From the NCBI GenBank assembly GCA_020444275.1, contig JAHLLG010000001.1, positions 496,001 to 560,000 of the forward strand: DNA of 64,000 nucleotides, in the 5' to 3' direction. The position numbers and the translations under genes are program-made. The notes under the pieces were generated by a model, which saw only the letters and a program-made list of their open reading frames with translations, did no database searches and had not been told where the DNA came from. Below, piece after piece: positions 1-64,000 of the stretch. Source of the stretch: Bacteroidota bacterium (GTDB lineage: Bacteria; Bacteroidota; Bacteroidia; Bacteroidales; UBA12077). Each line of letters begins with the position of its first letter. The first letter of the stretch is position 1.

Positions 1-361
1 CAGCATTAATATCTTTAGCCTGATCGATTGAACCCAATGCTCTTTCAAAATCGTCCATAACAGGTAGGATATTTACAAGAATATCTTCACCTGCACTTTT
101 AGTTAGCTCCATTCGCTCTTTCAGGGTTCTTTTTCTATAATTATCATATTCAGCTGCTAGCCGAAGATATTTATCATTAATCTCTTCAAATTTTTCTTTA
201 TCGGTTTTTTCCGCCTTTTTCTCTTCTTTTACTTCCTCTTGAGGTTCCTCAGCTTTTACTTCTTTTTTCTCGGTTTTTTCTTTCTTAGATTGTTTTTTTT
301 CTTGCTGAGTAGATTTTTTCTCTTTGTCCTCTACCTTCGTATCTTTCTGCTTTTTTGTCAT
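1..361 (-). CDS. grpE: GrpE nucleotide exchange factor, N-terminal part (truncated by window edge)
   Basis: Minus-strand reading frame from ATG at 361: MTKKQKDTKVEDKEKKSTQQEKKQ..., Lys/Glu-rich head followed by a GrpE-like coiled-coil (...LRLAAEYDNYRKRTLKERMEL...). Confidence 0.85.
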   Translation of the reverse strand, partial: MTKKQKDTKVEDKEKKSTQQEKKQSKKEKTEKKEVKAEEPQEEVKEEKKAEKTDKEKFEEINDKYLRLAAEYDNYRKRTLKERMELTKSAGEDILVNILPVMDDFERALGSIDQAKDINA

Positions 362-558
362 CTTCGTAATATTTTGAAAAATGATTAATCAATTGTTTGT
401 TTCAAATTTATTCGGCTTATGATTTGCAAAATGTTTGCCAAAGAAATTTTTGCGACAAATTGGCACGCAAAAATAGTTCATAATTGATAATATGACAATG
501 AAATAGGGAATTAAATAAGCAGAATATTTGCTGAATTGCTTAAACTACATGAAGGGCA

Positions 559-1866
559 TTAATCTATACGCGTAATATCAGCACCTATGGCGTTGAGGCG
601 GGTGTCAATATTCTGATACCCACGATCTATCTGATCAATGTTATGGATTGTACTTGTTCCGTCGGCTGACAAAGCGGCAATTAGAAGTGCTACACCGGCA
701 CGAATATCTGGTGATGTCATGTTTGTAGCTCTTAGCTGGATTTGATTATTTAATCCGATAACAGTGGCTCGGTGCGGATCGCAAAGAATGATTTGCGCAC
801 CCATATCAATCAATTTATCCACAAAGAAGAGTCTGCTTTCGAACATTTTCTGGTGGATGAGCACACTGCCTTTAGCCTGGGTTGCAACAACAAGCATTAC
901 ACTTAACAAATCGGGAGTTAATCCTGGCCAGGGAGCATCTGCTATGGTCATTATGGAACCATCGATAAAAGTTTCTATCTGATAATGCCTTTGTTCGGGA
1001 ATAAAAATATCATCACCAATTTTTTCGAGTTGTATACCTAATCTTTTAAATGAGTTGGGTATTATTCCTAAGTTTTCAAAGGATACATGTTTAATGGTGA
1101 TCTCAGAACCTGTCATAGCTGCCAAACCAATAAAACTCCCAACTTCAATCATGTCTGGTAAAATGCGATGCTCGCAGCCCTTGAGTTCTTTAACTCCCTC
1201 AATTGTTAAAAGATTTGAGCCAATTCCTGAGATTTTTGCTCCCATGCTAACCAACATTTTACAAAGTTGTTGAATATATGGTTCGCAGGCTGCATTATAA
1301 ATAACCGTTTCGCCCTTGGCCATTACAGCTGCCATTACAATATTTGCTGTACCTGTTACGGAGGCTTCATCAAGAAGCATTTGGGCTCCTTTTAAATCTT
1401 TACCTTTAACTTTGTAGGAATTTTCTTTATGACTAAAATCAAATTTAGCTCCCAGTTTTTCAAAACCAATGAAGTGAGTATCAACCCGGCGGCGTCCTAT
1501 TTTATCACCTCCGGGCTTAGATATATATCCTTTTCCATATCTTGCCAGTAAAGGACCAATCATCATGATTGACCCCCGAAGGCTTGTGGATTTTTCTCTG
1601 TATTCTTCCGTCTTAAAATAGTCGAAATTAATTTTATTGGCTTGAAACGAATAGGTCGATTCTGACAATTTTTCAACCTGAACTCCTATACTACCTAATA
1701 AATCGATTAATTTATTTACATCTCTGATATTCGGTATGTTATGTATGGTAACTTTTTCGGGAGTTAGCAGAACTGCACAAAGAATTTGCAATGCTTCATT
1801 TTTAGCTCCTTGTGGAATAATTTCACCTTTAAGTTTTTTACCACCTTTAATAACAAACGAACTCAT
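559..1866 (-). CDS. murA: UDP-N-acetylglucosamine 1-carboxyvinyltransferase
   Basis: 435 aa; GAKNEALQ, KPGGDKIGRRRVDTH loop, DMIEVGSFIGLAAMTG, RAGVALLIAAL motifs. Confidence 0.97.
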   Translation of the reverse strand: MSSFVIKGGKKLKGEIIPQGAKNEALQILCAVLLTPEKVTIHNIPNIRDVNKLIDLLGSIGVQVEKLSESTYSFQANKINFDYFKTEEYREKSTSLRGSIMMIGPLLARYGKGYISKPGGDKIGRRRVDTHFIGFEKLGAKFDFSHKENSYKVKGKDLKGAQMLLDEASVTGTANIVMAAVMAKGETVIYNAACEPYIQQLCKMLVSMGAKISGIGSNLLTIEGVKELKGCEHRILPDMIEVGSFIGLAAMTGSEITIKHVSFENLGIIPNSFKRLGIQLEKIGDDIFIPEQRHYQIETFIDGSIMTIADAPWPGLTPDLLSVMLVVATQAKGSVLIHQKMFESRLFFVDKLIDMGAQIILCDPHRATVIGLNNQIQLRATNMTSPDIRAGVALLIAALSADGTSTIHNIDQIDRGYQNIDTRLNAIGADITRID

Positions 1867-1890
1867 AAATTAAGATGTTAAAGTTAGATA

Positions 1891-2481
1891 CTACTTTTTA
1901 CGTTGTATTCTTCTGCGCTTGTTTTTAGCAAGAATATCTCGTGTTTCAGTCAATGTAGTTTCTTCAGTATTTAAATTAATTTTACCACCGGAAAGAATAT
2001 TCAGATCTTTAAAAATTTGTTCATCGCTCACAGCTTCTTTGTTCCATGTTAAGTAGCTTTTTTTCATGTGGTTAGCGATTAGTTGAATTAAAATATCTTT
2101 TAATTCGCCTTCTTCCATATCAATTGCCACCTGCACCATTTTTTCAATCGTTTGACCATAGTGTTTAAACTTAGCATCTTGATTGTTATATGGAACCTGT
2201 TCTGGCTTTTCTTGTAATTTTTCAATTTCAGGTAATGGATATGGAGATTCGATATCAAGATCAAACTCCGAAATTATAGCAAGATGATCCCAGAGTTTAT
2301 GCTTAAAATCAGCAATGTCTCTAAGATGAGGATTCATATTACCCATTATTGCGATAATAGCCTGAGCCATTTTATTTCTCTTTTCACGATCGGGTTCGGC
2401 TTTGGTAAGTTCAATCATTTTCTGAATATTTCTTCCATACTCAGGTAATACGAGTTTCTGTCTGCTTGTATTATATTCCAT
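1891..2481 (-). CDS. DUF4290 domain-containing protein
   Basis: MEYNTSRQKLVLPEYGRNIQKMI...; conserved Bacteroidota family next to murA. Confidence 0.85.
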   Translation of the reverse strand: MEYNTSRQKLVLPEYGRNIQKMIELTKAEPDREKRNKMAQAIIAIMGNMNPHLRDIADFKHKLWDHLAIISEFDLDIESPYPLPEIEKLQEKPEQVPYNNQDAKFKHYGQTIEKMVQVAIDMEEGELKDILIQLIANHMKKSYLTWNKEAVSDEQIFKDLNILSGGKINLNTEETTLTETRDILAKNKRRRIQRKK

Positions 2482-2549
2482 GTTATTTTGTTAAGTATTT
2501 GTGCAAAAATAGTTTATTTTGATTTAGCAATCAAAGATTTAAGAAATAT

Positions 2550-4868
2550 TTATTCAGATACAATTTGTAATTTGGCAAATTTCAGGAGCAATTGTTTTTC
2601 ACCCACCACCTCAAAAACCACTTTTGCTTTTTTGTTGGGGTCGGATCCTTCAATACTAACAATTTCGCCAAGTCCGAATTTATTGTGACGAACAACCATG
2701 CCTTCTTTTATAAGTTCTGGATTATCTGGCTTAAAATCGGCATTGTTACCGCCAGACTTTTTATTTGCCTCGCTTAATTTAACCAGTTTCTTATTTACAA
2801 GTGGAATGGTTGCATTAACACCTGCTTTCTTTTTCTCAAAACGTGGTTTCGACGATTCTTCAAACATATTGTTACCAAACGAAGTTGATGGCTCATCGTA
2901 AAACGATTCCGGTAATTCGAGGTATTGTTCATCGATCTCTTTTACAAATCGGCTTGGGCGGCAACTTGTAGGTACTCCCCATTTATATCTCTCTTTTGCA
3001 TACGATATCATGGCCGATTCTTCTGCGCGTGTAAGTGCAACGTAGAACAACCGACGTTCTTCTTCCAGTTCTTTTTGTGTTGATGATGACATGGGAGATG
3101 GAAAAAGATCTTCTTCAAGTCCGGCAAGAAATACATGTTTAAATTCTAATCCCTTCGCCGAATGGATAGTCATGATAGTTACCTTATTAAAATCTTCTTC
3201 CTTTTCGTTATCCTGATTGGTAAGTAAGGCGACATTTTCCATGAATTTATCCAGTGATGGGAAAAATTCCGGATCATCATGATCATCAACAAACTCTTTT
3301 ATTCCATTTAATAATTCCTCAACATTTTCGTATTTTGTTTGTTCTTCGTGCGATTCCGGATTATGAAGATCTTTTAATATGCCGGATTCTTTGGCAATTT
3401 CCATGGCTGCATCATAAGCATCCAAACTTTTGATATCTTCAGAAAATTCCTCGATCATTTTTCTGAACTTAACAAGCTTAGAAACTGTTCCCGAGTTGAG
3501 TCCAACATCAATTTTATCAATATGAAGCAGCACTTCCCAAAGATTTCTGTTTTGTGCGTTGGCAAATTTTTCAATTCTGGAAACTGTGGTTTGTCCAATC
3601 CCACGCGTAGGATAGTTAATAATTCGCAGTAAAGCTTCATCATCTTTCTGGTTTACTGCCAGTCTGAAATATCCTAATAAATCTTTAATTTCTTTGCGCT
3701 GATAAAACGAGATGCTTCCAAATACTTTATAAGGAATATTGAATCTGCGCAAAGCTTCTTCAAAACTTCTTGACTGAGCATTGGTACGGTATAAAATGGC
3801 AAAATCTTTATAGTCGTATCCTCGTTCTATGGCTACATCCTGTATAACTCTGGCAACAGTGTAGGCTTCATCTTTATCTGTTTCTGCTTCAATCACTTTG
3901 ATCTTCTCCCCATCCTCGTTTTTTGAATAAACTTTTTTAGGAATTTGTTCCGAGTTCTTTTTAATTAAACTATTGGCTGCAGCAACAATTAATTTTGTCG
4001 ATCTATAGTTTTGTTCCAGTTTATAGAGATTGTATCCCGGGTAATCGTTTCTAAAATTTAAGATATTCTCAATTTTTGCACCGCGGAAAGCATAAATACT
4101 TTGAGCATCATCACCAACAACACAAATATTTTTATTCTTTGCACTCAGCTTGTTTATGATCAGATATTGGGCAAAATTTGTATCTTGATACTCATCTACT
4201 AAAATATACTTGAATTTGTCCTGATATTTTTCCAACACTTTCGGATGGTCTCTAAATAAAATATTGGTATTTAACAGTAAATCATCAAAATCCATAGCAT
4301 CTGCTTTTTTGCATCGGTTGGCGTATATCATATATATCTCGGCCATACGCGGGCGCTTACTTTTTTGGTCTTGAATCATTACTTGTTTATTGCTGCTATA
4401 TGCTTTAGCAGTAATCAGATTATTTTTAGCGCTCGATATTCTGCCATATATTTCATTGGGTTTATACGTTTTGTCATCTAAACCCAACTCTTTAATAATC
4501 TTTTTCACCAGATTTTTAGAATCAATGGTGTCGTAAATGGTAAAATTTGAAGAATATCCTAGGTATTCAGCTTCTGTTCTTAAAATACGAGCAAAAATAG
4601 AATGAAAGGTACCCATCCATAAATATCGGGCAACGTCTGCACCTACCATTTTAGCAATCCTCGATTTCATTTCAGCTGCAGCCTTATTCGTAAATGTTAG
4701 TGCTAATATATTAAATGCTGGTATCCCATTCGCTAATAAGTGCGTAATACGATACGTTAAAACTCTTGTTTTTCCTGAACCAGCACCTGCAATTACCAAC
4801 GAAGCTCCTTTATAATTAACAACAGCTTCTTTTTGTGCTTCATTTAATTCTTCTAAATAACTGTACAC
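2550..4868 (-). CDS. UvrD/PcrA-type ATP-dependent DNA helicase
   Basis: 772 aa; GAGSGKTRVLTYR (Walker A), VDEYQDTN, QNYRST, TIHSAKGLEF, VALTRA motifs. Confidence 0.95.
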   Translation of the reverse strand: MYSYLEELNEAQKEAVVNYKGASLVIAGAGSGKTRVLTYRITHLLANGIPAFNILALTFTNKAAAEMKSRIAKMVGADVARYLWMGTFHSIFARILRTEAEYLGYSSNFTIYDTIDSKNLVKKIIKELGLDDKTYKPNEIYGRISSAKNNLITAKAYSSNKQVMIQDQKSKRPRMAEIYMIYANRCKKADAMDFDDLLLNTNILFRDHPKVLEKYQDKFKYILVDEYQDTNFAQYLIINKLSAKNKNICVVGDDAQSIYAFRGAKIENILNFRNDYPGYNLYKLEQNYRSTKLIVAAANSLIKKNSEQIPKKVYSKNEDGEKIKVIEAETDKDEAYTVARVIQDVAIERGYDYKDFAILYRTNAQSRSFEEALRRFNIPYKVFGSISFYQRKEIKDLLGYFRLAVNQKDDEALLRIINYPTRGIGQTTVSRIEKFANAQNRNLWEVLLHIDKIDVGLNSGTVSKLVKFRKMIEEFSEDIKSLDAYDAAMEIAKESGILKDLHNPESHEEQTKYENVEELLNGIKEFVDDHDDPEFFPSLDKFMENVALLTNQDNEKEEDFNKVTIMTIHSAKGLEFKHVFLAGLEEDLFPSPMSSSTQKELEEERRLFYVALTRAEESAMISYAKERYKWGVPTSCRPSRFVKEIDEQYLELPESFYDEPSTSFGNNMFEESSKPRFEKKKAGVNATIPLVNKKLVKLSEANKKSGGNNADFKPDNPELIKEGMVVRHNKFGLGEIVSIEGSDPNKKAKVVFEVVGEKQLLLKFAKLQIVSE

Positions 4869-5080
4869 TGTAAATCTCGCTTTTCTTATTTTATAACAAA
4901 GCTGTAAAAATATGTTCTATTATTTCATCAACCAAAATTGGGTATAACTATTTATACACATTTTAAAGTTATTAAGAATTAATATTGCGAAAACAAAAAA
5001 GCGCATAGCGATACAATTTTATTGAACGATAATTGTTATTATTGTACATTCCTTAAATTTTCGGAGAAATTAATGTAAGA

Positions 5081-6523
5081 ATGAAATATAAATATTTACT
5101 ACTATTACTAACACTGGTACTTAGCTTGAATGGTTTTGCTCAAATTAGTTCTGCCACAGCAGATTTTTTTGAAGCTACAGAATATTCCGATAGTGATTAT
5201 GTGTTTGTTTTTTGTTCCGACACAGAAGATGCAGGACAGTTAAGAGCAAACGATTCTACAAATACCGGATCGTTTGAGTATACATGGTATACATTCGATG
5301 AATCTACGAATGATTTTACAACCGTATTAACGGGTTTTACAATTAATAATGATTCAACAAATTCTACTGTTACTAATTTGGCAGATGGCGGATATAAAGT
5401 TGTTTTAACAAAAGGAACAGAGCAGCAGGAATACATTGCTTGGGTATACAACAATAATGATTTAACCATAGATATACAATTACATCCGGACAATGATTGC
5501 GATTTTTTGGCTATAATTACAGACCCATATCTTCAAACTACCCAAAGTTTTGAAACTCCATTAAGTTATTACCATGTAGATTCTTCTAAATGGTATACTC
5601 TTGAAAATAAAATATCTAAATACGAATGGTCATCAAATCCGGAATGGGATAGTTTTAATAGTTATAATGGACCGTATACCAGTATTGGAGAAGATCCTCT
5701 GGATAATGATTCTGAACTCCCTACAGAAAACACTATTTTTTCTGTTGTTGTTACGGATCGCTTTGGGTGCTCTGTTGATGATGATGTGGATTATACCGCC
5801 ATTGAAACAGATGCCGACTTTTCGTGGACAACTGTTGACTCTAAAACAGAAGAAATATTGGAAAGTGGAAATAGTGAATCAGATTTACTGGGGCCGGCTC
5901 CACTCAGGGTAAGGTTCACCAATGAGTCGTTAAACGGAAAGGATTACGTTTGGTTTTTTGGCGATACACTTTGGTCAGATGATATTGACACACTAAAAAC
6001 ATCCGATTTTTTGGAAGAGCCGGAGCATACCTATTATTATACGGTAGTCGATTCAGGGAAAACATATACGCTACGTATGTACAGTACGAGCGAATATGGT
6101 TGTGTCGATTCAATCTTTTTTGATATTAATATTGAACCTTCTGTAATCGAATTCCCTAATGTTTTTACGCCGAATGATGATGCCATTAACGATGTATTTA
6201 AGGTGACAGACTTTAAGTCTATAAGATCATTTAGTATAACTATTTTTAATAGAGCAGGACAGCTTGTTCATGAATATGAAGGAGATGTTAGAGATTGGGA
6301 AGGATGGGATGGTACAGTTAAAAATAGCAGCAGAAAAGCTCCTGCAGGAAATTACTTTTTTGTAGTTGATATTACCGGTTGGGACAACGTTCACTATGAT
6401 AATGATAAATTGAGTAGTGGTGGCGGATCTCAATCTCAGGAAACAGGTAATGAGGGCGATACACCGGTGGGAGATAATCAGGGGGGTGGAAAAAGTTTCG
6501 GTATTGTTCGGCTGTTTAGATAG
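5081..6523 (+). CDS. Secreted protein with PKD-like region and gliding motility-associated (T9SS type B) C-terminal domain
   Basis: Signal peptide MKYKYLLLLLTLVLSLNGFAQ; C-terminal FPNVFTPNDDAINDVFKV...ITIFNRAGQLVHE...WDGTVKNSSRKAPAGNYFFVV. Confidence 0.9.
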   Translation: MKYKYLLLLLTLVLSLNGFAQISSATADFFEATEYSDSDYVFVFCSDTEDAGQLRANDSTNTGSFEYTWYTFDESTNDFTTVLTGFTINNDSTNSTVTNLADGGYKVVLTKGTEQQEYIAWVYNNNDLTIDIQLHPDNDCDFLAIITDPYLQTTQSFETPLSYYHVDSSKWYTLENKISKYEWSSNPEWDSFNSYNGPYTSIGEDPLDNDSELPTENTIFSVVVTDRFGCSVDDDVDYTAIETDADFSWTTVDSKTEEILESGNSESDLLGPAPLRVRFTNESLNGKDYVWFFGDTLWSDDIDTLKTSDFLEEPEHTYYYTVVDSGKTYTLRMYSTSEYGCVDSIFFDINIEPSVIEFPNVFTPNDDAINDVFKVTDFKSIRSFSITIFNRAGQLVHEYEGDVRDWEGWDGTVKNSSRKAPAGNYFFVVDITGWDNVHYDNDKLSSGGGSQSQETGNEGDTPVGDNQGGGKSFGIVRLFR

Positions 6524-6543
6524 TAAATTTTATTATAGGTATA

Positions 6544-6577
6544 AAAAAAGCATGATCAGTTTTGATCATGCTTTTTT
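6544..6577. terminator. Bidirectional intrinsic terminator between convergent genes
   Basis: Perfect hairpin AAAAAAGCATGATCA-GTTT-TGATCATGCTTTTTT. Confidence 0.9.
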
Positions 6578-6594
6578 AATGTATGATATAATAC

Positions 6595-8751
6595 CTAATC
6601 TTCTTCTTCTTGTTCTTCGAAGGTCTTGATTAATTTCTCCTGAACATCCATAGGAACTTGTTCATATTTAGAGAAACTCATCGTATAAGTTGCTCTACCA
6701 CCACTTAACGAACTTAAAGCAGTAGAATATTTATTTAATTCTGCCAAAGGCACTTTCGCTTTCAGTTTTTCAAAACCTTTATCACTATTCATACCTTCAA
6801 TCATTGCTCTTCTACCTTGTAGGTCACTCATTACATCACCCATTCTGTCGGAAGGAACAATAACTTCTACATCATAAATTGGTTCCATAATTTTTGGACC
6901 AGCGTTTTTAAATGCAGCTCTAAATGCATTTCGTCCTGCAAGTTTAAATGAAATTTCATTTGAATCAACAGGGTGCATTTTACCATCATAAATGGCAACT
7001 CTAATATCGCGAGCATACGATCCGGTAAGCGGACCTTCTTCCATTTTTTCCATAATACCTTTTAAAATTGCTGGTAAGAAACGAGCGTCGATAGCACCAC
7101 CAACAATACAGTTATAGAATACCAACATACCACCCCAAGGTAGCGGATGCTCTTCCTTATTTCTTACAGAGATCTTAATCTCTTTCCCATTTACTTTATA
7201 AGATGTAGGATCTGGCACGCCTTCTTTATAAGGTTCTATGACCATATGTACTTCACCAAACTGACCTGATCCGCCCGATTGCTTCTTATGACGATAACTT
7301 GACTCAGCAGTTTTGGTAATAGTTTCTCTGTATGGAATCTTCGGAGCATAAAATTCTGTTTCAATTTTATAAATATTATCAAGATGCCATTTTACAATAT
7401 TATTTAAGTGATATTCACCCTGACCGAATAACAAGATTTGCTTTAATTCTTTAGAGTACTCTACAGTTACTGTAGGATCAATTTCGTGTAATCTTGCTAA
7501 AGCTTCGCCTAATTTTTCATCATCGGATTCATTTAAAGCTCTAATTGCTGTTCTGTGCTTAGGCTCCAGGAACTTAATCTTAGGAAATTTAAAGCTGTTT
7601 TTTGGATCTGATAAGGTATGGTTTGTTTTTGTATTTTTTAGCTTAACAGCAGCACCAATGTCTCCGGCAACAATTTTAGAAACTTTTGTTCTGTTTTTAC
7701 CTGCTACAGCATATAATTGAGATAATCTTTCTTTTGTACTGGTTTCATTATTGTTTAAGTCCATTCCTTCGTTAACCGAGCCTGAAGTAACTTTGAAATA
7801 ATTAATTTCACCAATGTGACTTTCGTTAGCAGTTTTAAAAACAAATAGAGAGGTTGGATCACCTTCTTTGCATTCAATTGCTTTTCCGTCGATTGTCTCA
7901 GGAGCTGGCATTGCATCAGGAGCAGGAGCAACATTAGTAATAAATTCAAGTACTCTTTTTACTCCAAAGCTTTTCTCTGCAGACATGCAGAATAATGGAA
8001 ACATACCACGAGATACTAATCCGGCAGTGATACCCTTTCTCATTTCATCTTCATCCAACGATCCCTTTTCAAAGAAAAGTTCCATAAGTTGCTCGTCATT
8101 TTCAGCAGCAGCTTCTACAAGAGTATTATGCAATTCTTCAGCAGTATCTTTCTGATCAGCTGGAATATCTAAAATCTCACGTTCTCCTTTATCGTTGAAC
8201 TTGTACATTTTCATCATTAATACATCGATGATTGCATTAAAATCAGGGCCGTTAGAAACTGGATACTGAACAACAACTACTTTACTGCCAAATGATGTTT
8301 TTAACGATTCAATTGCTTTTTCATAATTCGCACCTTCATGATCTAATTTGTTCATAACAAGCATTAATGGCTTATTATACGTTTCGCAATGTCGGCTTAG
8401 AATTTCGGTTCCAACTTCAACACCATGTTGCGCATTAATAGCCATTACGGCAACATCAGCAGCATAAAATGATGAAATAACCCCACCAATAAAATCATCT
8501 GCACCAGGAGTGTCAATGATATTAATTTTATGGTCGTTAAATTCTGTATATAATACAGTTGAAAAAACTGAGTTTTCATTCTCATGTTCAATTTCGTTAT
8601 AGTCAGAAGCAGTATTTTTACCACCTACTGTACCTTTCCTGTCAATAACGCCTCCTTCAAAGAGCATAGCTTCTGCAATCGAGGTCTTACCAGACCCCGC
8701 ATTACCAATCAAAGCGATATTCCTAATTTTATCAGTTTGATAAGTTTTCAT
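6595..8751 (-). CDS. Elongation factor G paralog (EF-G2-like)
   Basis: 718 aa with EF-G domain order; P-loop GNAGSGKTS, DTPGADDF, NKLD; diverges from the canonical fusA at 10119. Confidence 0.9.
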   Translation of the reverse strand: MKTYQTDKIRNIALIGNAGSGKTSIAEAMLFEGGVIDRKGTVGGKNTASDYNEIEHENENSVFSTVLYTEFNDHKINIIDTPGADDFIGGVISSFYAADVAVMAINAQHGVEVGTEILSRHCETYNKPLMLVMNKLDHEGANYEKAIESLKTSFGSKVVVVQYPVSNGPDFNAIIDVLMMKMYKFNDKGEREILDIPADQKDTAEELHNTLVEAAAENDEQLMELFFEKGSLDEDEMRKGITAGLVSRGMFPLFCMSAEKSFGVKRVLEFITNVAPAPDAMPAPETIDGKAIECKEGDPTSLFVFKTANESHIGEINYFKVTSGSVNEGMDLNNNETSTKERLSQLYAVAGKNRTKVSKIVAGDIGAAVKLKNTKTNHTLSDPKNSFKFPKIKFLEPKHRTAIRALNESDDEKLGEALARLHEIDPTVTVEYSKELKQILLFGQGEYHLNNIVKWHLDNIYKIETEFYAPKIPYRETITKTAESSYRHKKQSGGSGQFGEVHMVIEPYKEGVPDPTSYKVNGKEIKISVRNKEEHPLPWGGMLVFYNCIVGGAIDARFLPAILKGIMEKMEEGPLTGSYARDIRVAIYDGKMHPVDSNEISFKLAGRNAFRAAFKNAGPKIMEPIYDVEVIVPSDRMGDVMSDLQGRRAMIEGMNSDKGFEKLKAKVPLAELNKYSTALSSLSGGRATYTMSFSKYEQVPMDVQEKLIKTFEEQEEED

Positions 8752-8974
8752 ACGTATTTAATGATTTAATTAATAATTATTTCGTGTAAATTCTTAAAAA
8801 CAAAACATTTATAATAAGACAGATAAATGGGCATCAAAAATAGTAAATTTTTAGAAACACACAAGAGCATACCTTATTATATTATGTAAATATTATATAA
8901 CCTTCTCAAATTAAAAGTTGGAATATTAAAATCGGTTCTAAATAATAAAAAATATTGAATAAAGTGCTATATCT

Positions 8975-9006
8975 TTTGCTATTGTCTAAAAAAGAATATA
9001 TTTTTG
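8975..9006 (+). promoter_or_regulatory. Putative distal Bacteroidota promoter of the str operon (TTTG-N20-TATTTTTG)
   Basis: TTTG at 8975-8978, -7 element TATTTTTG at 8999-9006 (consensus TAnnTTTG). Confidence 0.55.
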
Positions 9007-9137
9007 CGGCATTTTCCGGCTAAAATTAGCAGGTAAATAAATAAAAATCAATGATTTTTGAATGATTTTACGGTATTCTTAAGGAAATTTTAAATCCTTA
9101 ATAGTCATCTAAAAGATACGAAATAAATTAATAATTA

Positions 9138-9169
9138 TTGTGGATTTATTAAAAAAAAGAATACCTTTG
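9138..9169 (+). promoter_or_regulatory. Putative proximal Bacteroidota promoter of the str operon (TTG-N21-TACCTTTG)
   Basis: TTG at 9138-9140, -7 element TACCTTTG at 9162-9169, 42 nt before the rpsL ATG. Confidence 0.65.
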
Positions 9170-9211
9170 CAGACCGATTTTATAAAAAAATTAATTTAAA
9201 TAGTTGTCTAT

Positions 9212-9586
9212 ATGCCTACAATACAGCAGTTAGTAAGAAAAGGAAGAACTCAGATTGTGGAGAAGAAAAAAGCTCCTGCTTTGGACGCGTGTCCACAAAG
9301 GAGAGGTGTATGTACTCGTGTATATACTACAACACCTAAGAAACCAAATTCTGCAATGAGAAAGGTTGCAAGGGTTAGGTTAACGAATGGAAAAGAAGTA
9401 AATGCTTATATTCCAGGCGAAGGTCATAATTTACAGGAACACTCGATTGTTTTAATCAGAGGTGGTAGAGTAAAGGATTTACCAGGTGTAAGATATCACT
9501 TGATTCGAGGAGCTTTAGATACTTCAGGAGTTGAAGGAAGAACTCAAAGACGTTCAAAATACGGAACTAAGAGACCAAAAAAATAA
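9212..9586 (+). CDS. rpsL: 30S ribosomal protein S12
   Basis: [12 protein letters not shown]..., [30 protein letters not shown]. Confidence 0.99.
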
Positions 9587-9607
9587 ACTAAAGAGTTTTA
9601 GAGAGAG

Positions 9608-10084
9608 ATGAGAAAATCAAAACCAAAACAGCGAATAATTTTACCTGATCCAAGGTTTAATGATACTTTGGTAACTAGGTTTGTAAACGATCTAATGGTT
9701 GATGGTAAGAAGAACCTTGCATACAAAGTTTTTTATGATGCAATGGATATTATAGCTGCAAAAAATAAAGAAGAAGATAAATCACCTTTGGAAATATGGA
9801 AAAAAGCATTGGAAAATGTTACTCCAATGGTTGAGGTTAAGAGTAGAAGAATTGGGGGAGCCACTTTCCAGGTTCCAATGGAAGTTAATCCAAGAAGAAA
9901 AACAGCTATTAGTATTCGTAATATGATTAAATTCTCACGCCAAAGAAGCGGTAAAAATATGGCTGAAAAATTAGCTCAGGAAATTATCGCTGCTTATAAC
10001 GAAGAGGGTGGAGCATTTAAGAAAAAAGAAGAGACGCATAGAATGGCAGATGCGAACAAAGCATTTGCACATTTTAGATTCTAA
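9608..10084 (+). CDS. rpsG: 30S ribosomal protein S7
   Basis: [17 protein letters not shown]..., [17 protein letters not shown]. Confidence 0.99.
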
Positions 10085-10118
10085 AATATAAAAGGAAAAA
10101 GGGGTTAGAGAAGTAGAA

Positions 10119-12227
10119 ATGAGTAAAACGCTGCAAAATACCAGAAATATCGGAATCATGGCACACATTGATGCCGGTAAAACCACTACAACAGAACGTA
10201 TTCTGTTTTATACTGGTATTACTCATCGTATTGGTGAAGTTCATGATGGAGCTGCTACAATGGACTGGATGGTTCAGGAGCAGGAAAGAGGGATTACGAT
10301 TACTTCCGCAGCTACTACTGCATATTGGAAGTATTTAAATCAGGATTATAAGATAAACATTATCGACACACCAGGTCACGTTGATTTTACCGTTGAGGTT
10401 GAAAGGTCATTGCGTGTTCTGGATGGAGCTATAGCTGTTTTTTGTGCTGTAGGTGGAGTGGAACCACAATCTGAAACTGTTTGGCGACAAGCGGATAAAT
10501 ATAATGTACCAAGAATGGCATTCGTAAATAAAATGGATCGTTCGGGTGCTGATTTTTATTCTGTTGTGAACCAGATTAAAGAAAAACTAGGTGCAAATCC
10601 GGTGCCATTGCAAATTCCAATAGGAGCTGAAGAGAATTTTAGAGGAGTTATCGACCTTATCGAAAATAAAGCGGTTGTTTGGCACGATGATGAAAAGATG
10701 GGAACGAATTACGAGTTGGTTGATATTCCGGAAGAGCACGTTGGTGAAGCAGAAGAGTGGAGAGGTAAACTTATCGAAGCTGTTGCAGAGTATGACGACG
10801 CATTGCTAGAGAGATATTTTGAGGATCCTGACTCCATTACTAAAGATGAAATGTTAGATGTTATTCGTAAAGCGACTATAGAAATGACTATTACTCCAGT
10901 GCTTTGCGGATCAGCATTTAAAAATAAAGGTGTTCAACGATTATTAGATGCTATTGTGGCATTCTTACCTAGTCCCTTAGATGTAGGTAGCGTTTCAGGC
11001 GTTAATCCTAAAAACGATGAGGTTGTTGAACGTAAACCAGATGCAAGCGAACCATTGGCTGCGCTTGCTTTCAAGATTGCTACCGATCCTTATGTAGGTC
11101 GATTAGCATTTTTAAGAGTTTATTCAGGTAAAATCGAGGCTGGGTCTTATGTTATGAATGTTAGAACCGGTAAACGCGAAAGAATTTCTCGATTGTACCA
11201 AATGCATGCCAATAAACAAAATCCAAAAGATGTAATTGAGGCTGGAGATATTTGTGCAGCAGTTGGATTTAAAGATTTAAGAACTGGTGACTCTTTATGC
11301 GACGAAAAGAAACAAATCGCATTGGAATCAATGGAATTTCCTGATCCAGTAATTGGTGTTGCTGTTGAGCCAAAAACTCAAAAAGATTTAGATAAATTAA
11401 ATCTTGCATTACATAAATTAGCAGAAGAGGATCCAACATTTACAGTGAAAGTCGACGATGATTCAGGACAAACTGTAATTAGTGGTATGGGAGAACTACA
11501 CCTGGAAATTCTTATCGACCGATTAGTGCGAGAATTTAAAGTGGAATGTAACCAAGGTGCACCACAGGTGAATTATAAGGAAGCAATTACCGAAACTGTT
11601 AGTCATCGTGAAACGTTCAAGAAACAAACAGGTGGACGTGGTAAATTCGCCGATATTCAGATTGAAATAGGACCTGCTGATGAAGATCATGTTGGGTTAC
11701 AATTTATAGATAAAATAAAAGGTGGAAATATTCCGAAAGAATATGTTCCGTCTGTTCAGAAAGGATTTGAAGAAGCAATGTACAATGGAGTATTAGCAGG
11801 TTACCCTGTTGATAGTTTAAAGGTTACATTACTTGATGGATCATATCATGAGGTAGATTCAGATCAATTATCTTTCGAAATAGTAGCAAAGCAAGCATTT
11901 AGAAATGCTTGTGTTAAAGCAAAGCCAAAATTACTTGAACCTATTATGGCTGCTGAAGTAGTTACACCTGAAGAATATATGGGTGATATCATTGCTGACT
12001 TTAACAGACGTAGAGGTAAAGTAGAAGGCATGGAAAATAGAGGTGGTGCCAGAGTTATAAAAGCAAAAGTACCATTAGCAGAAAAATTCGGTTATGTAAC
12101 CGTATTACGAACAATCAGTTCGGGTAGAGCTACTTCTACAATGGAATTTTCTCATTACGAAGAAGTTCCTGCTGGAATTGCTCAAGAAATAGTAGAGAAA
12201 GCAAAAGGTAAAAGTGAATTTGTTTAA
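10119..12227 (+). CDS. fusA: Elongation factor G
   Basis: [36 protein letters not shown]; str operon position. Confidence 0.99.
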
Positions 12228-12238
12228 TTAGGATAAAG

Positions 12239-12544
12239 ATGAGCCAGAAGATTAGAATTAAATTGAAATCTTACGATCACAATCTTGTAGATAAATCTGC
12301 AGAGAAAATTGTGAAGACGGTTAAATCCACTGGTGCTGTAATTAGTGGTCCAATACCACTACCTACACACAAAAGAGTGTTTACAGTATTACGTTCTCCT
12401 TTCGTTAATAAGAAATCAAGAGAACAGTTTCAACTATCATCTTATAAAAGATTATTAGATATCTATAGTTCAACACCAAAAACTATCGATGCACTAATGA
12501 AGTTGGAATTACCAAGTGGGGTAGAAGTAGAAATCAAAGTGTAA
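12239..12544 (+). CDS. rpsJ: 30S ribosomal protein S10
   Basis: [22 protein letters not shown]; first gene of S10 block. Confidence 0.99.
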
Positions 12545-12567
12545 TTAAAAAGTAAAAACGAAAAAAC

Positions 12568-13185
12568 ATGCCAGGATTAATTGGAAAAAAGATTGGAATG
12601 ACTTCCATCTTCAGTGCCGAGGGAAAAAATATTCCATGCACTGTTATTGAGGCTGGGCCATGCGTTGTAACTCAGGTTAGAACACCTGAAAAAGATGGTT
12701 ACGATGCGTATCAATTGGCTTTTGATGAAAAAAGGGAAAAGAACACCAGCGCACCTTTGAAAGGACATTTTAAGAAAGCTGGAACTACACCTAGAAGAAT
12801 TTTACACGAGTTTAAAAACTTCGCTAAAGAATATAAAGTAGGCGAAGATGTAACAATCGATATCTTTAATGAAGATATGTGGGTTGACGTGGCTGGATAC
12901 ACCAAAGGTAAAGGTTTTCAAGGGGTAGTTAAGCGCTATGGTTTTCATGGTGTTGGTGGACAAACACACGGTCAGCACAACAGATTACGTGCACCGGGTT
13001 CATTAGGTGCTTCTTCGTATCCTTCGAGAGTATTTAAAGGCATGAGAATGGCTGGTCAAACTGGTAATAAAAAGGTTAAAATGATTAACCTTAAAGTTAT
13101 CAAGGTTATAAAGGAGAATAATTTATTAGTTGTTAAGGGATCGGTTCCTGGAGCAAAAGGTTCATATTTAATTATTCAGAAGTAA
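12568..13185 (+). CDS. rplC: 50S ribosomal protein L3
   Basis: [15 protein letters not shown]..., [15 protein letters not shown]. Confidence 0.99.
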
Positions 13186-13814
13186 TGGAATTATCTATAG
13201 TAAATATATCAGGAAAAGACACCGGTAAAAAGGTTACCTTGAATGATTCAATTTTTAAAATTGAACCAAATGATCATGCTATTTATTTAGATGTTAAACA
13301 ATATCTGGCAAATAAGCGTCAAGGTACTCATAAAGCAAAAGAAAGATCTGAAATCACCGGTAGTACCAAAAAGATTAAACGTCAAAAGGGTACAGGAACA
13401 GCTAGAGCAGGTAGTATTAAATCACCAGTTTTCAGAGGAGGAGGAAGAGTTTTTGGTCCACAACCAAGAGATTATTCTTTCAAGTTAAACAGAAAGGTTA
13501 AACAACTTGCTCGTAAATCAGCTTTATCTTATAAAGCAAATGATAAGAACATAAAAGTTTTAGAAGACTTCAATTTTGAAGCCCCTAAAACAAAAGAATT
13601 TGTAGCGCTTAGAAATAATCTGGAAGTAGCTGATAAAAAAGTACTTTTAGTTTTATCAGAACAAAATAATAATATATATTTGTCATCCAGAAATTTACAG
13701 GATGTTAAAGTAGTAACTGTTTCTGAGCTAACTACTTATGATATAATGAATGCGACAGTTGTTCTCTTTTTAGAGAATTCAATTGAACCACTGCATAAAA
13801 TGTTTAGAATATAG
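13185..13814 (+). CDS. rplD: 50S ribosomal protein L4
   Basis: [34 protein letters not shown]; starts in TAATG overlap with rplC. Confidence 0.98.
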
Positions 13815-13828
13815 TAAAAATAGATACG

Positions 13829-14119
13829 ATGGATATTTTATTGAAGCCAATAGTTACCGAAAAAATGACCATGCAAGGTGAAGAGTTCAACCGATATGGT
13901 TTTATAGTAGATACAAGGGCAAATAAGCTTCAGATTAAAAAAGCTGTTGAAGACATGTATGGTGTTTCAGTTGAATCTGTAAATACTATGCGCTACTTAG
14001 GTAAGCAAAAGTCTCGATATACAAAATCTGGTATTATCGAAGGCAAATCAAAGTCTTTTAAAAAGGCTATTGTGACTTTAGCAGAAGGAGAAAAAATAGA
14101 TTTTTATAGCAATATTTAA
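13829..14119 (+). CDS. rplW: 50S ribosomal protein L23
   Basis: [11 protein letters not shown]..., [23 protein letters not shown]. Confidence 0.98.
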
Positions 14120-14124
14120 TTGAT

Positions 14125-14949
14125 ATGGCAGTACGTAAATTAAAACCTGTAACACCAGGACAAAGACATAAGATTATAGGTGCTTTTGATACAATAACAA
14201 AGAGTGCACCTGAAAAATCTTTGTTGGCTCCGATGAAAAAGTCAGGGGGAAGGAATAATCAAGGAAGAATGACCATACGATATGTAGGTGGTGGTCATAA
14301 ACAACGATATAGAATGATCGATTTCCTTCGCAACAAAGATGGAATGGAAGCAACTGTAAAGAGTATAGAGTATGATCCAAACAGAACTGCTCGTATTGCA
14401 TTAGTTGTTTATAAAGATGGAGAAAAGCGATATATTTTGGCGCCGAATGGATTAAAAGTTGGACAAACTGTGAAATCTGGTAAAGGGGTAGCTCCAGAAG
14501 TTGGAAATACTTTGTTTTTATCAGACATACCATTAGGAACCATTATACATAACATTGAGTTACAACCAGGTAGAGGTGGCATCCTAGCAAGAAGCGCAGG
14601 TACATATGCGCAATTAACTTCTCGTGACGGGAAATATGCAATTGTTAAGTTACCATCGGGCGAAACAAGAATGGTTCTTGTTACCTGTCGTGCAACTATC
14701 GGAACAGTTTCTAACGCCGACCATAGCTTAGAAGTTTCTGGTAAGGCAGGTAGAAAGAGATGGTTAGGTAGAAGACCTAGAGTGCGTGGTGTTGTAATGA
14801 ATCCTGTAGATCACCCAATGGGTGGTGGTGAAGGACGCTCCTCTGGAGGTCATCCTAGATCAAGAAATGGTGTTCCTGCAAAAGGATATCAGACAAGAGC
14901 CAAGAAAAAGGCTTCTAATAAGTATATTGTTGAAAAACGTAAGAAATAA
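14125..14949 (+). CDS. rplB: 50S ribosomal protein L2
   Basis: [17 protein letters not shown]..., [21 protein letters not shown]. Confidence 0.99.
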
Positions 14950-14960
14950 AATAGATTATT

Positions 14961-15224
14961 ATGAGTCGATCATTGAAAAAAGGCCCATTTATTGATTTTA
15001 AGTTAGAGAAGAGAGTTCTTGAAATGAACGAATCAGGTAAAAAATCTGTGATTAAAACCTGGTCAAGAAGATCAATGATATCTCCTGATTTCGTTGGGCA
15101 CACAATAGCTGTTCACAACGGAAATAAATTTATACCGGTATACGTGACTGAAAATATGGTTGGACACAAATTAGGTGAATTTGCTCCTACCAGAACATTT
15201 AGAGGACACGCTGGTAATCGATAA
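14961..15224 (+). CDS. rpsS: 30S ribosomal protein S19
   Basis: [12 protein letters not shown]..., [18 protein letters not shown]. Confidence 0.99.
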
Positions 15225-15265
15225 ATAAAACCAAGGATAGTATACATTAAAAATATTTCACTATA

Positions 15266-15685
15266 ATGGGTGCAAGAAAAAGAATAAGAGCAAACCAGAT
15301 AAAAGAGAGCAAAAAGAATCAATATTTTGCTGTGCTTCGTAACTGCCCTACATCTCCAAGAAAGATGAGATTAGTTGCAGATATGGTTAGAGGAATGGAT
15401 GTAAATAAAGCTCTTGATGTATTAAAATATAGTTCGAAAGAAGCCTCAAATCGTTTAGAGAAATTACTTTTATCTGCAATTGCAAACTGGCAGGTTAAAA
15501 ACGAAGGCGTTCGAATTGAAGATAGCAAATTGATCGTGAAAGAGATCTTTGTTGATGGTGGTAGAACACTAAAGAGAATTCAACCTGCTCCACAAGGTAG
15601 AGCACACAGAATTCGTAAAAGATCAAACCACGTGACATTAGTGCTTGATAATTTAAATAACAACGATACTCAAACAGAACAATAG
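15266..15685 (+). CDS. rplV: 50S ribosomal protein L22
   Basis: [14 protein letters not shown]..., [16 protein letters not shown]. Confidence 0.98.
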
Positions 15686-16393
15686 ATGGGACAAAAAGTT
15701 AATCCGATAGGAAATCGATTAGGGATCATTAAAGGATGGGATTCTAATTGGTACGGTGGAAGAAATTATGCTGATAAGATAGTTGAGGATAATAAGATAA
15801 GAAAATATCTTGAGGCTCGATTAGCAAAAGCAAGTATTTCTAAAATTGTTATTGAAAGAACTTTAAAACTTATAACCGTTACTGTAAATACTGCTCGTCC
15901 AGGTATCATTATTGGTAAAGGTGGCCAGGAAGTAGACAAACTTAAAGAAGAGTTAAAGAAAATTACTCGTAAAGAGGTGCAAATTAACATCTTCGAAGTT
16001 AAAAGACCGGAACTGGATGCTACTATCGTGGGTAACGCAATTGCTCGTCAGATCGAAGGTAAAGTGTCATACCGTCGTGCGATAAAAATGGCAATTGCAT
16101 CAACAATGAGAATGGGTGCAGAAGGTATTAAAGTTCAAATTTCAGGTCGTTTGGGTGGTGCTGAAATGGCACGTACAGAAGTGTACAAAGAGGGACGTAC
16201 TCCGTTACATACGTTCCGTGCCGATATTGATTATGCATTATGCGAAGCTTTAACCAAAGTTGGTTTAATTGGTATTAAAGTTTGGATATGTAAAGGTGAA
16301 GTTTATGGAAAACGAGACCTTACGCCAAATTTCAACGCCGGAAAAAGCCAAAAACCAGGCAAAGGTGGCTTCAATAAGAGAAAAAGAAAATAA
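15686..16393 (+). CDS. rpsC: 30S ribosomal protein S3
   Basis: [14 protein letters not shown]..., [16 protein letters not shown] (KH domain). Confidence 0.99.
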
Positions 16394-16418
16394 GGCGATA
16401 ATTTAAAGATTACAAAGA

Positions 16419-16847
16419 ATGTTACAGCCAAAGAAAACTAAATACAGAAGAGTCCAAAAGGGCAAGATGAAAGGAAATGCCGGAAGAGGTAATCAGCTTG
16501 CATTTGGTTCTTTCGGAATAAAGGCACTTGATGAGTGTTGGATGACAGGGCGACAAATTGAAGCAGCTCGACAAGCTGTGACAAGATATATGAAACGTGA
16601 AGGGCAAATCTGGATCAGAGTATTTCCTGATAAGCCAATCACTAAAAAGCCTGCTGAAGTTCGTATGGGTAAAGGTAGAGGAGCACCAGAAGGATTTGTT
16701 GCACCAGTTAAACCAGGTAGAATTATCATGGAAGCTGAAGGTGTACCAATGGCTGTTGCTCAGGAAGCATTACGTCTTGCTGCTCAGAAATTACCTATAC
16801 CTGTGAAATTCGTTGTTAGACGTGATTATGTTGAAAAAACAAATTAG
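16419..16847 (+). CDS. rplP: 50S ribosomal protein L16
   Basis: [19 protein letters not shown]..., [17 protein letters not shown]. Confidence 0.99.
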
Positions 16848-16853
16848 TGCGAA

Positions 16854-17060
16854 ATGAAAAGTTCTGAAATAAGAGAGTTAACAACAAAGGAGTTAGAAGA
16901 GAGAATCGATACTGAGAATACTCATTTAACTCGTCTAAAGCTTAATCATGCTGTGTCTCCTTTAGACAATCCTTTAAAGATTAAAGAAACACGCAAGAAT
17001 ATTGCAAGATTAAAAACTGAGTTGCGAAAGAGAGAATTAAACGAAAATTCGAACAGTTAA
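16854..17060 (+). CDS. rpmC: 50S ribosomal protein L29
   Basis: MKSSEIRELTTKELEERI..., ETRKNIARLKTELRKRE. Confidence 0.97.
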   Translation: MKSSEIRELTTKELEERIDTENTHLTRLKLNHAVSPLDNPLKIKETRKNIARLKTELRKRELNENSNS

Positions 17061-17069
17061 TTTTTGAAG

Positions 17070-17330
17070 ATGGAAACAACTAGAAAATTGAGAAAAGAAC
17101 GTATTGGTGTTGTTGTTAGTAATAAAATGGATAAAACCATAGTAATTACTGTAGAACGTAAAGTTAAACACCCAATGTACGGAAAATTCGTTAAGCGCAG
17201 ACAAAAATTTACTGCTCATGACGAAGAGAACACTTGCAATATAGGGGATACTGTTAGGATTATGGAAACCAGACCTTTGAGCAAAAATAAATGTTGGAGA
17301 TTAGTAGAAATCATTGAAAGAGTTAAATAG
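17070..17330 (+). CDS. rpsQ: 30S ribosomal protein S17
   Basis: [35 protein letters not shown] at 17070 preferred over the upstream TTG at 17064. Confidence 0.97.
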
Positions 17331-17332
17331 TC

Positions 17333-17698
17333 ATGATACAACAAGAAAGTAGACTAACAGTAGCGGATAACAGTGGTGCAAAAGAGGTTCTTTGTATACG
17401 CGTTTTGGGCGGTACTAAAAAGAGATATGCCTCTATTGGAGACCAAATAGTGGTTACTGTTAAAAGTGCTTTACCATCAGGAGAAGTAAAAAAAGGAACA
17501 GTGAGTCGTGCCGTTGTGGTGAGGACTAGAAAAGAAGTTCGTCGACCAGATGGTTCTTATATTCGTTTCGATAACAATGCAGTTGTATTGTTAAATAACG
17601 CAGGTGAGATTCGTGGAACACGTATCTTTGGCCCAATGCCAAGAGAATTACGTGAAAATTATATGAAGATTATCTCATTAGCTCCAGAAGTATTATAA
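17333..17698 (+). CDS. rplN: 50S ribosomal protein L14
   Basis: [27 protein letters not shown]. Confidence 0.99.
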
Positions 17699-17716
17699 TT
17701 AAAAAATAATTGCTGC

Positions 17717-18040
17717 ATGCGAAAGAAATTACACATTAAGAAAGGCGATACTGTTTACGTAAATGCAGGTGAATATAAAGGACAACAAGGAAAAGTCCTT
17801 GAGGTGATTTACGACAAGGAGAAAGCAATTGTTGAAGGTGTTAATATGGTTTCAAAACATACTAAGCCTAACGCTAATAATCCACAAGGTGGTATCGTAA
17901 AAAAGGAAGGCCCTATTCACATATCAAATTTGATGGTGGTTGACCCGTCTACCGGAGAACCTACAAGGATCGGTAGAAAACTGAATGATAAAAATAAATT
18001 AGTGCGATATTCAAAAAAATCAGGAGAGGAGATTAAGTAA
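17717..18040 (+). CDS. rplX: 50S ribosomal protein L24
   Basis: [28 protein letters not shown] (KOW). Confidence 0.98.
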
Positions 18041-18597
18041 TGGAATATACGCCTGTTTTACAGAAGAAATACAAAGAGAACATAATACCAGCTCTTACAA
18101 AGGAATTCAATTACAAAACAGTAATGCAAGTTCCAAGATTGGTTAAAATTACTTTAAACCAAGGTGTTGGTCAGGCAGTTGCAGATAAAAAACTTATCGA
18201 AACTGCGCAGGAAGAATTAACGCTTATTGCAGGGCAAAAAGCAGTTAAAACCTATTCGAAAAAAGACATATCAAACTTCAAATTAAGAAGAGGTATGCCA
18301 ATTGGAGTAAAAGTTACATTGCGTCAAACAAAAATGTATGAATTCTTAGAAAGATTAATTTCTATTTCTCTACCAAGAATTCGTGACTTCAACGGTGTAA
18401 GCTCAAAGTTTGATGGTCGTGGTAATTATACTATGGGAATCCAGGAACAAATTATTTTCCCTGAGATCGATTTAGATAAAATCAACAAAATCTTAGGTTT
18501 GGAAATAACATTTGTTACAACAGCCCAAACTGATGAAGAAGGATTTGCGTTACTACGTGAATTTGGTATTCCATTTAAAAACGTAAAAAAGAATTAG
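18040..18597 (+). CDS. rplE: 50S ribosomal protein L5
   Basis: [14 protein letters not shown]..., [21 protein letters not shown]. Confidence 0.99.
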
Positions 18598-18603
18598 ATA
18601 GTT

Positions 18604-18873
18604 ATGGCTAAAGAATCAATGAAAGCCCGTGAAAGAAGGCGACAAAAATTGGTTGATAAGTATGCTGAAAAAAGAGCAAAACTTAAAGCAGAAGGTGATT
18701 ATGTAGGATTGAGCAGATTGCCTAAAAACTCTAATCCGATTAGACTTCATAATAGATGTTTAATAACTGGAAGACCAAAAGGTTATATGAGACAGTTTGG
18801 TATTAGTAGAATTACCTTTAGAGAAATGGCTTCGAAAGGTTTAATACCTGGTGTAAAGAAGGCAAGTTGGTAG
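18604..18873 (+). CDS. rpsN: 30S ribosomal protein S14, long zinc-independent form
   Basis: [17 protein letters not shown]..., [26 protein letters not shown]. Confidence 0.98.
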
Positions 18874-18898
18874 ATTGTAAATAAAATTAAGAAGAGAT

Positions 18899-19297
18899 AT
18901 GATCACAGATCCGATAGCAGATTATCTTACTCGTATTAGAAATGCCGTGATGGCAAATCATAGGGTAGTAGAAATTCCTGCTTCAAATTTAAAGAAAGAC
19001 ATTACTAAATTACTTTATGATAAAGGATATATCTTGTCATATAAATTTGAAGACGACAGTAAGCAAGGAATTATAAAGATAGCTTTAAAATATCATCCGG
19101 AAACTAAAGCTCCAGCTATTCGTTCAATCGAAAGAGCGAGTAAACCGGGATTAAGAAAATATGTAAATACTAACGAAATACCAAGAGTACTAAACGGTTT
19201 AGGTATTGCTGTGTTATCAACATCGAAAGGTGTTATTACTGATAAAGAAGCACGTACTTTAAACGTTGGTGGTGAGGTATTATGTTACGTACATTAA
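18899..19297 (+). CDS. rpsH: 30S ribosomal protein S8
   Basis: [22 protein letters not shown]-terminal GGEVLCYVH. Confidence 0.99.
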
Positions 19298-19300
19298 AAA

Positions 19301-19307
19301 GGAGGAG
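19301..19307 (+). promoter_or_regulatory. Strong Shine-Dalgarno-like sequence upstream of rplF
   Basis: GGAGGAG, 6 nt before ATG at 19314. Confidence 0.6.
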
Positions 19308-19313
19308 TTCTAA

Positions 19314-19868
19314 ATGTCACGAATAGGAATATTACCAATAGATTTACCAAGCGGTGTTACTGTGACTGTTAGCGATACTAATGAGGTGAAAGTTAAAGGA
19401 CCTAAAGGAGAAGTTTCGCAACAAGTAGACCCTGAAATCAAAATTGAAGTAAAAGAAAACCAGATTACTGTTGAACGACCAAACGATGAGAAAAAATTTA
19501 AATCATTACACGGATTATATCGTTCATTAATCAATAACATGGTTGTAGGAGTATCCGAAGGATATACTGTTAAACAAGAATTAGTAGGTGTTGGATATAG
19601 AGCAGAAGCTAAAGGTCAGATATTAGAGCTTAGTTTAGGTTTTTCTCACGATATTCATTTTCAAATACCTGAAGAGGTTAAGGTTGAAGCAGCACAGGAA
19701 AGAAGGGCAAATCCTATTATCACTTTAACAAGTGCTAATAAACAGTTAATAGGTGAGGTTGCTGCAAAAATTCGTTCACTAAGACCACCAGAGCCATACA
19801 AAGGTAAAGGTATTAAGTTTGTTGGTGAGCAATTACGTAGAAAAGCCGGTAAATCTGCTAGTGTATAA
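19314..19868 (+). CDS. rplF: 50S ribosomal protein L6
   Basis: MSRIGILPIDLPSGVTV..., PPEPYKGKGIKFVGE. Confidence 0.99.
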   Translation: MSRIGILPIDLPSGVTVTVSDTNEVKVKGPKGEVSQQVDPEIKIEVKENQITVERPNDEKKFKSLHGLYRSLINNMVVGVSEGYTVKQELVGVGYRAEAKGQILELSLGFSHDIHFQIPEEVKVEAAQERRANPIITLTSANKQLIGEVAAKIRSLRPPEPYKGKGIKFVGEQLRRKAGKSASV

Positions 19869-19890
19869 CGTATTTTAAAAAACAAGAGTC

Positions 19891-20250
19891 ATGGCTTTAA
19901 CAAAGCAAGAGAGAAGATTTAGAATAAAAAAGCGAATTCGCAAGGATATAAATGGTTCGGCGACTAAGCCAAGAATGTCTGTTTTTAGAAGTAATAAACA
20001 GATATATGTTCAGTTTATTGATGATCTTGAGGGAAAAACATTACTTTCAGTTTGTTCAAGAAACAAAGAGATAGCTGAAAAAGGTAATGTAGCTAAAATA
20101 GAACAAGCTAAATTAGTTGGTACTTTAGCAGCTAAAAAAGCTTTGGAAAATGGAATCACTGATGTCGTTTTCGATAGAAACGGCTATTTATATCATGGTA
20201 GAGTAAAATCATTAGCAGAGGCTGCCAGAGAGGGTGGACTTAAATTTTAA
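19891..20250 (+). CDS. rplR: 50S ribosomal protein L18
   Basis: [20 protein letters not shown]..., [28 protein letters not shown]. Confidence 0.99.
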
Positions 20251-20262
20251 GATAAAGAGATT

Positions 20263-20778
20263 ATGTCAACAAATATTAGAAAAGTTAAAACCAGCGATTT
20301 AGAATTAAAGGACAGACTCGTTAGTATACAAAGAGTAACAAAAGTTACTAAAGGGGGTCGTAATTTTGGTTTTACTGCCATTGTTGTTGTAGGTAACGAA
20401 GATGGTATTGTAGGTTACGGTCTTGGAAAGGCTAAAGAGGTTACAACTGCAATTGCAAAAGGTGTTGAAGCTGCTAAGAAAAATTTAGTGAAAGTACCAA
20501 TTTATAAAGGTACAATTCCTCACGAACAAATTTCTCGATACGGTGGAGCACAAGTTTTCCTTAAACCAGCATCTAGTGGTACAGGAGTTAAGGCAGGTGG
20601 TGCAATGCGTGCTGTCCTTGAAAGTGTTGGAGTAAAAGATGTGCTAGCAAAATCAAAAGGATCAAGTAACCCTCACAACCTTGTAAAAGCAACAATCGAC
20701 GCATTACTGGAATTACGCGATGCAAGAGCAGTTGCTGAACAAAGAGGTGTTACCCTTGATAAAGTATTTAATGGATAA
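20263..20778 (+). CDS. rpsE: 30S ribosomal protein S5
   Basis: [33 protein letters not shown]. Confidence 0.99.
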
Positions 20779-20798
20779 TGACCTTTAATTAAAATCTC

Positions 20799-20978
20799 AT
20801 GGCGAAGATAAAAGTTACACAAATAAAGAGCGGAATTGGAAGTACCAAACGCCAAAAAAGAACCTTAGAAGCACTTGGTATTCGTAAAATGAATAATACC
20901 ATTGAGGTTGAAGATTCTCCTCAAGTTCAGGGAATGATTACCAAAGTAAGACATTTACTAAAGGTTGAAGAAAAATAA
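20799..20978 (+). CDS. rpmD: 50S ribosomal protein L30 (59 aa, absent from the supplied ORF track)
   Basis: MAKIKVTQIKSGIGSTKRQKRTLEALGIRKMNNTIEVEDSPQVQGMITKVRHLLKVEEK. Confidence 0.97.
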   Translation: MAKIKVTQIKSGIGSTKRQKRTLEALGIRKMNNTIEVEDSPQVQGMITKVRHLLKVEEK

Positions 20979-21002
20979 TAACGATTAATTGAAAGTAAAG
21001 AT

Positions 21003-21449
21003 ATGGATTTAAGTAACTTAAAACCAGCTGAAAACTCAACAAAGAGTAGCAAAAGACTTGGTAGAGGACAAGGATCAGGAAAAGGTGGAACGGCTACAAG
21101 AGGTCATAAAGGACAAAAGTCAAGATCCGGATACTCTAAAAAAGTTGGTTTTGAAGGTGGACAAATGCCTTTACAGCGTCGTGTACCAAAATTTGGTTTC
21201 ACAAATATTTCTCGTAAGGAATATAAAGGAATTAATATAGAGACTTTAGAACAATTAGCTGAAAAGAAAGGTTTATCTACAATTGATGTAGAAACTTTGA
21301 TAGATGCCGGATTAGTTAAGAAAAACAGTCTGGTAAAAATATTGGGTAATGGCAATTTAACCAAAAAATTAGAGGTTAAAGCACATGCATTCTCAAAATC
21401 TGCTATCAAAGCAATTGAATCAGTTGAAGGAACCGTAGTAAAATTATAA
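21003..21449 (+). CDS. rplO: 50S ribosomal protein L15
   Basis: RLGRGQGSGKGGTATRGHKGQKSRSG...FEGGQMPLQRRVPK. Confidence 0.99.
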   Translation: MDLSNLKPAENSTKSSKRLGRGQGSGKGGTATRGHKGQKSRSGYSKKVGFEGGQMPLQRRVPKFGFTNISRKEYKGINIETLEQLAEKKGLSTIDVETLIDAGLVKKNSLVKILGNGNLTKKLEVKAHAFSKSAIKAIESVEGTVVKL

Positions 21450-21454
21450 TTTAA

Positions 21455-22795
21455 ATGAGAGCTTTAATACAAACAATAAAGAATATAGCTAAAATTGAAG
21501 ATCTTAGATATCGAATCGGATATACATTATTTATCTTATTAATATATCGATTAGGAAGTTATATTGTTTTACCAGGAATTGACCCAAGTCAATTAGCTGC
21601 ATTAAAATCACAAACTTCTGATGGTTTATTAGGTCTTCTTAATACATTTTCGGGTGGAGCATTTGCAAATGCTTCAATTTTTGCATTGGGTATTATGCCC
21701 TACATTTCTGCTTCAATCGTTATCCAGCTGTTAGGAATTGCTATTCCTTATTTCCAGAGGTTACAACGTGAAGGAGAAAGCGGAAGAAGAAAAATTAATC
21801 AAATAACCAGATACTTAACAGTAGCTATTTTGATTTTACAGGCTCCTGCTTACTTGAGAAACTTACAAGTACAGCTGCCTGAATCAGCGTTTGTATTAAA
21901 AGGAACATTTTTCTGGTTTTCGTCTGTTGTAATCCTAACATCTGGTACCATGTTTATTATGTGGCTGGGTGAAAAAATTACAGATAAAGGAATTGGTAAT
22001 GGTATATCACTAATCATTATGATTGGTATTATTGCAAGGTTACCTCAATCTTTATTAGCGGAATTTATTAACAGATTAGAATCCCAGGGAGGTGGATTAG
22101 TTGCATTTTTACTTGAAATGGTGATATTGTTCTTTGTATTTATTGCAACAATTCTGCTTGTACAAGGTACTCGTAAGATACCTGTACAATATGCAAAGCG
22201 AATTGTTGGTAACAAGCAATACGGAGGTGTTCGACAATATATACCACTAAAGGTAAATTCAGCAGGTGTAATGCCGATCATTTTTGCTCAAGCGTTAATG
22301 TTTATCCCTTTAACCGTCGCTGGATTTGCAAATTCAGAAACTTTAACTGGTTTCGCGGCTGCGTTTGCAAATATTAACGGTTTTTGGTATAACTTTACTT
22401 TTGCGATTATGATTATTCTATTTACATATTTTTACACTGCCATTACAATAAATCCTTCTCAAATGGCAGAAGATATGAAAAAGAATGGTGGTTTTATACC
22501 TGGAATAAAACCTGGAAGAAAAACAGTGGAATTTTTGGATACCATCATGTCTAGAATTACATTGCCAGGATCAATATTTTTAGCGATAATTGCTATCCTA
22601 CCTGCATTCGCAAGATTAGGAGGTGTTGATAGTCAGTTCTCGCAATTCTATGGTGGAACTTCCTTATTAATTCTTGTAGGTGTTGTTTTAGATACTTTAC
22701 AGCAAATTGAAAGTCATCTGTTAATGCGACATTATGATGGATTAATGAAATCGGGAAGAATAAAAGGTAGAGCTGGAGGTGGTTCTGCAATTTAA
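21455..22795 (+). CDS. secY: Protein translocase subunit SecY
   Basis: 446 aa polytopic; GIMPYISASIVIQLL, KITDKGIGNGISLIIM. Confidence 0.99.
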   Translation: MRALIQTIKNIAKIEDLRYRIGYTLFILLIYRLGSYIVLPGIDPSQLAALKSQTSDGLLGLLNTFSGGAFANASIFALGIMPYISASIVIQLLGIAIPYFQRLQREGESGRRKINQITRYLTVAILILQAPAYLRNLQVQLPESAFVLKGTFFWFSSVVILTSGTMFIMWLGEKITDKGIGNGISLIIMIGIIARLPQSLLAEFINRLESQGGGLVAFLLEMVILFFVFIATILLVQGTRKIPVQYAKRIVGNKQYGGVRQYIPLKVNSAGVMPIIFAQALMFIPLTVAGFANSETLTGFAAAFANINGFWYNFTFAIMIILFTYFYTAITINPSQMAEDMKKNGGFIPGIKPGRKTVEFLDTIMSRITLPGSIFLAIIAILPAFARLGGVDSQFSQFYGGTSLLILVGVVLDTLQQIESHLLMRHYDGLMKSGRIKGRAGGGSAI

Positions 22796-22818
22796 TAAAC
22801 TATTTATTACAACGTTCT

Positions 22819-23601
22819 TTGATGTTAGTTTATAGGTCAGAAGAGGAGATAGAAATACTTCGTAGAAACAATTTATTAGTTTCTAAGACACTGGCCGAGG
22901 TGGCAAAACTTATCAAGCCCGGAGTAACAACTTTGGAATTAGATAAGCGAGCAGAAGAATTTATTAGAGATCATGGAGCTGTACCTGGATTTTTAGGATA
23001 TGGCGGTTTCCCTAATACTTTATGTACTTCGGTTAACGATCAGGTGGTACACGGAATACCTTCTGATTATGTCTTAAAAGATGGCGATATTATTTCTGTC
23101 GATTGTGGAACATATATGGATGGATACTATGGCGATACAGCCTATACTTTCCCTGTAGGAGAAGTTAGTGAAGAAGTAATGAAATTACTTCGAACAACAA
23201 AAGAGTCGCTTTTTAAAGGAATTGAAAATGCGATTGTAGGGAAAAGAGTAGGAGATATAGGATATGCCGTACAATATCATGCAGAAAATGCCGGTTACTC
23301 AGTTGTTCGCGAAATGGTCGGACATGGTTTAGGTAAAAATATGCATGAATCACCAGAGGTTCCAAATTATGGAAGACGCGGAAGAGGGGTCAAACTAAAT
23401 AAAGGCCTGGTAATATGTATTGAACCTATGATTAATCTAGGTGAAAAGTATATAAGACAGGAAAACGATGGTTGGACAATTCGAACCGTAGATGGAAAAC
23501 CTTCTGCACATTATGAACTGGCAGTTGTTGTAGATAAAGAAAAAGCTGACATATTATCAACATTTGATTATATAGAAGAAATAACAAAAAATAGAATTTA
23601 A
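22819..23601 (+). CDS. map: Type I methionine aminopeptidase
   Basis: DGDIISVDCGTYMDGYYGDTAYTFPVGE, GHGLGKNMHESPEVPNYG. Confidence 0.98.
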   Translation: MMLVYRSEEEIEILRRNNLLVSKTLAEVAKLIKPGVTTLELDKRAEEFIRDHGAVPGFLGYGGFPNTLCTSVNDQVVHGIPSDYVLKDGDIISVDCGTYMDGYYGDTAYTFPVGEVSEEVMKLLRTTKESLFKGIENAIVGKRVGDIGYAVQYHAENAGYSVVREMVGHGLGKNMHESPEVPNYGRRGRGVKLNKGLVICIEPMINLGEKYIRQENDGWTIRTVDGKPSAHYELAVVVDKEKADILSTFDYIEEITKNRI

Positions 23602-23604
23602 TTT

Positions 23605-23823
23605 ATGGCAAAACAACCTTCGATAGAACAAGACGGAACCATTATTGAAGCATTATCAAATGCTATGTTTAGAGTTGAACTTGAAAATGGTCACGTAATA
23701 ACAGCTCATATATCAGGTAAAATGAGAATGCATTATATTAAAATTTTGCCTGGAGATAAAGTTAAGGTTGAAATGTCTCCTTATGATCTTACAAAAGGAA
23801 GAATAACTTATAGATATAAATAA
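23605..23823 (+). CDS. infA: Translation initiation factor IF-1
   Basis: [65 protein letters not shown]. Confidence 0.99.
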
Positions 23824-23835
23824 AAAAATTAAGAA

Positions 23836-23952
23836 ATGAAAGTCAGAGCATCTGTAAAAAAACGCAGTAGCGATTGCAAAATTGTTAGACGAAAAGGTAG
23901 ACTATACGTTATTAACAAAAAAAATCCCAAGTTTAAACAGCGTCAGGGATAA
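23836..23952 (+). CDS. rpmJ: 50S ribosomal protein L36 (38 aa, absent from the supplied ORF track)
   Basis: [38 protein letters not shown]. Confidence 0.98.
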
Positions 23953-23986
23953 ATTATTATTTTTGTACTTTAATTAAAAAAGATTT

Positions 23987-24364
23987 ATGGCAAGAATTGT
24001 TGGAGTAGATTTACCAAAGAACAAAAGAGGAGTTATAGGATTAACCTATATCTTTGGAATAGGTCGTAGTACTGCAGAAATGATTTTAGACGAAGCAGGA
24101 ATAGATCACGACATCAAAGTAAAAGATTGGAATGATGAGCATATTGCAAAAGTTAGAGCTATTGTAAATGAAAAATACAAGGTTGAAGGTGCATTACGCT
24201 CTGAAGTTCAAATGAACATTAAGCGATTAATGGATATTGGTTGTTACAGAGGTATTCGTCATCGTATTGGTCTTCCCGTTAGAGGACAAAGTACAAAGAA
24301 TAATGCGAGAACCAGAAAAGGTAAAAAGAAAACCATTGCTAACAAGAAGAAAGCAGTTAAATAA
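23987..24364 (+). CDS. rpsM: 30S ribosomal protein S13
   Basis: [26 protein letters not shown]..., [27 protein letters not shown]. Confidence 0.99.
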
Positions 24365-24375
24365 TAGATAAGGAA

Positions 24376-24765
24376 ATGGCAAAAAAGACTGGATCATCGA
24401 GAAAAAAGGTAGTAAAGGTTGAAGCTACAGGGCAAGCCCATATTCACGCTTCATTTAACAATATTATTGTTTCATTAACAAATAATAATGGACAAGTAAT
24501 TTCTTGGTCTTCATCCGGAAAAATGGGATTTAGAGGATCAAAGAAAAACACACCTTATGCAGCACAAATGGCTGCCGAAGATTGCGCAAAAGTTGCTTAC
24601 GATCTTGGATTAAGAAAAGTAAAAGTATTTGTAAAAGGACCTGGTGCTGGTAGAGAATCTGCTATCCGTACTATTCATAATGCAGGAATTGAAGTTACTG
24701 AAATTACTGACGTAACTCCATTACCACATAACGGATGTCGTCCACCAGCAAGAAGAAGAGTTTAA
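24376..24765 (+). CDS. rpsK: 30S ribosomal protein S11
   Basis: [46 protein letters not shown]. Confidence 0.99.
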
Positions 24766-24801
24766 TACAAAGTATTTAAAGATTGAAAAATATTAAGATT
24801 C

Positions 24802-25410
24802 ATGGCTAGATATATTGGACCAAAGTCGAAAATCGCGAGGAAATTAGGTGAACCAATTTATGGTCCCGATAAATATTACGAAAAGAAAAATTATCCTCCA
24901 GGAGAGCAAGGTGCTAATAAAAGAAGAAGAAAGCTTTCTGAATATGGTGTTCAGTTAATGGAAAAGCAAAAAGCTAAATACACTTATGGTGTATTGGAAA
25001 AGCAATTCTTCAATGCATTTAAAGAAGCATCAAGAAAAAAAGGTATTACTGGTGAGAACTTATTGCAGTTGCTGGAATCACGTTTAGATAACGTGGTATA
25101 TCGTTTAGGAATAGCTCCTACAAGAGCAGCAGCCAGACAATTTGTTACTCACAAACACATCACAGTAAACGGACAGGTTGTTAATGTTCCGTCATATACT
25201 GTTAGAGCTAACGACATTATCGGTGTTAGAGAAAAATCTAAATCTTTAGAAGCTATAACGAATAGTTTAGCAACTGCACGTTATAATAAATATTCTTGGT
25301 TAGAATGGGATAATGATCAAATGGCAGGTAAATTTTTAAGTATTCCTGAAAGATCAGATATTCCTGAGAATATTAAAGAACAGTTAATCGTAGAATTATA
25401 TTCTAAATAA
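24802..25410 (+). CDS. rpsD: 30S ribosomal protein S4
   Basis: [21 protein letters not shown]..., [35 protein letters not shown]. Confidence 0.99.
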
Positions 25411-25429
25411 TAATAATTACACATTATTT

Positions 25430-26422
25430 ATGGCAATTTTAGCATTTCAAAAGCCCGATAAAGTCATTATGGTTGAAGCAAACGAAACTTACGGTAAGTT
25501 TGAGTTTCGTCCTTTAGAACCAGGTTATGGAATTACAGTCGGCAATTCTTTAAGAAGGATTCTTTTATCTTCGCTGGAGGGTTACGCCATTACTTCAATT
25601 AAAATTGAAGGTGTAGAACATGAGTTTTCTACCATTTCAGGTGTAGTTCAAGATGTTAGTGAGATTATTCTTAACTTAAAGCAAGTACGCTTTAAATGTA
25701 ACGTAGAAGAAGCAGAAGATGAGAAGTTTACTGTGACTATTACTGGACAGAATGAATTTAAAGCCGGAGATATAAATAATTTTTCAACCAATTTTAAGGT
25801 GTTAAATCCTGATCACGTAATTTGTGAGATGGAAACAGATGTAAAACTTCAAATGGAAATTACTGTAAGCAAAGGAAGAGGCTATGTTCCATCTGAAGAA
25901 AACAAACCTGTTGATGCTGAATTTGGTGTCATCGCAATAGATTCAATTTTTACGCCAATAAAGAACGTAAAATATTCTATTGAGAACTATCGTGTTGAGC
26001 AAAAAACCGACTTTGAAAAGTTAGTGTTTGAAATCGAATCAGATGGTTCTATTCATCCAAAAGAAGCCCTTAAAGAAGCAGCAAAAATACTTATTTATCA
26101 CTTAATGCTATTCTCTGATGAAAAGATTACTCTTGATTCAGACGAAAAGTATGCAAACGAAGAGTTTGATGAAGAGGTATTACACATGCGTCAGCTTCTT
26201 AAAACAAGATTGGTTGATATGGATCTTTCAGTAAGAGCATTGAACTGCTTAAAAGCTGCTGAAGTAGATACATTAGGCGATCTAGTAAAATATAATAAAA
26301 ACGATTTATTAAAATTCAGAAATTTTGGTAAAAAATCGTTAACAGAATTGGAAGATTTACTTAGCCAGATGAATCTAACATTTGGAATGGATATAACTAA
26401 GTACAAATTAGACAAAGAGTAA
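25430..26422 (+). CDS. rpoA: DNA-directed RNA polymerase subunit alpha
   Basis: [39 protein letters not shown]; alpha-[24 protein letters not shown]. Confidence 0.99.
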
Positions 26423-26427
26423 AAGGG

Positions 26428-27156
26428 ATGAGACATAAAAAATCATTTAACCACTTAGGACGAAAGAGTGCACACAGAAAAGCAATGTTGGCAAACATGG
26501 CTTCTTCGTTAGTTTTACATAAAAGAATTACAACGACTACTGCAAAAGCTAAAGCGCTTAGAATGTATGTTGAGCCTTTAATTACAAAAGCAAAAGATGA
26601 TTCAACACATTCAAGAAGGGTTGTATTCAGTTATTTACAAAACAAAGATGCTGTAACAGAACTTTTTAGAGAAGTTGGTGCAAAAGTAGCAGAAAGACCA
26701 GGTGGTTATACAAGAATACTAAAAACAGGAAGTCGCTTAGGTGATAATGCCGATATGTGTATAATTGAGTTGGTAGATTATAATGAGAATCTTCTTGCTG
26801 CAAAATCTGACGATAAGAAAAAATCTACAAGACGCAGAAGAGGTGGTAAAAAATCAACAACTGCAACTGCTCAAACGCAAACCGAAGAGGTGAAAGCCGA
26901 AGAAACTCCTGTAGAGGAAGAAGCAAAAACAGAAGCTGTTAAGGAAGAAAAGCCTAAGGCTGAAGTGAAAGAAGAAAAGAAAGAGGCTCCTAAAGCAGAA
27001 AAAGAAGAGGCAAAAAAAGAGGAAAAGAAAGCTGAAACTAAATCAGAAGAGAAGAAGGAAACTAAGAAGGAAGAAGAGCCTAAAGCTGAAGCAAAGGAAG
27101 AAAAGAAAGAGACTCCAAAAAAGGAAGCTAAATCAGACGAAAAGAAAGAAGAATAG
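26428..27156 (+). CDS. rplQ: 50S ribosomal protein L17 with long Lys/Glu-rich C-terminal extension
   Basis: [37 protein letters not shown]; tail of repeated KEEKK/EAK units. Confidence 0.98.
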
Positions 27157-27180
27157 TATTTTTCTGAACAAAATATATGA

Positions 27181-27207
27181 AAAGGGCGGTTATTCCGCCC
27201 TTTTTTT
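27181..27207 (+). terminator. Intrinsic terminator ending the ribosomal protein superoperon
   Basis: AAAGGGCGG-TTATT-CCGCCCTTT followed by a T run. Confidence 0.9.
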
Positions 27208-27288
27208 ATGATTAATTAAACTTTCATCCTTACAATTTTGTTTAAAAATCACTAAATTTGATAGCTTATTTGCGTTTATAAAATTTAA

Positions 27289-28590
<1,302 letters not shown>

Positions 28591-28694
28591 AACTTAATGA
28601 ATAGATAAATAAGGGTTGGATTCTGATCTCTTTTAATCGAGCAGATTTCCACCCTTTTTTTGTTATATTACTGCAAAAATTTTAAGAGGTTGGT

Positions 28695-30590
28695 ATGAAT
28701 TATAAGTCATTGCATCATTTTATTGAAAAACTCGAAGCTGAAAATGAACTTATTCGCATAAAAGAGTTTGTTGATCCTGAGCTGGAAATTACTGAAATCA
28801 CTGATCGAATGTCTAAATCTCCTGATGGAGGTAAGGCCCTGCTTTTTGAGAATACAGGCACTAATTTTCCGGTTTTAATAAATGCAATGGGATCAGAAAA
28901 AAGAATGAAATTAGCGTTGGGAGTGAACCATTTTGATGATATAGGCAATGATATTGAAGATTTATTTAAAGATTTTACAAGCCCTAAAGCAAATATGTTA
29001 GAAAAACTTAAGTTGCTGCCTAAGCTTTCAAACATATCATCCTGGATGCCTAAATCTGTTTCAGGTAAAGGGAAATGCCAGGAAGTTGTTCATACTAATC
29101 CTGATTTAAGTATACTTCCTGTATTAAAATGCTGGCCCGAGGATGGTGGTCGTTTTATAACACTGCCTATGGTTATTAGTAAAGATCCGAATAGCGGAAT
29201 AAGAAATATTGGAATGTACCGAATGCAGATTTTCGAAAAAGATCTGACCGGAATGCACTGGCATAAACATAAAGTAGGAGCCCGCCATTTTGATGAGTAT
29301 AAGAAACTGGGTAAAAAAATGCCTGTGGCTGTAGCAATTGGTGGAGATCCGGTATATACCTATTCGGCAACAGCTCCGGTTCCTGATAATGTTGATGAAT
29401 TCTTACTTGCAGGTTTTTTACGGAAGCAAAAAGTTGAGTTGGTAAAATGTATTACACAGGAGCTAGAAGTACCCGCCGATGCCGATTTTGTTATCGAAGG
29501 ATATGTTGATCCACAAGAAGATTTTATTTGGGAAGGACCGTTTGGTGATCATACGGGATTTTATTCCTTGGCCGATTGGTACCCTAAGTTTCATGTAACG
29601 TGTATAACACATCGAAAAGATGCTGTTTACCCTGCTACTATTGTAGGCGTTCCGCCAATGGAAGATGCATGGATTGGAAAAGCAACCGAAAGGATATTTC
29701 TAAAACCTATTCAGTTGGCTATTTTACCCGAAGTAATTGATTATGATTTACCATTCGAAGGTGTTGCTCATAATATTACCATTGTAAAGATTAATAAAAC
29801 ATATCCTGGACAGGCTGTAAAAGTTATGAATGCTCTTTGGGGAGCGGGCCAGATGATGTTTAATAAAATAATGATTGTTGTAAATCAGGACGTGGATATT
29901 CATAATTACAATGAACTATCTGTGGTGATAAGTAAAAATACAAATCCTGCAAGTGATATTCACTTTATGTCCGGACCTTTGGATGTGCTCGATCATTCCT
30001 CATCAAAAGCTACCTATGGTAGTAAAATGGGAATAGATGCAACCATTAAGCTGGATGAAGAGAAATTAGATGAAGAAACTGCAAATAATCAGGAAAAAAT
30101 AGATATTGATACCATACAAAAGAAATATTCCGGCATCAATACTTTTAATCTGATTAACGATATAGGTGTTTTAATATTATCAGTTAACAAAGATAGTAAA
30201 AATCAACTTGAGAAGATGATCCGTTCATTATCAGAAGAGGAGTCATTGAGTAGTGTTAAGTTCATTTTAATGGTTGATCAGGATGTTGATGTACATGACT
30301 TAAATATGATTAGTTGGTTAGGATCAGGTAACATTGATCCGAAAAGAGATTCTTATATTGTAATATCGGATAAAACAGGTTATTCAAGAATTTTTATTGA
30401 TGCAACAAGAAAATCATTGGCTAAAGATGGTTTTAAAAGAGATTGGCCTAATATTGTTGTTTCAAACTTGGAAACTATCAAAAAAGTTGATGAAAATTGG
30501 CCCAACTACGAATTAGGTGAATTTATCTCGTCACCATCGTTAAAATATAGAAAATTGAATAAAAACAGTGGAGCTATTGCTAACGAATAA
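28695..30590 (+). CDS. UbiD family (menaquinone-type) decarboxylase
   Basis: 631 aa; GMYRMQIFEKDLTGMHWHKHKVGARH, WEGPFGDHTGFYS, YPATIVGVPPMED. Confidence 0.93.
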   Translation: MNYKSLHHFIEKLEAENELIRIKEFVDPELEITEITDRMSKSPDGGKALLFENTGTNFPVLINAMGSEKRMKLALGVNHFDDIGNDIEDLFKDFTSPKANMLEKLKLLPKLSNISSWMPKSVSGKGKCQEVVHTNPDLSILPVLKCWPEDGGRFITLPMVISKDPNSGIRNIGMYRMQIFEKDLTGMHWHKHKVGARHFDEYKKLGKKMPVAVAIGGDPVYTYSATAPVPDNVDEFLLAGFLRKQKVELVKCITQELEVPADADFVIEGYVDPQEDFIWEGPFGDHTGFYSLADWYPKFHVTCITHRKDAVYPATIVGVPPMEDAWIGKATERIFLKPIQLAILPEVIDYDLPFEGVAHNITIVKINKTYPGQAVKVMNALWGAGQMMFNKIMIVVNQDVDIHNYNELSVVISKNTNPASDIHFMSGPLDVLDHSSSKATYGSKMGIDATIKLDEEKLDEETANNQEKIDIDTIQKKYSGINTFNLINDIGVLILSVNKDSKNQLEKMIRSLSEEESLSSVKFILMVDQDVDVHDLNMISWLGSGNIDPKRDSYIVISDKTGYSRIFIDATRKSLAKDGFKRDWPNIVVSNLETIKKVDENWPNYELGEFISSPSLKYRKLNKNSGAIANE

Positions 30591-30664
30591 TAGCAAAATT
30601 GAGAAAGTATCTGTTGCTAATACTTTGCTTTAATAGTATTAAATATTAAATTAGCACTATATAC

Positions 30665-33600
30665 ATGAACCTGCGAACCTCCATATCATATATTCTTCTG
30701 TTAGGGATTCTCCCTTTTTTTAATATTTTTAAAGCGCATTCGCAAGTACCAACTATAAATCTTTTTACAATTGAGGACGGATTATCGCAGACTAGCGTGA
30801 ATTGTTTAATTCAGGATAGTAAAGGTTTCCTGTGGGTTGGAACCCAGGATGGATTAAATAAGTACGATGGCTATACATTTCGAATCTTTAGGAATAATCC
30901 GGCCGATACAACATCTTTATCAAATAATTTTATTAACTGCATATACGAAGGTGCCAATGGCAATATTTGGGTAGGTACCAATTACGGATTAAATATGTAT
31001 AATATCCATACCGAAGAATTTATTCGATATTTCCACAATCCGGGTGATATCAATAGTTTAAAGGAAGATGAAATTTATGATATTTACGAAGATAAGAGTG
31101 GATATGTATGGATTAAAACAGAAAATTATTTAACCAGACTAAATCCGCGTAGTAATAAATTCAGGCATTACGAACACTACAATGATGTATTTAATTTTCT
31201 ATCAGTTAATGCAAAATTCTCAATTTTTGAAGATCATAAGGGCCAACTTTGGGTGGGTACTAAAGATGGTTTAAACTATTTTGATCGAAAGCTCGAAATT
31301 TTTAAAAGATATAAGTACGATCCTAACGATAACTCAACACTAAGTAATAATAAAGTAAAAGTTATTTACGAAGATAGTGATCATAACTTGTGGATTGGCA
31401 CAGAACGTGGTTTAAATAAGTTTAATTGGGAAACTGAAACGTTTAAAAGATATTATTATCAAGAAAATAATCCCAAAAGTATCAGTAATGACATTATAAA
31501 TGACATTTTTGAAGATAATGAAGGAAACATCTGGATTGCAACCGAGCTAGGCCTGAATAAACTTGATAAAAAAACAGAAAACTTTAGCGTTTATAGTAGG
31601 TTTATGCATAATAATGATGTAATTCTGGCAACATCATTTACTGATATTTTTCAGGATCATACCGGTATTCTGTGGGCTGGAACATTACAAGGATTGATTA
31701 AAATAGAGAATAAGCGAAAAAGTTTTAAATTATATCGTACATCAAAAGATGGAAAGCCGCTGTTTGCCAATAATTATGTAACAGCAATTTTTGAAAAAGA
31801 AAATACCGTGTGGGTAGGTACTTATGGTGCCGGTTTGTACTTGTTTAATCCCAAATCAAAGCGATCTGTTAAACTGAATACAGAGAACAGTTCTATCGCT
31901 AATAATTATATTCATAAGATATATGAAGATTACGATAACAATATATGGATAGGTACACAAAACGGAATAAGTTTTTATAATACCAACCTTAACAGATTCG
32001 AAGATGTTGATCGGTTAAAATCTCTCAATGTTTTTAAGAATAACAGGATTTTTGATATTGTGCAAGATCAGCAAAAAGATCTTTGGATAGCTTCTAAATT
32101 TGGTTTACATCATTTGCAAGAAGACACTGTTATTAGTTATGTTCATAAGCCGGGTGATTCAACTTCAATTGCTGCCAATCTTGTTTACGACATTCTGTTT
32201 GACACAAAAAATAATTTATGGATTGCTACAGAAAAGGGACTAAGTTATTTAAATACAGACAACAACGAAATTGCGAATTATATAAGACCAGCGGGGGTTT
32301 GCGAAAACTGTTTAAGTAGCAATGAGGTGTTAAGTTTGCATATCGATACGTTAAGAGATTTCCTATGGGTTGGAACGAACGATGGCCTAAATCGTTTTGA
32401 TTTAACGGATAAGGTATTTAAATCATATTCTACTGAAGATGGATTGGCAAATAATTTAATTTACGCAATGCTAGATGATAACTCAGGTGATTTATGGATG
32501 AGTACCAATATGGGAATTTCTAAAATGCATGTCGATGATGAAATCTTTAGCAATTTTGGTGTTTCTGACGGATTACAAGATTTTGAGTTTAATCATGGTT
32601 CAGCATATAAGGCTGAAGATGGAGAGCTTTTTTTCGGAGGAATAGCCGGGTACAACTCTTTCTATCCGGATTCAATAGTTAAAAATGATGTGGTTCCAAA
32701 TATCGAAATAACAGCGGTTGAAGTACTTTCTGATAAAAGTTCAAAGAGAGTTCCATTAGGAGTAGATAGAACTATTGAACTTTCACAGCGGAATAATTTG
32801 GTAACTATTGAGTTTTCAGCATTAGATTTTACAGATCCATTAAAGAATAACTATGCATATAAACTGGAAGGTGTAGAAGATGAGTGGATCAATTTAGGAA
32901 ATAGAAGATATGCTACCTTCTCTAATTTATCACCAGGCAAATATACTTTTCGTGTAAAAGGATCGAATAGTGATCAGGTGTGGAATGAGGTAGGAAAAGC
33001 ACTTAAAATTATTGTCGATACACCAGTTTGGGAAACACGATTTGCATATGTATTTTATATAATTCTGTTAAGTGGACTAATAGTGTGGATTTTCAGGTAT
33101 AGAACACGAAGCCTCAGAAAATCAAATCAGGAACTTAAAGAAAAAGAACAGATTGCAAAGCAAATAGCAAAGCAGAAGGAAGAGCTTACCATTAAAAACA
33201 AAAGTATTACCGACAGTATTGTATATGCAAAAAGGATTCAGGAAGCATTAATGCCAACAATGGGATACTTTAAAGGTATCTTGCCTGAATCATTTATTCT
33301 TTATAAACCAAAAGATATTGTTAGTGGCGATTTTTATTGGATTAATGAGCGAAACAATAAGATTTTTGTTGCTGTGGTAGATTGCACCGGACATGGAGTT
33401 CCCGGGGCTTTTATGTCAATTATTGGCTTTGAGTTGTTACGTAATATAACTGATGAACAAGGCATTGAAGATCCGGATCAGATTTTAAAACAGTTAAATA
33501 ATGGTGTGGCCAACACCTTTGGTAAAGCGGCAGAGAAAGCAAGAATTAAAGATGGGATGGATATTGCTTTATGCGTTATCGATAAAGCAGAATCAAAATT

Positions 33601-33967
33601 AGAATTCTCAGGTGCATTCAGACCGCTATATATGATTCGTAATAATAAAATTGAAGAAATACGCGGCGATAGATTTTCTGTGGGATTATTAAATGAAGGT
33701 GAGAACGATGAAATATCAAAAAGAACAATAAAGCTCGAGAAAAATGATATCTTCTATATCTTTTCTGATGGATACGCCGATCAGTTTGGTGGTCCGGAAG
33801 GGAAAAAATATAAATACAGAAGATTCCGACACTTATTACTTACCATCCATAAACTTCCTTTAGATCAACAGTTAACCTATTTTGACAGAAGTTTCGAAGA
33901 CTGGAAAGGTGAACACGAACAGGTCGATGATGTTTTAATATTGGGATTCAGACCAGTGTTAGAATAG
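30665..33967 (+). CDS. Two-component regulator propeller / Y_Y_Y sensor fused to a SpoIIE-type PP2C phosphatase
   Basis: Signal peptide, many (D/N)xxGxLWVGTxxGLN repeats, Y_Y_Y region, TM helix, coiled coil, then SGDFYWINERNNKIFVAVVDCTGHGVPGAFMSIIG. Confidence 0.93.
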   Translation: MNLRTSISYILLLGILPFFNIFKAHSQVPTINLFTIEDGLSQTSVNCLIQDSKGFLWVGTQDGLNKYDGYTFRIFRNNPADTTSLSNNFINCIYEGANGNIWVGTNYGLNMYNIHTEEFIRYFHNPGDINSLKEDEIYDIYEDKSGYVWIKTENYLTRLNPRSNKFRHYEHYNDVFNFLSVNAKFSIFEDHKGQLWVGTKDGLNYFDRKLEIFKRYKYDPNDNSTLSNNKVKVIYEDSDHNLWIGTERGLNKFNWETETFKRYYYQENNPKSISNDIINDIFEDNEGNIWIATELGLNKLDKKTENFSVYSRFMHNNDVILATSFTDIFQDHTGILWAGTLQGLIKIENKRKSFKLYRTSKDGKPLFANNYVTAIFEKENTVWVGTYGAGLYLFNPKSKRSVKLNTENSSIANNYIHKIYEDYDNNIWIGTQNGISFYNTNLNRFEDVDRLKSLNVFKNNRIFDIVQDQQKDLWIASKFGLHHLQEDTVISYVHKPGDSTSIAANLVYDILFDTKNNLWIATEKGLSYLNTDNNEIANYIRPAGVCENCLSSNEVLSLHIDTLRDFLWVGTNDGLNRFDLTDKVFKSYSTEDGLANNLIYAMLDDNSGDLWMSTNMGISKMHVDDEIFSNFGVSDGLQDFEFNHGSAYKAEDGELFFGGIAGYNSFYPDSIVKNDVVPNIEITAVEVLSDKSSKRVPLGVDRTIELSQRNNLVTIEFSALDFTDPLKNNYAYKLEGVEDEWINLGNRRYATFSNLSPGKYTFRVKGSNSDQVWNEVGKALKIIVDTPVWETRFAYVFYIILLSGLIVWIFRYRTRSLRKSNQELKEKEQIAKQIAKQKEELTIKNKSITDSIVYAKRIQEALMPTMGYFKGILPESFILYKPKDIVSGDFYWINERNNKIFVAVVDCTGHGVPGAFMSIIGFELLRNITDEQGIEDPDQILKQLNNGVANTFGKAAEKARIKDGMDIALCVIDKAESKLEFSGAFRPLYMIRNNKIEEIRGDRFSVGLLNEGENDEISKRTIKLEKNDIFYIFSDGYADQFGGPEGKKYKYRRFRHLLLTIHKLPLDQQLTYFDRSFEDWKGEHEQVDDVLILGFRPVLE

Positions 33968-34019
33968 TCTATCAGGCAACTATTAAGTAAATTGTAGTGG
34001 TAAATATATAGAACAGCTT

Positions 34020-35753
34020 CTAGCTGATTTGCTGTTCCATTTTATTTAGTAAAGTTTCAATTTGGAATGGCTTACTAATATAATCATCCATACCGGCAGC
34101 TAAACACTCTTCTTTATCGCCTAACAACGCATTTGCTGTAATAGCAATTATTGGAGTATGCGTATTGGTACTTTTCTCAATACTTCTGATTTTTTTAGTA
34201 GTAACAATACCATTCATAATGGGCATTTGTATATCCATTAGAATAATATCATATTTGGCCGATCCAAATTTATCCAAAGCCTCTTTACCGTTATTAGCTA
34301 CTTCTACATTCTTTACTGCCTTTTTAAGGCTTAAAAGCACTATTTTTTGGTTTATGAGGTTATCTTCAACTAACAGAACATTGGCATCTTTTAGGCTGAT
34401 TTTTTCATCTGATTCGAGTTCCGGAAGCGCAAATTCTTTAGGCTTCTCTTCTTCTTTAGTAAGAGATTCGCCTTTTTTGTATTTCAAAGTGAAGGTGAGT
34501 TCAAACTTTTCAGGTGATAAATCAAACTCCAATGCACCTCCAAGCGATTCAATAATTCTGTTTGCAATATTAAATTCAAGTAATTTTGCAATTGCTGTAT
34601 TTCTGTTTTTCTTCGATTTTTCAGTATTCTGAATCTTGGTAATTTCGGAAACCTGTTCCATGTCTTTTGTCGAAATTTTAAATAAAATATCAACAACACC
34701 ATTTGATTCTGCTACTTTATTTATGAAAAGATCAATAGTGTTTTTACCACTTTTTGTTCTTTTAATAATATTTTCGATAAGATTTAGATATACCTGCTTA
34801 ATCTTAACCGGATCTCCAAATAAATTGAAATCGATATTATCAGCAATATTTAGAGCAAAGTTTATAGTATCAGAATCATCGCCAGTAAACAAATTAATGG
34901 TATTCTTAATGGTTGTTTCAAGGTTAAAGTTTTGATTATAATCTTTACTTTGCAGTAAGTCAACATTTGAAATTTCGGCAATGTTATTTACCACATTAAC
35001 TAGGTTATTGGTAGATGCCTGAATCGTATCAATTAAATCTCGTTGTTTCTCGTCTAAATCAAAAGTATTCACAATATTAGTTACCACCACTAAATTGTTT
35101 AAAGGGGTTCTTATCTGGTGTGAAATTTTGGAGATAAACTCTTCTTTTGATTGGGTTTCATGTTTTGCCTTTTGAATTTCAATATTTAACTCTGCTAATT
35201 TTCTTTCAACAATGTTTTCGTAAATATTTAAAAACAGATAAAAACTAATGTAGAATAGTACGAACAGTAATTGAACTGAAATGCTAAAAGTAAAAGCTAA
35301 ACCAAATAAATCTGGTAAAAATACAAGAACAGCACTTATTATAAAAAATATTAGCGATACAAAGTTACCACGTTTCTTGCCTAATAAGAAAATAATTAAA
35401 GCAGGATAAAAAGTATAAAATAATACACCTTGATTTGCTACTCTGCCTGAAATAACCAACCATACTAAAAATAACGATATCAATACTGTGAAAATAGTTG
35501 AGTGTAATGAATATTTTCCATTATTTCTGAATAGTAAAACATTGATTATAGCCAAAGCAAAAAGAGAAACTAAAACAAAAAATAGCAAAGTATATCCCTG
35601 AATTAAAGATAATACACCAAATAATGCTACGATTAGTATTGTAACTAAATTATAGAAATTAAATATTGTTGCTTTATGAAAATCTTCACTCTTGGTATCA
35701 AACTTATCCGTACTAACTGTACATAGCTTAATTAATTTATCTATAAAATTCAT
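34020..35753 (-). CDS. Membrane hybrid sensor histidine kinase/response regulator (divergent ATPase domain)
   Basis: N-terminal TM helices, H-box FISKISHQIRTPLNN, C-terminal receiver VLLVEDNLINQKI...DIILMDIQMPIMNG...DDYISKPF. Confidence 0.88.
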   Translation of the reverse strand: MNFIDKLIKLCTVSTDKFDTKSEDFHKATIFNFYNLVTILIVALFGVLSLIQGYTLLFFVLVSLFALAIINVLLFRNNGKYSLHSTIFTVLISLFLVWLVISGRVANQGVLFYTFYPALIIFLLGKKRGNFVSLIFFIISAVLVFLPDLFGLAFTFSISVQLLFVLFYISFYLFLNIYENIVERKLAELNIEIQKAKHETQSKEEFISKISHQIRTPLNNLVVVTNIVNTFDLDEKQRDLIDTIQASTNNLVNVVNNIAEISNVDLLQSKDYNQNFNLETTIKNTINLFTGDDSDTINFALNIADNIDFNLFGDPVKIKQVYLNLIENIIKRTKSGKNTIDLFINKVAESNGVVDILFKISTKDMEQVSEITKIQNTEKSKKNRNTAIAKLLEFNIANRIIESLGGALEFDLSPEKFELTFTLKYKKGESLTKEEEKPKEFALPELESDEKISLKDANVLLVEDNLINQKIVLLSLKKAVKNVEVANNGKEALDKFGSAKYDIILMDIQMPIMNGIVTTKKIRSIEKSTNTHTPIIAITANALLGDKEECLAAGMDDYISKPFQIETLLNKMEQQIS

Positions 35754-36033
35754 AGAGATTTAATCATTTAGTTATGTGAACTTACACTACTTTTTAATTT
35801 ACTTTCGTAAATTTACTGAAATATACTATATAATATTGCTTTGAATATTAAATATACAAATTTTTTGACAAATTCATGATATTCTTTGATAATTGCAACT
35901 ATTCACGGCACAATTCATGATAATAACCTTTAGTTGTAAAGATATTATGGAATATGCATCAAAATAAATAAGAATAACTTTAAACAGATTTACTATATTA
36001 GTAGTTAAAATATAAATCAATAAACAGATAAAT

Positions 36034-36891
36034 ATGAAAAAAATTATTTTGGCAATTGTACTCGGAGTCAGCACTTTATTTGCTAGTGGTCAGGAATATA
36101 TTCCTACTGAGGCTGACTTAAACCAGTTCTTAAACTCAAAATTATATGTTGTATTGGAATCGAATCCCATTGCCGCATATAACTTTAAAATTCAGGATGC
36201 CGTTAAAAAAGCCTGGACGTTAACCGATTATGAGTTTATCTCACTGGATCAGTTCCAGGAAATGTACAATGATCCGGATAAATCATTTTTAATGATGACA
36301 CAGGTTGTGTTCCAGAATGATAAAACAAAGGTTCGATACAATTTTTTAAGTATGTTTATTGGGAAAACAGATGTTGAAGAATTTGAGGATCTTCCGGATA
36401 TTGCAGCAATACCTCTTTCTTATACCGAGGTTGATGATGAATATTGGGTATATAAAATAGAATCGTTAGTTCGGTTTATGCAAACTCATATTCAAAATAT
36501 GAAAGATAATCCGGATATGATAAAGAAAAATATCTTCGAGTATTACAATGAAAATACAAAAGATATTAAGCAAAAGACCCTTTATTTAGTTAAAGATGAG
36601 GTGGCCCCAAATATTGATTCAGAAGCTAAAATTAAAAAGATATATCCATACAAAGTAAAATTTGTTACTCGCGAAGATATAGAAGAAGCGATTACAAATC
36701 GTGATCCTGAAGTGGTCTATTTACATAAGGTAGGTCCGCAAGGAACTCGTTTACGTGCACGCTGTTATAAGATAATTATCGGAGCTAAAGATGCAAACTT
36801 TTATTATTTCGACTGGCATTGGGTTCAAAAAGGAAAGAACTTTGATGGTATGCTTGAAAAAGACTTTAAAAAATTAGCTAAAGGCAAATAA
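36034..36891 (+). CDS. Secreted hypothetical protein
   Basis: Signal peptide MKKIILAIVLGVSTLFASGQ; no family recognised. Confidence 0.7.
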   Translation: MKKIILAIVLGVSTLFASGQEYIPTEADLNQFLNSKLYVVLESNPIAAYNFKIQDAVKKAWTLTDYEFISLDQFQEMYNDPDKSFLMMTQVVFQNDKTKVRYNFLSMFIGKTDVEEFEDLPDIAAIPLSYTEVDDEYWVYKIESLVRFMQTHIQNMKDNPDMIKKNIFEYYNENTKDIKQKTLYLVKDEVAPNIDSEAKIKKIYPYKVKFVTREDIEEAITNRDPEVVYLHKVGPQGTRLRARCYKIIIGAKDANFYYFDWHWVQKGKNFDGMLEKDFKKLAKGK

Positions 36892-36914
36892 ATTAAATGA
36901 TAAATACGCGCATA

Positions 36915-36954
36915 GAAAATCCGATATCAAATAGATACCGGATTTTCTTTTTTG
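36915..36954 (+). terminator. Intrinsic terminator after the 36034 gene
   Basis: GAAAATCCG...CGGATTTTC with inner TATC/GATA stem and T-rich 3' side. Confidence 0.85.
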
Positions 36955-36979
36955 ATTTTATAAGGCTTTAAAATTGTTC

Positions 36980-36987
36980 TATATTTG
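36980..36987 (+). promoter_or_regulatory. Putative -7 promoter element of hisS (TATATTTG)
   Basis: Matches TAnnTTTG; lies between the upstream ORF-track start (36974) and the likely start (37010). Confidence 0.6.
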
Positions 36988-37009
36988 CAAAAATTATAAA
37001 AGAACAAAA

Positions 37010-38371
37010 ATGGCTGCACAAAAACCATCAGTTCCAAAGGGTACACGAGATTTTTCGCCAGTTGAAATGGTGAAACGCAATTTTATTTTTGATACTATTA
37101 AAGAGGTTTTTAAACAATATGGTTATCTTCCTATTGAAACTCCTGCCATGGAGAATTTATCTACCTTATTGGGTAAGTACGGCGAAGAGGGAGATAAGCT
37201 TTTGTTTAAGATTCTGAACTCGGGAGATTATCTATCAAAAGTAAAATCTGATTTGAGCGAAGCAGAATCTAATAAGTTAGCTCTGGAGATCTCAGAAAAG
37301 GGATTACGTTACGATTTAACCGTTCCATTTGCCCGTTTTGTTGTGCAGCATCGGAATGATATAACTTTTCCATTTAAGCGTTATCAAATTCAACCAGTTT
37401 GGAGAGCAGACAGGCCACAGAAAGGCCGTTATCGCGAATTTTATCAGTGCGATGTTGATGTTATTGGTAGTGATTCACTTTTAAATGAAGTTGAGTTAAT
37501 CCAAATTATTGACCAGGTTTTTCAATTACTAAATATCAATACGCTTATTAAGCTCAACAATAGGAAAATTTTGTTAGGAATTGCTGAAATGATAGGCGAA
37601 CCCGATAAGTTTATAGATATTACCGTAGCTATAGATAAGTTAGATAAAATAGGAAGAGAAAAAGTAAATGAGGAACTCTCTGCAAAAGGTATTGATGAAT
37701 CTGCAATTGAAAAGTTAAATCCAATCTTTGTGTTGTCAGGCTCCAATAAAGAAAAGTTAGGTTCTTTAAGAGAGGTTTTAAAAGATTCAGAAATAGGATT
37801 AAAAGGTATTGAAGAGGTTGAAACTGTTTTGAACTACTTCGAAACATTAGAAATAAAAACAGAATTAGAACTTGATCTAACATTAGCTCGTGGATTAAAC
37901 TATTATACGGGAGCAATTATTGAGGTTAAGGCCAAAGATGCTGAAATAGGCAGTATTTGTGGTGGAGGTCGTTATGATGACTTAACCGGCATATTTGGCT
38001 TAAAAGATGTTTCAGGTGTTGGGGTATCATTTGGTGCAGATCGTATTTACGATGTAATGGAGCAGTTGGATATTTTCCCCAAAGAGATTGTTGCATCCAC
38101 AAAAGTAATGTTTGTAAACTTTGGTTTAAATGAAGAAGCTTATTGTTTACCATTAGTTCAGAAGTTAAGAAAAGCTGGCATTAATGCTGAAATTTTCCCT
38201 GAATCGGCTAAAATGAAAAAACAGATGACCTATGCCAATAATAAAAATATTCCATTTGTGGTATTGGTAGGTGAAAACGAAATGCAAGAGGAGATGTTAA
38301 CTGTGAAAGAAATGGTTACAGGCGACCAATCAAAAATGACATTTGAACAATTATTAGAGAAATTATCCTAA
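37010..38371 (+). CDS. hisS: Histidine--tRNA ligase
   Basis: [20 protein letters not shown]..., [28 protein letters not shown]; start revised from 36974. Confidence 0.97.
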
Positions 38372-38457
38372 TGAATTATAGTAAAAGTAAAATATTAAAC
38401 AGAAAGGGAAGAAGGCGACCTGTTCATTTTGCAGGCGGAGATACTCGTTTCCCCTGA
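38371..38457 (+). other. Candidate 28-aa micro-ORF or structured RNA between hisS and hutH
   Basis: ATG overlaps the hisS stop (TAATG): [28 protein letters not shown]; region also folds (GGGAA/TTCCC, CCTG/CAGG, GAG/CTC). Confidence 0.35.
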
Positions 38458-38524
38458 TGTGTATTTAAGTACAATTCAAATATTTTTTAGTTAATAATAT
38501 TTTCATTTCAATTCATATTAACAA

Positions 38525-40030
38525 ATGGACAAAATTCATTATATATCAAACGAACAGCTTACATTCGATAGAATAGACCAAATTCTAAAAGAAGGATTCA
38601 GGTTAGCATTATCGGAAGAGTCAAAGAATCAGATTGTTAAATGCCGTGCGTATTTAGATCAAAAACTTGAAAGTCAGGAAGAGCCTATTTATGGCATCAA
38701 TACCGGATTTGGAGCTTTATATGACAAAAGAATTTCACGAGAAGATTTAGGAAACTTGCAAAAGAATCTGGTAATGTCTCATGCTTGTGGTACTGGTGAT
38801 GAGATATCAAAAGAGATTGTAAAGATTATGATTTTATTAAAAGTCCAGTCTCTTTCATATGGTCATTCTGGGGTTCAGTTATCCACAGTTGAACGGTTAA
38901 TTGATTTTTTTAACAACGATATCATACCGGTAATTTATCAATATGGTTCGCTAGGTGCATCGGGCGATTTAGCCCCTTTGGCACATATGTGTTTGCCAAT
39001 GCTTGGTTTAGGTGAAGTAAATTATAAAGGCGAAAGATTATCAGGCGAAGAGTTGTTAAAGAAAATGAACTGGGAGCCTATAAATCTTCGATCAAAAGAG
39101 GGGTTAGCACTGTTAAACGGTACTCAGTTTATGAGCGCACATGGCGTTTATTTAACACTAAAAGTTTGGAAGCTTTCTCAATTAGCTGATGTTATTGGAG
39201 CTGTTTCATTGGATGCTTTTGATGGCCGGATTGAACCATTCCATGATTCTGTGCATCAAATTCGTCATCATCTGGGACAGATTAAAACAGCACGCAGAAT
39301 AAGATTTATATTAGAAGGAAGTGAGTTAATTAATCGCCCGAAAGTGCATGTTCAGGATCCATATTCGTTTCGTTGCATTCCCCAGGTTCACGGAGCTTCA
39401 AAAGATTCTATCAATTATGTTTCGTATGTTTTCAATAATGAGATTAACGCAGTAACTGATAATCCAACCATTTTCCCAGATGAAGATTTAATTATTTCAG
39501 CGGGTAACTTTCACGGCCAACCATTAGCTTTAGCATTAGATAATTTGTGTATTGCTATGGCAGAGTTGGGAAGTATTTCTGAGCGAAGAACATATCAATT
39601 ATTAGCTGGTAAACGTGGGTTACCTCCTTTCTTGGTAGCCAATCCCGGCTTAAATAGTGGTTTTATGATTCCGCAATATACTGCTGCTTCAATAGTTAGT
39701 AGCAATAAGCAACTTTCGACTCCTGCTTCTGTTGACACTATTGAGTCATCACAAGGACAGGAAGATCATGTGAGTATGGGAGCAAATGCTGCCACGAAAG
39801 CGTATAAAGTAGCTCAGAATTTAGAACGGATTTTAGCCATTGAGTTATTTAATGCTGCGCAGGCATTAGAATTTCAGCGCCCGGCAAAATCATCTCCATT
39901 TATTGAGAAATTTGTAGCTGGTTACCGCAAGAAAGTAAAATTCATCGATCAGGATAAAACCATGTACGATGATATTGCTCGTTCGGTAGAATATTTGCGG
40001 GAAGTAGAATTAGAATTACCGGAGAAATAG
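38525..40030 (+). CDS. hutH: Histidine ammonia-lyase
   Basis: YGINTGFGALYD, NLVMSHACGTGD, GSLGASGDLAPLAH (MIO Ala-Ser-Gly), QGQEDHVSMG. Confidence 0.93.
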   Translation: MDKIHYISNEQLTFDRIDQILKEGFRLALSEESKNQIVKCRAYLDQKLESQEEPIYGINTGFGALYDKRISREDLGNLQKNLVMSHACGTGDEISKEIVKIMILLKVQSLSYGHSGVQLSTVERLIDFFNNDIIPVIYQYGSLGASGDLAPLAHMCLPMLGLGEVNYKGERLSGEELLKKMNWEPINLRSKEGLALLNGTQFMSAHGVYLTLKVWKLSQLADVIGAVSLDAFDGRIEPFHDSVHQIRHHLGQIKTARRIRFILEGSELINRPKVHVQDPYSFRCIPQVHGASKDSINYVSYVFNNEINAVTDNPTIFPDEDLIISAGNFHGQPLALALDNLCIAMAELGSISERRTYQLLAGKRGLPPFLVANPGLNSGFMIPQYTAASIVSSNKQLSTPASVDTIESSQGQEDHVSMGANAATKAYKVAQNLERILAIELFNAAQALEFQRPAKSSPFIEKFVAGYRKKVKFIDQDKTMYDDIARSVEYLREVELELPEK

Positions 40031-40052
40031 AAAATTTAAATATTAATTTTTG

Positions 40053-40079
40053 AACGCCTCTAAATAGAGGCGTTTTTTT
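40053..40079 (+). terminator. Intrinsic terminator after hutH
   Basis: AACGCCTCT-AAAT-AGAGGCGTT followed by T run. Confidence 0.92.
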
Positions 40080-40278
40080 ATATTCAAAAGTTAAAATTTA
40101 GGAATCTCAACTTGCTTTTATTAACTTGTGAATTCAATCATTCAGATTATGTTACATTGGATTATTGACTTTCTAATTAAAATCAATCGTTCGGCAATGT
40201 TTTAACCGAAACCTAATCTATTTTTCATTTCTTATTTTTTGTTTACCCTAATTTCTAATCAATAATATTAAACCTATT

Positions 40279-41805
40279 ATGGAAAAATTAATTATTACTG
40301 GTGAAGGACTCACCATTGAAAATGTTGTAGAAGTTGCTCGCCATGGGCGAAAAGTTGAATTACACCCTGATGCTATTACCCGTATTAATAATTGCCGTGC
40401 TATGCTTGAAAAGAAAATTGTAGCAGGTGAAATTATGTATGGAGTAAACACAGGTATAGGCGAATTTTCTGAAGTTGTTTTAAATGATGACCAGGTAAAA
40501 GATTTTCAAAAATACTTAATCTATAATCATGCTGCAGGTATTGGCGATCCTGCTCCAATTGAATATGTTCGTGGCGCTATGCTAGGACGTATAAATGTGC
40601 ATGCACATGGCAACTCTGGGTGTCGAGAAGTAATTACACAAACCTTAGTTGAAATGCTAAATGAAGGAGTTACTCCTTTTGTTTGCCAAAAAGGCTCTGT
40701 CGGAGCAAGCGGAGATTTAGCGCCTATGTCACAAATCGCTCTTTTATTGATGGGAGAAGGAAAGGCATATTATAAAGGAGAACTGCTGGAAGGAAAAGAT
40801 GCAATGAATAAAGCCGGAATTGATATTCCTGGTTTAAAAGCACGTGATGGATTGGCTACTATTAATGGCTCAAATGTTTTAACTGCCATGAGCGCTATTT
40901 TTCTCTATGATGCAAACCGATTTTTAAAGCAAGCTGAAATTGCCTGCGCAATGTCATTAGAAGCTTTAAAAGCAAATATGAAACCATATACTGCAAAACT
41001 TCACGAAGTGAGAGGATTTAGTGGAGCAGTTCGAAGTGCCAATGCCATTAATAAACTGGTTGCTGGCGGAGATTTAAAAGAAGGTCGACTAAAATGTAAA
41101 GTTCAGGATGCATACTCAATGCGTTCGGCACCTCAAGTAATTGGAGCCGCTCACGATTCAATGCGTTGGGCTCGTTCTCAAGTTGAAATTGAGTTAAACG
41201 GAGTAGGAGATAACCCTATTTTCTTCCCCGATGAAAACTTACAATTATCGGGAGCTAATTTCCAGGGAACACCGGTTTCATTACCAATGGATATGGCTGG
41301 AGCGGCCATTACAATGGTGTGTGTTATGTCTGAGCGTCGAATGAACAGATTAAACCATCCGGCACTAAGTGTTGGTTTACCAGCATTCTTGACAAAAGGT
41401 GCAGGAATGATGTCGGGGTTAATGCTTAGCCAATATACAGCAGATATGCAAATAGTTGAGCAGAGAATACTATCAGTGCCTGCTTCAATTCAGTCGATTC
41501 CTGCAGCTGCAGACCAGGAAGATTTTGTTTCCATGGGAATGAATACAGCAATCAAGAATTTCCAGATTATGGATAATGCATATGGTATTTTAGGAATAGA
41601 ATATATGGCGGCTGCACAGGCATTAGATTTCCGTGATTTTAAATTTGGCGATGGAGTAACCAAAGCAAAAGAAGTGATCAGGAAGCATGTTGAGTTCTTA
41701 GATATTGACCGCCCGTTATATCCGGATCATACTGTAATGAAGGAGTTAGTAAAATCGTGCGAAATACTAGAAGAAGTAGAACAGGCTATTGGTAGTCTTG
41801 AATAA
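40279..41805 (+). CDS. HAL/PAL/TAL-family MIO-dependent lyase (second paralog)
   Basis: YGVNTGIGEFSEV, GSVGASGDLAPMSQ, QEDFVSMG; divergent from hutH. Confidence 0.9.
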   Translation: MEKLIITGEGLTIENVVEVARHGRKVELHPDAITRINNCRAMLEKKIVAGEIMYGVNTGIGEFSEVVLNDDQVKDFQKYLIYNHAAGIGDPAPIEYVRGAMLGRINVHAHGNSGCREVITQTLVEMLNEGVTPFVCQKGSVGASGDLAPMSQIALLLMGEGKAYYKGELLEGKDAMNKAGIDIPGLKARDGLATINGSNVLTAMSAIFLYDANRFLKQAEIACAMSLEALKANMKPYTAKLHEVRGFSGAVRSANAINKLVAGGDLKEGRLKCKVQDAYSMRSAPQVIGAAHDSMRWARSQVEIELNGVGDNPIFFPDENLQLSGANFQGTPVSLPMDMAGAAITMVCVMSERRMNRLNHPALSVGLPAFLTKGAGMMSGLMLSQYTADMQIVEQRILSVPASIQSIPAAADQEDFVSMGMNTAIKNFQIMDNAYGILGIEYMAAAQALDFRDFKFGDGVTKAKEVIRKHVEFLDIDRPLYPDHTVMKELVKSCEILEEVEQAIGSLE

Positions 41806-41812
41806 ACTAAAA

Positions 41813-41834
41813 AAAGCCCCTTTAATGGGGCTTT
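41813..41834 (-). terminator. Intrinsic terminator for the minus-strand sigma-factor operon
   Basis: AAAGCCCC-TTTAAT-GGGGCTTT; T run lies on the minus-strand 3' side. Confidence 0.88.
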
Positions 41835-41857
41835 GATTATTATCTTGTTCTGTTAGA

Positions 41858-42319
41858 TTATTTTTTGCTGTCTTTTCCACCTTCACGAATCATTTGCAAT
41901 AGGTAGGTTTTAAACTCATAATCGGCCAGATAAATTTTCATTACCTTATCGATAGGTAGAATTTGTTTAAATTTTCCATGGTACTCATCCAGTAGTTTAG
42001 CAAGTTCCATTTCGTAATTAATATATTGATTGGCATACCTGGTCATCTCTTCTTTACTCATGTTTTGATGATGATCAGTGAAGTATGTCATCTTGTTCTT
42101 GCGATCGGCAATTATCTTGTTTTTCTTTTCCCAGTAGCTGTTATAGATAGGCCAGAATACTTCTGCTTCATCTGGAGTAAGCCCAATTTTATCAGTAAAA
42201 AAAGCAATTTTTTGCGATTTAATCAGTTGCTCCTTTTGGTCATCTGGTTGTTGAGCTTTGGCTCCAATGGTGCATACCAAAAGCAAAACAAGTAAAATGA
42301 ATGGTTGAAAATATTTCAT
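41858..42319 (-). CDS. Spy/CpxP-like periplasmic hypothetical protein
   Basis: Signal peptide MKYFQPFILLVLLLVCTIGAKAQ; charged helical FWPIYNSYWEKKNKIIADRKNKM; start revised from 42340. Confidence 0.65.
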   Translation of the reverse strand: MKYFQPFILLVLLLVCTIGAKAQQPDDQKEQLIKSQKIAFFTDKIGLTPDEAEVFWPIYNSYWEKKNKIIADRKNKMTYFTDHHQNMSKEEMTRYANQYINYEMELAKLLDEYHGKFKQILPIDKVMKIYLADYEFKTYLLQMIREGGKDSKK

Positions 42320-42329
42320 TTTAATTATT

Positions 42330-42776
42330 TTATAGTTCATCTATTAAAGTTCCATAATCAATATCTTCATCAACCAGGTAGTTGATATAGAAATCTGTTT
42401 CTTCTTTCTTCTTTTTTTCGATCTTCTTCTCATTCTCAAGTAATACATCAATAAAATGTTGCTCTGAATATTCCGAGGCATCTACCTCGATAATCCGAGT
42501 AAACATATCATTGTCAATCCCGTCGGGAACTTTGTTAGAAAGAATGAAATTAACTGCAGTGTAACCAATAACTCCAAAGGCTATAATCATAAAACCCAAT
42601 GCAAATTGAGGTTTTACATACCCAATAAGTTTAGCGAACCAGGTATACTCTTTAGTCTCGGATATAATTCTCTCCTGCATCTTGCTAGGAAAGTTTTCGA
42701 AATATCCTTCAGGAACCGAAAACGGATTTTTGTTGTGTCCCTTTAATTCTTTCAATGTCTTGTTTTTGTTTTTCAT
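42330..42776 (-). CDS. Single-TM hypothetical protein, putative anti-sigma partner
   Basis: Directly downstream of the ECF sigma gene; FSVPEGYFENFPSKMQERI, one TM segment. Confidence 0.6.
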   Translation of the reverse strand: MKNKNKTLKELKGHNKNPFSVPEGYFENFPSKMQERIISETKEYTWFAKLIGYVKPQFALGFMIIAFGVIGYTAVNFILSNKVPDGIDNDMFTRIIEVDASEYSEQHFIDVLLENEKKIEKKKKEETDFYINYLVDEDIDYGTLIDEL

Positions 42777-42832
42777 TTTTTATCCCCTAAATTGTTTTCC
42801 CTGATCGTTTGACAGATTAAACATTTAATAGT

Positions 42833-43399
42833 TTAATCGTCCTTAAAATAATTTTCGATTTTCTTAACAGCATGATGATAAGATGCTTTTAAGGCACCTA
42901 CAGATGTTTTAAGTATTTCTGCCATGTCATCGTATTTCATTTCGTCGAAATACTTCATATTAAAAACAATTCGCTGTTTCTCAGGTAAATCAAGAATTGC
43001 CTTTTGCAGTTTACGTTGTATTTCATCCCCATTAAAATATTCATCACTTTCAAGGGTTTCTTTCAAGTGATGTTCGTAATCAACAATAGGCATTAAGTAT
43101 TTTGTTTTTTGTTGCTTTAAAAAAGTTAGCGACTCATTAGTTGCTATACGGTAAAGCCAGGTATAAAGTTTTGAATCGGCCCGAAATCGGTCCAATCCTT
43201 TCCACACTTTAATAAAGGTATTCTGCAGTATATCGTCGGTGTCGTCATGTTTAATAACAATTTTTCGTATATGCCAATACAGCTTCTCCTGATATTTTCT
43301 CACTATCAGGTTGAATGCATAGTTACGTTTTTCGTTATCTTTAAAAAGAGCTAATAGCTCCTGATCACTGTATTCTGACATAAAATTGTAAAAAGTCAA
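42833..43399 (-). CDS. ECF RNA polymerase sigma factor
   Basis: HDDTDDILQNTFIKVWKGLDRFRADSKLYTWLYRIATNE (region 2) and LPEKQRIVFNMKYFDEMKYDDMAEIL (region 4). Confidence 0.94.
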   Translation of the reverse strand: MTFYNFMSEYSDQELLALFKDNEKRNYAFNLIVRKYQEKLYWHIRKIVIKHDDTDDILQNTFIKVWKGLDRFRADSKLYTWLYRIATNESLTFLKQQKTKYLMPIVDYEHHLKETLESDEYFNGDEIQRKLQKAILDLPEKQRIVFNMKYFDEMKYDDMAEILKTSVGALKASYHHAVKKIENYFKDD

Positions 43400-43427
43400 C
43401 GGTTATAACCGATGATTACAAATAAAC

Positions 43428-44381
43428 TTATTTTCTTTTTAATACCTTTTCTGCTGCTTCCACCACGTTATCCGTATCGATACCATATTTTTTTAGAAGC
43501 TCTTCTGGTTTTCCACTTTCACCAAACGTATCATCAACGGCAACCATCTCAATAGGAGTAGGAAGTTTTCTTCCTAGCAATTGTGCTACCGAATCTCCTA
43601 AACCACCATTTAAAAGATGTTCTTCTGCAGTAACTACAGCTTTGGTTTTCTTAACTGATGTTAAAATTGCCTCTTCATCCAATGGTTTGATAGTATGTAT
43701 ATTTATAATTTCTGCTGATATACCTTTTTGTTCTAAAATTTCTCCAGCTTCAATTGCTTTCCAAACAAGGTGTCCTGTAGCAATAATGGTAACATCTGTT
43801 CCTTCGTTAAGAAGAATAGCTTTGCCAATTTCGAATTTTTGATCTTCCGGAGTAAAATTCGGAACTTTTGGACGACCAAATCTAAGGTATACAGGCCCAT
43901 GGTGTTCAGCTATAGTCATAGTAGCCGCCTTGGTTTGATTATAATCGCAAGGATTTATAACTACCATTCCTGGCAACATTTTCATGAGTCCGATATCTTC
44001 CATAATTTGGTGTGTAGCACCATCTTCACCTAATGTTAATCCTGCATGTGATGCACAAATCTTCACATTTTTATCAGAGTATGCTATCGATTGTCTTACC
44101 TGATCGTAAACCCGTCCGGTAGCAAAGTTGGCAAATGTGCCGGCAAATGGTATCTTACCACCAATGGTTAATCCGGCAGCTGTCCCCATCATATTCGCTT
44201 CACTAATTCCGCACTGAATGAATCTCTCCGGAAATTCTTTTGCAAATTCATTCATTTTTAACGAACCGGTTAGGTCTGCACAAAGCGCTACAACATTTTT
44301 ATTCTTTTTCCCTAACTCATATAAACCGGCTCCAAACCCCGATCTTGTATCTTTTTTGTCTTGATATTCGAACTTTTTCAT
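43428..44381 (-). CDS. Transketolase C-terminal subunit
   Basis: [52 protein letters not shown]. Confidence 0.94.
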
Positions 44382-44389
44382 CGTTATTT

Positions 44390-45772
44390 TTAATAAAGTA
44401 TTATTTTTTGTGATGATCCTGATTTGATCGTGAATCGTTTATTAACTGTATAAATTGCTTGTTTTATATTTTTTGGTCTGAATACAACCCGATAATTTCC
44501 TGGTTGCATGATAATATTTTGTCTTAATTCGTTCTGATCCAGATTGTATATCCATTTTAAGGTATCGGCAGTTTCAACATAAATACTTCCAAAACCGCTG
44601 GATGGTAACGAAAAATTGGCAATACCCGGTCGTGGTATTTCCACATTTGTTATTGTACTTTGCTCGATTTCTACATTTTCGATATAAAGACGAGGAATGG
44701 TTAGTACTTCCAAGTTGTATTTGCCAACAATATATTTTTCTTCCGAATTATTTCTTTGAACATTCAAAGTGTTTGATTTTTGATCTTCCTTAACGATAAT
44801 CTCCAAATCTTTATATTGGTTTGTTCCGGGGCATGAGATGCTGAGGTAGCCTTGCGGAGCATTCAGACCAATCATATTATGTTTTCCTTCAGCTAGAGTA
44901 ATTCCTTCCTTTTTTACTGCTGGCAGGGTATGAACAACAAGGTTGTAGGTAACCAGCGGATCTATTATTAACGTATCCGGATTTCCCATATAATTTATGG
45001 TATGTACAAAATTGTACATTACCTTTCCTGAAACCTGGTTAAAGAGAGTCATGTTTACATCAGTCTCACTGGGCATTCCTTTGCTATCCAACAGGTTTAT
45101 CTGAGCCGTAGTTGAGTTCAATGCCCTTGAAATTACGACATTTAATACCTCCTGAAACTTTTGTTCATTGGGTGTATTATAAAAATGTCCAACACACTCG
45201 AACGTCTCTTCAAATCCCGGATCAATTCCAATTCCAATTACAAAAGGTTTTAGTATTATTCCTTTCTTTTGCAGATTAAGCGATGCCTGGCAGGGGTCTC
45301 CATCACATGCTTCAATGCCATCTGTAATAAGAATTATTATGTTTCGACAGTTTTCGCAAGGAGGGAAATCACCGGCAGCTTTATCGAGTGAGTTCGCAAT
45401 GGGGGTAGTTCCTTTTGGAATAAGATATCTTAATTTTTGGCGAATTTGACCTGCATTTCCCGATTTAAAAGGAACTTCAAGTTTTGTGTCGCTGCAGTCT
45501 TGCGGTGGTACCGGACTTTGATGTCCATACACACGTAAAGCCATCTGGATATTATCCATTTGCTCAAGACTATCAATGATATGGATTAAATAATTGCGTG
45601 CGATATTTATCTTTTTATCGCTTTGCCAAGTTCCATACATGCTTTGCGATGCGTCAAAAACAAATAGTATTCGCGATGTTGGAGGCTCTGGTTTATTTTG
45701 TTGTGCCTGAATACTACCACGAACACTAATAAGAAGTATTACAACTAATATGTATTTAAAACTACTTTTCAA
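44390..45772 (-). CDS. VWA domain-containing secreted protein
   Basis: Signal peptide; [25 protein letters not shown]. Confidence 0.88.
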
Positions 45773-45809
45773 AGAATTTTTTTATTTTATAAGAAGATAA
45801 GCTATTCAA

Positions 45810-46211
45810 TTAGCTATCCATTGATTTACGTCTTTCGTAATCCTCCTTTTTAATTTGTCCCAAAATCATTAATTCAGCACTAGCATAATTTGTTGCCAAC
45901 GGAATATTATACATATTACAAGCTTCCAGTAAAGCCTGAATATCTTCATGATGACCTTGTTTTATTAGCGGATCGCGCAAGAAAATTACAATATCCACCT
46001 CTTTTTGTTTTATCATGTCGGTGATCTCAACGTATCCGCCTGATTTACCGGGACTTAAATGTTGAACTTTGATACCTTGAGATTCTACATACTCAGCTGT
46101 TCTTCCCGTAGCAATTAAGTTAACTCCGAAGATCCAATCTTTTCTATCATTTAAAAATTGAACCATTTCAGGTTTCTTAACGTCATGTGCTATAATTACA
46201 ATATTCTTCAT
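45810..46211 (-). CDS. Methylglyoxal synthase-like (MGS-fold) protein
   Basis: IAHDVKK, LIATGRTAEYV, FLRDPLIKQGHHEDIQALL, NIPLATNYASAELMI. Confidence 0.82.
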   Translation of the reverse strand: MKNIVIIAHDVKKPEMVQFLNDRKDWIFGVNLIATGRTAEYVESQGIKVQHLSPGKSGGYVEITDMIKQKEVDIVIFLRDPLIKQGHHEDIQALLEACNMYNIPLATNYASAELMILGQIKKEDYERRKSMDS

Positions 46212-46241
46212 AACCCTAAATTTTAGTTGTTCAACTTTATT

Positions 46242-47087
46242 TTAATAATCTCCTAATGTTTCTTCTAACTGATCTAATGCATCTTTTAACTGTTCATCGT
46301 TAGGTGCAACACCATGCCATTTGTGACTACCCATCATAAAGTCAACGCCCATACCCATCTCAGTTTTCATTAAGATAACTATGGGCTTCTTCTTCCCTGT
46401 CATGCTTTTTGCTTTTTGTAAGGTAGAAATAACTTCTTCCATTTTGTTTCCGTTCATTTCCAAAACTTCCCAACCAAAACTTTCCCACTTTGCGCGTAAA
46501 TTACCTAATGAAATTATGTCATCAACAGGTCCGTCAATTTGTTTGCCATTGTAATCCACAGTAGCAATTAAGTTATCGATTTTATGCTGTGCTGCAAACA
46601 TGGCTGCTTCCCAAATCTGACCTTCTTGCAGCTCGCCATCGCCGTGCAATGTGTAGACAATTTTTGGATCATTATTCAACTTTTTGGTAAGAGCAGCTCC
46701 GCAAGCTACAGATAATCCTTGTCCTAATGAACCCGATGCTACCCGAACACCCGGCAATCCTTCTTCAGGAGTTGGATGCCCTTGTAATCTTGAATTGATC
46801 ATTCTGAATGTTGATAGCTCTGATATTTCAAAATATCCTGATCGCGCTAATATACTGTACCATACTGGTGAAATATGTCCGTTAGATAAAAAGAACAGAT
46901 CCTGGTTTTTACCATCCATATCAAATTTCTTTGAATCATGATCCATAATTTCAAAATAGAGTGCAGTAAAAAAATCTGTACACCCTAACGATCCTCCCGG
47001 ATGCCCTGAGTTTTGAGCGTGAACCATTCGTACTATATCTCGTCTAACTTGCGATGCTATTCTTTCTAATTGTTGATTATCAGTCAT
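46242..47087 (-). CDS. Transketolase N-terminal subunit
   Basis: HAQNSGHPGGSLGCTDF, GSLGQGLSVACG, HGDGELQEGQIWEAAMFA. Confidence 0.95.
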   Translation of the reverse strand: MTDNQQLERIASQVRRDIVRMVHAQNSGHPGGSLGCTDFFTALYFEIMDHDSKKFDMDGKNQDLFFLSNGHISPVWYSILARSGYFEISELSTFRMINSRLQGHPTPEEGLPGVRVASGSLGQGLSVACGAALTKKLNNDPKIVYTLHGDGELQEGQIWEAAMFAAQHKIDNLIATVDYNGKQIDGPVDDIISLGNLRAKWESFGWEVLEMNGNKMEEVISTLQKAKSMTGKKKPIVILMKTEMGMGVDFMMGSHKWHGVAPNDEQLKDALDQLEETLGDY

Positions 47088-47307
47088 TTTAATTAAGTAA
47101 TATGATTGTAAATAGTTTGCTTTATTTTAATGAACAAAGCTGTAAAAATACAGTTTTTCAATGTATTTTACGGAATATGTAGTCAATTTATTATTAACAT
47201 AAATGTAAAAAAAGAGACATCATCGATTTTTGCATAAAAGAGCTTTTTAAAATCCTGAAAAAGTGTAATTTTGAGCCTTCATTTTATGGTTAAAAACAAT
47301 ATTCATT

Positions 47308-48405
47308 ATGAGTTTACAGTGCGGAATTATAGGAGTAACTAACGTTGGTAAATCGACGATTTTCAATTGCATGTCAAATACAAAAGTTGAAACAACCAAC
47401 TTTGCATTTAGTTCAAACAAATCGAACATGGGAATTATTGATGTACCAGATAACAGGTTGTATGAGTTAGAAAAACTTCAGCCAACAGAAAAATTAATTC
47501 CTGCTACTGTGGAGATACTCGATATTCCAGGGTTGACCAAAGGTGCTAATGAAGGTGAGGGGGTAGGAAATAAGTTTTTAGGAGATATCAGAAATACAGA
47601 TGCTTTAATTCATGTATTAAGATGTTTTGATGATGAAAACTTACCGCACGTTGATGGATCGGTTGATCCCGTTCGTGATATTGAAACCATCGACTTTGAA
47701 TTGCAGGTTAAAGATGTTGAATCGGTTGAGAAGAAGATACAACGATATGAAAAATTGGCAAAGGTTGGTGATAAAGATGCGAAGCAAGGTATTGAAGTTT
47801 TAAATGGACTGAAGGAGCATCTGGAACTGATGCAAAATGCAAGAGATTACGAGATAAAGGATGCCGATAAAAAACATCTGGAGGACTTATTTTTATTAAC
47901 ATCAAAACCGATTATCTATGTTTGTAATGTAGATGATGCTTCGGCGATTAATGGTAATAACTATGTTGAAAAAGTAAAGGAAGCTTTGAAAGATCAAAAT
48001 ACGGAGATTCTTATCATCGCCGGAAAATTAGAAGCGGAAATTGCAGATTTGGAAGATGAGGCGGACAGAAATGAATTTCTTGAAGATGCTGGTTTAACTG
48101 AACCAGGAGTTAATAAACTAATCCGAAGCGCTTATTCACTATTAAATCTGATGTCGTTCTTTACTGTTGGCCCAAAGGAGATTAGAGCCTGGACCATAAA
48201 AAAAGGAATGACTGCACCACAAGCTGCAGGTGCTATTCATAGCGATTTGGAAAGAGGATTCATTCGTGCAGAAGTTATGAAATATGAAGATTTTATAACC
48301 TTGGGGTCAGAAAATAAAGTTAAAGAAGCAGGTAAGTTTCACGTAGAAGGTAAAAACTACATTGTTGACGATGGTGATATCATGCACATTCGATTTAATG
48401 TGTAA
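47308..48405 (+). CDS. ychF: Redox-regulated ATPase YchF (Obg family)
   Basis: GIIGVTNVGKSTIFNCMS, DIPGLTKGANEGEGVGNKFL, C-terminal TGS-like domain. Confidence 0.96.
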   Translation: MSLQCGIIGVTNVGKSTIFNCMSNTKVETTNFAFSSNKSNMGIIDVPDNRLYELEKLQPTEKLIPATVEILDIPGLTKGANEGEGVGNKFLGDIRNTDALIHVLRCFDDENLPHVDGSVDPVRDIETIDFELQVKDVESVEKKIQRYEKLAKVGDKDAKQGIEVLNGLKEHLELMQNARDYEIKDADKKHLEDLFLLTSKPIIYVCNVDDASAINGNNYVEKVKEALKDQNTEILIIAGKLEAEIADLEDEADRNEFLEDAGLTEPGVNKLIRSAYSLLNLMSFFTVGPKEIRAWTIKKGMTAPQAAGAIHSDLERGFIRAEVMKYEDFITLGSENKVKEAGKFHVEGKNYIVDDGDIMHIRFNV

Positions 48406-48556
48406 ATGCCAGGTTGTTTTCTGGTGATGTCTGTTTTATAATCAAATCACTCTTAAATAAATTTAAGATACCTTCTCAAAAATTGTTTGATCGAGCTTTT
48501 TTTGATGGTTGAGTTTTATTTATTTTATCGGCGACTAACGAATACATTCATTAAGC

Positions 48557-50206
48557 ATGCAAAAAATAAAGATATTACCTTCAATTGGATTGATTTTAAT
48601 TCTTTTTATTTCATTAAATTCAGCTAGAAGTCAGAACCAGTTTAACAAACCACCCAAGCTGGTAGTAGGAATTGTTATTGAGGAAATGCGTTATGAGATG
48701 CTGTTGCGTTATTGGGATTCTTTCGGTGAAAATGGCTTTAAGAAAATTATTAATCAGGGTGCATTCTGCACACAAACGTATCATAATTACTTAATTACTC
48801 AAAATGGCGTAGGACAGGCTAGCATAGTAACTGGTACTTACCCATCATATCATGGTATTATTGCCGACTCGTGGTATAACCGGTTAACTGATATGACAGT
48901 AGGTTGTGCTGACGATTCGAAATTTAATCTTATTAATGGTGAACTTAGCATGGGTAATTATACACCCTCAAATATTATGAGTTCTACAGTAGGCGATGAA
49001 ATGAAGTTGGCGATGAATGATAGTTCCAAAGTTATTTCTGTTTCGTTAAATCCGGTTTCTGCAGTTATTGCAGGTGGCCGATTGGCCGATTATGCTTTCT
49101 GGTTTAATCATCATGATGGAGGTTGGATTACAGGCACATATTACTCTGATTCTTTACCATTATGGGTAAGAGATTTTAACAGTAAGGGTTTTCAAGAGGT
49201 TTATATGAAAAAAAATTGGGCAAGTATGTACTCATTAAACGATAATTACAAATACAGCTTACCTGATGACAGTGATTTTGAGATTGGATTTAGAAATTAC
49301 AGGTACACATTTCCTTATGATCTTTCTTACTTAAGAAACCGTTCGGGGAACTACAAATATTTAAAATTTACACCATTTGGAAATACCTACACCAAGGATT
49401 TTGCTATTTCTACCATTGTCAATGAAGATTTGGGCAAAGATGATTTTACAGATTTTATATCCGTAAGTTTTGCAGCAACCAATTATAGTGGCGAATTGTT
49501 TGGACCACGATCAGTAGAGATGGAAGATCTGTTTCTACGACTGGATAAAGATATTGAGCATCTAATAAGTTTTCTTGATGATGAGTTAGGGTTGGAGAAT
49601 GTTCTGGTATACGTCACATCAGACAGAGGTATTTCCGATGTGCCGGAATACCTGATTTCTAAGAAGCAAAATGCAGGTGTTTTTGAGGGTGATAAGGCTA
49701 TAACCCTTTTAAACAGTTATCTGAGTATTTTATATGAAGATGGTGATTGGGTAAAATCGTTATATTCAAGACAAGTTTATTTTAATCAAAGCTTAATTGA
49801 CCAAACAGGAGTTGACTTGAGCGAATTACAGCAAAAAGCAGCTGACTTCCTGGTGCAGTTTAAAGGGGTGGCAAACGCTTTTCCAGCCCATGTATTGAAT
49901 GCTACTGATTTTGAATCCGGAATTAATCAGAAAATACAAAACAGTTACCACCAAAAACGATCTGGCGATGTAATTATCAATCTGGAACCAGGATGGATTG
50001 AGAAGGATGGCCATGTTACAAAATCGGGATCGGGTTATGAGTATGATACGCATGTTCCATTAATCTGGTACGGTTGGAACATTAAAAGTTTACGTATTGA
50101 TCGCCGCACAGAAATTGTAGATATAGCTCCAACGCTTTCGTGGATACTTAAAATTACTGCTCCAAATGCATCCGTAGGAAAACCAATCTATGAAATTATT
50201 GATTAA
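48557..50206 (+). CDS. Alkaline phosphatase-fold (PafA-like) protein, probable pseudoenzyme
   Basis: Signal peptide; KPPKLVVGIVIEEMRYEMLLRYWDSFGENGFKKIINQGAFC..., YDTHVPLIWYG. Confidence 0.85.
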   Translation: MQKIKILPSIGLILILFISLNSARSQNQFNKPPKLVVGIVIEEMRYEMLLRYWDSFGENGFKKIINQGAFCTQTYHNYLITQNGVGQASIVTGTYPSYHGIIADSWYNRLTDMTVGCADDSKFNLINGELSMGNYTPSNIMSSTVGDEMKLAMNDSSKVISVSLNPVSAVIAGGRLADYAFWFNHHDGGWITGTYYSDSLPLWVRDFNSKGFQEVYMKKNWASMYSLNDNYKYSLPDDSDFEIGFRNYRYTFPYDLSYLRNRSGNYKYLKFTPFGNTYTKDFAISTIVNEDLGKDDFTDFISVSFAATNYSGELFGPRSVEMEDLFLRLDKDIEHLISFLDDELGLENVLVYVTSDRGISDVPEYLISKKQNAGVFEGDKAITLLNSYLSILYEDGDWVKSLYSRQVYFNQSLIDQTGVDLSELQQKAADFLVQFKGVANAFPAHVLNATDFESGINQKIQNSYHQKRSGDVIINLEPGWIEKDGHVTKSGSGYEYDTHVPLIWYGWNIKSLRIDRRTEIVDIAPTLSWILKITAPNASVGKPIYEIID

Positions 50207-50306
50207 CCAGATATAAATTCTAATTACCTTTAAATGTCAATTGTTTACTGAAAAAATAATTGCTAAATAATTCCGTTTAATTTGATTTTATCTTGCACTC
50301 ATGGAT

Positions 50307-50338
50307 AAAAAAACACCTGCTTATTACAGGTGTTTTTT
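50307..50338. terminator. Bidirectional intrinsic terminator
   Basis: AAAACACCTG-CTTATTA-CAGGTGTTTTTT between convergent genes. Confidence 0.9.
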
Positions 50339-50355
50339 ATATAATTTGCTTATTG

Positions 50356-53271
50356 TTACGGTTTCTGACAAATGAGCATTCTGCTGTCCCGGCTTAATGT
50401 AACCGAATTATCTTCAACCAGACAGGGTGCCTCAATATGTTCATCATTTGATTTAATAGCCTTTCCTGTAATCAGAATAGCCAGCTTATCGTTAATGTCA
50501 ATATTTCTCACCTTTTTGGCAAGAACTAATTCTGCTTTCGTTAGTAATTTGTGTATTTCAACTTGCTGTATATTCTTGTAATCTCCATGCTCGGCAAGAA
50601 TATTTTCTGCCAGTCGTGGTGCAGCAATTTGCCATAATTTATCTTCCAGCGTATGATTATCGTGAATAACCTGCTGCATGCTTACCGACGTTAGACGTAA
50701 AACAGTTACCGGCGATTCTGCAGTTACTGTTGCTGTTCTGGGCACATTGGTAAGTACTGCAATTTCTCCTATTATACTTCCTTTTCCAAGAATATCAACC
50801 AGTTTTTTGTTAATCGTAACTTTTACGGAACCTCTTGCTACTACATATAGTCCATCAACATGACCGTGCTCTTTGATGATTTTTTCTCCCACTGCATAAT
50901 TTCTGTGCTGAAACAAACTAACTACCTTATTGAATGTAGTTTTGTCTAATTCCTTTAGCCAAGCTACTTCTTCTAATAGTTTTGCCTTTTCGGGTGGTTT
51001 TATAGCTGGAGGAGAATCTACCAGTTTCTTCATACGTTCCTCGATACTATCAATCATTTTATGTGCTTCATCTGAACCAATCTGTCCTTTTTTCTGCAAT
51101 CTTTCTACAATTTTAAGCTCGCTATTCAGGTTTGATCTAATGGCCTGGCGTGTTGCAATGGCATCATAAATTTCAGGGTAAGTATTTTTAAGGTTACGTA
51201 AAAATGTTAAACCATGAATTCTGTTTTCGTTAATTTCACTTTCAATAGTGGCTAATTCCTGATCAACAGAGAGCTCTTCGCTATCGGAGCTAATGGCCAT
51301 ACCTTCAGCCAGTTTTAAGGATTCATACTGTGCTTCTACAAATCCCCGTGCGGCATCATAACTATTAGCTAATCTTTCGAAGAAAAAGCGTTGTGATATT
51401 TTTTTAAGAACCGGAACAGATTGCAATTTATTCAGAAATTTAGGTGTTTGCCATAATGATTCCAGGTCTTTACGCTCGGATAATGAAATCTTACCTTCCG
51501 AATCAATAATTTCATTAATGGCATCGGTTAAATTACGAACGGCTATTGGTCCTAAAAGGCCTTCTTTAAACTGATTCCAGTAGCTACTTTTTTCTTTTTC
51601 AAGAACGCGTCTGCGTTTTTCATACAGATTCGAATATTTTCCTTCATCCAGTTTTATCTTAATATCTCCAGGTCCTTCAGGTAAATAGGCTTCCACACTT
51701 TCCCAATTTGCTCTGCCTAAGAATCGGTCATTTTTCAACTTTTCCATTGAATTTTCGGCAGCATTTCTTAGATAGTTTTTAGCATTTAATATCATCTTTT
51801 GTTTAGCAGGAGGAATATCGGTAAGGCCTAAAATATTTAAAAGTGCCTTAATGGTTGTGGCATTTATTACTAATGTTAAGGTAACAATTCCTGCAGTATA
51901 AAACAGAAATTGATTTCGAATGGACTCATCAATGGAAGGTTCTCCTGCAACAATTAATGCTAAGGCTAAACCTACAGCACCGCGCAGTGCTCCCCACCAT
52001 AATACATATGAATCTTTTTTAGATATGCCATAACCTGCTTTTTTCATTACAGGAAAGAAAATAGTTATAACAAATCCTCTTACCAAATGAATCCCAACGT
52101 AAAGTAAAATAAGGATTAAAAAGTCGTTGGCTGTGAATACGATATTATCGGATATTACAACACCAACAATTAAAAAAATCAGCGTATTGGCAATGAAAGC
52201 AAATAATTCCCAAAATTCGTGTAAGAAATGTTCTACTTCAGGACTTATTCGCGTTCTGCCGACACTTGCCATCATTAAACCCAACGCTACTAATCCAAGT
52301 ACACCTGAAACATGGAAAAAATGTTCTGCAATGTAAAATGTCATATAAGCAGCTGCAACAATTACTGTAATTTCAACCAATGCATCATTAAACACTTTTT
52401 TAACCCAGGCAATAATGATATATCCAATTACAATACCAACCAAAGTGCCACCTATGGCAACTCTTAAAAACTCAATAAAAGGTGATGCATTTGAACCTGT
52501 GCCAGTTATCGATAAGAATATTACCATAAAAATTACAATGGCAGTACCATCATTTAACATGGATTCGCCTTCGATAAGAGTACCTAATTTTTTGCTTGCG
52601 CCAACTTCTTTAAGTATTGCAACAACAGCTACCGGATCGGTTGCACTAATTACGGTACCAAAAAGTAATGCCAAGGTCCAGGTCCAGTTATTAAATCCTA
52701 TTCCGGCTGTTTTTATTCCTATAATAGCCAAACCTGTAAGCGCTAAAGCGATTATGATACCTGGAATTGCCAGTATAATTGCATTTGTGGCTGTTTTTTT
52801 AAAGGTATGAACATCCATTGCAAATGCTGCTTCAAAAATTAAAGTGGGTAAGAAGATGTATAATATTAAGTGAGGATCAATCTTTCCAGCCCATCCGACC
52901 GCATCGGTAATAAAACTTGCATTTATTTTTAATCCTATGATATTCCATTCTCCAAAATAACCTAATCTTGCAAAAGCTCCCAGAACTAAACCTATAAGAA
53001 GTAACGAAACGGTATAAGGGATAGGGCTTTTTTTCAAGAAATTGCGTGTTCCTGCCCCAATTAGTAAGGCCATGATAAGAAAGAAAAGAGGACTCATGTT
53101 GCTAGAGTGACTTTCTTCTCCATGTTCTTCGTTATGCGTTTCATTCGGTTGATGTTGTTCTACAGTTTCAATTTTTTCTTTTTCGTGTTCCTGGGCCCAC
53201 GTTTTATTGGATGAATTAAACCCTAATGTAAGAACAATTAAGATTGATGTGATTCGGATAATGTTTTTCAT
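50356..53271 (-). CDS. CPA1-family Na+/H+ antiporter with C-terminal cyclic nucleotide-binding domain
   Basis: Polytopic N-terminus with ISATDPVAVVAILKEVGA and GESMLNDGTAIVIF; cNMP cassette GSIIGEIAVLTNVPRTATV; start revised from 53310. Confidence 0.92.
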   Translation of the reverse strand: MKNIIRITSILIVLTLGFNSSNKTWAQEHEKEKIETVEQHQPNETHNEEHGEESHSSNMSPLFFLIMALLIGAGTRNFLKKSPIPYTVSLLLIGLVLGAFARLGYFGEWNIIGLKINASFITDAVGWAGKIDPHLILYIFLPTLIFEAAFAMDVHTFKKTATNAIILAIPGIIIALALTGLAIIGIKTAGIGFNNWTWTLALLFGTVISATDPVAVVAILKEVGASKKLGTLIEGESMLNDGTAIVIFMVIFLSITGTGSNASPFIEFLRVAIGGTLVGIVIGYIIIAWVKKVFNDALVEITVIVAAAYMTFYIAEHFFHVSGVLGLVALGLMMASVGRTRISPEVEHFLHEFWELFAFIANTLIFLIVGVVISDNIVFTANDFLILILLYVGIHLVRGFVITIFFPVMKKAGYGISKKDSYVLWWGALRGAVGLALALIVAGEPSIDESIRNQFLFYTAGIVTLTLVINATTIKALLNILGLTDIPPAKQKMILNAKNYLRNAAENSMEKLKNDRFLGRANWESVEAYLPEGPGDIKIKLDEGKYSNLYEKRRRVLEKEKSSYWNQFKEGLLGPIAVRNLTDAINEIIDSEGKISLSERKDLESLWQTPKFLNKLQSVPVLKKISQRFFFERLANSYDAARGFVEAQYESLKLAEGMAISSDSEELSVDQELATIESEINENRIHGLTFLRNLKNTYPEIYDAIATRQAIRSNLNSELKIVERLQKKGQIGSDEAHKMIDSIEERMKKLVDSPPAIKPPEKAKLLEEVAWLKELDKTTFNKVVSLFQHRNYAVGEKIIKEHGHVDGLYVVARGSVKVTINKKLVDILGKGSIIGEIAVLTNVPRTATVTAESPVTVLRLTSVSMQQVIHDNHTLEDKLWQIAAPRLAENILAEHGDYKNIQQVEIHKLLTKAELVLAKKVRNIDINDKLAILITGKAIKSNDEHIEAPCLVEDNSVTLSRDSRMLICQKP

Positions 53272-53458
53272 TGGATATAGAGTTAGAACAATTTGAAATC
53301 CAAGATACAAAAAATTATCCTAATAAATTAAAAAAGCTAATCCCAAAAAGTGCAAACGATTATCAATCATAATTTCTTTGATGAATCCTAAATTTCAAAG
53401 AAGTAAACTTAATGAGATTAGCTCGCGAAGGTTACTGGTAACCTACAGCCTTAATATT

Positions 53459-54025
53459 TTAATCAACTTTAACGTGGCCCCAATTTTCGCCTTTTCGTAT
53501 TCTGTTTAATTGGGTGTGTGTAATTCCGAATTCTTTGGCAAGTTTGTACAGTTTGTTTTTTCCTCGCTTTAATTTCTTTTTTAAGCGAATAACATCTGTT
53601 TCGGTAAGTTTTGCGTAGTTAATAGTTCCTCTTTTGTAATTAGGGTTAATTTTTTGATGAGCATACATCGTTTCCTGGGTAACCCATTTAAGATTTTCGA
53701 TGTGATTGTTATTTTTATCGAAATCTAAGTGAATAACGTATTGTTGCATGCTATTATCTTTGGGGATAAACGTTTCAGCAACAAGTTTATGGATGTATTT
53801 TGTAGTTCGTTTACCGTTTTCCAGTTTAATGTTTAGGATTTTATAGCCTTTCAGTGTTGATCCATTAATTATAGCTCCATCTGTTTTATGGACCTTAAAA
53901 CTCTTAATTCGCCCATAATTAGATATTTCAAATTTTTCACTTTGAGCCATTCCGCTAATTCGAAGAGATTTCCACTCTTCACGAATTAGCTCCTGATGGA
54001 CCTTATTTATCTTATTTTCAGTCAT
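53459..54025 (-). CDS. NUMOD4/HNH endonuclease-like protein with C-terminal HTH
   Basis: EEWKSLRISGMAQSEKFEISNYGRIKSF (NUMOD4), YVIHLDFDKNNNHIENLKWVT (HNH), LYKLAKEFGITHTQLNRIRKGENW. Confidence 0.82.
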   Translation of the reverse strand: MTENKINKVHQELIREEWKSLRISGMAQSEKFEISNYGRIKSFKVHKTDGAIINGSTLKGYKILNIKLENGKRTTKYIHKLVAETFIPKDNSMQQYVIHLDFDKNNNHIENLKWVTQETMYAHQKINPNYKRGTINYAKLTETDVIRLKKKLKRGKNKLYKLAKEFGITHTQLNRIRKGENWGHVKVD

Positions 54026-54137
54026 TGTTGTAGTCTTATATGAACATCTAATTTTATAGACCCTAATTTATTGACAAGGTTTAATTTAAACGGGTAGATA
54101 ATTTATTTATTTCTAAAACTATGTTAAAGTAATCCTA

Positions 54138-54866
54138 TTAATTTTTCGAGGCTTTAACTAACCTAAATAATAGTTGCGGATTATTTTCAACGGCATTACC
54201 AACAACCATAATATCAGCTCCTGAGCCGAGAACTTCCTTTACTTGCGATTCTGTTTTAATACCTCCTCCAACAATCAACGGAATATTGATATTCTTTTTA
54301 ACACCTTTAATCATATCGATATTAACAGAGTTATTTGCTCCGCTACCGGCTTCCAAATAGATATATTTTAGCCCAAGCATTTCTCCGGCCATAGCAGTGG
54401 CTATGGCAATATCAATTTTGTTTTCAGGGATTGGTTTTGTATTACTCATATATTCGACCGAAGTAGGTTTGCCGCCATCAATTAATATGTACCCGGTAGG
54501 CAGAACTTCTAACTTACTCCGTTTAATATGTGCCGATGCAATAACATGATTTCCAATTAACAAATCGGGATTTCTGCCAGAAATTAGAGACAAAAGAAGG
54601 ATACCATCTGCCTTATTTGTAATTTGCAATAAACTGCCGGGGAAAAGCAAAGCAGGTATAGTCGTTTGCGATTTGATGATGTCTAGTGTAGAGTCTATAT
54701 CGTTATTTAGTAAACTTCCTCCAATAAAGAGCAAATCAACTTTTGCCTGATTGGCATGATCAATAAGATTAATTAATGATTCATCAGTATGTTGGTCAGG
54801 ATCAATTAAAAGAGCGAAAAGCTTTTCATTTTTTGATATGCTGTTATGAATGAACTGAGAAATCAT
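54138..54866 (-). CDS. Geranylgeranylglyceryl phosphate synthase family protein
   Basis: FALLIDPDQHT, YIYLEAGSGANN, PLIVGGGIKTESQVKEVLGSGADIMVVGNAVE. Confidence 0.93.
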   Translation of the reverse strand: MISQFIHNSISKNEKLFALLIDPDQHTDESLINLIDHANQAKVDLLFIGGSLLNNDIDSTLDIIKSQTTIPALLFPGSLLQITNKADGILLLSLISGRNPDLLIGNHVIASAHIKRSKLEVLPTGYILIDGGKPTSVEYMSNTKPIPENKIDIAIATAMAGEMLGLKYIYLEAGSGANNSVNIDMIKGVKKNINIPLIVGGGIKTESQVKEVLGSGADIMVVGNAVENNPQLLFRLVKASKN

Positions 54867-54916
54867 TTTTAAATAGTTTAAAACCTAAAGGTAAGAAAAA
54901 TAAGCTAATGATTACG

Positions 54917-55549
54917 TTATTTATGACACCATACAACGGCGTAATTTTTTAATGTAAAGTAGTTTAGAACAAATTTTTCGTTCATGTAGCTATTGTTTAC
55001 TGTTCCTGTAATTATTCCTTCGTTTTTAGGTTTAAATGGTTCGATAGAAAGGTTTGTAACAAAGTTGATGTCTACCTTATCATTAATTTTATAAAGTGCT
55101 TCTTTCGCACACCAATGCAAATAAAGATGATAAAGTTCCTGATCTTTCTCAATGTGTTCAAGCTCTTCGGGTCGTAAAAACTTATCGGCAATTCGTAAAA
55201 TTTTACTGGACATAAATTCCAGGTCAAGTCCTACACGTTTCTTCTTGCTCAATAGTATTGCTGTAAAATTCTTCGAATGAGAAATGCTTATATTAAAAGA
55301 ATTATTGTGCAGATAAGGTTTTCTTTCAGGGCCATAAACTATTTTACCGTCTTTGCCAAGCATATTTTTCAGAAGAGTACGTACACTTAACCACTCCAAC
55401 TTACGCTTATGGTTTTTAAAACTTTCTACAGTCGAAATATCTTTATCGTCAAGAATAAGCTGCGACCTTAGTGTATCATAATCTTCTGTAATTTCCCAAA
55501 GGCCTAATTCAACGTCTTCATTAAAATGTTCTCTTAAAATTAATCCCAT
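54917..55549 (-). CDS. 4'-phosphopantetheinyl transferase superfamily protein
   Basis: NISISHSKNFTAILLSKKKRVGLDLEFMSSKI...LHWCAKEALYKI. Confidence 0.9.
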   Translation of the reverse strand: MGLILREHFNEDVELGLWEITEDYDTLRSQLILDDKDISTVESFKNHKRKLEWLSVRTLLKNMLGKDGKIVYGPERKPYLHNNSFNISISHSKNFTAILLSKKKRVGLDLEFMSSKILRIADKFLRPEELEHIEKDQELYHLYLHWCAKEALYKINDKVDINFVTNLSIEPFKPKNEGIITGTVNNSYMNEKFVLNYFTLKNYAVVWCHK

Positions 55550-55560
55550 ATAATCTTAGA

Positions 55561-56148
55561 TTATTTCCACTCAAACGATTCAATTAAAACATTTATATCT
55601 TCTTTTACAAAATCAAGAACTGGTGCCAATGAATCCTTATTTGGCTCAGTATTAAAATACAGTGCTCCGCGCAAATAATGTTTAGTGCTGTCGGTTAAAA
55701 AGAATTGCACAGATGAGGCTGCATTGCCCTCTATTTCATACAAAATACCATACACATCTTTTTCAGGCTTAGAAAACCTTATTTCGTTAATCGCATCAGC
55801 CTTAATAGTATGTTTATAGGCTAATTTTCTTGTGTCTTCTAGTATTTGATTAATGTTATTGTTTATATCTTTATAGCTAATGTGGATTTTGCCATTTAGT
55901 TTGGGGTAATCAATATTAATCCAGTATTTTTCATGCCTTTTAGAATCATCATCAACCAATTTGGTATATGCAGGGTATTTAAATGTGTAGGGAAAAACAG
56001 AATCTAACTGCACATAACTTTTTTCCGGAAGATCAATTCTAAAATACCCACGTGGTTTGGGAGTATATTTTCTGTTACATCCGCTCAAGAGAAATGAGCC
56101 AATAATAACGAACACACTTACGTATGTTAAAATACTCCTTTTATGCAT
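55561..56148 (-). CDS. gldD: Gliding motility lipoprotein GldD
   Basis: Lipobox LLSGC; YTPKPRGYFRIDLPEKSYVQLDS; next to gldE. Confidence 0.9.
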   Translation of the reverse strand: MHKRSILTYVSVFVIIGSFLLSGCNRKYTPKPRGYFRIDLPEKSYVQLDSVFPYTFKYPAYTKLVDDDSKRHEKYWINIDYPKLNGKIHISYKDINNNINQILEDTRKLAYKHTIKADAINEIRFSKPEKDVYGILYEIEGNAASSVQFFLTDSTKHYLRGALYFNTEPNKDSLAPVLDFVKEDINVLIESFEWK

Positions 56149-56157
56149 TTTGTTTGA

Positions 56158-57477
56158 TTATTCGTTGATCTTAACCCTGATTTGTTTAATCCTTCTTTTA
56201 TCTACAGATTCGATTGTAAAAGTAAGATTTTTATACTCAATTTTTTTATTTCGACTGGGTATTTCGCCTGTAAGTTCAAGAATTATTCCAGCAACAGTAT
56301 CAGCATCACCTTTAATATCGTCGAAATAATCGTCATCTATGTCTACAATTTTTAAAAAGTCGTTGAGTAATGTTTTTCCTTCGAAAACATAGGTGCTTTC
56401 ATCAATTTGCGAATAGATTATTTCATCTTCGTCCGATTCGTCATTTATTTCACCTACAATTTCTTCTAGAATATCTTCAAGTGTTACAACTCCGCTTGTA
56501 CCTCCATATTCATCTATAACAATTGCCATGTGAATTTTGTTTGCCTGAAACTCTTGTAATAAGTCGTTGATTTTTTTGTTTTCAGGAACAAAATAGGGAG
56601 GTCTGATTAACGATTGCCATTTGAAGTTATCGTCTTTTTCAAAATGAGGTAATAGGTCTTTTATAAAAAGAATACCTTTAATATTGTCAAAATTTTCAGC
56701 ATACACCGGAATTCTTGAATGACCCGATTCAATAATTAATGCTAGCAGATCTTTAAACCTGGTTTCAATTTCCACGGCATAAATATCAACACGCGATTTC
56801 ATAATTTCCTTGGCATCAATATTGCCAAATTTTACGATTCCTTTTAAAATATTTTCGTCTTCGGTTATTTGATGCGTTGTTAAATTTAACGCGTGCGATA
56901 AATCATCAATGGTAATATTTTGTTTTATGTTGGCAAGTTTATTTCCTATGATTTTCGTGGTATTTAGCATTAACATGCTTAGCGGATGAAATATCCGATC
57001 GAAAATAATAATTAAAATTGCCGTTCGTCGAACAAACTTTTTGGAGTTCTTTTTTGCATAGAATTTTGGTAAAACCTCTCCAAATAGCAATAAAGTGAAT
57101 GCAATAATAGCAATTTGAATAATGAATCCCACTGTAGGCAGCTTGGTAAAATCGAAAGCCCAATTTAACAAAATCCCCATTGAAATAATGAAGCAAATAT
57201 TAACAAATCCATTGGTAATGGTAATGGTTGCTAAAAACTTTCTGGGTTTTTTCAAATGCCTGATGATTAATCTACTGCGAAAATCGCTCTGTTTTTCGAT
57301 TTCTTTCACCTGATCAGATCGTAAACTGAAATAGGCCGTTTCAGCACCTGACAACATTGCTGATGCCAGGAGTAATAAAAATGAGGTAAGTATACCTGAT
57401 ATTGTATATATGTCAATTGTCTGAACTACAATACTAGTCAAATTAAGCAATACCGGGAATGGTTCTGAAGGTTCCAA
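56158..57477 (-). CDS. gldE: Gliding motility-associated protein GldE (CNNM/CBS family)
   Basis: DUF21 membrane domain LSGAETAYFSL; CBS region; IDEYGGTSGVVTLEDILEEIVGEI; C-terminal CorC-HlyC domain. Confidence 0.92.
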   Translation of the reverse strand: MEPSEPFPVLLNLTSIVVQTIDIYTISGILTSFLLLLASAMLSGAETAYFSLRSDQVKEIEKQSDFRSRLIIRHLKKPRKFLATITITNGFVNICFIISMGILLNWAFDFTKLPTVGFIIQIAIIAFTLLLFGEVLPKFYAKKNSKKFVRRTAILIIIFDRIFHPLSMLMLNTTKIIGNKLANIKQNITIDDLSHALNLTTHQITEDENILKGIVKFGNIDAKEIMKSRVDIYAVEIETRFKDLLALIIESGHSRIPVYAENFDNIKGILFIKDLLPHFEKDDNFKWQSLIRPPYFVPENKKINDLLQEFQANKIHMAIVIDEYGGTSGVVTLEDILEEIVGEINDESDEDEIIYSQIDESTYVFEGKTLLNDFLKIVDIDDDYFDDIKGDADTVAGIILELTGEIPSRNKKIEYKNLTFTIESVDKRRIKQIRVKINE

Positions 57478-57502
57478 TGCTGATGGTTTAGGTTTTAGTT
57501 AA

Positions 57503-57925
57503 TTAAAATGGTAAATCATCCTCTTCTGCAGGCATGTTTTCTACATCTACTTCGGGAGCACTTTCAGGTTGTGAAGCTGAATTATCTTCATTACTTTGTT
57601 TTGATCCCAACATTTGCATGTTATCTGCAATTATTTCTGTTGTATATCTCTTATTGCCATCTTTGTCATCCCACGAACGTGTTCTTATTTTTCCTTCAAT
57701 ATATAAAGGATTACCTTTTTTTACATACTTTTCTGCAACTTCTGCTAATCCTCTCCAGACTACTATATTATGCCATTCGGTGTTTGTAACTTTCTGGCCA
57801 TCTTTACTTCTGTAGGTTTCACTTGTTGCTAAAGGAAAAGATGCTACACTAACACCACTGTCAAGGTGTCTAACTTCAGGATCTTTACCAACATTTCCGA
57901 TTAAAATAACTTTGTTAATTCCCAT
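57503..57925 (-). CDS. ssb: Single-stranded DNA-binding protein
   Basis: MGINKVILIGNVGKDPEVRHLDSGVSVASFPLAT; acidic C-terminal tail ending EEDDLPF. Confidence 0.97.
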   Translation of the reverse strand: MGINKVILIGNVGKDPEVRHLDSGVSVASFPLATSETYRSKDGQKVTNTEWHNIVVWRGLAEVAEKYVKKGNPLYIEGKIRTRSWDDKDGNKRYTTEIIADNMQMLGSKQSNEDNSASQPESAPEVDVENMPAEEDDLPF

Positions 57926-57994
57926 AATTTTTTCTTTTTTTAGTTCTACAAATGTAAAGTTATAAAATTATAAATTATAGACAAGGAGTTAAAA

Positions 57995-59050
57995 TTATTT
58001 GTTAAAATCTGCTAAATAGTTTTCCAAAAGTATTGGTATGCCTAAATTTTCAAGTTCCCGAAACGAAACCTTTCTAAAATTTTTATTTATGTATGAATTC
58101 AATGTATTGATTCTGATTTCATAAAATTTAACGTATAATTTTTGATGAGATAACTGATGCTTTTTTTCGCTATAGTTTAAGTTTATCTGAGGTTTTATAT
58201 TATTAAAGATCTGTTTCCAGAGGTTCGTTTTTTCTAATTCGTTTAAGGAATAATCGCTGGAGGTTTCTATAAGAGGGAACTGATACAATAATTTCCAGAT
58301 ATCATTTTCGGTTCTTTGTTCAACAAAGGTAGAATCATTATATAATATATGGAGGAAATTAAAATATCGTTTGGTTTGTTTAACTTTTACCTTTTTTCGA
58401 GGAAGGTCATCAATAAGATTATTATTCAATGCAAAGCAAGATGATTTAAATATACATTCTTCGCATAAAGGATTTTTTGGTGTGCATTGGAGTGCACCAA
58501 ACTCCATTATGGCCTGATTGAATACTCCTGGCTTGTCATGAGGTATTAGTTTGGTAAGAACTCCCTTAAAATTCTTTTTACCTTGAGCACTTTGTGTTGA
58601 TTCCGATATTCCATAAATCCGCGCAATTACTCTAAATACATTACCATCTAAAACCGGGCTTGGTTCTTTAAAAGAGATTGAAGCAATAGCACTTGCTGTA
58701 TAGTCTCCAATTCCTTTTAATTTTATAAGATCTTTATATGAGTTTGGAAATATTCCATTGTAATTCTGAACTATATCTTGCGCAGTAAAATGCATGTTTC
58801 TTGCACGAGTATAGTATCCTAATCCTTGCCAAACCTTTAATAGCTGATCCATTGGGGCTGCAGCCAACGTATGAATATCAGGGAAAGTCTCCATAAATTT
58901 AAGGTAATATCCTAATCCCTGGTTTACTCTGGTTTGTTGCAATATGATTTCAGAAACCCAAATGGCGTAAGGGTTTCTTGTTTCGCGCCACGGAAGATTT
59001 CTTTTATGAAGCGAATACCACTCTATAAGCTTGTTTGTTATATTCTGCAT
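57995..59050 (-). CDS. mutY: A/G-specific adenine glycosylase
   Basis: PWRETRNPYAIWVSEIILQQTRV, KLKGIGDYTASAIASI (HhH), Fe-S CTPKNPLCEECIFKSSC. Confidence 0.96.
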   Translation of the reverse strand: MQNITNKLIEWYSLHKRNLPWRETRNPYAIWVSEIILQQTRVNQGLGYYLKFMETFPDIHTLAAAPMDQLLKVWQGLGYYTRARNMHFTAQDIVQNYNGIFPNSYKDLIKLKGIGDYTASAIASISFKEPSPVLDGNVFRVIARIYGISESTQSAQGKKNFKGVLTKLIPHDKPGVFNQAIMEFGALQCTPKNPLCEECIFKSSCFALNNNLIDDLPRKKVKVKQTKRYFNFLHILYNDSTFVEQRTENDIWKLLYQFPLIETSSDYSLNELEKTNLWKQIFNNIKPQINLNYSEKKHQLSHQKLYVKFYEIRINTLNSYINKNFRKVSFRELENLGIPILLENYLADFNK

Positions 59051-59126
59051 AAGTGTCGAACAAAATAATTTTCAATAATTTGACAAATTTAACCGTTTTG
59101 TATTTTATTAATCAAAAGAAAACATT

Positions 59127-59134
59127 TATATTTG
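59127..59134 (+). promoter_or_regulatory. Putative -7 promoter element of the HU-like gene (TATATTTG)
   Basis: Matches TAnnTTTG, 53 nt upstream of the ATG at 59188. Confidence 0.5.
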
Positions 59135-59187
59135 CAGTTCAAATTATGTAAATGATCTAAAATATTGATAATTAAAGTTTTTAAAAA

Positions 59188-59475
59188 ATGACAAAAGCAG
59201 ATATCGTTAACGAAATTTCAAAAAACACAGGAATTGAGAAAATAACTGTTCAAAAAACAGTAGAAGCATTTATGGAGACTATCAAAGATTCTTTAGTAAA
59301 TGATAAGAACGTATATTTAAGAGGTTTTGGTAGCTTTATCGTTAAAAAGCGTGCTGAAAAAACTGCTAGGAATATTTCTAAAAATACTACAATTATTATT
59401 CCTGAGCACTTTATTCCTTCATTCAAACCTTCAAAAAGATTTGTTTCAAAGGTAAAAAATAACGTTAAGCGTTAA
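59188..59475 (+). CDS. HU/IHF-family DNA-binding protein
   Basis: MTKADIVNEISKNTGIEKITVQKTVEAFM...LRGFGSFIVKKRAEKTARN. Confidence 0.96.
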   Translation: MTKADIVNEISKNTGIEKITVQKTVEAFMETIKDSLVNDKNVYLRGFGSFIVKKRAEKTARNISKNTTIIIPEHFIPSFKPSKRFVSKVKNNVKR

Positions 59476-59510
59476 TATTATTAGTAAATTATAATTTAAA
59501 AATTGAGATT

Positions 59511-59600
59511 ATGCCAAGCGGAAAGAAGAGAAAAAGACATAAGATGGCAACTCATAAGCGAAAAAAACGCTTAAGAAAAAATCGTCATAAAAAGAAATAG
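59511..59600 (+). CDS. AURKAIP1/COX24 (mS38)-like small basic protein, 29 aa (absent from the supplied ORF track)
   Basis: MPSGKKRKRHKMATHKRKKRLRKNRHKKK between HU and rng. Confidence 0.85.
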   Translation: MPSGKKRKRHKMATHKRKKRLRKNRHKKK

Positions 59601-59708
59601 GATAAATTTTATCCTTACAGACTGATAATTTGAACCTATTGAAGTAAGTCTTCTTTAGGTTTAAATTGTTTTATGTAACTATTGTATTACTAAATTGAAG
59701 AAGGACAA

Positions 59709-61259
59709 GTGAGTACCGAACTAGTAATTGATGTAACCCCCTCCGAAATAGCAATTGCGTTATTGGAAAATAAGCAGCTGGTTGAATTAAATAAGGAAAA
59801 AAGAAACTTACAATTTGCTGTTGGTGATATTTATCTGGCAAAGGTAAAACGTATTATGCCAGGGCTAAATGCCGCATTTGTGGATGTTGGTTACGATAAA
59901 GATGCATTTTTGCATTACCTGGATTTAGGTCCTCAGTTTAGAACATTAAATAAATTTGTTAAGAGTTCTTTATCAAGAAAAGGTAAGGCACCTACTATTC
60001 CTAGAATGAAAATTGAACCTGATATTGATAAGAACGGTAAAATTACGGATGTTCTTAAATCGGGTCAGCTTGTTTTAGTTCAAATTGCAAAAGAACCTAT
60101 TTCAACAAAAGGCCCCAGGTTAAGTTCCGAAATATCTATTGCAGGACGAAATCTGGTTCTTATTCCATTTGCTGATAAAGTTTCAGTATCGCAAAAAATT
60201 GAATCTCCAGAAGAAAAAAAGCGCTTAAAGAAGCTTGTTGAGAGTATAAAACCTAAGAATTACGGAGTTATTGTTAGAACCGTAGCAGAAGGTAAAAAGG
60301 TTGCTGTTCTAGATACTGAATTACGAAGTCTTGTGAGAAAATGGGAGACAGCGTTTGAAAAAATTACCCATGGAAATGTTCCTCGATTAGTAATAAGTGA
60401 GCTAAACAGAACATCGGCTGTTTTGCGCGATGTTTTAAATGGATCTTTTAATCATGTTTATGTAAACGAAGATACCATATATCGGGAGTTGAAAGATTAT
60501 ATCAATACCATTGCTCCTGAAAAAGAAAAAATCGTTAAACTTTTTGAGGGCAATCAACCTATTTTCGATCAGCTAGGAGTAGATAAACAGATTAAATCAT
60601 CGTTTGGAAAAACAGTTTCTTTTAAGAGCGGTGCATATTTAATTATTGAGCATACTGAAGCATTGCATGTTATTGATGTGAATAGCGGAAACAGATCGAA
60701 ACTTGGCGAAGATCAGGAGTCAAACGCATTAGAAGTTAATCTTGCTGCTGCAAAGGAAATTGCACGTCAGCTTCGTTTACGGGATATGGGAGGTATTATT
60801 GTTGTTGATTTTATTGATATGCATAATGCCGAAAATAAGCAACGTGTTTATGAGAAGATGAAAGAAGCAATGGCTGCTGATCGGACAAAACACAATATTC
60901 TACCTTTAAGCAAATTTGGTTTAATGCAGATTACTCGCCAGAGAGTTAGACCAGAGCTTAACATAAAGATTAATGAAAAATGCCCTACATGTAAGGGTTC
61001 AGGAGAAATCGGACCTAGTGTATTACTGGTCGATGATATCGAAAATCACATTAGTTTTTTAATTAACGAAGCAAATTATAAAAAACTCACCTTAAAAGTT
61101 CACCCTTACGTTGCTGGTTATCTTAACCAGGGATTGATTTCTACAAAATGTAAGTGGTTCTTCAAATTTAAAAAGAGAATTAAGGTCGAAGCAGTGAATT
61201 CTTATCACTTCCTCGAGTTCCATTTTTTCGATAAAAATGGTGAAATCATTAAGGAGTAA
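59709..61259 (+). CDS. rng: Rne/Rng family ribonuclease (RNase G-like), GTG start
   Basis: S1-like IMPGLNAAFVDVGYDKDAFLHY; EALHVIDVNSGNRSK; GGIIVVDFIDM; zinc link CPTCKGSG. Confidence 0.94.
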   Translation: MSTELVIDVTPSEIAIALLENKQLVELNKEKRNLQFAVGDIYLAKVKRIMPGLNAAFVDVGYDKDAFLHYLDLGPQFRTLNKFVKSSLSRKGKAPTIPRMKIEPDIDKNGKITDVLKSGQLVLVQIAKEPISTKGPRLSSEISIAGRNLVLIPFADKVSVSQKIESPEEKKRLKKLVESIKPKNYGVIVRTVAEGKKVAVLDTELRSLVRKWETAFEKITHGNVPRLVISELNRTSAVLRDVLNGSFNHVYVNEDTIYRELKDYINTIAPEKEKIVKLFEGNQPIFDQLGVDKQIKSSFGKTVSFKSGAYLIIEHTEALHVIDVNSGNRSKLGEDQESNALEVNLAAAKEIARQLRLRDMGGIIVVDFIDMHNAENKQRVYEKMKEAMAADRTKHNILPLSKFGLMQITRQRVRPELNIKINEKCPTCKGSGEIGPSVLLVDDIENHISFLINEANYKKLTLKVHPYVAGYLNQGLISTKCKWFFKFKKRIKVEAVNSYHFLEFHFFDKNGEIIKE

Positions 61260-61364
61260 CTTCAACACAAAGTAAAGTAAACAAAGCCCTGTTAATGTTT
61301 GTTAATATCTATCTATGTAGATATTGAATATTATAGTTATATTTTTTAATTCATACTTAATGTT

Positions 61365-61372
61365 TAAATTTG
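61365..61372 (+). promoter_or_regulatory. Putative -7 promoter element of dsbD (TAAATTTG)
   Basis: Matches TAnnTTTG, overlaps the ORF-track start at 61370. Confidence 0.5.
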
Positions 61373-61399
61373 GTGCTCTTAAATAAAACTTTTTACATT

Positions 61400-63406
61400 A
61401 TGAAAAGAATAGCCCTATTAGCGAGTTTTTTATTAATATTATCAACAGCATTTTCTCAGGTTGTAGATCCTGTTAAGTGGAACAATACAAGTAAATTAAC
61501 TGGTGAGAATACCGCAGAATTAATTTTTGAAGCCAATATTGACATGAATTGGCATCTTTACTCTCAATATTTCGAAGAGGGAGGTCCGGTAAGAACTACC
61601 TTTTATTTTGATGAATCAGATAAATATGAACTTATTGATTCGTTGTCTGAAAGCCCAGAGCCGGAAGAAGAGATGGATGAGGTTTTTAACATCAAGGTAA
61701 AGTACTTTAGCCATAAGGCAACATTTGTTCAGAAAATAAAAGTGCTTACTGAAGAATCGTTTACCATTGCAGGTTCTATAGAATACCAAGTATGCCAGGA
61801 TGATAAATGCGTTTATTTTAATCCTGACTTCAAAATTAAAGTGAAAGGGGCAAAGGTTGCCACAGAAAAAGTGGAAGAAGCATTAACGCCACAAGTTGAA
61901 CTGGGAACAGAAGCAGAAAAATTAGAACAGGCTGTTACTCCTGATGAAGAAAGCAGTTCAATCTGGGGATTTTTCTTTTTAGCTTTTGTTTTGGGACTGG
62001 CTGCTATACTTACACCATGTGTTTTTCCAATGATACCTATGACAGTTTCATTTTTTATGCAAGGCGAATCGTCAAAATTTAACTCAATAGTTAAGGCATT
62101 GATTTTCGGAATCTCTATTGTAGTTCTGTACTCAAGTGTAGGCTTAATAGTTTCATTGACAAGTGCAGGTGCTGATTTTACAACAGGACTGAGTACACAT
62201 TGGATTCCAAACACTATATTTTTTGTGCTGTTTTTAGCGTTTGCTGCATCATTCTTTGGTATGTTCGAAATTGTGCTTCCTTCTGGATTAGCTAATAAGG
62301 CAGATCGTCAGGTTGATAAAGGTGGATTTTTAGCATCGTTCTTTATGGCATTTACATTGGTGATTGTATCATTTAGCTGTACTGGACCGATTGTAGGAGC
62401 TTTACTAGTGAAAGCAGCAGCTGGTGACGTATTGGAGCCGCTAATCGGTATGTTTGCTTTTGGTTTGGCATTTGCTTTACCATTTACATTATTGGCTATA
62501 TTCCCACGTATGCTAAAGAGTATGCCAAAATCGGGAGGTTGGATGAACTCTGTAAAAGTTGTTTTAGGATTTGTAATCTTAGCATTTTCATTAAAGTTTA
62601 TCGCTAATATTGATCAAACATACCATTTGGGTATCATTAGCCGTGATGTATTCCTGGCTATTTGGATTGTTTTATTTGTACTACTTGGACTTTATTTATT
62701 AGGTAAACTGAAATTTTCGCACGATAGCGATATTCCATTTATCTCAGTACCAAGGTTAGTATTAGCTATTGTTTCATTTACATTTGCTATGTATTTATTA
62801 CCTGGAATGTTTGGTGCTGACTTAAATGCGGTTTCTGCATTAATTCCACCTAAATCCGCTCAGCAATTTGATATAAGTAAATCGCAGGTAGTTTCTATAT
62901 CGGGAGTGCAATCCGATGAACCTACTACATTATGTGAAACACCAAAATATTCAGATATTTTACATTTACCTCATGGTTTAGAAGGCTATTTTGATTATGA
63001 GCAGGGAATGGCATGTGCTAAAAAATTAGACAAACCTGTTCTGCTTGATTTCAAAGGTCATGCTTGTGCCAACTGCAAAGAAATGGAAAACAAAGTGTGG
63101 TCTGATCCGGAAGTATTGAAACGATTAAAAAACGATTATATCATTATAGCACTTTATGTTGATGACAGAACAAAACTTCCGGAAGATGAATGGGTTACAT
63201 CCTCGTACGATGGAAAAGTTAAGAAAACTATAGGTAAAAAATATGCCGATTTTCAGATCACAAAATATAATATTAATAGTCAACCATACTATGTATTAGT
63301 TGATACAAATGGAGAAATGCTTACAGAACCAAAAGGACATGATTTAAATATTAAAAACTTTGTAGAATTTCTGGATGCTGGAATTGAGGAGTTTGAGAAG
63401 AGATAA
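61400..63406 (+). CDS. dsbD: DsbD-like thiol:disulfide interchange protein
   Basis: Signal peptide MKRIALLASFLLILSTAFSQ; TM domain with LTPCVFPMIPMTVSFF and FSCTGPIVGALL; thioredoxin CANC motif; start revised from 61370. Confidence 0.93.
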   Translation: MKRIALLASFLLILSTAFSQVVDPVKWNNTSKLTGENTAELIFEANIDMNWHLYSQYFEEGGPVRTTFYFDESDKYELIDSLSESPEPEEEMDEVFNIKVKYFSHKATFVQKIKVLTEESFTIAGSIEYQVCQDDKCVYFNPDFKIKVKGAKVATEKVEEALTPQVELGTEAEKLEQAVTPDEESSSIWGFFFLAFVLGLAAILTPCVFPMIPMTVSFFMQGESSKFNSIVKALIFGISIVVLYSSVGLIVSLTSAGADFTTGLSTHWIPNTIFFVLFLAFAASFFGMFEIVLPSGLANKADRQVDKGGFLASFFMAFTLVIVSFSCTGPIVGALLVKAAAGDVLEPLIGMFAFGLAFALPFTLLAIFPRMLKSMPKSGGWMNSVKVVLGFVILAFSLKFIANIDQTYHLGIISRDVFLAIWIVLFVLLGLYLLGKLKFSHDSDIPFISVPRLVLAIVSFTFAMYLLPGMFGADLNAVSALIPPKSAQQFDISKSQVVSISGVQSDEPTTLCETPKYSDILHLPHGLEGYFDYEQGMACAKKLDKPVLLDFKGHACANCKEMENKVWSDPEVLKRLKNDYIIIALYVDDRTKLPEDEWVTSSYDGKVKKTIGKKYADFQITKYNINSQPYYVLVDTNGEMLTEPKGHDLNIKNFVEFLDAGIEEFEKR

Positions 63407-63424
63407 TAAAAGTTTTAGAAAATA

Positions 63425-63456
63425 AAAAAGAGGTTGCGCTTTGAGCAACCTCTTTT
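63425..63456. terminator. Bidirectional intrinsic terminator
   Basis: AAAAGAGGTTGC-GCTTTGA-GCAACCTCTTTT between convergent genes. Confidence 0.92.
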
Positions 63457-63479
63457 CTTTTTATATAAAGAATGTTGAT

Positions 63480-64000
63480 CTATTCGAATATGTAACTAAC
63501 CGTAAAAGTATCATCACCATTACTAACAACTTTTAACATTCTGTAAATGATCATGTCCCAGGCAGTAAAGGGATCCGTTACATAGTTTGCTGTTGCAGTC
63601 ATATCGAATGTGCCTGTAAAGTATTCATTCGTTTGATCAGGATGACCAATACTAATGGTAAAATTAAACGAAGAACCTTCAACATGATATGGATCAATTC
63701 CTATGTAATACGTTCCTACCGGATCAGCATTTGGAAGATTATCTGAATCAAGACTAACATCAGTGCTTATTTTAGCAATCTCTGGGTTGTCTGAACTAGC
63801 AGCAGCCAGCCATGATAATAATGTTCCAACTGGTGCATAGTAAGGAACAGACTCTTCATAAACACCTAGCAAATCAATATCATCATTCTCGGTATCCCAA
63901 CCGTAAGCTATGGTTAACGCTTCAGGATCGTTATAATTATTTACAGTTAGATCTAACGCAGGATAAGTCGTTGAAGGATGCACTAAATACTTCTCTGCTT
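63480..64000 (-). CDS. Secreted or surface hypothetical protein, C-terminal part (runs off window)
   Basis: Frame stays open upstream of the ORF-track GTG start to the window edge (AEKYLVHPSTTYPALDLTVNNYNDPEAL...). Confidence 0.65.
   Translation of the reverse strand, partial: AEKYLVHPSTTYPALDLTVNNYNDPEALTIAYGWDTENDDIDLLGVYEESVPYYAPVGTLLSWLAAASSDNPEIAKISTDVSLDSDNLPNADPVGTYYIGIDPYHVEGSSFNFTISIGHPDQTNEYFTGTFDMTATANYVTDPFTAWDMIIYRMLKVVSNGDDTFTVSYIFE

Follow-up and report, generated by a model that had tools for sequence, protein, structure and literature searches.

The window analyzed here is a 64,000-nucleotide stretch (G000:C7:496001-560000) of a Bacteroidales genome of 4.22 Mb in 10 contigs. 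It carries a homolog of pafA, the gene for the phosphate-irrepressible alkaline phosphatase of Elizabethkingia and Flavobacterium (Table 1). The ancestral gene order at this locus is a transketolase pair (minus strand), then ychF, an M14 carboxypeptidase gene, pafA, an S8 peptidase gene and a gene for a small outer-membrane-barrel-like protein (all plus strand), and then GGGPS (minus strand), PPTase, gldD and gldE; some of these names, including the last four, were given by eye and from family knowledge. The window retains the two flanks of this order, with the transketolase pair and ychF preceding the pafA-type gene and the GGGPS-gldE block following it. A hairpin resembling an intrinsic terminator follows the pafA-type gene; the region has four such hairpins, compared with an expectation of 1.2 from shuffled sequences.

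Table 1. Features of the pafA-type locus (window coordinates; residue numbers at left are those of the window protein)
Feature	Position	Strand	Description and basis
ychF, redox-regulated ATPase, conserved upstream neighbor	47308..48405	+	TIGR00092, E 8e-129; synteny
pafA-type gene, putative pseudophosphatase	48557..50206	+	ATG start, 549 aa, 0 internal stops; PafA homology; predicted fold
Signal peptide region, residues 1-26	48557..48634	+	Hydrophobic helix 6-25 (sequence and predicted helix)
Codon 42	48680..48682	+	Glu for metal ligand Asp38; alignment to PafA
Codon 83	48803..48805	+	Asn for nucleophile Thr79; alignment to PafA
Codon 104	48866..48868	+	Asp for Asn100; alignment to PafA
Codons 165-167	49049..49057	+	Asn-Pro-Val for Lys162-Asp-Arg164 (K162 to N165, R164 to V167); alignment
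Codons 309-313	49481..49495	+	NYSGE for D305YVGH309, Zn ligands (D305 to N309, H309 to E313); alignment
Codons 356-357	49622..49627	+	Asp-Arg for Asp352-His353; Asp356 kept, H353 to R357; alignment
Signature region, codons 384-408	49706..49780	+	LLNSYL...W, helix and hairpin; alignment and predicted structure; common to intact and dead Bacteroidales copies
Codon 490	50024..50026	+	Ser for Zn ligand His486; alignment
Intrinsic-terminator-like hairpin 3′ of the pafA-type gene	50308..50338	+	12 pairs, T tail; consensus match only
GGGPS-PPTase-gldD-gldE block, conserved downstream landmark	54138..57477	-	Synteny; named by eye

In most genomes of the genus (L035-L046), ychF and the degenerate pafA are separated by a crcB-like gene of 121 aa (family assigned by eye); it is absent from the window (48406-48556) and from several other genus genomes. 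Downstream lies an Na+/H+ exchanger with a cyclic-nucleotide-binding domain fused at its C-terminus (50356-53310, minus strand; PF00999 and PF00027). Next to it is a gene for a free-standing HNH/NUMOD-like protein of 188 aa (53459-54025, minus strand; named by eye), which a dozen genus genomes have in the corresponding position. HNH/NUMOD-like genes are usually mobile; this one looks fixed. Upstream, a VWA-domain protein with a signal-like N-terminus (44390-45772, minus strand; PF00092) is encoded beside split transketolase genes, as it is in 24 loci.

The product of the pafA-type gene resembles PafA in full-length homology, predicted fold and secretion. A phmmer search of the PDB aligned residues 31–548 with the Elizabethkingia enzyme (PDB 5tj3, E-value 9.2e-94; family PF01663). 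An AlphaFold2 model built from a 57-sequence alignment (pLDDT 91.1, pTM 0.89) likewise has PafA as its top PDB match, with TM scores of 0.90/0.95 and 2.1 Å over 528 columns. SPAP/PhoK (3q3q, 5xwi) and ENPP-type phosphodiesterases also have the core of the alkaline phosphatase superfamily (TM 0.80 and about 0.5), but these are active metalloenzymes and lie further from the window protein in sequence. The NCBIfam equivalog model for PafA (NF042991) gives the protein 561.5 bits, below the curated cut-off of 650 bits. The N-terminus contains a plausible signal-peptidase I site (SARS/Q, a cleavage site deduced from sequence) and no lipobox cysteine; together with the N-terminal hydrophobic helix, this suggests a soluble mature protein in the periplasm. 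The genome also encodes a separate PhoA-type phosphatase. No second PafA homolog was found in it, which rules out that the window gene is a paralog of an active PafA encoded elsewhere in this genome.

We compared ten PafA positions (D38, T79, N100, K162, R164, D305, H309, D352, H353 and H486) with the window protein. Nine are replaced, and D352 (Asp356) alone is kept. In addition to the nucleophile, the monoesterase residues N100, K162 and R164 are gone, with Asp104, Asn165 and Val167 in their places. Within the two-zinc site (D38, D305, H309, D352, H353 and H486), D352 is the sole survivor. Judged from these substitutions, the protein very probably has no phosphatase activity and appears to lack a di-zinc site. 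The original prediction had assigned the PafA fold, which the PDB match and the superposition bear out, and had listed D38, T79, K162/R164, D305/H309 and H353 as replaced and D352 as kept, in agreement with our alignment. It was right that nearly all functional positions are lost but understated the extent, missing the replacement of N100 and the loss of H486. It had also taken the histidine of a YDTHVPL motif for a retained catalytic residue. We rejected this assignment because the residue lies outside the H486 column: PafA His486, in an upstream TTHS segment, aligns to Ser490. The YDTHVPL histidine (H499) is conserved but does not belong to the PafA metal ligands.

Despite this loss the gene has been maintained. 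It occurs without internal stops in each of the 20 genus genomes, at 66–82% identity, and the dN/dS of close pairs is 0.05–0.15 (Nei-Gojobori; 0.05–0.10 for the closest pairs, median 0.08 for pairs with dS <1.5). Its universal presence and low dN/dS argue against decay and rule out a pseudogene or an assembly artifact. Across the order, the median dN/dS of close pairs is 0.098 for degenerate and 0.169 for intact copies. The window gene thus combines the features of a pseudophosphatase: replaced catalytic residues, an intact frame and predicted fold, and long-term purifying selection. Within the genus, E42, N83, N165, D356, R357 and S490 are invariant, and positions 104, 167, 309 and 313 vary; for example, position 309 is N, K, G or H, and position 313 is E, D or Q. 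Six of the ten former catalytic positions are therefore invariant, compared with 37% of all columns. This is barely above the genus background and suggests that the old pocket is not the best-protected part of the protein.

These results support the earlier reading of the gene as encoding a secreted pseudophosphatase selected for a putative non-catalytic role, in that the fold is kept, the catalytic residues are lost and selection is purifying. Random decay among homologs, which would have contradicted that reading, is itself contradicted by the dN/dS values and by the substitutions, most of which are conserved in the genus. Conservation of the individual substitutions ends with the genus; other Bacteroidales carry different ones. 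The substitutions themselves are therefore not the innovation, and the set conserved across the order consists of other, non-catalytic residues.

The window protein represents an order-wide family. We sampled 158 Bacteroidales genomes evenly; 96 of them encode a PafA-family protein, but just 10 have one above the PafA cut-off. Classified by residues, 85 of the 96 have only a degenerate copy, five only an intact copy and five both; one has a fragment. Among 165 aligned Bacteroidales sequences, a set partly gathered by similarity to the window protein, 149 are degenerate and 16 intact (one with N100D). The degenerate copies display about 126 distinct nine-residue patterns. Many lineages retain D352 (57%) and H353 (42%). 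In PafA from outside the order the catalytic columns are invariant; in the degenerate main group their variability ranks between the 39th and 99th percentiles. Sampling the remainder of the class evenly yielded 48 complete sequences, all intact at all ten positions; one further sequence, cut by a contig end, is intact as far as it extends. These intact sequences include some scoring just 381–614 bits, which indicates that low similarity alone does not cause active-site loss. In this sample, the loss is peculiar to Bacteroidales.

Gene order and phylogeny relate the intact and degenerate copies. Intact copies occupy the ancestral locus in L067 (ychF-M14-pafA) and L217 (pafA-S8-OMP-GGGPS-PPTase-gldD-gldE), and degenerate copies occupy it in L149, L159, L166, L168 and others. 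Because both kinds lie at one ancestral locus, they are orthologs, and intact Bacteroidales PafA is the positional ortholog of the window protein. We built a maximum-likelihood tree without the catalytic columns, leaving out the very divergent Bacteroidaceae-like copies. In this tree, a single clade (100/100) separates the locus-type Bacteroidales copies from canonical PafA, and the intact copies are nested among the degenerate ones. Canonical PafA, which a few Bacteroidales genomes encode elsewhere, falls on the other side of the tree; in five genomes it accompanies a degenerate copy. The tree proves neither a single nor a multiple origin of the loss, since the AU test allows all degenerate copies to form one clade (p 0.38), and the case for repeated erosion thus rests on residue patterns. 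Within a large clade of 45 members, no canonical residue among the ten has been lost from all degenerate lineages, and parsimony assigns at least six changes to each. As regaining lone catalytic residues is unlikely to help a dead enzyme, the site was probably still largely intact in the ancestor of this clade and then eroded separately in the descendants.

Thirteen positions, including G244, H335, L384, Y388, G396, W398, Q425 and G455 (window-protein numbering), are conserved in the degenerate main group but not in canonical PafA. These residues are present in 70–100% of the intact Bacteroidales orthologs and 77–96% of the degenerate main group, compared with about 0–31% (mostly <32%) of PafA sequences from outside the order. 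For example, W398 (PafA position 393) has a frequency of 1.00 in intact copies, 0.96 in degenerate copies and 0.27 in outside PafA. The signature region, residues 384–408, is present in the window protein and lacking in canonical PafA. Even the Bacteroidaceae-like copies, which are very divergent, have a recognizable form of its core, LLxxYLxxxYGxGxWVxxYxxxQIYLN (L 1.00, W 0.92). The presence of this signature in both intact and dead Bacteroidales copies, and its absence from canonical PafA, suggests that a second site stayed under selection during the erosion of the active site. On the simplest view, the signature marks a second, non-catalytic role dating from a time when the ancestor was still an enzyme. 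Alternatively, the region could reflect subfamily structure instead of a binding site.

We favor the reading, to which we assign a probability of about two in three, that the product of the window gene is a pseudophosphatase, secreted and soluble in the periplasm: a Bacteroidales PafA ortholog that has lost its active site, kept its fold, its secretion and a second conserved region, and serves a binding or scaffolding role in the envelope. We conjecture that a second, non-catalytic role was already present in the PafA of the Bacteroidales ancestor, conferred by residues 384–408 together with G244, H335, Q425 and G455. Once this became the selected role, the active site would have been free to erode separately in many lineages. 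In that role the protein may bind or scaffold an envelope partner or ligand. A precedent for a non-catalytic envelope role is YejM/PbgA of enterobacteria, whose alkaline-phosphatase-superfamily periplasmic domain has a regulatory role in LPS/LpxC control. YejM, however, has a 5-TM domain and does not belong to the PafA branch, whereas the window protein has a single N-terminal hydrophobic helix. Moreover, Mg-dependent phosphatase activity and an intact Thr have been reported for YejM (PMC7576196), and its status as a pseudoenzyme is therefore disputed.

An alternative is that the protein is a remodeled enzyme in which E42, N83, N165, E313, D356 and R357 support some other chemistry, such as metal-free or single-metal hydrolysis or transfer. 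The six invariant pocket positions in the genus would fit such a remodeling, as would the survival of D352 and H353 in many lineages. However, the genus excess of invariant pocket positions is small, and positions 309 and 313, the latter among the proposed residues, vary within the genus. Outside the genus the pocket differs in almost every lineage, a poor fit with one new shared chemistry. We consider this explanation unlikely.

Another possibility is that the protein is an accessory factor of the lipoprotein N-acyltransferase Lnb in the periplasm, where it would present the acyl donor or the lipoprotein or steady the enzyme. Lnb has been reported to be the lipoprotein N-acyltransferase of Bacteroides (cited in PMC13103446 and PMC12345273). 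Across the order, 58 genomes have only Lnb, 76 only Lnt and 19 both. In 24 of the 158 Bacteroidales genomes, lnb lies immediately upstream of a degenerate pafA, often with a 4-base overlap, and in 21 of these secA lies downstream of the pair. These 24 genomes have Bacteroidaceae- or Prevotella-like pafA copies, and the upstream gene encodes Lnb_N and 5TMH_Lnb domains. One genome has, at L207, a single lnb-pafA frame of 924 aa, although a fusion in one genome could reflect a lost stop between overlapping genes. Lnb also occurs in 66 of 91 genomes with a degenerate pafA but in just 11 of 67 without one (p 1e-12, uncorrected for shared ancestry). Among genomes lacking Lnt, it occurs in 52 of the 53 with a degenerate pafA (158-genome set, likewise uncorrected for descent). 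Similarly, Lnb was found in none of the five genomes with only intact copies and in all five with both kinds. All of these co-occurrence figures ignore common descent, and several observations run against the idea. The window's genome has its lnb about 590 kb from the pafA-type gene, neither adjacent to nor fused with it, and has Lnt as well. Three genus members with near-complete genomes (G003, G006 and G011) keep the pafA-type protein but yielded no detectable Lnb, and other orders of the class combine Lnb with intact PafA. We regard a role as an Lnb factor as improbable, and we retain Lnb as a partner only as a lead for the Bacteroidaceae- and Prevotella-like lineages.

Several further observations concern lnb. 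The order lnb, degenerate pafA, secA is conserved in Bacteroidaceae- and Prevotella-like Bacteroidales (L181-L211). In the fused gene (L207:4137-6911, minus strand; genome G065), the signal sequence of the PafA part is retained between the two halves, and in L183, a same-family relative, lnb and pafA are separate with a 4-base overlap. Clustering of neighboring genes had suggested two tandem PafA copies before secA; we rejected this because the upstream gene is lnb, which the fused L207 gene had pulled into the cluster. The Lnt and Lnb genes of the window's genome lie at G000:C7:651652-652896 and G000:C7:1135221-1135670 (L304:6610-7728, minus strand). We also rejected Lnb as a general cause of active-site loss, given its occurrence with intact PafA in other orders and its apparent absence from some genomes of the genus.

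The many different ways in which the active site was lost across the order would also suit a functionless, slowly decaying relic, but the full-length frames, the presence of the gene in every genus genome, the conserved non-catalytic signature and a dN/dS that is no higher in degenerate than in intact pairs make this explanation very improbable.

The pseudophosphatase reading bears on how PafA is counted. PafA is portrayed as an almost universal constitutive phosphatase of Bacteroidetes; it has been reported to occur in 78.7% of the phylum, and constitutive phosphatase expression was concluded to be a common trait of Bacteroidetes (PMC8115612). Most copies that a homology search recovers in Bacteroidales cannot be PafA-type phosphatases, and gene counts therefore overstate phosphatase capacity unless residues are checked. 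One later study, a PNAS survey, made such a check: it required key residues and kept 423 of 468 isolate sequences (PMC8812569). Degenerate PafA homologs had thus been met before and then discarded; the text on this filter neither describes them nor places them in a lineage. We found no description of inactive PafA or of pseudophosphatases in Bacteroidales in the open-access literature.

The family also lends itself to the study of how enzymes die, as a natural experiment in which a single ortholog at one locus has intact outgroups and intact relatives within the order, and its ten-residue site exists in more than 100 states. The second conserved region points to what selection retains in the dead copies. 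In a broader and rather doubtful version of the reading proposed here, the Bacteroidales would possess their own order-wide envelope factor derived from PafA, which gained a second role, had its active site dismantled many times and, in gut lineages, became joined with Lnb lipoprotein maturation. If this were true, triacylation or lipoprotein handoff in the gut lineages would involve a new component, the PafA-derived factor. The gene is in any case a widespread candidate envelope gene, tied to lnb and secA in gut lineages and amenable to ordinary genetics in Bacteroides.
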